From Syntrophomonas sp. (GTDB lineage: Bacteria > Bacillota > Syntrophomonadia > Syntrophomonadales > Syntrophomonadaceae): a stretch of 37,930 nucleotides of DNA. Of the stretch, positions 1 to 37,930 are shown piece after piece; position 1 is the stretch's first letter, and every line of letters begins with the position of its first letter. Below the pieces are notes generated by a model that saw only the letters and a list, made by a program, of their open reading frames with translations, was not told where the DNA came from and did no database searches. The translations under genes were made by a program, and so were the position numbers. The stretch is taken from contig JAENZE010000021.1 in assembly GCA_016841425.1 (NCBI GenBank), positions 1 through 37,930 of the forward strand, given 5' to 3'.

Positions 1-45
1 TTTATGCATACCCGTTTACCTAAATAGACTTTTTCAGTGGTCTCG

Positions 46-62
46 GACCGTCCCCGTGTCAC
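46..62. repeat. REP-like half element (ACCGTCCCCGTG)
   Basis: The bases around 46-62 contain the core ACCGTCCCCGTG. The same core, in either orientation, recurs at 17221-17237, 17351-17367, 18472-18498 and three times in 18760-18835. It is the head-like core of the REP family in this window. Only one copy is visible here, so its partner may lie outside the left edge. Confidence 0.5.
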
Positions 63-139
63 CTTTATCAGGGGGGTCTTTATGAAGTTAAATGGAACAC
101 CTGGGAAACATTCCGAGAAAGAGGAACAAATAATCTTTA

Positions 140-183
140 AAAACCCTTCTTCTCATAGCCTGAGCACGAAGGGTTTTCTGTTT
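140..183 (+). terminator. Rho-independent terminator-like hairpin
   Basis: AAAACCCTTC (140-149) pairs perfectly with GAAGGGTTTT (168-177). An inner CTCA/TGAG helix lies in the loop, and the hairpin is followed by a T-rich tail. It probably ends a gene that lies left of the window. The rest of 1-356 shows no convincing gene; the open frame at 37-255 runs straight through this hairpin and has no ribosome site. Confidence 0.6.
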
Positions 184-356
184 TCTCAAGCACGCCTCAC
201 TGGTATAATATGGTATGTGAAAGATGCAACCTTTATAAATGTATTAATTATATAGGTAACAGTACAAGTATAAGCAATAATGAAATGATATTTATATTTT
301 GAGTCTGTATTAATAATTCAAATCGATGTAACAATGGATTCGAAGGAGGCTTTCCA

Positions 357-1976
357 ATGAAAACGAAGTCGTTAGCTGTTATCAGTGCTCTGTTGTTGAT
401 CTGTGTCTATGCTGCTGTGGCCTTTGCCAGCAATCCTGTTAAGCTATTTGTAAATGGGCAAGAGATAGTGTCAGACATACCGGCCCAAATTATTGAAGGC
501 AGGACCATGGTGCCGGTTAGATGGATTGCAGAAGCACTGGGTGCAGAGGTCCAGTGGGATGAACAAAACAGAATAGTGAGAATAAATAAGCCATATTATG
601 TTGCTAGTCTATCGGAAGCTGAGGCTAAATTATATCCTTTCGAAGAGACGAATGGAATGTACAATGGATTTATATTAGAGGTGCAAGAGAACCGACAGTA
701 TTTTAATTGGAAGAACATCAGCAATCCCACCTTTGCTCCCAGAATTTTGTTAAATGATATTAACCAGGATGGTAATAAAGAATTGATTATCATCTTAACT
801 ACAGGCACGGGTACAGGAGTTCATACTGAAGACATTCATGTATTAAACCCCAGCACTTTTGCAGAAATAGAAGCAGAAGACCCGGTAGACATTATTAAAC
901 AGAACGTGAATGCCAGGATTGAACTTAATGAAGATCAGGCAGCCATCCAAATCATAATAGGTGATGAAGAAATTACCGTTTATAAGGAGAAGGACTATGC
1001 CGTTACCTGGTTCGATAAGGTAGCTTTTAGTAATGTTTACTATTATGAAGTTATCAATAATGAATTGAAATTAAGCATTCCCGCCCAGGTTTCATCGGCA
1101 GGTTTTATCGGGGGAATTGAGGTGACTTATCTCTTTAACAACGGTCGATTTGAGGCAGGTACAATCAATTATACAAATCAAGATGATAGTGTTAGGTCAG
1201 CGGTGGTGAGCCTGATTGAAGGTTTCGGAAAGAAACTCCAAACCGTCTCTCTGCTGGCTCCAGAGGCTATATTGAAGGAGAATTTGCAGAAGAACTATGG
1301 AGGTTTTGTATCCCCCAACCTTTTAGCAGAATGGGAAAGAGATCTACAGAAAGCACCGGGAAGAGTATCCTCAAGTCCGTGGCCGGACCGCATAGAAATT
1401 CTGAGTACGGAAAAACTATCTGATTCTGCGTATGAAGTTAAGGGTGAGATTATAGAAATGACCAGTGTAGAAATGGTACAGGGTGGATTTGCGGCCAAAC
1501 GGCCCATTACTCTCACGGTAGAGTCAATAGAAAACCACTGGCTTATTACTGCTATGAGTCTTGGTGGGTACGGGGATAACGATGCTTTAGTATATAAAAA
1601 CCTGGAATATGGTTTTAGTTTTTCGTTACCCGGCAGCTGGCAAGGCTATTCAATCATTACAGACCAATGGGAAGGTTTTGCTTCAGGAAGTTCTCAATAT
1701 AGTGCAGCAGCAGAGACCGGACCGTTGATTTCCATCCGGCATCCGCTGTGGACTGCTCAAAACCAGCGTCAGGATATCCCTATAATGATATTTACACTGA
1801 CTCAATGGGAATTGCTCCAGCAGGAAGAGTTCCATATAGGTGCAGCACCTATCGGACCAAGAGAACTTGGTCGCAACACTGAATACATTTTTGCCCTTCC
1901 ACCCCGTTATAACTATTCTTTCCCGACTGGATATGAAGAAGTGGAAAGAATTCTGGAAAATAATCCGCTGCGATAA
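357..1976 (+). CDS. Exported stalk-domain protein (copper amine oxidase-like N-terminal domain)
   Basis: A 539-residue protein. A Sec signal peptide (MKTKSLAVISALLLICVYAA, cleavage near ...AFAS) is followed directly by one stalk domain (PF07833 type, about residues 27-80), recognisable by the run VNGQEI...EGRTMVPVRWIAEALGAEVQWD. Residues 80-539 match nothing I recognise. Around 415-440 there is a YGFSFSLPGSW segment of the type seen in other exported Clostridia proteins. Start choice: GGAGG at 344-348 lies 8 bases before the ATG. Stalk domains are usually wall- or matrix-associated modules in Firmicutes, so an extracellular location is likely but the function is unknown. It appears monocistronic. 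A degraded copy of its translation start is found at 14906-14982. Confidence 0.85.
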   Translation: MKTKSLAVISALLLICVYAAVAFASNPVKLFVNGQEIVSDIPAQIIEGRTMVPVRWIAEALGAEVQWDEQNRIVRINKPYYVASLSEAEAKLYPFEETNGMYNGFILEVQENRQYFNWKNISNPTFAPRILLNDINQDGNKELIIILTTGTGTGVHTEDIHVLNPSTFAEIEAEDPVDIIKQNVNARIELNEDQAAIQIIIGDEEITVYKEKDYAVTWFDKVAFSNVYYYEVINNELKLSIPAQVSSAGFIGGIEVTYLFNNGRFEAGTINYTNQDDSVRSAVVSLIEGFGKKLQTVSLLAPEAILKENLQKNYGGFVSPNLLAEWERDLQKAPGRVSSSPWPDRIEILSTEKLSDSAYEVKGEIIEMTSVEMVQGGFAAKRPITLTVESIENHWLITAMSLGGYGDNDALVYKNLEYGFSFSLPGSWQGYSIITDQWEGFASGSSQYSAAAETGPLISIRHPLWTAQNQRQDIPIMIFTLTQWELLQQEEFHIGAAPIGPRELGRNTEYIFALPPRYNYSFPTGYEEVERILENNPLR

Positions 1977-2303
1977 AGGAAACCCTAAAATGATGATACA
2001 CGGAAGCTCAGCTATGTTTTCAATTTTTCGGCAAGCATTTGCTCCTGTTCACTTCCTTCAATGATTCCCGGTATTCTCATTGGCACTTCATTTTCGTTGT
2101 TTATAGAAATAAAACTACTTCTCCTGCCTGAATAATAAAATTACTGATAAATATGCCTGATTGTATTTAATGGTTATTCTTTCATTTACTTCCATGCGGT
2201 AATAAGATATACTCTCCCCTGGCATTGATTATATTTGCCGTAACCAACATTGGATGATTGCAATAATCTATCATTGGTTGTTGATTAGAGATAAATGTGC
2301 AAA
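1977..2303. other. Intergenic region, possible minus-strand coding remnant
   Basis: No convincing gene is present. On the minus strand, 2140-2012 is an open segment of 42 codons whose translation looks protein-like (VPMRIPGIIEGSEQEQMLAE) and ends in TAG. It has no start codon with a ribosome site, so it may be a gene remnant or chance. Imperfect direct repeats (ATTGGATGATTG and ATTGGTTGTTGATT) sit just upstream of the MocR promoter and could be a MocR-type binding site. Confidence 0.3.
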
Positions 2304-2309
2304 TATAAT
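2281..2309 (+). promoter_or_regulatory. Sigma-A-type promoter of the MocR gene
   Basis: TTGATT (2281-2286), a 17-base spacer, then TATAAT (2304-2309), which is a near-consensus housekeeping promoter 33 bases before the chosen ATG. Confidence 0.7.
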
Positions 2310-2341
2310 AGAATTGGACTAATCCATTGAGGTGGTTTGGT

Positions 2342-3853
2342 ATGCGTATTGTAATTGACAGAGAATCTAATACACCTGTTTATATTCAAATTTTTGAGCA
2401 AGTACGTCGCCAGATCTTATCCGGGGAACTGCTTCCCGGCTTTCGCCTGCCTGCTGAAAGAAAACTGGCGGAAAGCCTTGGCGTCAATAGAACAACGGTT
2501 TTAAATGCTTACCGTGAACTGAAAGCTGAGGGCTTGATATGCTCCCGAATTGGAAATGGAACTATTGTACTTTCATATCCCGACGAAGAAATAAACGTTG
2601 ATAACTCTTCACGGGAACCTGCATGGAATCAGGTTTTCAGCCAATATGCGAACCGGCTGGATTCTTATTTAGTCAAGGATCTGCTGGTACTGGCAAATAG
2701 GACTGATGTCATTTCATTTGCTACTGGTATTGCTTCCCCGGAAACTGGACCTATACAGGCTCTTGAAGGAATTGAACATGATCTCATTCAAAGCAGAAAC
2801 TATAGAGCTTTGATCCATACTCCTACCGAGGGCCTTTTATCCCTGCGCCAGGCTGTTTGCAAACTTATGCAAAAAAGGGGAGTCTACTGCCAGCCCGATG
2901 AGATCATGATACTTTCTGGCTCCCAGCAGGGGATCGATTTGGCCGCAAGAATAATATTAGACCCGGGAGATATAGTCGTTGTAGAGGAACCTACATACTT
3001 CCCAGCCATTCAGGTTTTTAAAGCAGCCGGAGCGAGGGTGATCAGTGTTCCCATTGATGAAAAAGGTATGAATGTTGATATTCTCGAACAGCTGTTGCAC
3101 CGGTACAGGCCAAAACTTATATATACTATACCAACTTATCAGAACCCTTCTGGAACTGTTTTAGAACTGGAAAGAAGGAGGCGGCTGGTTGAACTGGCCT
3201 CTAAATATAATGTCATTATCCTTGAGGACGACGCCTATGGTGATCTATGCTACGAAGGCTACCTGCCTCCTATGCTAAAATCTATGGATAATGATGGCTA
3301 TGTTATTTATTTAAGTACCTTCTCAAAAAACATCTACTCTGGCTTGAGATTGGGTTGGATGGCAGCTCACAAAAAGATAATTAAGGAATTTGCTTCAGCC
3401 AAACAGTTAATGGATTTGCACTCAAACAGTCTATCCCAATGGATTGTTGAAAGGTTTATTGAAAACGGCTCACTTGATTCACATTTGATTAAGACTTGCA
3501 GTGAGTACCGGACCAGAAGAGACATCATGTACGAGGCTCTGTCTAAATATGCTCCTAAAGATCTAATTTGGAATAGACCCAAAGGCGGCTATTATTTATG
3601 GTGCCGATTACCTGATGGTGTATCAGCATCAAAACTGGTAGTAAAAGCAGCCGATTACAAGGTATCTTTTGTTCCTGGTTCTCCCTTCTTTGCTTCAGAG
3701 CAGGGAGATGACTATATAAGATTGAATTTCACCTTCGCACCCATGAAGGACATTGATGAAGGAATTAAAAGATTATGTGCAGCGATGAAAGAGCTAGTCA
3801 AGGAAAAGGGCGATGATGATTATTCAATGACAGAGATCAATCCTATTGTATAA
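2342..3853 (+). CDS. MocR/PdxR-family GntR regulator with aminotransferase-like domain
   Basis: A 503-residue regulator. The N-terminal GntR winged helix (about residues 5-75) shows PVYIQIFEQVRRQILSGEL and LPAERKLAESLGVNRTTV. A linker leads to a fold-type I aminotransferase domain (about 115-490) with GSQQGIDLAARI, the PTYQNPSG segment, the Asp/Tyr pair in EDDAYGDL, and the PLP-Schiff-base lysine in STFSKNIYSGLR. Such proteins bind PLP or a PLP-amino acid adduct and act on neighbouring genes. The start is ATG 2342, because GAGGTGG at 2329-2335 is correctly spaced for it; an upstream in-frame TTG overlaps that site. A stand-alone aminotransferase follows 58 bases later on the same strand and is the natural target. 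The effector is not predictable from sequence. Confidence 0.92.
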   Translation: MRIVIDRESNTPVYIQIFEQVRRQILSGELLPGFRLPAERKLAESLGVNRTTVLNAYRELKAEGLICSRIGNGTIVLSYPDEEINVDNSSREPAWNQVFSQYANRLDSYLVKDLLVLANRTDVISFATGIASPETGPIQALEGIEHDLIQSRNYRALIHTPTEGLLSLRQAVCKLMQKRGVYCQPDEIMILSGSQQGIDLAARIILDPGDIVVVEEPTYFPAIQVFKAAGARVISVPIDEKGMNVDILEQLLHRYRPKLIYTIPTYQNPSGTVLELERRRRLVELASKYNVIILEDDAYGDLCYEGYLPPMLKSMDNDGYVIYLSTFSKNIYSGLRLGWMAAHKKIIKEFASAKQLMDLHSNSLSQWIVERFIENGSLDSHLIKTCSEYRTRRDIMYEALSKYAPKDLIWNRPKGGYYLWCRLPDGVSASKLVVKAADYKVSFVPGSPFFASEQGDDYIRLNFTFAPMKDIDEGIKRLCAAMKELVKEKGDDDYSMTEINPIV

Positions 3854-3875
3854 ATAGGATTGATTAAACGGTTTT
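3836..3875 (+). terminator. Hairpin spanning the MocR stop codon (weak terminator or attenuator)
   Basis: ATCAATCCTAT (3836-3846) pairs perfectly over 11 bp with ATAGGATTGAT (3854-3864) around a 7-base loop that overlaps the stop codon. A TTTTT run follows at 3871-3875. The T-tract is displaced, so partial readthrough into the aminotransferase gene is plausible. Confidence 0.45.
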
Positions 3876-3911
3876 TGATCATAATGGCCAATAAAAACTG
3901 GAGGCATGAAA

Positions 3912-5093
3912 ATGGATTTTAAATTTGCAAACAGAATGTCATATCTGAAAGCTTCGGAAATAAGGGAGATTTTAAAAGTCACCGAGAGACCTGATATTAT
4001 CTCATTTGCAGGTGGCCTGCCCGCACCCGAGCTTTTCCCGATAGATGAAATTATGGAGGTAAACAGGCAGGTGCTGGCAGAAGATGGTACATCTGCATTA
4101 CAGTATACCACTACGGAAGGGTATGCACCGCTCAGGAAGTGGATAGCAAACAGAATGAATTCTACCCGGGGAACTGATTTTGATGCAGATAACATCCTGT
4201 TAACCAATGGATCACAGCAGGCGCTTGATTTATCAGGCAAGGTGTTTCTCGATGAGGGAGATACGGTACTCTGCGAAAGTCCGACCTACCTTGCAGCGAT
4301 CAGCGCATTCAAAGCTTATGGCTGCAGGTTTGAAGAAGTGCCGACCGATGATTATGGGATGATACCCGAAGCCCTGGAGCAGATTATTGAAACTGCCGAA
4401 AGAGTAAAAATTATATACATAATTCCTGATTTCCAAAATCCCACCGGAAAGTCCTGGACCCTTGACAGAAGAGAACAGCTGGCTGGTATTGCAGCCAAGC
4501 ATCAGATTGTTGTTATTGAAGATAATCCGTATGGTGAACTGAGGTTTGAAGGCGAAGCACTGCCATCTGTGAAGTCGTTTGACAAGACGGGCTGTGTGTT
4601 TTGCCTCGGAACCTTTTCAAAAATATTTTGTCCTGGATACAGGATCGGATGGATAGCAGGTGACAAAAAGGCCATAGCCAACTATGTACTTGTAAAACAG
4701 GGCGCTGATCTCCAGTGCAATACTATTGCTCAGAGGGTTATAGACAAATACCTTGAACTGTACGATATCAACAAACATATCGATATAATACGTGCAGTAT
4801 ACAAAAAGCGGAGAGATATTACCATTAAAACCATGGAGCATGAGTTTCCACCAGGGGTTACCTTTACCAAGCCGCAGGGTGGTCTGTTCGCCTGGGTCGA
4901 ACTCCCTTCTCATATAAACGCCAGGGATGTTCTGGAAGAATGCCTTAAAAATAATGTTGCGTTTGTTCCAGGCGGTTCCTTCTTCCCCAATGGCGGGAAA
5001 GAGAATACTTTCAGAATCAACTTTTCAAACATGCCGGAAGACAGGATCGTCGAAGGCTTAAAGTGTCTGGGGGAGGTTCTTAAAAAGTTTTAA
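3912..5093 (+). CDS. PLP-dependent aminotransferase, class I/II (2-aminoadipate/aromatic transaminase-like)
   Basis: A 393-residue cytosolic fold-type I enzyme, full length for the family. Recognisable parts are ISFAGGLPAPELFP near the N-terminus, TNGSQQALDL (phosphate-binding region), PDFQNPTGKSW (PLP-ring asparagine), EDNPYGELRFEG, and the Schiff-base lysine in GTFSKIFCPGYRIGW. The C-terminal small domain carries FRINFSNMP, whose arginine should bind the substrate carboxylate. The family includes LysN-like 2-aminoadipate transaminases and broad aromatic or branched-chain transaminases, and I cannot choose among them. Start: GGAGG (3900-3904) is 7 bases from ATG 3912 but only 1 base from the in-frame ATG at 3906, so 3912 is preferred. 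It lies just downstream of the MocR regulator, which is a distant paralogue of the same fold. Confidence 0.92.
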   Translation: MDFKFANRMSYLKASEIREILKVTERPDIISFAGGLPAPELFPIDEIMEVNRQVLAEDGTSALQYTTTEGYAPLRKWIANRMNSTRGTDFDADNILLTNGSQQALDLSGKVFLDEGDTVLCESPTYLAAISAFKAYGCRFEEVPTDDYGMIPEALEQIIETAERVKIIYIIPDFQNPTGKSWTLDRREQLAGIAAKHQIVVIEDNPYGELRFEGEALPSVKSFDKTGCVFCLGTFSKIFCPGYRIGWIAGDKKAIANYVLVKQGADLQCNTIAQRVIDKYLELYDINKHIDIIRAVYKKRRDITIKTMEHEFPPGVTFTKPQGGLFAWVELPSHINARDVLEECLKNNVAFVPGGSFFPNGGKENTFRINFSNMPEDRIVEGLKCLGEVLKKF

Positions 5094-5153
5094 GCATCAG
5101 AAGCACTCTGTGAGCACCACAATTGGGGTTCGCAGGCTCAAAAATATAAGGAA

Positions 5154-5172
5154 GAAACTGCGAAGCAGTTTC
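5154..5172. other. Perfect 8-bp hairpin in the intergenic region
   Basis: GAAACTGC and GCAGTTTC flank a GAA triloop. There is no T-tract, so it is not a classical terminator. It may be an mRNA 3'-end structure of the aminotransferase transcript. Confidence 0.35.
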
Positions 5173-5325
5173 AACACACTGCTGAACGTGGGGGATTGGA
5201 ACTTGGCCGCATAAAGAAGCGCAGGATATAGAAATGAAGTTGGCTTAAATCGATAAAAATTATTTTCATTTGGCTGTTTTATTTGTTGCCTATTTTATAT
5301 AATTACTTAGAATGGAGGTTTTGTA

Positions 5326-6651
5326 ATGATAGTGACGCCAGAACATTTAATAAAAAAGTATTTTCCGGAACCGATAGAAACAACCAGAGATCTGTATGCC
5401 CGTTTAGGTCTGATTGAATACGGCTATCCCTATATAAATTGGCTAAAAGACTTGGAAGAACATTGCCTATCAAAATATGTAGATGATTCAGAGTACAAAC
5501 TTCTGCCTGATGACGAGAAAAACTTCTGGATCAGCGAAAAGGCGTTTCGGACCATTATAGAAACCAGCCCGTCTAAAATAGGTGATGAGATTAGAACTTG
5601 CGTCGCATATATTTCCAGAAGAGTTGCTTCAGACCCCGCCTTTGCGAGACAATTGCAGGACCAACTTGATCAGGAAGCTGGCGTTGATAAAGTAATACCG
5701 AAGGTTTCCAAAACACTAAAATCTAAATATAACAAATCTGGACAAGATGCTTTCGAATTCTCGATTAAGGCTGATAACCGGCTCTATATAGATATTATTT
5801 CCGGTTACAATTTTCAACCGGGCCTAAAGATCAAGGATGTTGGTTTCTTATTTAAATTAGTAGCAGAGAATGGTGTTCCTTATCATGTAATTGATTTTGT
5901 AGTATCTCTCGCTAATGACCATACTCTATCTAATCGGACTGTATGGTGCTGCAACAAAGAACGCCAACGTTACGGCGCCATCCTTACGGATAGAATCATC
6001 AGGGTTAACCTATTTGAGGATAATAAGAAGCTAGTTGATAGTCATGATTATATTATGGGTCCGTCTGAGATAAAAACCTTGGAGCTTGAACTTGAAAATG
6101 CATTGAATATGCTTCTGGAAATTAACCTGGATGAAATAGATCTGGACCAGCTGGGAGAAAAAATACTTCATCGTTATAATTTAAATGATCAGGCTTATGC
6201 CCAGGCCATTAAGGCAGTAATCCCTACTATGGCAGAACATCGGGCCAAAGCTGATGCTGATATCATAGATACTGCATTTCACGATGCGGTAAATCAATAC
6301 TGGGAATATTATGTTTTGCGGCCTGATCCTACAAAGGATTTTGCAGATGACCTGGATCAAATGATCAAAGATCGTATTCCCAGGATTACTCTTGCCTTGA
6401 CAGTCGCAAATATGCTCGAATTTGATGATCTATGCGATAAATACTTTAAACACAGATATACTGCTAACCAAAAGGAAGCACTCTTAATCGAAGGTAATCT
6501 GCGGTTGATATATAGCTTAGCAGAAGGAGCAGAATTTGACCCAACCGCTGCTCCCGGACAGCGCATAGTTGATATATGCTCCTTTATTACTGATCATCTT
6601 GATTTTATGGAACAAATGTTAAATGAAATGGGTCAATGGCCGGCCAGGTAA
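5326..6651 (+). CDS. Unrecognised 441-residue protein
   Basis: I do not recognise a family. The protein is soluble, acidic and mostly helical in appearance, with no signal peptide, membrane segment or cysteine cluster. A central part (about residues 150-260) looks beta-rich (RLYIDIISGYNF, VDFVVSLAN, RVNLFED), while the C-terminal 180 residues look all-helical with many Asp/Glu/Leu. The start is well supported: GGAGG at 5313-5317, 8 bases before the ATG, and no closer alternative. A small redox protein gene follows 51 bases later on the same strand, so the two may be co-transcribed. Confidence 0.75.
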   Translation: MIVTPEHLIKKYFPEPIETTRDLYARLGLIEYGYPYINWLKDLEEHCLSKYVDDSEYKLLPDDEKNFWISEKAFRTIIETSPSKIGDEIRTCVAYISRRVASDPAFARQLQDQLDQEAGVDKVIPKVSKTLKSKYNKSGQDAFEFSIKADNRLYIDIISGYNFQPGLKIKDVGFLFKLVAENGVPYHVIDFVVSLANDHTLSNRTVWCCNKERQRYGAILTDRIIRVNLFEDNKKLVDSHDYIMGPSEIKTLELELENALNMLLEINLDEIDLDQLGEKILHRYNLNDQAYAQAIKAVIPTMAEHRAKADADIIDTAFHDAVNQYWEYYVLRPDPTKDFADDLDQMIKDRIPRITLALTVANMLEFDDLCDKYFKHRYTANQKEALLIEGNLRLIYSLAEGAEFDPTAAPGQRIVDICSFITDHLDFMEQMLNEMGQWPAR

Positions 6652-6702
6652 TAGTAGGATAATTACGTGCAGTTGTAAGCCTTTTAGGATATTAGACGCG
6701 AG

Positions 6703-7203
6703 GTGAATAGGATCGACTTTCAGCCACGTTTATGGAAACATGGAGAGGGTGAGATCAATTATGGGGATATGATAAAGGAAAGAGTTTATAAATATTATTG
6801 GGAAGACGATATCAACTGTGCAACTACAGTCTTGAAAATCTTAGCGGAGATCTTCGACTTGGAATTAACATCTCAGGTAACAGATTCTGCCATTGGACTG
6901 CACGGGGCAGGAAAATTTGGTGCACAATGCGGCTTAGTTGAGGGTTCGCTTATGTTCATTGGCATTTGGGGCAAAAAGAAAGGATATGACGTAAATAGAA
7001 TTGTAGATCTATGTTACCGTTTTGCTGATGATTTTCAAAAGAATTTTGGGAGTCTAGTCTGCAGAGATTTACGTCCTCAAGGTTTTTCGCCCGACAACCC
7101 GCCTCACCTTTGTGAAGAGATCACTATCAAAGCCGTGGAATTTACAGCCGGTTATATCGCTAATGGATATCTAATCTCCACATCGAGAGGGAAATCGTTT
7201 TAG
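6703..7203 (+). CDS. C_GCAxxG_C_C-type putative redox-active protein
   Basis: A protein of 166 residues from GTG 6703. It resembles the C_GCAxxG_C_C family (PF09719): an early NCA motif (Cys39), a glycine-rich loop GLHGAGKFGAQC (Cys76), and two later cysteines (Cys120, Cys137 in PHLCEEI). The usual spacing is partly degenerate, with GLHGAG where many members have a cysteine in the glycine loop. Members are predicted redox or metal-binding proteins of anaerobes with no firmly established reaction. The start is uncertain: the GAGG before GTG 6703 is too close, and an internal ATG at 6769 is an alternative that keeps every cysteine. It lies 51 bases after the 441-residue gene, possibly in one transcript. 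Confidence 0.7.
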   Translation: MNRIDFQPRLWKHGEGEINYGDMIKERVYKYYWEDDINCATTVLKILAEIFDLELTSQVTDSAIGLHGAGKFGAQCGLVEGSLMFIGIWGKKKGYDVNRIVDLCYRFADDFQKNFGSLVCRDLRPQGFSPDNPPHLCEEITIKAVEFTAGYIANGYLISTSRGKSF

Positions 7204-7441
7204 AACAATGTGGAAAACACAGCTGCCTGCGGCGTATATTATGATGTTAATGCCGGAGAAAACAATCACCTAATTTACCAGATAATAGCTATTTCATCAA
7301 ACTGTTCTGTTCCTTGTTCTGGCTAATAAGGCCTAAATGTACCTCTGAATTGTCAGTTTTATCGAAAAAGCCTCATTCATATTAATTTCGAGCATGTAAA
7401 ACAATCCTGGCCCAGCCTTTATCCAGATCTTTTACCAGTTG

Positions 7442-7987
7442 TTAATCACTCAACATGGTACAAACCCGATTGCTTGCTTTGATATATTTTACTAGCTCGT
7501 TAATTAAAAGACCGGTCAGGATTCCAGTAGGTATGGAAAAAGCCAGCATCGCCGGTAAATACAGGAATATCCCAGGGAAATGCAGTATAAAAGCTGCCAT
7601 GATTAACTGCCCAATATTGTGAGCTATGGCGCCTAATATGCTAATGCTCACCATGCCGAGCATTTTGAAAATCCGCAAAACAAGTGCCATGACGATGGTT
7701 GCAGTCACGGCCCCGGCAAAACTCATAAAGAACCCCATGCCAAACAAGGTCCCCGCTAGCAGAGATCCAAGGATCGTCCGCAATACGGTAATCTGTAAGG
7801 CTGTTCTGAAATCGAATACTACCAGAGCAACCAGGGTGATGATATTGGCCAGACCCAATTTTACCCCAGGTATGGGCACCGGATTAGGAAACAGGCTTTC
7901 CAGATAATGAAGTACGGCTGCTTGGGCGACCAGCATTGCGATTAGCGCCAATTTTTTGGCTGATACCATTTCAGAGACTGAGTCCAT
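7442..7987 (-). CDS. Gx transporter-family / Hpre_diP_synt_I membrane protein (probable ECF S component)
   Basis: A 181-residue polytopic membrane protein, about 5-6 hydrophobic segments. The family signature is clear: HYLESLFPNPVPIPGVKLGL, followed by ANIITLVAL and the GTLFGMGFFMSFAGA segment. This family (COG4769) was once called heptaprenyl diphosphate synthase component I, but it resembles substrate-binding S components of energy-coupling-factor transporters. Its place at the end of an EcfT/EcfA/EcfA run supports that role. The start is ATG 7987, because AGGAGA lies 8 bases upstream; an in-frame ATG at 8008 overlaps that site. It lies 36 bases after the preceding ATPase gene. The substrate is unknown; a flavin or quinone precursor is an inference from the neighbouring reductase. 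Confidence 0.85.
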   Translation of the reverse strand: MDSVSEMVSAKKLALIAMLVAQAAVLHYLESLFPNPVPIPGVKLGLANIITLVALVVFDFRTALQITVLRTILGSLLAGTLFGMGFFMSFAGAVTATIVMALVLRIFKMLGMVSISILGAIAHNIGQLIMAAFILHFPGIFLYLPAMLAFSIPTGILTGLLINELVKYIKASNRVCTMLSD

Positions 7988-8023
7988 TTCAGAGGTCTCC
8001 TTTCTCACTATGCGGCTTATTGT

Positions 8024-8902
8024 TCAGGCAGGGCTTATCCGCAGCTGTTCTAATTCTTTTTGAAGTTTTATTATTTCCTCGCCTGCTTCTCTGATACTGC
8101 TGATATTTGTTTTGATATCAAACCCTTTGTCGGCAAATTCATAGACGATTTGTAAATATTCCGGCAGATCAAATGGATATTGAGCGAGAACTTCGGGCTT
8201 ATTTAGCAGATCTTTTACCTTTCCGTTAAAAACCAGGCAACCACTGTCCAGAATAGCTATTTTATCAGTTATGGTCATGATTTCTTTGAGGCTGTGCGAA
8301 ATCATTACTGTTGTTTCATGTTTTTCCTGACGTTTCTTAATAATGTCGAGTATCATATTTCTGCCGGCCGAATCCAACCCAGCCATAGGTTCATCGAGGA
8401 TGAGTATTTCCGGTTGAATGGCCAGCATTCCGGCAATAGCCACCCTTCTGCGCATACCTCCGCTCAGAGTTACCGGGGGCAGGTGAGCAATATTTTCCTG
8501 TATGAGCCCCACCTGCTGCAATGCCTCGTAAACCCTTTCTTTCACTGTTGCTTCAGGCAGTTTCAAGTTTCTCGGACCGTAGGCCACTTCGTCATAGACC
8601 GAAATTTGAAAGATCTGGTGTTCGGGATATTGAAATACCAGCCCCGCATTTTTCCAGAGATCCCTGCTTAATTTAGGATTGGATGCGTCAATCCCGCACA
8701 CGGTAACTGATCCCTTCTGCGGTCGAATCAGCCCGTTTAAATGCTGGATCAATGTAGACTTGCCGGAACCGTTGGGCCCAAATAAACCAAGAAATTCCCC
8801 CTGGTCCACAGACAAAGCGATGTCCTTTAGAGCTTCCACCTCATAAGGAGAACCTTTAGCATAGGTATGGAAAAGATGATCGATTTCTATAACTCCTGGC
8901 AT
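8024..8902 (-). CDS. ECF transporter ATP-binding protein (second ATPase, EcfA2-like)
   Basis: A 292-residue ABC ATPase. Visible motifs are Walker A GPNGSGKST, a Q-loop in VFQYPEHQ, signature LSGGMRRRVAIAG, Walker B ILILDEPMAGLD and H-loop SHSLKE. The GLVFQYPEHQIF stretch and a C-terminal extension of about 50 residues are typical of ECF-type rather than classical importer ATPases. The start overlaps the end of the upstream ATPase gene by 16 bases, which indicates translational coupling. It should pair with the other ATPase as a heterodimer on EcfT. Confidence 0.93.
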   Translation of the reverse strand: MPGVIEIDHLFHTYAKGSPYEVEALKDIALSVDQGEFLGLFGPNGSGKSTLIQHLNGLIRPQKGSVTVCGIDASNPKLSRDLWKNAGLVFQYPEHQIFQISVYDEVAYGPRNLKLPEATVKERVYEALQQVGLIQENIAHLPPVTLSGGMRRRVAIAGMLAIQPEILILDEPMAGLDSAGRNMILDIIKKRQEKHETTVMISHSLKEIMTITDKIAILDSGCLVFNGKVKDLLNKPEVLAQYPFDLPEYLQIVYEFADKGFDIKTNISSIREAGEEIIKLQKELEQLRISPA

Positions 8903-9723
8903 ATGTGTTTCACCAACTCAGGTATTGATTTGATACTTTCAGGTACCGAAAATTGATTTAATTCCAATTGATCGATTAGCTGGTAAAGAGACGGGGCGTC
9001 CAGTCCCAGGTCCTTAAGCTTTGCATTCGCATATACTTCTCGGGGAGTCCCCTCCAGAAAAATCGACCCCTGATCCAGAACGATCAGCCGATCAGTCTGC
9101 AATAGTTCTTCGGGATTATGACTGATAAGAATGATGGTTACGCCTTCCTGTTGGTTCAGAATATAGAGCTGTTTGAGCAACATTCTTCGACTTTGGGGAT
9201 CCAGCATGGAAGTGGGTTCATCCAGCACCAGATATTCAGGCAGCATGGCCAGGACAGAAGCAAGAGCCGCCATTTGTTTTTGCCCGCCGGACAGAAGATG
9301 CGGAGCATGTTGTCTCTTTTCCTCCAAACCGCAAATATGTATGGCCCAGTCTACCCGGCGCCTGATTTCCTCCAGCGGCAGTTCCAGATTCTCCGGACCG
9401 AATGCGATTTCTTCCTCCACTATTGGACATATCAACTGGTTATCAGGATTCTGGAAAACCATGCCGACCAGCCGGCGTATTTCAAGCATATTTGCTGGAT
9501 CGGCTGTATCCATTCCATTAATATATACTTTGCCTTCTGTCGGTTTCAAAAGACCATTAATCAGTCTGGCCAGAGTTGACTTTCCGGAACCATTCATTCC
9601 CAGCAGTCCTACATATTCGCCCTTCCTGATTGAAAAGCTGATATCCCGCAGAGCATCGATTTTCTCCAGCGCAAAAACATTGTATTGTTTTGTAGCATTA
9701 ACGACTTCAATACCTGCTGACAT
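8887..9723 (-). CDS. ECF transporter ATP-binding protein (first ATPase, EcfA1-like)
   Basis: A 278-residue ABC ATPase of the ECF group. It shows Walker A GMNGSGKST, Q-loop VFQNPDNQ, signature LLSGGQKQ, Walker B YLVLDEPTSMLD and H-loop SHNPEE. The start is ATG 9723: GAGG lies about 9 bases upstream, inside the overlap with the stop of ecfT. A GTG at 9738 is possible but would place the ribosome site inside the gene. With the following gene it makes the ATPase pair that powers the EcfT membrane coupler. Confidence 0.93.
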   Translation of the reverse strand: MSAGIEVVNATKQYNVFALEKIDALRDISFSIRKGEYVGLLGMNGSGKSTLARLINGLLKPTEGKVYINGMDTADPANMLEIRRLVGMVFQNPDNQLICPIVEEEIAFGPENLELPLEEIRRRVDWAIHICGLEEKRQHAPHLLSGGQKQMAALASVLAMLPEYLVLDEPTSMLDPQSRRMLLKQLYILNQQEGVTIILISHNPEELLQTDRLIVLDQGSIFLEGTPREVYANAKLKDLGLDAPSLYQLIDQLELNQFSVPESIKSIPELVKHICQEL

Positions 9724-9734
9724 AACAGTGGACC

Positions 9735-10535
9735 TCACTTCATAAGAATACTGATCGGCACACCTGCCAATACGATAACACTTACAAACAATAACGCCAG
9801 AACATCCTGTCCTTTCATTTTTAAGCTGTTCATGCGAAGTTGATTAGGATGTGAAGTATAGCACCGGCTGTCCATTGCTTCACCTAGATCAGCCGCCCGG
9901 CTAAGCGATGCTTCAAAAAGAGGAATAACAACAGCAGCATAACTCTTGATCTTAACCATCAGTTGAGGCGAATCAAATTCGGAACCCCGTGACTTTTGGG
10001 CGTTTTTAATAATGGTCGCTTCCTCAAACAAAGTTGGAAGAAATCGAAATGAAATACTTAGAATCGTGGTAAAGTTATGAACAGGCATGTTCAATTTCCC
10101 CAAAGGCTGCAGGAAGTATTCAATCCCTGTCGAGAGTTTCATGGGTGTAGTAGTCATTAACAGAATCAGGGAACACATGAATAAAATGATCAGCCGCAGT
10201 ATATTAATGGACCCCAGGATCAACCCTTCTCTGGTCATACTGATTGTTCCAATTGTTAAAACGGCCTGTCCCGGAGTGAGAAAGGCCTGGAAAAGCAGAG
10301 TGATAAGCAAAAAAGTCTTTATTTGATACATACTCTTCAAAATAAATTTCAGGTTTAAGCGGGAAGAGATGATGATTGCCACCATCAGCAATAATAAGAA
10401 AAATAAATAATACCAGTTAATGCTAACCATGACAGAAATTACCGCCAATGTACAGCATATTATTTTCGTTCTGGGATCCAGTTTGTGGACCATGGAATCA
10501 CCATATATATATTGTCCTAACTTCATTCCGCCCAT
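9735..10535 (-). CDS. ECF transporter transmembrane coupling protein EcfT
   Basis: A 266-residue membrane protein. The N-terminus (KLGQYIYGDSMVHKLDPRTK) is the standard EcfT entry motif, followed by 4-5 hydrophobic helices. The two coupling-helix arginine motifs are present (KNAQKSRGSEF and GEAMDSRCY); these contact the two ATPases. The start is ATG 10535, supported by AAGGAG 9 bases upstream. The longer open frame reaching 10706 has no ribosome site. The stop codon is 11 bases from the next gene's ATG. In ECF transporters this protein joins one S component to the ATPase pair; here the only S-like gene is the Gx-family gene at the end of the run. Confidence 0.92.
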   Translation of the reverse strand: MGGMKLGQYIYGDSMVHKLDPRTKIICCTLAVISVMVSINWYYLFFLLLLMVAIIISSRLNLKFILKSMYQIKTFLLITLLFQAFLTPGQAVLTIGTISMTREGLILGSINILRLIILFMCSLILLMTTTPMKLSTGIEYFLQPLGKLNMPVHNFTTILSISFRFLPTLFEEATIIKNAQKSRGSEFDSPQLMVKIKSYAAVVIPLFEASLSRAADLGEAMDSRCYTSHPNQLRMNSLKMKGQDVLALLFVSVIVLAGVPISILMK

Positions 10536-10660
10536 ATTAAAAACTCCTTTGACAATTACCTGGCAGATCACCGAATTAATATGCAGGATATAAATCGAAA
10601 TTGTTGATACAAAAACAACATGGGATTGCATATTCAGAGCCTTTCCAAAAAAGGCCACTA

Positions 10661-11023
10661 TTAATCCGGCACATCGATTATTACAATGGTATCCGACGGA
10701 ATGCATACCGCAGCATCACCAGGCTCCGTCAGCCATCCGGCTTTCACACAAATCTTATTCGGGCAATCAGAATGCAGAACCCTTATTCGTCCCTTCTCCG
10801 CTAGAATAGTCATCTTAATGCCATCTTCCAGGGTAACGTACTCCGGGGTTTCAACTTTATTGAGGTCAATTTTTCGAATAACCTGCCCATTACGAATAAT
10901 TTCAGCGACAAGTTCTTGTTTGCTTTCATGAGAACTGCTCCACAACCAAATGATCGCTATAATCATTCCAAGCACTAATACAAAAAACAAATCTGCTTTT
11001 TTAATATCGCGCAATGCTTTCAT
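10661..11023 (-). CDS. NusG domain II-containing membrane-anchored protein
   Basis: A 120-residue protein. One N-terminal membrane helix (about residues 13-29) is followed by an external beta domain of the NusG II type (PF07009). The hallmark CPNKICVKAGW lies near residues 87-97. In other Clostridia and Bacilli such proteins sit next to Gx-family membrane proteins, FMN-binding domains and ApbE, in clusters tied to extracytosolic flavin electron transfer. I recall that Listeria EetA is of this type, but I cannot check that here. AAGGAGG lies upstream at a slightly long distance from the ATG. The gene opens the minus-strand run with EcfT 126 bases downstream. Its biochemical role is unknown; the two cysteines could be redox-active. 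Confidence 0.88.
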   Translation of the reverse strand: MKALRDIKKADLFFVLVLGMIIAIIWLWSSSHESKQELVAEIIRNGQVIRKIDLNKVETPEYVTLEDGIKMTILAEKGRIRVLHSDCPNKICVKAGWLTEPGDAAVCIPSDTIVIIDVPD

Positions 11024-11075
11024 GTATTGGAATCGATCTCCTCCTTATAGTTCTGTTTATGGTAAAACTAAAATG

Positions 11076-11116
11076 TTAAATTGGCAAGAAATTTTGTTTA
11101 TTTCTTGCCAATTTAA
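11076..11116. terminator. Long intergenic hairpin between reductase and NusG-II gene
   Basis: A 16-bp perfect stem (11076-11091 with 11101-11116) around a 9-base loop; the core is TTGGCAAGAAA/TTTCTTGCCAA. The A/T-rich stem ends give a weak T-tract in both directions. It lies just after the reductase stop codon (minus strand), so it probably ends that transcript and separates it from the NusG-II/ECF run. Confidence 0.65.
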
Positions 11117-11165
11117 TTAATATTCAGATTGTGTTATCTTTTACCTTGCAAAAAGGCATGTCTTA

Positions 11166-12722
11166 TTACTTATTCAGATATCGAGCCGCATCTTCAGCAG
11201 CGAAACGCCCGGAGTTTGCAGCCCAACCCTGTGTAGTGCCCGGGATAAGAGCTATATCATAAGTATCTCCGCACCATCCGCCAGTATCATTTCCTCCGGC
11301 ATAAAGCCCGGGAATAACCTGGCCGTTTGTATCCAACACCTGGGCTTGTGGAGTTATTTCCAGCCCGTCGTTTGTACAGAAATAACCGCATTTCAGTTTA
11401 AATGCATAATAAGGGCCATCTCCGATCGGGGATAAAAATGCAGCTTCTTTGCCGAATTCCAAATCTTTTCCTGTCTCACAATAGCCATTGTATCGGTCGA
11501 TTGTCTCTTTCAGCGTAGTTTTATCAACTTTGATCATATCAGCCAGTGCATCAATGGAATCGGCAACAAAAACGTTCCCTTTATCCATTTTAACGATTCT
11601 ATCGATTTGATTAAGGAAATCAGGCAAAGGAGTGTTGGCATGATAATAGGGAAGTTCGCTTGGTGCACCCTGGGTGATAAAACGATCCAAATCTGCCTTG
11701 GTCATGATCTGATAAACTGCGTCTTGTTGTACGTGAGCATTACCATACATACACGGATCCATCTGGTTCATGGATTCAGATATGAAACGTTTGCCATCCT
11801 GGTTGACCCTGAGCATCGGCTGTACCATGCCATTATAAAGCTCGGAAGAAAATTTATCGCCATCCATAAAAGCTCCAAAATACTGAATGACACCAACAAG
11901 TTTTTTATCAGAAGCGCCTACCGCCAATGCCATGTTAATACCATCGCCGTTGTTGGAATCCGGCACTCCAGCATAGGCGATCTTCTCAAGATCAACTCCG
12001 GCATATTTTTTGATCATCTCAGTATTGGTACTATATCCACCAGTAGCCAAGATCACCACCGGAGCGTTTATGGTCAAAATACTGCCGTCCTTGGCCTTGG
12101 CCTTGATACCGGCAACTTTGCCATCCTTCATGATCAATTCCTGTCCGGCGGTACTGGTCATAATCTGTACCCCTAAATTTTCTGCGGCAGTCCCCATGGT
12201 TTTTACAAATTGTTTGCCCATACCTTCATAAGTATGGTGTGTTTTAAAGCCCATGCCCTGAACAATATTAAATTCTACCCCTAGATCCTGCACCCAGGCT
12301 ATGGTATCAGCAGAATTCTGATAAAATCTCATCAAAAGTTCAGGATCAGCCTTCCAATGATGATAGTGTTCGGCTTTATTGAGGACTTCTACTAAATCAT
12401 AGGTAGGTATGCCCAAACTTTTAGCATACTCATCATTGATTCCCGCCATACCTTCGGCCATACTGGTAGTTCCGCCCAAGGTGGGATTTTTCTCAAGTAA
12501 AATGACTCCGCAGCCAAGTTGACTCGCTTGGATTGCTGCAGATAACCCTGTTGCACCGGAACCAACAACAACCACATCTGTGCTCATTGTTTCCCCTGCA
12601 GCATTATCTGTTGAGTTATCTGTTTTAGTGGAACTTCCGCATCCAGGTAGCATAATGATTACCAGCAATAACATTATTATTACAAAAGCAATTTGTTTTC
12701 GTCCGGCCAACTTTTTAAACAT
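11166..12722 (-). CDS. Exported FAD-dependent reductase lipoprotein (flavocytochrome c / fumarate-reductase-like fold)
   Basis: A 518-residue protein. The N-terminus is a lipoprotein signal with a lipobox LPGC (Cys28), followed by a short Ser/Thr/Asn linker. From about residue 48 an FAD-binding domain begins (DVVVVGSGATGLSAAIQASQ...LLEKNPTLGGTT), and the C-terminus closes it with PGLYAGGNDTGG. The family covers fumarate, urocanate, enoate and related reductases. There is no haem-binding or FMN-binding domain, and no apbE gene in the window. The region matching the fumarate-reductase active-site Arg motif (usually GKRFVNELTTRD) reads GKRFISESMNQMD, so that arginine is missing and fumarate is not a safe substrate assignment. 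The signal is Sec-type with no twin arginine, so FAD would have to be acquired outside the cell. It is divergent from a PucR regulator. Confidence 0.88.
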   Translation of the reverse strand: MFKKLAGRKQIAFVIIMLLLVIIMLPGCGSSTKTDNSTDNAAGETMSTDVVVVGSGATGLSAAIQASQLGCGVILLEKNPTLGGTTSMAEGMAGINDEYAKSLGIPTYDLVEVLNKAEHYHHWKADPELLMRFYQNSADTIAWVQDLGVEFNIVQGMGFKTHHTYEGMGKQFVKTMGTAAENLGVQIMTSTAGQELIMKDGKVAGIKAKAKDGSILTINAPVVILATGGYSTNTEMIKKYAGVDLEKIAYAGVPDSNNGDGINMALAVGASDKKLVGVIQYFGAFMDGDKFSSELYNGMVQPMLRVNQDGKRFISESMNQMDPCMYGNAHVQQDAVYQIMTKADLDRFITQGAPSELPYYHANTPLPDFLNQIDRIVKMDKGNVFVADSIDALADMIKVDKTTLKETIDRYNGYCETGKDLEFGKEAAFLSPIGDGPYYAFKLKCGYFCTNDGLEITPQAQVLDTNGQVIPGLYAGGNDTGGWCGDTYDIALIPGTTQGWAANSGRFAAEDAARYLNK

Positions 12723-12885
12723 ACTCCCACACCCTTTCTATATTATGGATATCCAATTCCCGGTAAGATGATTATTTAGTTGCTAATCACCTCTTTTTAA
12801 ATATTTTGTCCGCTCAATGTCATACATGTTTAGCCACCTTTTGTCGCTTATTGTCCCTTATTAAAGTTTATTAATCTTTAATGTA

Positions 12886-12899
12886 TTAATCATCATACA
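12886..12899. promoter_or_regulatory. Operator-like repeat, copy 1 (TTAATCATCATACA)
   Basis: TTAATCATCATACA lies in an imperfect palindrome TGTAT-N8-ATACA (12882-12899) and recurs exactly at 13187-13200. Both copies lie in the divergent region between the reductase and the PucR gene, and copy 1 is on the reductase side. It is the best candidate for a regulator site there. Confidence 0.5.
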
Positions 12900-13060
12900 T
12901 AAGTAAGAAGTTTGGATTCACATATCGTACAATTGTTGAATACTATTATAAAAATTTTCCACGCCAATTAAAGGATGGGGTAGATGTGCATTATTTTTCA
13001 GAACCAACGCCCATTGCTAAGCCCTTTAACCTGATATATCAGGATAGTAAATCTGACAAC

Positions 13061-13087
13061 TAAAAATAGCCCCACCCGTTAGACGTG
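13061..13087. other. GC-rich hairpin in the divergent region (possible element end)
   Basis: CCCCAC...GTGGGG with one extra pair each side forms a compact stem around CCGTTAGAC, in otherwise AT-rich DNA. It could be a terminator or a leftover IS200/IS605-type end hairpin. No transposase gene is near it. The rest of 12723-13186 shows no gene. Confidence 0.3.
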
Positions 13088-13186
13088 GGGGTTGCTTTAA
13101 GGTAATAAACCTCTGTTTGGCGATAATGATAGGTTAAATTGTCGTGTTTCCTTATATCTAATTGGATTTTATGCTACTTAAGTGTG

Positions 13187-13234
13187 TTAATCATCATACA
13201 ATCACTTGAAATTTTGACGATAAAATCATATAAT
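13187..13234 (+). promoter_or_regulatory. PucR-gene promoter with operator-like repeat copy 2
   Basis: TTGAAA (13206-13211), 17 bases, TATAAT (13229-13234) form a good sigma-A promoter. The second exact copy of TTAATCATCATACA (13187-13200) ends 5 bases upstream of the -35 box. This position suits an activator or an autoregulatory site. Confidence 0.6.
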
Positions 13235-13294
13235 TGTAGAAAAATATAATAAAATAGTAGATGCTAGTCCGCCTAAATAAAAAGGATGATTAAG

Positions 13295-14851
13295 TTGAAG
13301 ATAACGTTGCCAATGATAGTAGAACGATTATTTGATGTGGATTTTGAATGTTTACAGGGCATTATCTCAGATCCAAGACCAGTGTCAAAAGTAAAATTTC
13401 TTCAAGCCGGGCATGCATCAATTGATTCAGATGCTTTATATGTAACTACTTTGTCATATCTTACTTCAAAATATAAAGGCTCTATTCCACAATACATTGC
13501 TTGTATAAAAGACATGGATATTGATGTTGATCATGAAATGTTTCGATATACAAATTTGATTCTTATTAAAAACTTAATCGACCTCCCGGAGTTATTTAAC
13601 TTAATTCAGGATATTTTTTCCTACTACTCTGATATTTATAGCCAACTCTTACAGATTGTCGAAGATAACAAGGGCTTACAATGTCTTACAGATAAGCTTT
13701 CTGTCTTATTTGGTAACCCCATAACTATTACCGACCGCAACTTTAAAATACTGGCGATTACTGCCTCTGAGCCAAAAAATGCAGAGCTTTGGATAAATAT
13801 TGATAAAACCACAAGACATAATGGATATGTGACGGGCTCCAACGATACTTATCATTTGACTAAAGATTACATAATTAAATTAGATCAGAACGATAAACCA
13901 GTCTATTTTGATACCTGTGAGGGCTATCTTAGCCCAATGATATGTCTAAATATTGGGATGCCAAAGAAAAGTATCGCCATTTTAACCCTCTTCGAAATTG
14001 ATACCCCTTTTAACAATGCTACTTGCGATCTAACCGTCTTTTTTTCTCAAATCTTGTCTTTGGAACTACAAAAAAATGAGTTGTTGTTACTTAATGGTGA
14101 AAGCAATTTTGCGTATCCAATTGCCGATCTCCTTGACGGTAAAACGCTGTCCCACCATGACGTGAATAAGATCTCCAACTACTTCAATTATTCAATCAGT
14201 AATAATTACACAGTAGTTGTCGTCAAATCGCCGCTGTCTTCTGATTCTAGTTATGAATTACCCTTTTTAAGAAATAAGATCTTAAATCTCTTAAGGTGCA
14301 ATTCCTGTATAATCTATGAAAGAAGCATCGTCATGGTAATTGATTGTTCCTCTTTCAATTCTTTTAAATATTACCTTCCTAAATTTGAAGAATTATTGTC
14401 TACCACCATGGCTTACGCAGGAATAAGCAGTTCTTTTTCCGATTTTATGGAGGTAAGAAAAGGTTATGTTGAGGCAAGTAAAGTAGTGGAATTAGGATTG
14501 CGGATGAATATTGATGGGCCCATTTACCGGTATATGGATTTTCAGTTTTACCATTTGATAGATCTGTTTTCAAAACAAGAAGACATACAAAATCTTTGTC
14601 ATCCTGCCTTAGCCGGATTAACAACGTATGACAAGGAACTATCAAAGACCTTATGCACCTATATAAGAAACAATGGGTCTCAGGCTAAAACGGCTAAAGA
14701 TTTGTGTATACACCGCAGTTCCTTGTCATACAGGTTAAAGAAGATTGAAGAAGTATTTGGAATAGAACTCAATGATTATAAAACGCTTCTGCATTTACAG
14801 CTTTCCTATGAGATATTGAACTATTTGCACTCTAATTTCATAACCATATAA
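13295..14851 (+). CDS. PucR/CdaR-type transcriptional regulator
   Basis: A 518-residue regulator. The N-terminal part (MKITLPMIVERL...) resembles the PucR N-terminal region. The middle (about 150-420) is a ligand-sensing/CdaR GGDEF-like stretch. The C-terminus (about 450-515) is the PucR-type helix-turn-helix, with TYIRNNGSQAKTAKDLCIHR, SSLSYRLKKIEEVFGI and LHLQLSYEIL. Start: AAGGATGA is well spaced for TTG 13295, whereas the ATG at 13286 overlaps that ribosome site; 13286 remains possible. It is divergent from the reductase lipoprotein across a 0.57-kb region with two identical operator-like sequences. I infer that it controls that reductase in response to an organic ligand, as PucR-family proteins often control the adjacent catabolic or redox gene. 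Confidence 0.88.
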   Translation: MKITLPMIVERLFDVDFECLQGIISDPRPVSKVKFLQAGHASIDSDALYVTTLSYLTSKYKGSIPQYIACIKDMDIDVDHEMFRYTNLILIKNLIDLPELFNLIQDIFSYYSDIYSQLLQIVEDNKGLQCLTDKLSVLFGNPITITDRNFKILAITASEPKNAELWINIDKTTRHNGYVTGSNDTYHLTKDYIIKLDQNDKPVYFDTCEGYLSPMICLNIGMPKKSIAILTLFEIDTPFNNATCDLTVFFSQILSLELQKNELLLLNGESNFAYPIADLLDGKTLSHHDVNKISNYFNYSISNNYTVVVVKSPLSSDSSYELPFLRNKILNLLRCNSCIIYERSIVMVIDCSSFNSFKYYLPKFEELLSTTMAYAGISSSFSDFMEVRKGYVEASKVVELGLRMNIDGPIYRYMDFQFYHLIDLFSKQEDIQNLCHPALAGLTTYDKELSKTLCTYIRNNGSQAKTAKDLCIHRSSLSYRLKKIEEVFGIELNDYKTLLHLQLSYEILNYLHSNFITI

Positions 14852-14905
14852 AATACGCACAATTTCAGATATAAAAAAGGTGATATAAATTGTTACATTT
14901 TTTAT

Positions 14906-14982
14906 GGAGGTATTTCCAAATGAAAATGAAATCCTTAGTTGTTGTGAGACAGGTAAATTTTGTTATATCACAGGTCTGTTAG
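14906..14982 (+). pseudogene. Relic of a stalk-protein translation start
   Basis: GGAGG (14906-14910) and an ATG at 14920 begin a 20-codon frame, MKMKSLVVVRQVNFVISQVC. From the ribosome site through about codon 8 the DNA closely parallels the start of the stalk-domain gene at 344-385 (GGAGG, TTTCCAA, then ATGAAAA and related codons). A hydrophobic run (GLLVILLF) appears in another frame just after, as expected for a frameshifted signal peptide. It is best read as the remains of a paralogue. Confidence 0.4.
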
Positions 14983-15103
14983 TAATCTTATTATTTACGT
15001 GAGATTGACATACTGACGAAGATATCCTGTACCCACTTATGAAATTATCGCAGATAAACTTGGATTTAGAGCCTGAGAGTGAGTAAATGCGTATATATTC
15101 AGG

Positions 15104-15886
15104 TCAAGAATGGCCCCAGCTGGCACCCTTAAACTCTAAAAGGTGGCGGCGATAGCGATAGGGAACAAAATGAGATTGCAGGCGGGGATTGTACCTGGAT
15201 TCGATACTTATCTGTTGAAAATATAACTGCCATAGCTGCTGCCAATGATGTTCTTCCCGAGTTGTATAGTCGTCCATGGAGTAGGAAAAGTCGGTCATAT
15301 ACCATTTGTGCTGGATAAGCAGCTTATCGTTATTACGCTCCTGTCCATCGTATATAATGGCCAGCCTCCTCTTTTGGTCATGAATGATCCAGCGTTCACC
15401 AGCCAAACGATCAGCAAAGTGATCGGCAATCAGAGTCAGAATGTGGTGATCAGGTGACATGACGCCGTACAGAAATTTTCCAGTATCCTTAAAGCGTAGC
15501 AATCCTAACAAGCGATGGGTTTCAAGAGTGACCTGCCTATCCAGTTTGTGTACCGGGTAGACATCAGGATGACTGTGGCAGAGATCCGCTTTGGATCCCA
15601 TTTTAAAGCCCAAACGGAGATAGTTGAGAACAAGGTTTTCCTTATCAGAAGATGAAGACAGATAAACATGATAGATCCTGGCCAAAGCATCTGCTGATAT
15701 TTTCTGTTCAATAGCCTGATAAACACGGTTAGCCAGATCAGGATCGGTCAATACAACTGAACTGCTCACCATCAGCGTGGGTTGATAGTATTCCAGCTGG
15801 AAAATGCCGCTGGCAGGCTCCTGGTAATAATGGTGATATATGCAGGTTAAAAGGCCGTCAAAGCTGCCATCGTATAAATAATCCAT
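15104..15886 (-). CDS. TIGR03915/DUF4130-type DNA metabolism protein
   Basis: A 260-residue soluble protein. It opens with YLYDGSFDGLLTCIYHHYY, the usual start of the TIGR03915 family, and carries the DUF4130 region (about residues 85-250), with HKLDRQVTLETHRLLGLLRF and a long D/H/R-rich helical tail. In many bacteria this gene sits directly beside a radical SAM partner of the TIGR03916 type, and the pair is predicted to act on DNA (modification or repair) with no proven reaction. Here the partner lies 22 bases upstream. GGAGTGAG is well spaced before the ATG. The two are almost certainly co-transcribed and probably work together. Confidence 0.9.
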   Translation of the reverse strand: MDYLYDGSFDGLLTCIYHHYYQEPASGIFQLEYYQPTLMVSSSVVLTDPDLANRVYQAIEQKISADALARIYHVYLSSSSDKENLVLNYLRLGFKMGSKADLCHSHPDVYPVHKLDRQVTLETHRLLGLLRFKDTGKFLYGVMSPDHHILTLIADHFADRLAGERWIIHDQKRRLAIIYDGQERNNDKLLIQHKWYMTDFSYSMDDYTTREEHHWQQLWQLYFQQISIESRYNPRLQSHFVPYRYRRHLLEFKGASWGHS

Positions 15887-15908
15887 TAATTCTCACTCCA
15901 AAATGCTG

Positions 15909-17135
15909 CTAAAACAGAGTCATTTGCTTAAATGGGGATTCCGGAAGCATAACGCGGCGGATCGCTGCCGGGTCATAAGGCTTATTACCTGGATAAATCC
16001 CTTTGCAGGTAACGAAGTATTGAGCTCTTTTGAAAACAACTCCCAGTTTTTTAAAATGGTCGGCAGATATTGCCGCTACACGCCGCTGGCTGGTAATACG
16101 CCACGCTGATTTTGGTCCAATACCCGGTATTCGCAGCAGTTCCTCATAAGAAGCACGATTGATCTCCAGGGGAAAGAATTCCGGATGTCTAAGGGCCCAG
16201 GCGGTCTTAGGGTCTATTTCTGTTTCCAGATTGGCATGGTCCGCATCGAGTATCTCTTCGGCTTTGAAATGGTAATGACGAAGCAGCCAATCCGACTGGT
16301 ATAGGCGATGTTCTCTCAGCAGTGGCGGTACAGTTGTAAGGGCAGGCAGATTGGAATCCTGGTTAACCGGGACATAAGCTGAGAAGTAGACCCGCTTTAG
16401 CCCGAAGTTCTGGTATAGGGCCTGAGTTGTATGCAGTATGGTGAGGTCGCTATCCTGGCTGGCTCCTACAATCATCTGGGTAGATTGGCCACCGGGAACG
16501 AAACGGGGAGTATGCCGAAAACGTCTGTGATCAACCTTGTGCTCCTGTATCTTATCCTTGAGCTGCTGCATGGAAGCATACATGGTGGGAAGAGACTTTT
16601 GCGGTGCCAGGAGTCGCAAACTGTTTTCGGTGGGCTGTTCGACATTAACACTCATCCGATCACAAAGCAGTCCGGCTCGATTTATCAATGAAGGTTCGGC
16701 ACCGGGAATTACTTTTACATGAATATAGCCCTGGAACTCATATTCTTCCCGCAGCAAGGTCAGGACCCGGAGGATCTTTTCCATAGTGTAGTCAGGAGAT
16801 TTCTCCACCGCAGCACTTAGAAACAGGCCCTCAATATAATTACGCCGGTAAAACTGCATAGTCAGATCCGCTAGTTCCCGCGGTGAAAAACTGGCCCGGG
16901 GAATATCACTGGAACGACGATTCACACAATAACGGCAGTCATATACACAATCGTTGCTCAGTAATATTTTCAGCAGAGAAATACATCGTCCATCTGCCGA
17001 CCAGGCATGACAGATGCCGAATGATCTCGTATTTCCAGTTCCACCCTGGTTCTTCCTGGTCACGCCGCTGGAAGAACAGGAAACATCATATTTAGCAGCA
17101 CCTGCCAGAATATCAAGCTGGGTCAGGATATCCAT
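15909..17135 (-). CDS. Putative DNA modification/repair radical SAM protein (TIGR03916 type)
   Basis: A 408-residue protein. The radical SAM cluster motif is CVYDCRYC (Cys63, Cys67, Cys70), and further cysteines at 20, 42 and 51 may bind a second cluster or stabilise the fold. A TIM-barrel-like central part follows (IHVKVIPGAEPSLI; DRMSVNVEQPTENSLRLLAP). The C-terminal helix-hairpin-helix element LLRIPGIGPKSAWRI (about residues 338-352) is a sequence-non-specific DNA-binding motif, which supports a nucleic-acid substrate. AGAGGTGA precedes the ATG at good spacing. It is the first gene of a two-gene run with the DUF4130 protein. An Fpg-like glycosylase relative is divergent on the other side. 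The exact reaction is unknown. Confidence 0.92.
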   Translation of the reverse strand: MDILTQLDILAGAAKYDVSCSSSGVTRKNQGGTGNTRSFGICHAWSADGRCISLLKILLSNDCVYDCRYCVNRRSSDIPRASFSPRELADLTMQFYRRNYIEGLFLSAAVEKSPDYTMEKILRVLTLLREEYEFQGYIHVKVIPGAEPSLINRAGLLCDRMSVNVEQPTENSLRLLAPQKSLPTMYASMQQLKDKIQEHKVDHRRFRHTPRFVPGGQSTQMIVGASQDSDLTILHTTQALYQNFGLKRVYFSAYVPVNQDSNLPALTTVPPLLREHRLYQSDWLLRHYHFKAEEILDADHANLETEIDPKTAWALRHPEFFPLEINRASYEELLRIPGIGPKSAWRITSQRRVAAISADHFKKLGVVFKRAQYFVTCKGIYPGNKPYDPAAIRRVMLPESPFKQMTLF

Positions 17136-17220
17136 TCAAAATCACCTCTATACTTAATAATCCTTGCTAACAATTTCAGTATACTACAAAAACACAGAAT
17201 AGCAAACATATGTTCGGTGT

Positions 17221-17367
17221 GCCACGGGGACGGTTCTTGCGGTTGGTCACTGGTTTTGGACAACTTCCACCTTCGCTCCGCTTTCTACCAGTTATTGTCG
17301 CATTATCACCTCTGATCATCAGAAAAATAACAGAATACTATGTAACTGGAAGAAACGTCCCCGTGGC
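17221..17367. mobile_element. 147-bp REP-bounded element (MITE/BIME-like)
   Basis: GCCACGGGGACGGTTCT (17221-17237) is matched in inverted orientation at 17351-17367 with 16 of 17 bases. These terminal sequences are the same REP core found in the 18.4-18.9-kb element. The 113 bases inside show no coding signal. The element sits in the divergent gap between the radical SAM and Fpg-like genes. The remainder of 17136-17613 holds no gene I can support; the short open frames there lack ribosome sites. Confidence 0.6.
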
Positions 17368-17613
17368 TGCCTGCAACAAAGGTTTCTGATACCGTTTGTA
17401 ATGAAGGCACTGATGGAAAAGCTATTATTCCTGGCCAGTGCTAACAAGAAAGCACAAAAATTTGAAATGAACCCTTTTTTCGATATATCACCTTGCCCGT
17501 TGTCATTGTGCATAGTGGCTTGGCTGCCAAGACAACAATATCCACCTGGCCATAAATATAGTAAAATTGTGGCAAGTCTTTGGCTTTACTAACATGAATT
17601 GAGAGGTGAAATG

Positions 17614-18441
17614 ATGATAGAAATACCGGAAGCCTTTACCTTAGCCAATCAGATCGGCCAGACTCTCCCAGGCAAGCGTATAGTAAATGTAACCGCTGCC
17701 CAGTCCCCACATAAATTCGCCTGGTACTTCGATGATCCGCGCAAGTATCACGGGTTGCTGGTCGGAAAAACCATCGATGGGGCAATTAGTTTTGGGGGTT
17801 TGGTCGAAATCAAAGCTGGAACGGCGGTTCTTCTTTTTGGTGACGGGGTCAGGTTAAAATACCATGATAAAGACGAAAAATATCCTCCCAAGCATCAGCT
17901 GTTAATAGAATTTGAGGACAGCTCTGCCCTTAGTGCTTCAGTACAGATGTATGGTGGGTTATGGGCCTTTCCGACAGGTGAACTAGACAATCCATATTAC
18001 CAGATTGCCAGGGAAAAACCATCTCCACTGGCCAGCGAGTTTGATCGGGCCTATTTTGAAGCCATGATATCCCCGGCCGAGGTACAGAAACTGAGCACCA
18101 AGGCTTTTTTGGCCACGGAACAGCGTATACCTGGTTTGGGTAATGGAGTGCTGCAGGACATCCTTTATATTGCAGGAGTCCATCCTAAAAGAAAACTCAA
18201 CACCCTTTCTGATACCGAGCGGCAGGCCATGTATGACTCGGTCAAGACAACCCTGACCGAGATGACCAATCAGTGCGGACGGGATACGGAAAAAGATTTG
18301 TTCGGCCAGGAGGGAAGATATAAGACCAAACTGAGCAAGAATACCGCAGGACAGCCTTGTTCCATCTGCGGAACCGTTATCAAAAAAGAAAGCTATATGG
18401 GCGGCAGTATCTATTTCTGCGCTGGATGCCAGAGAATATAG
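17614..18441 (+). CDS. Fpg/Nei-family protein lacking the catalytic proline
   Basis: A 275-residue protein with the three-part layout of formamidopyrimidine-DNA glycosylases: N-terminal beta domain, H2TH region (about 165-200, RIPGLGNGVLQDILYIAGVH) and a C-terminal zinc finger with CSIC...CAGC spacing. The DNA-contacting asparagine in GLGN is kept. The N-terminus reads MIEIPEAFT where active enzymes have MPELPEVET, so Pro2, the nucleophile, is replaced by Ile. The position of the usual Lys57 appears to be Gly (SFGGLVEI), and the zinc-finger arginine also looks absent. It is probably a DNA-binding relative with changed or lost lyase chemistry. The start is ATG 17614, well spaced from AGAGGTGA; ATG 17611 and TTG 17599 fit less well. 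Confidence 0.85.
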   Translation: MIEIPEAFTLANQIGQTLPGKRIVNVTAAQSPHKFAWYFDDPRKYHGLLVGKTIDGAISFGGLVEIKAGTAVLLFGDGVRLKYHDKDEKYPPKHQLLIEFEDSSALSASVQMYGGLWAFPTGELDNPYYQIAREKPSPLASEFDRAYFEAMISPAEVQKLSTKAFLATEQRIPGLGNGVLQDILYIAGVHPKRKLNTLSDTERQAMYDSVKTTLTEMTNQCGRDTEKDLFGQEGRYKTKLSKNTAGQPCSICGTVIKKESYMGGSIYFCAGCQRI

Positions 18442-18456
18442 TTTGGTCCCAGCTGT

Positions 18457-18849
18457 GCAACCAAGGGGACTGCAACCAAGGGGACGGTTCTCGCGGTTAG
18501 ATAAGCTTATGATTCTTGTTATGATAAATCAGCGGTGAGTTAATGTGCCAAAAATTGCAGAAAGCGAAGCGGAAGCGGCATCTATCATATTGTCCCAACA
18601 GACAGACTATTTCCCGAGGAAGATGATATATGATTCCTGGAAACTTTACAAAGATATAATTGAAAGATGAGGGGCTATCAACAAGACAATCGGCGAGATT
18701 AACAGGAATTAGCAGAGGTATTATTTGAAGGCATAATCCATAACCAGTTTACGACCACAAGAACCGTCCCCTTGGATGGAGTCTAGAACCGTCCCCTTGG
18801 ATGGAGTCTTGCGACCACAAGAACCGTCCCCTTGGTTGCCCTTGGTTGG
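18457..18849. mobile_element. REP cluster enclosing a decayed REP-associated transposase
   Basis: The left side has two copies of GCAACCAAGGGGAC (18457-18471 and 18472-18498). The right side has three copies of AGAACCGTCCCCTTGG in opposite orientation (from 18760, 18785 and 18820); the first two form an exact 25-bp tandem (18760-18784, 18785-18809). GACCACAAGAACCG recurs 60 bases apart. The arrangement is that of a BIME/RAYT unit. The transposase relic lies inside. Confidence 0.7.
18544..18728 (+). pseudogene. Internally deleted REP-associated Y1 transposase (RAYT) relic
   Basis: Frame 18544-18633 reads CRKRSGSGIYHIVPTDRLFP followed by EEDDI, then after an in-frame TGA the same frame continues FLETLQRYN. 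This matches the N-terminus of REP-associated IS200-type (Y1) transposases, which have ...SGIYHIMLRG..RQ.IF.D..D..FL..L.RYK. A second frame from 18666 reads DEGLSTRQSARLTGISRGII before a stop, which matches the family's C-terminal ...G.S.RQIARLTGISRG. The catalytic HUH motif and Tyr region between these ends are gone. The protein cannot be active. The relic identifies the surrounding ACCGTCCCC sequences as RAYT-linked REPs. Confidence 0.7.
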
Positions 18850-18863
18850 GGTCTTGGATGCCG

Positions 18864-19694
18864 TTAGCTAAGATTTTTTATTATTTCGTGATAGCGTTTT
18901 GTTCCCAATGCACTTGGTTTACCCTTTTTACAGAAAGCAAGTCCGGCCAGCTTCCGATTAACCCGCTCAACCACAATTTGTCCCTCCGCCATTTTGGATT
19001 CCAGCGTTTGCAAGGCTTCAAGAAACCGGCTATCACATTTAGCCCGGTTATAAAAGGATAAAATATATACATAAACGAAAAGGTTGTAAGTACGGAAGGG
19101 ATATTCGGTCTGCATGAATAGTGTTCCAATTCCATAGTGGCATGGGCCAATGGGCTGCCTGATGGTCCAATGGGCCAGCAAAAAATCCACCGCTTTGTCC
19201 AGGGCTGGCTCCTGGTTGAGATAGCTGCTAAAGCGAAAAGCATCAAGGGCGGTCAGGGTGGGCAGGGGGTTGGAATACTCTGTTTCCGGGCCTCGGCCAA
19301 AGCTGAACTTATTGCAGCGCCAGCCGCCGTCTGAATACTGAGTATCCAAAAGATGCTGGAATGTTATTTGCAGCCTGAGATCGGAGGCATACCCCAGGTG
19401 GCAGAGCACGTTGGCGGCGTTGATAGTATGGCATGGATAAATAGCGCCTTGCGGAGACAACTTAAATCGTCCATCCTCCCGCCAGGTACTGAATATCAAT
19501 TCGGTGCTTTCTTGCAGCAAAGGTTCACCTGGTTGCATTCCTAATTCCAACAGCAGAAGTACACTCTCCAGAGTTGAGAACGGAGCTCCTTTTATCAGGC
19601 GTCTATCAGGTGTAGTCCAGTAGTCGGCTCCATTATCATATCTATGCGACAATATAGCTTTAACATCCGATGAATATTGATTCTCTACAGTCAT
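18864..19694 (-). CDS. Terpenoid-cyclase/prenyltransferase alpha-toroid-fold protein
   Basis: A 276-residue soluble protein. The sequence repeats helical hairpins with QW-like motifs of the alpha/alpha toroid (squalene cyclase or prenyltransferase beta type): LLDTQYSDGGWRCNKF, PTLTALDAFRF and DKAVDFLLAHW. It is much shorter than a squalene cyclase and lacks a DXDD cyclase motif, so it is not a terpene cyclase proper. Such short proteins are usually annotated only by fold. GGAGG lies 6 bases before the ATG. No operon partner is evident: the REP cluster lies downstream, and the MBL gene upstream is on the same strand with a 60-base gap. Confidence 0.75.
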   Translation of the reverse strand: MTVENQYSSDVKAILSHRYDNGADYWTTPDRRLIKGAPFSTLESVLLLLELGMQPGEPLLQESTELIFSTWREDGRFKLSPQGAIYPCHTINAANVLCHLGYASDLRLQITFQHLLDTQYSDGGWRCNKFSFGRGPETEYSNPLPTLTALDAFRFSSYLNQEPALDKAVDFLLAHWTIRQPIGPCHYGIGTLFMQTEYPFRTYNLFVYVYILSFYNRAKCDSRFLEALQTLESKMAEGQIVVERVNRKLAGLAFCKKGKPSALGTKRYHEIIKNLS

Positions 19695-19754
19695 TTCTTT
19701 ACCTCCATCTCGTATTGTGAAGCCTGGCTATAATTAATCTTCTATACATAATTT

Positions 19755-20507
19755 TTAATAATTCATTAACTCACCATCATAAGGAACATACACTTGTTCA
19801 TTGAGTCCTTTGTCTTCAACAAAAGCTTTTAACTGATCCCTGGTCAACCCGCAATGGTTCCAGGCTTCAAGATGAACCACAATAATTTTTGATGAGGGAG
19901 CATAATCAGCCACCTTAAAAAGGTCGTCTCGGGTCATGGTAATAGGTCCGCCAGTGCTAAACCGGGCTGCTCCCGCGAAGCAAATAATAATTTGCGGCTG
20001 ATATTCTTCTAATACTTTATGAACCTCCGCACACCATATAGTATCTCCAGTAATATAAAGAGATGGCTCTCCCTTTGATTCAACGAAAAATCCAGATACT
20101 GGCCCCATTTTTTGGCCAATACTGCCGGTTCCATGTTGACCCCCGGTTCTCACGATTCTTATGCCATTCCACTGATGAGATGTTTCGATAGCTTGAACAT
20201 TAGTAAAACCTGCTTCCAAAATTGCTGCTCTATCAGTCGGTTGGCAGAATAGCAGCCTGCCGGAGGGCAAATACTCCCTGGCAGCATCATCAAAGTGGTC
20301 ACGGTGAGTATGGGTGACCAGAATTGCATCGGTATTTATTAATGATAAAGGATCAACCGGTAAATCAACCAGTGGATTATCAGAGCTGTTGGTGACGCCT
20401 GAAACCGCTGCCATTTTCCCGGCCTCACTTAGCATGGGATCCACCAGAATGCTCATGCCATTAATTTCAATCAGCATCGTTGCATGTCTGATTAATTGAA
20501 TTTTCAT
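19755..20507 (-). CDS. MBL-fold metal-dependent hydrolase (UlaG-like)
   Basis: A 250-residue metallo-beta-lactamase-fold enzyme. The metal-site motif THTHRDHFD (HxHxDH) is clear, with an upstream VDPML strand, a central YITGDTIWC aspartate and a late VHLEAWNHCGLTR histidine. Members close to UlaG hydrolyse lactones, nucleotides or phosphodiesters, and the substrate here is unknown. The start is ATG 20507 (MKIQLIRHATMLIEING), with a GGGGG ribosome site 8 bases upstream; the open frame extends to 20804 without support. It is divergent from an Lrp/AsnC regulator and separated from it by a 107-base region with a perfect palindrome. Confidence 0.88.
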   Translation of the reverse strand: MKIQLIRHATMLIEINGMSILVDPMLSEAGKMAAVSGVTNSSDNPLVDLPVDPLSLINTDAILVTHTHRDHFDDAAREYLPSGRLLFCQPTDRAAILEAGFTNVQAIETSHQWNGIRIVRTGGQHGTGSIGQKMGPVSGFFVESKGEPSLYITGDTIWCAEVHKVLEEYQPQIIICFAGAARFSTGGPITMTRDDLFKVADYAPSSKIIVVHLEAWNHCGLTRDQLKAFVEDKGLNEQVYVPYDGELMNY

Positions 20508-20524
20508 AACTCTAACCCCCATTT

Positions 20525-20549
20525 CATGTAATATACTTATTATTACATG
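20525..20549. promoter_or_regulatory. Operator palindrome between MBL gene and Lrp/AsnC gene
   Basis: CATGTAATA (20525-20533) and TATTACATG (20541-20549) form a perfect 9-bp inverted repeat with a 7-base AT-rich spacer. It lies 18-42 bases before the MBL start codon. A 10-bp palindrome CCCATATGGG (20570-20579) lies nearer the regulator. Lrp/AsnC proteins bind such spaced palindromes, so autoregulation and control of the MBL gene is likely. Confidence 0.6.
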
Positions 20550-20614
20550 GAACTTAATTGCTTGGAGTGCCCATATGGGTGTTTTTACTTTTCTTATGAA
20601 AGGATTTATGGATA

Positions 20615-21031
20615 ATGATTGATCAAACCGATTTACACATCCTTTACCTATTGCTGGGCAATGCCCGTATGCAATGGCGGGAAATTGGCGAGCAAGTCCA
20701 CCTGACCGGCCAGGCTGTTGCCAATCGCATTCGCAAAATGGAAGATTTGGGAATAATCGAAGGTTACACTGTAAAGATAAACGAAAGCAAACTGGGAAAA
20801 TCAATTATCGCCTATGTAACCGTTTTTATGAAAACCGCTGATCATAATGCATTTCATAAGTATATTAAGCAGACAGATGCCATTGCGGAGGCCAATCAGA
20901 TTAGCGGAGAAGGATGTTACCTGCTAAAGTTAAATATCTCATCCCAGGATGAGCTATTAAAATCCTTGAATGAAATTTTGCAATATGGCAACTACCGGGT
21001 AAACCTTTCCATTGAAAAAATCAAAGGGTGA
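20615..21031 (+). CDS. Lrp/AsnC-family transcriptional regulator
   Basis: A 138-residue regulator. The N-terminal winged helix (residues 1-55) shows DQTDLHILYLLLGNARMQWR and VANRIRKMEDLGIIEGYTVKIN. The C-terminal RAM/AsnC ligand domain (about 65-136) begins IIAYVTVFMK and contains the glycine pair in ISGEGCYLLKL. AAAGGA lies 10 bases upstream of the ATG. The effector is probably an amino acid or related small molecule. The likely target is the divergent MBL hydrolase. Confidence 0.9.
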   Translation: MIDQTDLHILYLLLGNARMQWREIGEQVHLTGQAVANRIRKMEDLGIIEGYTVKINESKLGKSIIAYVTVFMKTADHNAFHKYIKQTDAIAEANQISGEGCYLLKLNISSQDELLKSLNEILQYGNYRVNLSIEKIKG

Positions 21032-21194
21032 TTGCAGGAGTAATAATTAAAATCCTGGTCATTTATTTACAGCTCGTTCACTTTCCGCATTCTAACTTGA
21101 AAGGTGCGACCATAACATTTCAAGCCCTTTTACTACCCTGGCAAAAGAGCAGGAACTGGCTTCATGACCAGTGGTGTTTCTGTTGAATCCTGGT

Positions 21195-22418
21195 TCAAAC
21201 TTCATGTTCTGCGATTGGCTTTCCAGCCTCTATCAGTACTCTATTACTCAGCAGGAAATATCCCTCAACAAATATCAACAAGCCGGTACCGATCAGCAGC
21301 CACTCTATTTTAATGATATCAGCCAGGGGACCAAACAAGAGCATTCCCAAAGGCATCATAGTACTGGATATCATGCCTAAAACGCCAAATACCCGGCCTA
21401 AAAGATCATCTTCTACCTTTTCCTGTAATAGAACGGTAAACGGTGTATTAAAGATTGGCATAACTATTCCTGCTAAAACCATGAAGAACAGGTAGATCCA
21501 GAAGACACGAACGATTCCCAGAGCAAAGGTACAGCCTCCAACGATGAGAATCGACAGAGTCATCGAGTGAACCCTGTTTTTGAATCCACCCCAGGAAGCT
21601 ATTATTAAGCCTCCCAGCATCATGCCCAGGGAAAAGGAAACCTCAATGGCGGTCAGGCGCCAAACATCCCCGCCAAAGCTGCGGACCACCTGCAACGGGG
21701 TTAAAAATGCCACCGGGGCTACCAAAATAAAGTAGCAGGCGCAAAAGAGAAATAGCTTCTTAAGATAATCCTGTTGGCTGATATAGATAAAGCCTGCATA
21801 CATATCGTGAAAGTAGCCGATATCTGACTTTTGTAAGGCTTTGGCATGAACCGGCACCCGCAAAAACAGTATTAGTATCATCACTGCCAGGGCAGCGGTT
21901 ATTACATCTATAAAAAATATTATTTCTATGGTAGCCAAAGTTAGCAGGGCAGCACTGAGCATGGGAGAAACCAGCATGATCAGTGCTTGAATACTGCTGT
22001 TGGTGCCGTTTACCTGGGTGAGCTTATCCTGCGGAACCAGTTGGGGAATAAAGGCTCCTACCGCCGGCATTTGAATGGCTGTTCCCAGTGCCCGTATAGC
22101 CGACACCACAAAGAGCAGCCACAGCATATTGTAGCCGAGCAGAAACAATATGGCCAGGATGAGAGTAGATATAGCAATTCCGGAATCAGAAAGGATAATC
22201 AGCAATTTTCTGCTGTAACGATCCGCCCATACCCCGGCGAAGGGAGACAGAAAAAAAGTGGGCAGAAAACCGCAGATAATAGCTATAGTCATCATTACCC
22301 CTGATTGGGTGGTTAAGGTGATGTGCCAAAATATGGCATACTGAACCAGCGACGAACCAAACAGAGATATATTCTGGCTGAGTAAAAACAGTACTATGTT
22401 TTTTTTCCAATCATTCAT
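21195..22418 (-). CDS. MFS transporter (MefA/macrolide-efflux-like)
   Basis: A 407-residue membrane protein with about 12 hydrophobic helices. The N-terminal pattern (KKNIVLFLLSQNISLFGSSL, QYAIFWHITLTTQS, GVWADRYSRKLLIILSD) is typical of the Mef/MFS_3 efflux group, with the loop 2-3 motif GVWADRYSRK. The start is ATG 22418: GAGGAG lies upstream at proper spacing, while the in-frame ATG at 22439 precedes that site. No resistance phenotype can be assigned. It stands alone, convergent with the Lrp gene. Confidence 0.9.
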   Translation of the reverse strand: MNDWKKNIVLFLLSQNISLFGSSLVQYAIFWHITLTTQSGVMMTIAIICGFLPTFFLSPFAGVWADRYSRKLLIILSDSGIAISTLILAILFLLGYNMLWLLFVVSAIRALGTAIQMPAVGAFIPQLVPQDKLTQVNGTNSSIQALIMLVSPMLSAALLTLATIEIIFFIDVITAALAVMILILFLRVPVHAKALQKSDIGYFHDMYAGFIYISQQDYLKKLFLFCACYFILVAPVAFLTPLQVVRSFGGDVWRLTAIEVSFSLGMMLGGLIIASWGGFKNRVHSMTLSILIVGGCTFALGIVRVFWIYLFFMVLAGIVMPIFNTPFTVLLQEKVEDDLLGRVFGVLGMISSTMMPLGMLLFGPLADIIKIEWLLIGTGLLIFVEGYFLLSNRVLIEAGKPIAEHEV

Positions 22419-22475
22419 TAGTTCCTGCTCCTCAATCATATGTAAACAGACTTAGGTTATAATGTTTCCCTGGTT

Positions 22476-22504
22476 ATTATATACAGCTACACCTAAATAG
22501 GCAA
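22476..22504 (-). promoter_or_regulatory. Promoter of the MFS gene
   Basis: On the minus strand TTGCCT (22504-22499), 17 bases, TATAAT (22481-22476), about 58 bases before the MFS start codon. Confidence 0.65.
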
Positions 22505-22829
22505 ATCCCAACGATTTTTCTGAATTCCCCAATATTCTAATAACCTCTTATGCCAGTTATTTGCGTTGCTGTGAAGACAAGCAGGCCTTGTATCTTAATG
22601 CAGTTCAGACTATGCAGGCTTTAATATTATTACCTTGCCTCCCTAATTCCCTGGATCTTCTTTGCGATATTAGCTGTCATAGATTCCTGCAGTTAGGTGA
22701 TTTAATTCAGGTAATGAATGTTTAAGAGCCCTCCCAATTGTACATATATACCCGGGGGATTAGGGTGTAATAATAAGGCTCAGGTATGAGATAATGAAAC
22801 TAAAAAACATAACTGGGGAGGGGTTATAA
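22505..22829. other. Intergenic region, nothing recognised
   Basis: No gene, repeat or clear structure is seen. It should hold the promoter of the GGCT-like gene, but no -35/-10 pair at good spacing is visible. Confidence 0.4.
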
Positions 22830-23147
22830 ATGATGAAGGTATTCGTGTACGGCAGTTTTATGCAAAATGGCCGTTATAACCAGTATTGTTTCCAGGGACA
22901 AACTTTCCTGGGTAAAGGTTGTATCAAAGGATATACAAAATATATACTGGGTGGCATTCACGGTATCCTTCCTGAAAAGGGGAAAGGTGTGCAGGGCGAA
23001 GTTTATGAAATTGACCCGGCAACGCTTAACAGGCTGGACTTTCTTATGAATAATGGACCTGCCTTCACCAGAAAGATTGTTGATGTGGAAATGGAAAACG
23101 GAGAGACTTTACAGGCCGAAGTCTATATCTGGAACGGATCAGTTTAG
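22830..23147 (+). CDS. Gamma-glutamylcyclotransferase-like (AIG2/GGACT fold) protein
   Basis: A 105-residue protein, near the lower end of the family length. The N-terminal VFVYGSFMQNGRYNQY matches the VYGTLM..G..N ligand-loop motif of the GGCT fold, and GVQGEVYEIDPATLNRLDFL follows the family pattern. Active members have LDxxEG with a catalytic glutamate; here the segment reads LDFLMNNGPAFTR, so that acid is replaced. It may therefore bind gamma-glutamyl compounds without the usual cyclisation chemistry. A GGGGAGGGG ribosome site is well placed. It stands alone; a terminator lies at 23392. Confidence 0.8.
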   Translation: MMKVFVYGSFMQNGRYNQYCFQGQTFLGKGCIKGYTKYILGGIHGILPEKGKGVQGEVYEIDPATLNRLDFLMNNGPAFTRKIVDVEMENGETLQAEVYIWNGSV

Positions 23148-23391
23148 CAAAGGCTTCTTTGGTGATCCTAGCCCATTGCAGGCAATATTAGTTGGCAATA
23201 ATTTTTATTATGTTAACTTATTTAATTTAAGATTAGAAATAAGGCTCTGCTATTTATTCCTGGGCGGTGATATTACTATGTTGAAGCAATAAGCTCTAGA
23301 ATGAATGTGGGCTTTGCGGTACATAGTAAATACGGCATGTTGTAATTTACTCATAAATATAATATTGTATGTTTATAAGTAAACAAGATGG
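23148..23391. other. Intergenic region, nothing recognised
   Basis: AT-rich DNA without a supported gene; an open frame at 23053-23292 overlaps the GGCT-like gene and lacks a ribosome site. The region ends in a terminator. Confidence 0.35.
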
Positions 23392-23414
23392 ACGGCTGGA
23401 TGAAGCCGTTTTTT
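23392..23414 (+). terminator. Rho-independent terminator
   Basis: ACGGCT pairs with AGCCGT around a 6-base loop and is followed at once by six T residues. It separates the GGCT-like gene from the coiled-coil/NAGPA pair. Confidence 0.75.
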
Positions 23415-23531
23415 CATGGTCTTCAGTAACGGTGACCGCAGGTGGGAACTAAACTGCAGAAGAATTTCTTACCTTTAAACAGCTTAACAACTTAAATTCA
23501 ATTCCGGTTCTATCATGAAAGAGGTGAAATA

Positions 23532-23912
23532 ATGAACACATCCCCCGTTCCCGAAACTTTGACTGAACCTGTATCTAAACCGACTCGCTCCCGGCCTGCT
23601 CTAGTAATATCACTTGCCCTGGTGGTTTGGCTGATGCTGGTTGCAGGAGGCTATTATGTGGGCAAACTTTATATTGACCGCTCCATTGAGGCGGTTCAGC
23701 AGAACAACGCGGTACATATGATCACCATTGAACAACGTATTGATTCACTGGATGCTCAGATAAGCGAAATCAAACAGGCTATCATTAATACTGACCAAAC
23801 CCTGGCTGATTCCGGATCAACCCAGGAAAATCTAAATCAGAAAATTGAAGATCTCGATAAACAGCTCAAGGATTTGGAACATAGCCTCAATATTCTTAAA
23901 GAGGCACCATAG
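23532..23912 (+). CDS. Small membrane-anchored coiled-coil protein
   Basis: A 126-residue protein. A Pro/Thr-rich N-terminal tail of about 22 residues precedes one membrane helix (about 24-48, LVISLALVVWLMLVAGGYYV). The rest is a predicted coiled coil of 70-75 residues with heptads (EQRIDSLDAQISEIKQAI; LNQKIEDLDKQLKDLEHSL). GAGGTGA is close before the ATG. I know no specific family. The gene starts a short run with the NAGPA-domain protein 82 bases downstream, which also has a membrane anchor and a coiled coil, so the two may form a complex at the outer face of the membrane. Confidence 0.75.
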   Translation: MNTSPVPETLTEPVSKPTRSRPALVISLALVVWLMLVAGGYYVGKLYIDRSIEAVQQNNAVHMITIEQRIDSLDAQISEIKQAIINTDQTLADSGSTQENLNQKIEDLDKQLKDLEHSLNILKEAP

Positions 23913-23994
23913 GCAAGATTTCACGCGGGCATCCGGGTAGTTGTTTACTATCCGCCCTCATGCCCCTTGCTGATTCGATGGAAAGAGGTAACTT

Positions 23995-25041
23995 ATGAAA
24001 TGGAAACCTTATTTGATTATTATCATCCCGATATTTTTGCTGGCACCATTTATAGGTCCCGCTTTGGCTGTTATGGGCCTTGAGAATTATACAAATCAGA
24101 TGTCTATACCGGCTCAGGAAGTCAACCAAAGTATTGAACAGTTGGAAAAGGGCGTCTCAACCCTTTACCAGAATACTGTAACGGTCAGTGAATCGGCAGC
24201 CGAACTTGAAAAGGAGTATAGGGATCAGGAACAGGCTCTGGAGGAACTGACAAATATCAGCCAGAGCCAAAAGGAGATGTCAGACCAGATTTATGAAGAA
24301 CGTATTCTGGCTATGCTGGGACCACCTATCGATTCTTATATTTCAGATAAGGTAAATATCAAGGTATTTAAACTGGATGAAATGGGCTACCGTGGGTACA
24401 TAGCTAAAGTTAAATTGTTTGATCCGGGAGCAGTCAAGGTAGTCCTTGGTCAAGACAAGCTAGGCTCCGGCGAAACAACAAGTAGTGCAGTCACCAGGAC
24501 CGGAGCAATTTTGGGGGTAAATGGAGGGGGCTTTTATCATTCAGGTAACCAGATTCTTCCCCTTGGCAATACCGTGGTGGACGGAGAGTTTGTTAACGGC
24601 TTTCATCCATCCAACGGAGATATATTCTTTGCCGGAATCAGCCGGGATGGCGATCTAATCGGTGGTAAGTTCTATGATGAGGAAAGCTTAGCTCGCCTTA
24701 ATCCTCAACAAGGGGTCAGCTTCCTTCCCGTTCTGATCAAAGATGGTCAGCCCCTTGCTGTGCCCAAGGAATGGGAAACCACCAAACAACCTCGAACCAT
24801 TATCGGTGAGTATGCTAATGGTGATTTCATCTTGATCGTAGTGGACGGGCGCCAGTCAGATTGGAGTTCAGGAGTAACCCTGGAGAGACTCCAATACAAG
24901 CTTGCCGAGCTGGGAGTCAAGGAAGGATACAACCTGGATGGCGGTGGTTCGAGCACTATGGTTTTCAATGGCAAAGTATTAAATCGTCCTTCTGATGGAA
25001 CGCAGCGGGCAGTTGCAAATAATATTGTCATACTGCCATAG
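23995..25041 (+). CDS. Phosphodiester glycosidase (NAGPA-domain) exoprotein
   Basis: A 348-residue protein. An N-terminal membrane anchor (YLIIIIPIFLLAPFIGPALA) leads into a coiled-coil stretch (about 35-95) rich in Gln and Glu. From about residue 120 comes the NAGPA domain (PF09992), with TGAILGVNGGGFYHSG, DGRQSDWSSGVTL, the metal-binding-type NLDGGGSSTM and a C-terminal RAVANNIVIL. Family members cleave GlcNAc-1-phosphodiester-type bonds and in Firmicutes are linked to cell-surface or exopolysaccharide turnover. AGAGGTAA lies 5-6 bases before the ATG. The likely location is the outer membrane face, with the adjacent coiled-coil protein as a partner. Confidence 0.88.
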   Translation: MKWKPYLIIIIPIFLLAPFIGPALAVMGLENYTNQMSIPAQEVNQSIEQLEKGVSTLYQNTVTVSESAAELEKEYRDQEQALEELTNISQSQKEMSDQIYEERILAMLGPPIDSYISDKVNIKVFKLDEMGYRGYIAKVKLFDPGAVKVVLGQDKLGSGETTSSAVTRTGAILGVNGGGFYHSGNQILPLGNTVVDGEFVNGFHPSNGDIFFAGISRDGDLIGGKFYDEESLARLNPQQGVSFLPVLIKDGQPLAVPKEWETTKQPRTIIGEYANGDFILIVVDGRQSDWSSGVTLERLQYKLAELGVKEGYNLDGGGSSTMVFNGKVLNRPSDGTQRAVANNIVILP

Positions 25042-25185
25042 TCTAGTACTGTTCATTCTTGTTCTGATAATGATACTATTTAAGCATACGAAAGTTAGAA
25101 TGCATTCAAGTTATATAAATTTAAATAACAACACCAGTATGTGCATAAGGATGGACTAAAGATAGGATGGATAGGGAAGATAAAT

Positions 25186-25902
25186 GTGAAAGAATTATGC
25201 AATGAAAGAAAAAAAGAAAAATACGCTAACCGGATTGGGTTTTATAGTTCGCTGCTAATGGCATTACTGACTCTGGTGGGGTTATTAGTGGTTAAGCCGC
25301 CCATATCCGGTCCCTTTGCCGTGGGAGACCGTCTGGGATACCCTTATCTTGATATTCTTGCCCAATTTCCTAAAGATTACATATGGATGTACTTTATGAT
25401 TTTACTCATGATAATTTATGTGGTATTTATGGTATCAGTTCATTACTACGCCGAAGGGGAGAAAAATATCTTCAGTCTGATTGGACTGTCGTTTGCATTG
25501 ATTTCCGCAACTATCCTGATCACCAATTATTTTGTTCAACTATCTGTTATACAGCCCAGTTTGTTGAATGGAGAAACCGATGGCATTTCACTTCTAACTC
25601 AGTACAACCCCCACGGAATATTCATCGCACTTGAAGAAATCGGGTATTTAATGATGAGTCTCTCGTTTATTTTTATCGCCCCGGTTTACTACAAAAAGAG
25701 TGCGCTTGAACACGCAGTAAGTCTTGTCTTTATTGCGGGTTTCATTTTCTCCGTTTTCGCCCTCATATTTATTTCAATAGGATATGGTATTCACCGGGAA
25801 TATATTTTTGAATGTGCTGTGATAGTTATTGATTGGCTGGTTTTAATAATCAACGGGCTATTGTTAAGTATAGTGTATCATAAACAGGCAAAGCTCTTAT
25901 AA
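25186..25902 (+). CDS. Unrecognised polytopic membrane protein
   Basis: A 238-residue protein from GTG 25186 with about six hydrophobic segments and short loops. The first 20 residues are very polar (KELCNERKKEKYANR). No family is recognised. The start is chosen because AGGGAAG lies about 7 bases before GTG 25186; GTG 25141 in the same frame has no ribosome site. It follows the NAGPA gene by 144 bases without a clear terminator. It ends 190 bases before a lipoprotein remnant. Confidence 0.65.
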   Translation: MKELCNERKKEKYANRIGFYSSLLMALLTLVGLLVVKPPISGPFAVGDRLGYPYLDILAQFPKDYIWMYFMILLMIIYVVFMVSVHYYAEGEKNIFSLIGLSFALISATILITNYFVQLSVIQPSLLNGETDGISLLTQYNPHGIFIALEEIGYLMMSLSFIFIAPVYYKKSALEHAVSLVFIAGFIFSVFALIFISIGYGIHREYIFECAVIVIDWLVLIINGLLLSIVYHKQAKLL

Positions 25903-26092
25903 CTTTGAAATGCCTATCTTCAGAATATCTGATATCCGGATTTGGTCCACTTTTTCGCTGGCGTTTTCCGCCTAACTGGTTCAGTTTTAGCTTAGCGTTT
26001 TCACCTCATTCTCTGCTTCTGATTTGCCCCTTCCCCATGTCTGGCCGAAAAAGATACAGCTTCCCCAGATTCATAAACGAGGAGACTATATC

Positions 26093-26323
26093 ATAAAGAA
26101 GCTTATGGTGTTTATTACGATATTTCTGGCGTTAACCCTTGCAGGCTGCTCAGGCACGCAGCAGGCAAGTACACCGCAGGACAGCGCAGGGAATCCACCC
26201 CCATCTCAAAATGATAATGGTAATGATCAAGCAAAAAATCCGAACCTGTCTATTGCCGCCACAGAATCTGATATTCATTTATTGACATACATAGAACTTC
26301 TATGCATAATAATTATTACATAG
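26093..26323 (+). pseudogene. Lipoprotein remnant with ATA start, running into the PadR promoter
   Basis: The frame reads (ATA)KKLMVFITIFLALTLAGCSG, a lipoprotein signal with lipobox LAGC, then a low-complexity Gln/Pro/Asn linker. GAGGAG (26079-26084) is 8 bases from the ATA, where a normal ATG start would be expected; the next ATG (26105) is 20 bases away. After about 60 codons the frame runs through the PadR -35/-10 region (TTGACA at 26282) and stops at 26323. No folded domain follows the linker. This looks like a gene cut off by the PadR unit, with its start codon also changed. A very short functional lipoprotein is less likely. Confidence 0.5.
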
Positions 26324-26326
26324 AAG
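26282..26326 (+). promoter_or_regulatory. PadR promoter with internal operator
   Basis: TTGACA (26282-26287), 17 bases, CATAAT (26305-26310) form a near-consensus promoter. The spacer holds CATAGAA-C-TTCTATG (26290-26304), a perfect 15-base palindrome, and a third half-site CATAGAAG lies at 26319-26326. A repressor bound there would block RNA polymerase directly. Autoregulation by the PadR protein encoded 25 bases downstream is the simplest reading. Confidence 0.75.
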
Positions 26327-26350
26327 TGTTAGGTATAGTGGGGGGATTTA

Positions 26351-26677
26351 ATGAATGTATCTAAAGACTTAATTGCAGCCTCTGCGACACCTCTAATTCT
26401 AGCCATTCTTAAGGAAAATGACAGCTATGGTTACGCAATCATAAAACGGGTGAAAGAGATGTCGGAAAATGAACTGGTTTGGACGGAAGGTATGTTGTAT
26501 CCGGTGTTGCACCGCCTGGAGGATCAAATGTTAATCGAATCATATTGGAGTAAATCCGAAGCAGGCCGGCAACGTAAATATTATAGGATTAAGGAAAGCG
26601 GTTTAAAAGAATTGGAACTACAAAAAAAGCAATGGGAGATAGTTCATTCTGCCCTGTCTAAAACTTGGAGTGAATAG
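26351..26677 (+). CDS. PadR-family transcriptional regulator
   Basis: A 108-residue winged-helix repressor of the short PadR type. Typical stretches are ILAILKENDSYGYAIIKRVK, WTEGMLYPVLHRLEDQMLIE and GRQRKYYRIKESGLKEL. GGGGGGA lies 7-8 bases before the ATG. The downstream membrane protein with a permease-prefix domain starts 28 bases after the stop. PadR plus such a membrane protein is a common two-gene unit in Firmicutes, usually responding to membrane-active compounds. The promoter upstream carries the probable operator. Confidence 0.92.
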   Translation: MNVSKDLIAASATPLILAILKENDSYGYAIIKRVKEMSENELVWTEGMLYPVLHRLEDQMLIESYWSKSEAGRQRKYYRIKESGLKELELQKKQWEIVHSALSKTWSE

Positions 26678-26704
26678 GAAGGAATAGACCTAAGGAGGGT
26701 CAGT

Positions 26705-28060
26705 ATGTTTGATTTGGAAATGCAGATCCATTCATGGAGTGATCATTTAAGAGCCCGTGGTAATTTTACCGAAGCCGATATTAATGAACTGGAAAGTCAT
26801 TTACGGGAAGAGATCGATGACTTGATTTCAGCCGGACTCACCCCAGATGAATCATTTCTCATAAGTGTGAAACGTTTGGGTAATTTAGATGCGATTTCAC
26901 ACGAATTTGCCAAGGTTAATACTGAGAATCTGTGGAAACATTTGTATATAGACCCAGTAGATAACGTGGCAAAAAGACAAAGCAACCGTGATATTGCTCT
27001 GGTGGTAATTTTTACGCTGCTAGCAGGGACACTAATCAAAATTCCGGAATTATTTGGATTAGGATTTAATGATCCAGGCGCTGACCGGTTCTATTTAAAG
27101 AACATAAGCTTGTTTATTTTGCCGTTTGTCGCAGCTTTTTTCCTAATCAAGAGAAAAGCTGACAGGAAAACATGGTCAACTTTTATGGTGACTTTTATCA
27201 TTGCAGCACTGATTATTAATATCTATCCGTCATTTTCCCCATATAATACCGAAATTCTAAGCAGTCTTCATTTACCATTACTTTTATGGTTAATTGTTGG
27301 GGTGGCATATACAGGCAGGGAGTGGCAAAGCAGCCAGGGCAGAATGAACTTTATACGCTTTACAGGCGAAATGGTGGTCTACGGTGTCTTGGTATGGGCG
27401 GGAGTATTGGTATTAGGCATGTTTACTATGGCTATATTTGGAGCCATCCAAGTTGATGCCGAAAAATTCCTGGAAGACTATTATTTTATTTATGGAGCCT
27501 GTGCGGCAGTCCTGATAACTGTTTATTTAGTTGAAGCAAAGAAAAGTATAGTAGAAAATTTTGCGCCTATTTTAGCAAAGATATTTAGTCCGTTATTCTT
27601 GGTAATTATGGTTTCATTCTTAGTAGTAATGATTATTACCGGCAAAAGTCCATTTATGGAACGAGAATTTTTGATAGCATTTGATCTTATGCTTGCTCTA
27701 GTATTGGGATTGGTTTTATACGTTATTTCATCACGCAATAATCAACAACCGCCCAACTTGTTTGATTATCTGAATCTAGCTCTAATAATAATAGCTCTCA
27801 TAATCGATGGGGTTGCCTTATCTGCAATACTTTTCCGCCTGTCAGCCTTTGGCATCACCCCCAATAAGCTTGCTGCCCTGGGAGAAAATCTGATTTTATT
27901 AGGTAACTTGGGGGGACTTGCCTGGCTATATGTTGCTTATTTTAAAAGGAAACGTGATTTTATTAATCTAGAAAAATGGCAGACAGGTTATCTATATGTT
28001 TATTTCATCTGGACGGCAATTGTAGCATTTATATTTCCGCTATTATTTGGGTTTTATTAA
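26705..28060 (+). CDS. Permease-prefix-domain membrane protein
   Basis: A 451-residue protein. Residues 1-80 form the permease-prefix domain 1 type helical segment (EADINELESHLREEIDDLIS, ESFLISVKRLGNLDAISHEF). This is followed by about 10-11 membrane helices. The fold beyond the prefix is unassigned, and no ABC ATPase is adjacent. AAGGAGG is ideal for the ATG. It is co-transcribed with padR, suggesting that PadR senses a compound this protein handles or whose effect it counters. Confidence 0.85.
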   Translation: MFDLEMQIHSWSDHLRARGNFTEADINELESHLREEIDDLISAGLTPDESFLISVKRLGNLDAISHEFAKVNTENLWKHLYIDPVDNVAKRQSNRDIALVVIFTLLAGTLIKIPELFGLGFNDPGADRFYLKNISLFILPFVAAFFLIKRKADRKTWSTFMVTFIIAALIINIYPSFSPYNTEILSSLHLPLLLWLIVGVAYTGREWQSSQGRMNFIRFTGEMVVYGVLVWAGVLVLGMFTMAIFGAIQVDAEKFLEDYYFIYGACAAVLITVYLVEAKKSIVENFAPILAKIFSPLFLVIMVSFLVVMIITGKSPFMEREFLIAFDLMLALVLGLVLYVISSRNNQQPPNLFDYLNLALIIIALIIDGVALSAILFRLSAFGITPNKLAALGENLILLGNLGGLAWLYVAYFKRKRDFINLEKWQTGYLYVYFIWTAIVAFIFPLLFGFY

Positions 28061-28116
28061 TTTGTATGGTCGTTAGGGATTGTAACTGCAGAGGCGTATT
28101 TATAATAAATCCAGTT

Positions 28117-28284
28117 TCAGTAAGAGCTGCAGGGAAGTTCAACTTTATCTTTTGAAGGTTTAAACATCGAAAACAAATAATAGAACGGAATATAACATAG
28201 CAGAAATACTGCCATTGCGACCGTAGCAGGGAAACAACAAATACAACAAATACAACGAACAATAAATAGTTTGTTACTAATCAT
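28117..28284 (-). CDS. Small cysteine-rich membrane peptide (hypothetical)
   Basis: A 55-residue protein from ATG 28284, with one long hydrophobic segment containing six cysteines near its start (RCICCICCFPATVAMAVFLL) and a charged C-terminal tail. AAGGAGAG lies 8 bases upstream, which supports a real gene; the longer frame to 28368 lacks a ribosome site. It is convergent with the permease-prefix gene. There is no family I know; the CxCCxCC run could bind metal or be lipid-modified. Confidence 0.45.
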   Translation of the reverse strand: MISNKLFIVRCICCICCFPATVAMAVFLLCYIPFYYLFSMFKPSKDKVELPCSSY

Positions 28285-28661
28285 ATTACCACTCTCCTTC
28301 TCTAATTTTCTCCAACTTAATGGCTGTAACAATGAATAATGCAACTTCCGTTCCAATTTAGCGTTCAATTAAAATAATGTTCATAAATAAAATATAACGC
28401 CACTAGCCGGGAGATTATAAATCTTTTTATATATCAGTCATCAAATATCAACAGCCAGTTAATTTGCTCATAGTTGTCACAATCTTGCTAGATACTGCCA
28501 CAATTGTTACACTCATGACACACTTCTGGTCAGCTTAATTACAACGGCAGGGGGCACGCTATATAGCATTTTTCAACATAGTTTAGCACTGGTCAATTGT
28601 AACCGAAGACAATTTATACAAGGGCAGGGCAGTAATGGCTTACATAATTTACTGCAATCTC
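28285..28661. other. Intergenic region, nothing recognised
   Basis: AT-rich, no supported gene or clear hairpin. It must include the promoter of the small minus-strand gene. Confidence 0.35.
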
Positions 28662-28722
28662 TTTTCGTGCGACATCATCTTATTAGATTAATTTCGCACT
28701 ATATGTTATAATTTTCGTACGA
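28662..28722 (+). promoter_or_regulatory. Repeated TTTTCGTRCGA operator around the antitoxin-nuclease promoter
   Basis: TTTTCGTGCGA (28662-28672) and TTTTCGTACGA (28712-28722) are 50 bp apart, about five helical turns. A related half-site TTTCGCAC lies at 28692-28699. A -10 box TATAAT is at 28707-28712. The second copy contains the perfect palindrome TCGTACGA and ends at the ribosome site. This is what an autoregulatory Phd/YefM-type operator would look like. Confidence 0.6.
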
Positions 28723-28732
28723 GGTGATTTAT

Positions 28733-29482
28733 ATGAATGAGACCACAAAAGTTATTACCGCCACTGAGCTGAAGACCAATCTGGGTAAATACATCGACTA
28801 TGTTATTGATAACCACGAGGTTGTTATTACCAAAAACGGCAAAAAAGCCATAAGGATTACCCCTTACATCACAGACATCGAACGATATTTTACAGTTAAG
28901 GAAAACGCATTAGATTATCAATATGGCGGCAAAAAAGTATCATATGAAGAATTCATGGAGATTTATGAGAAAAGCGAGCTAAGAATGGAGTATATCAACG
29001 GCGAAATAGTCCTTTTGGCATCCCCCAGCACCTATCACCAGGATATATCCGGGAATTTGTATACCCATCTGCGATCTTATCTAAAAGGCAAGAATTGCAA
29101 GGTTTTCTATGCTCCTTTTGATGTTCATTTCTACAAAAAGGACTTTAGAACACCCGATGTAATGCAGCCCGATTTGCTCATACCATGCGATTTGGAGAAT
29201 AACGTTAATGAAAACGGCCGATACATGGGTACACCCACGCTTTGCGTTGAAATTATATCAAAAAGCACCCGTTCCAAGGATATGGTAGATAAACTCAATA
29301 CTTATATGTTATCCGGTGTGAGAGAATTCTGGCTTGTCGATCCTTTCAAACATTCTATTATGTTGTATGGATTTAAGGACTTAGAAATTGACGAATATAC
29401 CACCTGTAAACTCGAGGATACTCTAACATCGTATTTTTTTGAGGGTTTAGAGATTCCGATGAACGAAATATTTGAGTTTTAG
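28733..29482 (+). CDS. Phd/YefM-antitoxin domain fused to Uma2 (DUF820) nuclease
   Basis: A 249-residue two-domain protein. Residues 7-48 (VITATELKTNLGKYIDYVID...VVITKNGKKAIRITP) match the Phd/YefM antitoxin fold. Residues 65-249 match Uma2/DUF820, a PD-(D/E)XK-fold family: EYINGEIVLLASPSTYHQ, QPDLLIPCD, VEIISKSTRSKDMVDKLNTY and GVREFWLVDP. Uma2 proteins are predicted endonucleases, and their target is unproven. The start is ATG 28733, 5 bases after GAGGTGA; GTG 28724 lies inside that site. The fusion puts a DNA-binding antitoxin on the same chain as the nuclease, so self-control through the upstream repeats is a reasonable inference. It stands just before a decayed helicase gene. Confidence 0.85.
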   Translation: MNETTKVITATELKTNLGKYIDYVIDNHEVVITKNGKKAIRITPYITDIERYFTVKENALDYQYGGKKVSYEEFMEIYEKSELRMEYINGEIVLLASPSTYHQDISGNLYTHLRSYLKGKNCKVFYAPFDVHFYKKDFRTPDVMQPDLLIPCDLENNVNENGRYMGTPTLCVEIISKSTRSKDMVDKLNTYMLSGVREFWLVDPFKHSIMLYGFKDLEIDEYTTCKLEDTLTSYFFEGLEIPMNEIFEF

Positions 29483-29484
29483 AA

Positions 29485-30793
29485 GTGGCTGAGGAGCTGC
29501 TGTTACGTAGTAATGAATACCCATGCTATTTTACCTGTTATTATAAATTGAAATCTGTTGCTCCACAGGAAGAGTACGGAATTCTTTCAGCGATACTACT
29601 TTCATCTATATTGCTTATTCCCGTTTGGGTTCAATCTGAGTCAGAAAGAGGCTGCCCAGAAGGCCCTTACCCAACAAATCAGTGTTATCGAAGGCCCTCC
29701 CGGAACTGGTAAAACGCAAACCATCCTTAATATCATCGCAAATACTATCATGAATAACAAAACGGTAGCCGTTGTATCCAATAATAACTCGGCTACCGCC
29801 AATGTTCTGGAAAAAATGCAAAAATACCAAGTGGATTTTATAGCAGCATACCTCGGAAACAGAGAAAATAAAGAAAAATTCTAAGCAAGAGTTATCAGCT
29901 CTGCTCGTGGAGAAAAAATACTTCGATGCCTATTATAACGAGAGTATTGAAAAAATTGCTCCTTACCGTTCCTTATATAAGCATAAATCAGACACTGTCA
30001 TGACACTATGGCTTGAATATCAGCAAATAGCTCCCCTTATCGCCTGCAGACCGATAAACTGAAAGAGGCAGTAGGGGATGAGGGCATTGAGATTGACACG
30101 GTTCATAAATATCAGGGCCGGGAAAAAGATGTAATCATTATCACGACGGTTGTAAATGAAATGAATGACTTCGTAGATAACCCCAACCTTATAAATGTTG
30201 CCGTGTCTCGTGCAGTAGACCAACTGATTGTAGTAGTGTCAGACGATGTGGGCGATAAGAATTCCAATATAGGAGACTTGGTTAGATATATCGAATATAA
30301 CAATTTTGAACTCATCAACAGCAGCATCTATTCCGTATTTGACCTGCTATACCACCGGTATTCTAAAGAATTGTTTGAATTCATGAAATATAGAAAAAGG
30401 GTTTCAGAATATGACTCGGAGAACCTGATGAATGCCGTAATCGAGAAGGTATTAAGGTTGCCGGAATTTATTCATCTTGACTATGTCATGCACCAACCCT
30501 TGAAAATGCTGATTCGCAATCTGGAGAAACTGAATGAGCAAGAGTGCCGATTTGTCATGAACATTCATACCCATACTGATTTTCTCATTTTCAACAAGCT
30601 GGACAAAAAACCAGTACTGGTAGTAGAGGTCGATGGTTATGCCTTTCACGCCAATAACCCTAAACAGCTTGAAAGAGATCAAATGAAAGATGGGATACTT
30701 CATAAATACAGCATTCCTATATTAAGGCTTGCAACCAATGAAAGCGGGGAAGAAACAAGGCTGCATGACACGCTTACGGAGATTCTTAATTAA
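29485..30793 (+). pseudogene. Decayed superfamily I helicase (AAA_11/AAA_12) with DUF2726-like nuclease tail
   Basis: A first readable frame (to 29884) carries NLSQKEAAQKALTQQISVIE, Walker A EGPPGTGKTQTILNII and VAVVSNNNSATANVLEKMQK, the start of a DNA2/NAM7-type helicase. A frameshift near 29880 moves the reading to a second frame (KQELSALLVEKKYFDAYYNE...) ending at about 30060. The third frame (from about 30032) starts PYRLQTDKLKEAVGDEGIEI and contains the helicase end IDTVHKYQGREKDVIIITT...NVAVSRA. Several hundred residues between the Walker A block and motif V are missing. The tail (about 30580-30790) with VLVVEVDGYAFH and GILHKYSIPILRLATNESG is a DUF2726-type PD-(D/E)XK-like domain. The protein cannot be functional. 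Confidence 0.8.
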
Positions 30794-30948
30794 GTAACAT
30801 TAAAGATTTCGACACAGCATATGTATGGTATAATTTACCTGTATTTATTCCTAATATTGACACAATTATTTAGCAGAGTCGAAATTATGCTTTGGAATAG
30901 CTAATAATGGCTGACCAAAAATAGAATTTGAGGGCGAGTGATAAAGTA

Positions 30949-31014
30949 ATGGCGTTTTTTGATAACCTCAAACAAACGATAACCGGCAAGCCGATTAACA
31001 TAATTTTTTTTTGA
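30949..31014 (+). pseudogene. Truncated start of a MAFFDN-type small protein
   Basis: The frame MAFFDNLKQTITGKP then INIIFF and stop. GAGGGCGAGTG lies before the ATG. The first residues resemble the N-terminus of a common Firmicutes zinc-ribbon protein that begins MAFFDNLG, but the frame ends after 21 codons in a poly-T stretch. It is most likely a truncated gene. Confidence 0.35.
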
Positions 31015-31067
31015 CAACAAGCATGAATAGCTCAGACCTGCGTGGGTAGGGAAAGGAATGCTGTTTT

Positions 31068-31946
31068 ATGTTCCAAAATATAAAAAAAATCATTCAACAA
31101 AAACCATTATTAGCTTATTTTATCCTAACCTTTATCATTTCCTGGGCAGGAATTATTCTTGCCTCACTTTTCATGGGTATGCCGACAACCAGTAAACAAT
31201 TTGCAGAAGATGGTCCTCTTGCCCTGATGCCATTACTTTTGGGTCCAACCGTTGTCAGTCTTATTCTCACCGGACTTGTTCATGGCAAAGCCGGTTTCCG
31301 TGATTTGCAATCCAGATTCCTTAATTGGAGACTTGATATTCGCTGGTATGTTTTTGCCCTTTGCACCCTGCCTGCCATATTGTTTGTTATGCTTCTTGTA
31401 CTTTCCCAATTTTCCTCTGATTTCACTCCAAAAGTAATGAATGAAACAGATAAAGTATCTTTCATCATTACAGGTCTAATTATGGGTTTTATTGGCGGGG
31501 GGATATTTGAAGAAATCGGGTGGACTGGTTTTGCTACTCCAGAGTTGAGAAAACGCTATAGCGTTTTCAAAAGCGGACTTATTCTGGGATTTGTTTGGGC
31601 AGTGTGGCACTTCCTGCCTGTGCTCTGGGGAAGCGGTGATGCCAACGGAAATTTAGACTGGTCAATTTTCCTGCCCGGCCTTTTCTGCCATTATACTGTA
31701 CTTGTTTCCTATAGAGTCCTCATGGTCTGGGTTCATGAAAATACCAAAAGTATGCTTCCCGTAACATTCATGCATGGGGTCTTAGGTGCTTTTGCTAATT
31801 TTATTCTCAACATCTCAGTCGGCGGCTGGTCTCTGTTTTTATACTATTTAATTTTAGCAATTGCTTTATGGAGTATCATTGCAATAATTCTTTTCAAGGA
31901 AAAAAGAGGAGCTGCGATTAATTATCGATTATTGCACCCAAGGTAA
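31068..31946 (+). CDS. CPBP-family intramembrane metalloprotease
   Basis: A 292-residue protein with about eight membrane helices. The CPBP (Rce1-like) motifs are present: FEEIGWTGFATPELRKRY (EE with following aromatic), FVWAVWHFLPVLW (Trp-x-x-x-His) and a third motif near VTFMHGVLG. Members cleave small peptides or act in bacteriocin immunity and membrane stress, and some are inactive. The target is unknown. AAAGGA is about 10 bases before the ATG. It is the only clearly intact gene between 29.5 and 34.7 kb. Confidence 0.88.
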   Translation: MFQNIKKIIQQKPLLAYFILTFIISWAGIILASLFMGMPTTSKQFAEDGPLALMPLLLGPTVVSLILTGLVHGKAGFRDLQSRFLNWRLDIRWYVFALCTLPAILFVMLLVLSQFSSDFTPKVMNETDKVSFIITGLIMGFIGGGIFEEIGWTGFATPELRKRYSVFKSGLILGFVWAVWHFLPVLWGSGDANGNLDWSIFLPGLFCHYTVLVSYRVLMVWVHENTKSMLPVTFMHGVLGAFANFILNISVGGWSLFLYYLILAIALWSIIAIILFKEKRGAAINYRLLHPR

Positions 31947-31947
31947 A

Positions 31948-32094
31948 ATTGAGCCAGCGCCGTCCGTGGCACTGCTGGGTCTGGAGTATGAAACCAAGGG
32001 GATTGTTCAAATTGCACCTTTCATAGATGAACCAGAAGCCAGGTATCTCATATGTAAACTTCAGAAGTATGGATTACATGGTGCTGGTATATGA
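31948..32094 (+). pseudogene. Short coding remnant, unidentified
   Basis: An open frame that reads like real protein (PSVALLGLEYETKGIVQIAP...EARYLICKLQKYGLHGAGI) and ends in TGA at 32094, but has no start codon or ribosome site of its own and follows directly on the CPBP gene. It looks like the 3' end of a lost gene. Family not recognised. Confidence 0.35.
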
Positions 32095-32136
32095 ACCACA
32101 TAAATCAGTATACGCATATTAAAGAGGTATATAGTT

Positions 32137-32597
32137 ATGGGTAATAGAAATATCCTTTACGTATTTTTTATAGTTTTATTACTTTTCTCACTGGTTGGAT
32201 GCAGCAAAACTTCTATACAATTAGATCACCTTCCTAAACCACCAGAATTAAACGTACTATTCCAAAACCAAAGCATTGATGCTATATGTGGGACGTATAC
32301 CTGGCCTATTAATAATGATGGTACAGGATCCTCAATACATGCTGATTCTGGTACCCCCCCTGAGCTAGTTAAGAATTCAATTCCATTAAGTGTATCTCCC
32401 AAATCCTTACTTACATTAAAGTTTAGCGATATTAAGCCATCAAGTGTTTATGTTAATATTTGGGAAGATAATACAAACAAGAATTAAGTAATAATCATCT
32501 GTTAGTTCCAAATTCTAAAGGGTTAATTATCTACGAAGTTGTAGCAAAGTGGGAACAAGGCAGGGCATCCTATGCTTTCTTAGTAGAGGTGCAATAA
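32137..32597 (+). pseudogene. Frameshifted lipoprotein gene
   Basis: ATG 32137 begins a lipoprotein signal (YVFFIVLLLFSLVGC) followed by about 95 residues of a small beta-rich domain (GTYTWPINNDGTGSSIHADS; LTLKFSDIKPSSVYVNIWED) that stops at 32487. The -1 frame continues without a break in sense: ELSNNHLLVPNSKGLIIYEV, then VAKWEQGRASYAFLVEVQ and TAA at 32597. One inserted or lost base near 32480 explains this. No slippery heptamer is present at the site, so programmed frameshifting is unlikely. AAAGAGG lies before the ATG. It resembles other exported Clostridia lipoproteins of unknown role. Confidence 0.65.
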
Positions 32598-32626
32598 GTT
32601 AAGCAAAAATCAGAACACTAATTAAT

Positions 32627-32652
32627 CGTAGGGATAATCCCTGCGGTTTTAT
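32627..32652 (+). terminator. Rho-independent terminator
   Basis: CGTAGGGA pairs with TCCCTGCG (one G-T pair) around a TAA loop and is followed by GTTTTATATTTT. It lies 30 bases after the end of the frameshifted lipoprotein gene. Confidence 0.65.
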
Positions 32653-32918
32653 ATTTTATGAACGAGGCAAGTTAAAATTAGAATTCGCTATTCAATTTTA
32701 AAACCCCATTGAAAAATAATAGCGCTGCAGTTGAAATCTGCACCGCATATATTTATGTAAATATCTTAAATTAATGCTGCTCAAACCCGAACAACAATTT
32801 GTTGTATTATGTAAATTTTCCATTAATTACATAGGAAATTAATAACATAATGTAGAAATTAAAGTAGAGCTAGTATTAAATTATTATAAGGCTGAAGTTT
32901 AATATTAACCGGCAGGTG
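32653..32918. other. AT-rich intergenic region, nothing recognised
   Basis: No gene or clear structure. Base composition becomes clearly more AT-rich from here to the end of the STAND gene. Confidence 0.35.
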
Positions 32919-34700
32919 TACTTGCTATGTTATGAAGTGATTACGTCTAATGTCTATAATGCGAACCTAATAGAAGTTCTAGATGCTTTCGGTTATAGCA
33001 ATAATGTGAAGTCTAAAGTGTTGTTATTATACGATGACAGGATGTGGTTAGTATTTACGGGATAGACACAAGTAATGCTCAAGAGCTCCTTTGCTATCAT
33101 GACTTATATGACGGAGCAATTCCGGATATTAAAATGGAAATAGCAAAATTGAATATGCACAAGTCAATTTCGATTATTTCCGAACTCATTAATGCACGAG
33201 AATACAAAATTGAGGTTAAGACCTGTGACTTAAAATTGTGTTTACCTTTTGAAACTGCTTTAAAAAAGATTTTTTTAGGGGTATCTGCGAATTCCCCAAA
33301 TGAAGTTTTTGGAAATCCGCTTTTGTATAAGAACAAACATATCGTTTCACTTCAAATGTTATTAATTCTCTTGAAAAAAGTGATTGTGTATGGAGATTAT
33401 TCATCATTGACGCAAACGGAATATACAATAGATGCTAATGATTATAGAAATATCATAAGGCTTCAGCTAATAGTCACAGAAGTGTTTGATGAAGATTTCA
33501 ACAAGGAAAAAATCGATATAAATCATTTTATCTATGGTAACTATCATTTGAATTACGACTATAATGTAGCGAATGAATTTGTACGTTCTTATTATATGCT
33601 TGAAAAATTATCACGCGATAGAAGCAACTTTGAGATAGATATTCAAGGAGAGTATCGTGACTATTATGGCGATTTTGTAAAGAAATATAAATACACACCT
33701 ACACAATATCTCTCATTACTATTTTGGGAGCTTTCGGCATATTACCCATTAAAAAACGCTCTAGCTTGCAACAGTATTTGGCGTGATATTGAAACTGTTT
33801 ATGGTAAAACAGCAATAATTGAAGTAGGAAAAAAAATTATTGAAGATCTGTCACAAAAGCCTGATTATTATAAAGAATGGGCTAAAAATACTGAAGGTGA
33901 GATGTGGGACTTCAGCTTATTTAGCGCTTACCCGTTTATTATAGATCACAACGGAGCCTATATTTCCATTAGCGAGCATACATTGAAAAACGCTTTTTTC
34001 GAAAAGCTATACTGGAAAATTAGGGATTGTTATTCTGAGAATGATAGCAGGGCCATGTCTTTTTATGGGAGGCTTTTTGAAAAATATGTTCAGGACTTAA
34101 CTCAAGAAGCTGCTGCTAAAGTTGATACCTTTGATTATATTTCAGAATTTAAATATGGTAAAAACAATAAGAGGTCATCTGATGCATATATACGAAAAGG
34201 CGATAAGCTTTTAATTGTTGAAACTAAAGGATATTCAATTCTGCAAAATTCTCTTGCCCAAAATGTTGATATTGAGAAGAACAATGAGAAGCTATTTATT
34301 AAGCCGATACTTCAAGCTGACAAGAGATGAAATAGATCAACTTGGTGGCTATTTTGATGACGTTTCAACAGCTTATATTGTATCTGTAACAATGGATAGT
34401 GTAAATGCTGTCCCCGCTTATCTTGATACTATTTATGGGGATATTTTTGCAAAGAAAAAATCGAAAAAAACAAAATACTTCTACAATTTTAATATAGAAG
34501 AATATGAAATGTTGATGTTTTTAACTGAAAATGGAATCGACTTTTTCGAAGTCTTAGCAAATTACTTTGAATGTGAACGTATACTGCCGTTTAGCGCTTA
34601 TCTCCACCGAAGCACTGAAGGGAAAATCAAAATGACAGTATTCATGGATTCCATTTACAAAGAAGCCTGTAATAACATGAAATTAATGTATGAATTATAG
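32919..34700 (+). pseudogene. PD-(D/E)XK nuclease-like gene broken by two frameshifts
   Basis: Three consecutive segments read as one protein of roughly 590 residues. Segment 1 (32919-33063, no clear start): EVITSNVYNANLIEVLDAFG...LLLYDDRMW. Segment 2 (33044-34330): VSIYGIDTSNAQELLCYHDL... through RLFEKYVQDLTQEAA to SDAYIRKGDKLLIVETKGYS, which fits a PD-(D/E)XK core (Asp in SDAY, then E-T-K), and IEKNNEKLFIKPILQAD. Segment 3 (to 34700): DEIDQLGGYFDDVSTAYIVS, NFNIEEYEMLMFLTENGIDF. The joins near 33045 and 34320 need one base change each; the two shifts cancel in frame. Sequencing error is possible, but neighbouring genes are also broken. It is not assigned to a known restriction type. It lies 231 bases before the STAND gene on the same strand and could once have been its partner. 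Confidence 0.65.
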
Positions 34701-34746
34701 GATGAAATCAACGTACCCTATAATTCTTCGACTTCACATTATGTTT

Positions 34747-34762
34747 ATTATCTAGAGATAAT
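34747..34762. promoter_or_regulatory. Small palindrome before the Mrr-STAND gene
   Basis: ATTATCT-AG-AGATAAT, a perfect 7-bp inverted repeat, lies in the 231-base gap before the STAND gene. A 28-codon frame starting ATG 34829 after GGAGAGG also lies in the gap but is not convincing. The palindrome could be an operator or chance in AT-rich DNA. Confidence 0.3.
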
Positions 34763-34931
34763 GAATTGCACATTATATACCAATTTGGCTAATAATGTAA
34801 ACTTTTACCGGAGAGGATTGTTTCTATAATGGGAAGTCGGGTGTTATCAGCCATTTATATATATACAAGTGAAGTCAATTTTATAAGAAATAAGAATTAT
34901 CTGGATATTAGATAGGGAAAGACGTGAGAAA

Positions 34932-37259
34932 ATGTTTGAAATTTCAAATCTTAATGATTATGAATTTGAATTAATTTGCAGGGACATTATGGAACGATTA
35001 CTAGATAAACGGCTGTACACTTTTCCAAGAGGGCGGGACGGTGGAATTGATATTTGCGATTCAGAAAGAAACCCCAAAATAATTATTCAAGCTAAGCATT
35101 ATAACAAAAGTAAATATTATAATTTGAAACGGGCTTTAGATTCAGAGTTGAATAAAGTTAAGGAGAAATCTCCAGAGCAATATTATATTTGTACAAGTTT
35201 AGAATTAACAAAATCTAATAAAGACGAAATAGTTTCTATGTTTTATCCGTATATGACTGATATCAGTTTTGTGATTGATAGCATTGAGATACAAAATTTT
35301 CTAGAAGATGAAACAAACAAAGACATTATTCAACGTCACTACAAGTTATGGCTTAGCTCAACAAGTGTTTTAAGTTTAATAAATAATCAAAACGTTTTTA
35401 TTGATTGTGATGAATTATTATTAGATATAGAAAACCATATAAAACTATTTGTGGAAACTAGATCATATCACGATGCAATTAAACAACTTATCCAGGATGG
35501 AATGATCGTTATAACGGGCGCACCGGGAGTTGGGAAAAGTACACTATCAAAAATGCTATTGTTCTATTTTGTCTCGCAAGGATTTGCTGTAAGGTATACG
35601 ACAGATAATAACATAGGTAACATAAAAAAAACCCTATCTCTAGATCCTATGAGAAAGGAAATTGTTCTTTTAGATGATTTTCTTGGTCAACATTATTTAA
35701 AAATTAAGGATAGTCAGCCAACTGAGATCAAATCGTTAATATCCTTCATCAAAAGAAATTCGAATAAAAAAATAATATTAAACAGTAGAATCACCATTCT
35801 AAATGAAGCGAAAGAGCAATTTCTGGCGTTTAATGAATTAATGGAGAACCATGAAAAAAGCATATATTTGATTGATTTAGATGATATGACACAGTTAGAA
35901 AAAGCAAAAATTCTATATAGCCATATTTATTTTAATGAATTACCTAGAGTATATTTTCTCAATATAAAAGAAGATAAAAACTATTTCAAAATAGTCGCAC
36001 ATAAAAACTATAATCCACGAATTATAGAGTATGTTTTAAAGAAGAGAAACTATGCTTGTATTTCCCCAGATAGTTTCTTTGCATATATTAAAAGCAAACT
36101 AGACAATCCTGAAGATGTATGGCGAGATGAATTTCAGAATCGAATTGAGGAAACAGACAGAACTATTCTCTACACAGTTTATTCTTTAACTGATACAGTA
36201 ATTGAAAAAGATTTATTAGAAAGAAGCTTTGATCTGATTTTACGTAATACTTCGTGTGATTATTCCATTCGTCAATTTAGAGCATCCTATTTGCGGCTTA
36301 ATGGGTCTCTCTTAAAAGGGGTGGAAGAAAAAGGTTACCTGAAAATTGGAGTCGTTAACCCCTCTGTAAATGACTTCTTAAAGAACGAAATATCGAATAA
36401 TCCGAATGAACAGCTACAAATAATAAAAAATATAGATTTGATAGAACCAATGATAAAAATCGCTGTTTGTAAAGATGCTGAACAAGAACTTATTGAAAAG
36501 GTTTTATCAGGTGAATTATTAAAATTAAAGAACTTGAATTTGTCCCCTTTTTATTATTATATGTTTCTTGTTGATAAATTCGACATATATAATGAATCAA
36601 TTTCCAAAATGGTAGAATTATCATTTGAAAGAATGTATGAAAATGTTAAGTCATACAAGGAACTTGCTGAATATGGACGTTTAATCACAAGAATACTTTC
36701 TAAAGATTTTGTTGATTTTTATAAACTCCATGATGTTTTCAATGATGAAACAAAAATAAGGTTCCTTCTTGAAAAAGTATTATTTTATGAATATCAAAGA
36801 GTAACTAATATTATAATTCAAAAAAAGTTAGTTCCCGTATCGTCGTTTGCTTATCAATCAATAAAAGAGATCATGATAGATAAAATGATCTTGCAAGCTC
36901 AAGTTAAAGTTGATGAGGAGCTTGGCAATATAGTATCTTCGGTTCTAAATAGAATTGATAAAGATAAAATATATCATTATCGTAAAGAAGGTTATAACCG
37001 TCTTTTAGAACAAAGTATTATGGAAGATATAGATACGGCAGTATTTGATATAATTGAAAACAACTTTCTGCCAGAAGTACATGCAGAATTAGATTTAAAT
37101 GTTGAAGATTTTGATTCAATAGATAATGAATATTTTTTTGATATCGACTCTACAATTAATTCTTTGTTGCATGAAGAAGTTGATGATTACGACCATGACG
37201 ATCGGCGAATTTACGGGAGATCGGAAGTAATATTAATTCAAGATATTTTTGAACGATAG
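34932..37259 (+). CDS. Mrr-type nuclease / STAND NTPase fusion (putative phage-defence effector)
   Basis: A 775-residue soluble protein. Residues 1-140 form an Mrr-cat-type restriction endonuclease domain: Glu13, GRDGGIDI (Asp36, Asp40) and IIQAKHY (Gln53, Lys55), the D-Q-x-K version of the PD-(D/E)XK site. From about 180 an nSTAND3-like P-loop NTPase follows: Walker A GAPGVGKST (196-204, Lys202), Walker B EIVLLDD (Asp248, Asp249), KKIILNSRI (sensor-type Asn/Arg strand), and a winged-helix-like part near 400-480. The last 290 residues look all-helical, as in sensor arms of STAND proteins, and end very acidic. Nuclease-STAND-sensor layouts are known in AVAST/Avs-type antiphage proteins; this one is of that general design but I cannot place it in a named Avs type. 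GGGAAA...GTGAG precedes the ATG. It is AT-rich compared with the left half of the window. Confidence 0.88.
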   Translation: MFEISNLNDYEFELICRDIMERLLDKRLYTFPRGRDGGIDICDSERNPKIIIQAKHYNKSKYYNLKRALDSELNKVKEKSPEQYYICTSLELTKSNKDEIVSMFYPYMTDISFVIDSIEIQNFLEDETNKDIIQRHYKLWLSSTSVLSLINNQNVFIDCDELLLDIENHIKLFVETRSYHDAIKQLIQDGMIVITGAPGVGKSTLSKMLLFYFVSQGFAVRYTTDNNIGNIKKTLSLDPMRKEIVLLDDFLGQHYLKIKDSQPTEIKSLISFIKRNSNKKIILNSRITILNEAKEQFLAFNELMENHEKSIYLIDLDDMTQLEKAKILYSHIYFNELPRVYFLNIKEDKNYFKIVAHKNYNPRIIEYVLKKRNYACISPDSFFAYIKSKLDNPEDVWRDEFQNRIEETDRTILYTVYSLTDTVIEKDLLERSFDLILRNTSCDYSIRQFRASYLRLNGSLLKGVEEKGYLKIGVVNPSVNDFLKNEISNNPNEQLQIIKNIDLIEPMIKIAVCKDAEQELIEKVLSGELLKLKNLNLSPFYYYMFLVDKFDIYNESISKMVELSFERMYENVKSYKELAEYGRLITRILSKDFVDFYKLHDVFNDETKIRFLLEKVLFYEYQRVTNIIIQKKLVPVSSFAYQSIKEIMIDKMILQAQVKVDEELGNIVSSVLNRIDKDKIYHYRKEGYNRLLEQSIMEDIDTAVFDIIENNFLPEVHAELDLNVEDFDSIDNEYFFDIDSTINSLLHEEVDDYDHDDRRIYGRSEVILIQDIFER

Positions 37260-37635
37260 ACTAATTCTTAAGGATAATGTTGTAGTTCTTTCTTCCTGGT
37301 AGTGATGACCCATTTTTGAAATAAATAGAGCATTAATCTTGAGAAAGTTCCTTATCTGTAACTAGGTGTTTAGTGATTTTTTAGCTACATGAGTTAAAAA
37401 GATTTTGCGTTCTTTGTTACCCTTACTAATTACGGTTAATGCGTCGTTACTCACGTTGTCAATGTTTAGACTTGTCAATTTGTAGGATTGACAGGAGTAC
37501 GGAATTATCGTCAACCATTGAGAAACTTCTGATTAGGCTAATAATCGGAAGCTGGTCATAAAGTAATATGCCATTTTATTGAATGATTAATAAAATATTT
37601 AAAGAACTAAATAATTATGGGGGATGAATCATTAA
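37260..37635. other. Intergenic region, nothing recognised
   Basis: AT-rich spacer without a supported gene or strong hairpin. Confidence 0.35.
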
Positions 37636-37863
37636 ATGAATAATGTACAACTGCAAATTGTTGATAGGGCTATTTTTCAATTAACAAGTATATTGTCGAC
37701 TATTGGAATTGTGATCTTAGCAGCACTGTTATTAGCATTTTTACTGCAATACTTATGGAATACGACTATGCCAGATGTATTTAATTTAACAAAGATTGAT
37801 TACTGGCAAGCTTTCAAACTTTTGCTTATAGGAATAATTCTATTTGGCGGCTTGATCAGATAA
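37636..37863 (+). CDS. Small two-helix membrane protein
   Basis: A 75-residue protein with two hydrophobic helices (about residues 18-40 and 59-74) joined by a polar loop, WNTTMPDVFNLTKIDYWQAF. GGGGGATGA lies upstream of the ATG at slightly long spacing. It has no known function; similar small membrane proteins are common in Firmicutes. It is 376 bases after the STAND gene, so an operon link is not shown. Confidence 0.65.
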   Translation: MNNVQLQIVDRAIFQLTSILSTIGIVILAALLLAFLLQYLWNTTMPDVFNLTKIDYWQAFKLLLIGIILFGGLIR

Positions 37864-37912
37864 TTATTGCGCATTAGGGGATGCGGACAAAATCTTGGAC
37901 TCAAAAAGAGAC

Positions 37913-37930
37913 AGGAGGAAGTCCGTATGT
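37913..37930 (+). other. Start of a gene cut by the window edge
   Basis: AGGAGGA (37913-37919) is 7-8 bases before an ATG at 37927, and only four bases of the gene are inside the window. The upstream GGACAAAATCTTGGACTC (37885-37902) looks like it could be an insertion-sequence end, but that is a guess. Confidence 0.4.

Follow-up and report, generated by a model that had tools for sequence, protein, structure and literature searches.

A Phd-type DNA-binding head fused to a Uma2 nuclease domain in Syntrophomonas: a probable one-gene, self-repressing nuclease module

Introduction

Uma2 (DUF820, COG4636, PF05685) is a large nuclease family without a known role. An H-PD-EXX-K active site has been described for COG4636, Uma2 was proposed in 2005 to be a selfish element and given a selfish, recombinogenic role, and its discoverers saw no hint in the gene neighbourhood of how the nuclease is inhibited or regulated (passages of PMC551604). 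In 2009, Uma2 was described as a likely solo toxin that is seldom found linked to antitoxins (passages of Makarova 2009, PMC2701414). The first-pass annotation of the DNA studied here held that Uma2 proteins have no well-defined role, and the literature agrees: the proposals comprise the selfish element, the likely solo toxin and the PADLOC candidate PDC-S03. Regarding the Phd/YefM family, YefM/Axe repressors bind paired TGTACA palindromes, 12 bp apart, that overlap their own promoter (passages of PMC7730913).

Both the Phd and the Uma2 domains are already known; a fusion of the two with an operator system was not found described. The literature on Uma2, DUF820, COG4636 and PDC-S03, searched through titles, abstract openings and passages, yielded no description of a Phd-Uma2 fusion or of its operators, and no paper naming PDC-S03. 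Here we describe such a fusion from Syntrophomonas sp., together with its predicted operator, its relatives and its surroundings.

Results

One frame encodes a Phd-type head and a complete Uma2 domain

The window, the whole stretch of 37,930 nucleotides that was analysed (assembly GCA_016841425.1, contig JAENZE010000021.1, forward strand), contains a frame of 249 residues with no internal stop, which is divided as follows.

28733..29482, + strand: Phd-head/Uma2 fusion gene, 249 residues, ATG start at 28733, stop at 29480-29482
28748..28867, + strand: Phd/YefM-type DNA-binding head, residues 6-45 (Pfam PF02604, own-genome family search, predicted fold, PDB matches 4zlx, 2odk and 6jqy)
28877..28939, + strand: linker, residues 49-69 (among 71 proteins, E57 is invariant and Y62 nearly so; residues 50-64 predicted to be disordered)
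28946..29461, + strand: Uma2 PD-(D/E)XK nuclease domain, residues 72-243 (PF05685; H102, P146-D147, E173 and K187 invariant)

Both families were recognized by Pfam above their cut-offs, PF02604 at residues 6-45 (E 3.1e-10, 40.1 bits against 29.8) and PF05685, as a complete domain, at residues 72-243 (E 6.5e-26, 91.3 bits against 27); the head was also named phd_fam by NCBIfam. The fusion of Phd and Uma2 in a single frame, as first annotated, is thus confirmed, and the head boundary given at that time (residues 7-48) agrees with the Pfam match to within a few residues. However, the head had also been called an antitoxin, and this label is not supported: the PF02604 match covers profile positions 2-42 of 74, which is the DNA-binding half, the C-terminal toxin-neutralising segment of Phd/YefM is absent from the protein, and the segment that follows resembles the N-terminal flanks of Uma2. 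What stands of the earlier interpretation as a whole is the authentic single-chain fusion and, on the strong comparative evidence given below, a self-repressing gene.

A search for the same fusion elsewhere was successful. The fusion is no artefact, given three more copies in the same genome and 80 full-length copies across the phylum (40 of 299 genomes); a frameshift or assembly error is further ruled out by the match of all 71 aligned proteins to both families and by purifying selection. In comparisons with nine relatives, dN/dS was about 0.03-0.18 for the head and 0.05-0.20 for the nuclease part (a tenth row, L026, was left out, an indel having made it invalid).

Within the nuclease part, H102, P146-D147, E173 and K187 are invariant in 71/71 aligned fusion proteins and correspond to the H-PD-EXX-K site of COG4636, as that motif is given in the passages of PMC551604. 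With its complete PD-EXX-K site, the Uma2 domain is very probably an active nuclease. It also matches the PDC-S03 models of PADLOC (E 8.2e-56 over residues 67-248; all PDC-S03 matches fall within 66-248).

Predicted structure and the linker

An AlphaFold2 model built with 71 aligned relatives reached a mean pLDDT of 87.1 and a pTM of 0.70. Residues 5-42 of the head were modelled as beta-alpha-alpha-beta-beta, in agreement with the Phd-like fold expected in the first 60 residues. The best PDB matches of the head in Foldseek were VapB46 and the N-terminal DNA-binding domain of P1 Phd, with E-values that are weak because the head is short (about 40 residues); its superposition on 4zlx covers 38 columns at 1.3 A, with a TM of 0.74 by target. 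The nuclease domain, mostly above a pLDDT of 90 with some lower stretches, matches the solved Uma2 structures 9y1l, 6okh, 3ot2 and 1wdj.

Between the two domains, residues 50-64 have a pLDDT below 50, so that the linker structure is not confidently modelled. Its sequence is conserved, with E57 invariant and Y62 nearly so in the 71 aligned proteins. These residues belong to an ExAxxY motif at positions 57-62, just N-terminal to the Uma2 fold, which is present in both classes of head and in some headless members. The motif was counted in 53/54 proteins with the head type of the fusion gene (type A), in 17/17 with the sister type B, in 14/17 Uma2 rows with an HTH_17 head and in 5/19 headless rows. 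Because HTH_17-headed and some headless Uma2 proteins also carry it, the linker is a feature of Uma2 and not of the antitoxin; the possibility that it represents an antitoxin tail was rejected on the same grounds.

Spread of the fusion and history of the heads

The source genome (3.58 Mb) encodes six Uma2 proteins, four with a Phd head and two with an HTH_17/MerR-like head, one head of each kind scoring just below its Pfam cut-off (28.4 against 29.8 for Phd, 26.9 against 27 for HTH_17). The two genes with HTH_17/excisionase-like heads are located at L006:1336-2088 and L005:1489-2241 (- strand), and their kin form a separate clade.

Matches to the fusion profile were found in 149 of the 299 genomes of the phylum, the 80 full-length fused copies being those counted above. 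A search of genome contigs confirmed at least 358 relatives, of which the best 80 were retained. In 79 of these the match spans almost the entire length, and in one it is truncated where the contig ends; L069 stops early and looks disrupted. Named carriers include Syntrophomonas wolfei subsp. methylbutyratica, Candidatus Formimonas warabiya, Anaerovirgula multivorans, Ruminiclostridium and Bacillaceae. The alignment of 71 rows (A2) used throughout consists of 67 of these best 80 loci, the fusion protein and its three paralogues; the 13 loci left out were near-duplicates and the broken or cut L069 and L085. All 71 proteins match both Pfam families.

On mobile elements, 43 plasmid records matched and none had 80% of the query covered; one phage record matched, in the nuclease part only. 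Viral contigs contained Uma2 relatives at 66 loci (L193-L258), and no match reached the start of the Phd head; the one that begins at residue 29 (L208) showed no Phd head when its frame was read. The viral fold library gave no match to the fusion protein at E 0.001.

In an unrooted maximum-likelihood tree of 66 Uma2 domains, a branch supported at 100/99 sets all 30 Phd-headed rows apart; the 17 HTH_17-headed rows (L020 and L104 being the same gene) all fall in another group, likewise at 100/99, and headless forms lie between. Head type A is one group (100/98), and type B is not. The simplest reading is that Phd and HTH_17 heads were acquired independently, in two gains; in an unrooted tree, headless forms may also reflect loss.

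Predicted operator boxes follow the type of head

Upstream of the fusion gene, the following promoter and operator elements were predicted.

28666..28671, + strand: operator box 1 (CGTGCG), 5' of the -35 region
28694..28699, + strand: operator box 2 (degenerate, TCGCAC), within the -35/-10 spacer
28704..28712, + strand: extended -10 element TGTTATAAT, deduced by visual inspection and from an alignment of 24 upstream regions
28716..28721, + strand: operator box 3 (CGTACG palindrome), immediately downstream of the -10 and ahead of the ribosome-binding site

The operator of this gene is imperfect, with one CGTACG, one CGTGCG and one degenerate box, and its promoter was not listed by a consensus promoter scan because its -35 is weak. 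Alignment of 24 upstream regions, those of the fusion gene and 23 close relatives, revealed the arrangement box-TTGcat-half-box-TGNTATAAT-TCGTACGA-GGTGAT with a 17-nt spacer: a TCGTRCGA-like box is followed by TTGcat, a TCGTnC half-box lies inside the spacer, TG precedes TATAAT, and TCGTACGA runs into GGTGAT.

In a first set of genes, drawn from the 80 loci after two (L082 and L092) were dropped for want of a start codon, CGYRCG was found upstream of 51/65 A-head and 0/14 B-head genes, and TAGCTA upstream of 12/14 B-head and 0/65 A-head genes. Shuffled A-head upstream sequences contained CGYRCG in a mean of 5.8 and a maximum of 12 of 65, counts that overstate independence, since related genes share boxes partly by descent. 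A second set, obtained by other searches and overlapping the first in part, gave CGYRCG for 12/13 A-head genes and TAGCTA for 20/21 B-head genes, with one gene counted twice (L107 and L073 are apparently the same); neither box was found upstream of its headless Uma2 genes (0/19). Among the HTH_17-headed rows, CGYRCG was found in 0/17 and TAGCTA in 1/17. Two or more direct TTGATT-like repeats were seen upstream of 9/17 of these rows.

The TAGCTA boxes of head type B sit at the same place as the CGTACG boxes of type A and are present at all three B-head paralogues of the source genome. CGYRCG was absent within 130 nt upstream of 14/65 A-head genes, many of them in one subclade, where upstream half-boxes can be discerned by eye only. 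Comparison thus shows that the type of predicted operator follows the type of head. The self-repression suggested by the first-pass annotation is strongly supported by this comparison, in which CGTACG and TAGCTA boxes on the genes' own promoters track the head and are lacking in the headless forms; repression of its own gene by the fusion protein is very probable.

Right-spaced pairs of boxes are found almost only at fused genes

Pairs of TTAGCTAA separated by 1-9 nt were searched for in the 299 genomes, overlapping hits being merged and positions compared with the fused matches by reading. This gave 22 sites, against 7 for a reversed-pattern control; 12 of the 22 precede a fused match by 15-29 nt. 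With a spacer of 1, 8 or 9, the pairs numbered 13, and 12/13 were at fused genes. Only one occurrence of the strict TCGTACGA (CGTACG) pair was found among the 299 genomes, which is too few for statistics on its own; it precedes a fused match by 35 nt. Neither exact CGTACG pairs with 14-18 nt between them nor exact TTAGCTAA pairs with 1-14 nt between them were found in the source genome, because its own pairs are too degenerate. As right-spaced TTAGCTAA pairs are found almost only at fused genes, the head appears to be dedicated to its own gene and the paralogues, with no wider regulon.

Surroundings of the gene

DNA similarity to 23 other loci is confined to about 28630-29500, that is, to the operator and the gene. 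The exceptions are L024 and L027, two loci of Syntrophomonas type with extra flank matches, and L029, which has a second fused copy. Across 81 loci, no neighbour within 2.5 kb is conserved except additional members of the family, and no partner gene was found; the hypothesis of a classic two-gene toxin-antitoxin system with an overlooked partner was rejected on this basis. In 10 of these loci a further Phd-Uma2 or Uma2 gene lies nearby, which makes it the commonest specific neighbour. A second cluster of neighbours, also in 10 loci and ABC-transporter-like by sequence reading, and several smaller ones lie at scattered offsets and on either strand.

Two sister genomes allow the site itself to be compared. 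The first (G189) has the upstream flank adjoining the gene in common with the window. In the second (G061), the gene is missing at the site, and the contig holds two copies at other positions. At the site itself, the upstream flank is found together with the tail of a helicase remnant, without the fusion gene. A clean insertion site at this position was rejected, the helicase remnant having been left behind. Because this remnant remains at the empty place, loss of the fusion gene by deletion in G061 is a simpler reading than insertion. Similar copies are present in unrelated gene surroundings, as would fit the transfer of gene and operator as a one-gene unit; the sister genomes show loss, not clean insertion.

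Several neighbouring genes of the window can be described. Upstream, at 26351-28060, a PadR regulator and, after it, a membrane-protein-like frame of 451 residues likely form an operon directly before the fusion gene. Downstream, an SF1 helicase whose C-terminal domain is DUF2726 survives in two pieces, 29558-29884 and 30161-30793, of which the front and the tail are kept and the middle is gone; the helicase tail in G061 is more decayed (L134:1597-1827). Further on, the gene at 34932-37259 combines an Mrr-type nuclease domain with an nSTAND3 NTPase and strongly matches the PADLOC candidate PDC-S73 (E 1.8e-128); it is a likely defence gene near the fusion. Close to it, at 33044-34330, a 428-residue protein has no Pfam or PADLOC match at E 0.01.

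Discussion

We favor, with a probability of roughly 0.72, a one-gene self-repressing nuclease module, in which the Phd-type head occupies boxes on its own promoter and the Uma2 nuclease serves as a guarded weapon or as part of a selfish module. Probably dimeric, the Phd-type domain at the N-terminus would bind CGTACG palindromes interleaved with the -35 and -10 elements of its own gene, and this binding would keep the level of the fusion protein low. The C-terminal Uma2 domain would act as a nuclease: if the repressor were lost from the operator, or if the gene entered a repressor-free cell, expression would rise and the nuclease could then act. Against such a module speak the 14/65 A-head genes with no CGYRCG box, the imperfect operator of the fusion gene and the promoter missed by the consensus scan; in addition, a nuclease tethered at its own promoter would have to spare that promoter.

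Alternatively, the protein could be a toxin-antitoxin system in one chain, the head and linker inhibiting the nuclease in cis and proteolysis of the head freeing the nuclease and derepressing the gene together. The conservation of a linker that is nonetheless predicted to be disordered would suit this mechanism, autoinhibited fused toxin-antitoxins such as CapRel are reported to exist, and the cited passage of Makarova 2009 (PMC2701414) already regards Uma2 as a likely solo toxin. However, the neutralising half of Phd is the part that the protein does not have, the ExAxxY motif recurs in HTH_17-headed and headless Uma2 rows, and the structure of the linker is not confident in the model, so that we consider this alternative as a whole unlikely. 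Since the linker is a feature of Uma2 and the neutralising half of Phd is absent, we do not term the protein a single-chain toxin-antitoxin.

The head might instead bring the nuclease to specific DNA sites, in a homing- or restriction-like manner, repression being a by-product. The covalent joining of head and nuclease, both conserved, the acquisition, by a separate clade, of a DNA-binding head of unrelated type in the same position, and the selfish, recombinogenic role proposed for the family (passages of PMC551604) are all in keeping with an addressed nuclease. Such an enzyme should have a set of target sites, of which there is no sign, right-spaced pairs being almost confined to the genes' own promoters; cuts at these promoters would break the host chromosome, and no clean insertion site was found. 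We therefore regard this function as quite improbable. It is very unlikely that the protein is a plain transcription regulator whose nuclease fold is now a passive part for oligomerisation or binding: the active-site H, PD, E and K are invariant in all 71 proteins, the dN/dS of the nuclease part is low, and the operators indicate self-regulation with no sign of another regulon, even though inactive PD-(D/E)XK folds exist (passages of PMC551604) and the literature searched yielded no nuclease assay for a fused member.

Beyond the self-repressing module at this locus, a wider generalization can be offered only tentatively, and we hold it to be rather doubtful: Uma2 proteins of Bacillota might constitute a new class of one-gene toxin or defence modules, in which an antitoxin-derived (or, independently, excisionase-like) head would be repressor, sensor and safety catch at once. 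Loss or digestion of the head would open the promoter and free the nuclease, and heads and operators changing together would give the copies within one cell separate circuits (here CGTACG and TAGCTA).

For one large branch of Uma2, a built-in repressor-type head with its operator provides a concrete answer to the question of regulation raised in 2005. The promoter of the fusion offers laboratory control of such genes, whereby a role of Uma2 in toxicity or defence becomes directly testable, and the fusions of one genome, in which head and operator change as pairs, supply a natural set of cases for testing how Phd domains recognize DNA.

Compared with described Uma2 proteins, the fusion protein has the whole nuclease domain, the H-PD-EXX-K site and matches to solved members of the family, and it shares with them multiple copies per genome and neighbouring paralogues; it differs by its DNA-binding head, which the passages of the family papers do not mention. 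Its Uma2 part matches the PDC-S03 models, which stand for defence genes of candidate status only; the head lies outside these matches. The two HTH_17-headed Uma2 proteins of the source genome likewise place a DNA-binding head before Uma2 and have a similar linker motif, but their head is unrelated, their clade is separate, CGYRCG boxes are absent, and some of their kin have TTGATT-like direct repeats. Type II toxin-antitoxin systems consist of two adjacent genes, unlike the fusion, which stands without a conserved partner in the 81 neighbourhoods compared. CapRel-type fused toxin-antitoxins reportedly also unite regulatory and toxic parts in one chain, although their domains are unrelated to those of Phd-Uma2. 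Finally, the N-terminal DNA-binding fold and the predicted paired palindromes over the gene's own promoter are shared with Phd/YefM antitoxins, from which the fusion differs in having neither the C-terminal neutralising half nor a separate toxin gene, and in its boxes: TGTACA at 12 nt in the cited passages on Phd/YefM, CGTACG or TAGCTA, in pairs about 21-23 or 9-17 nt apart, in the fusion.
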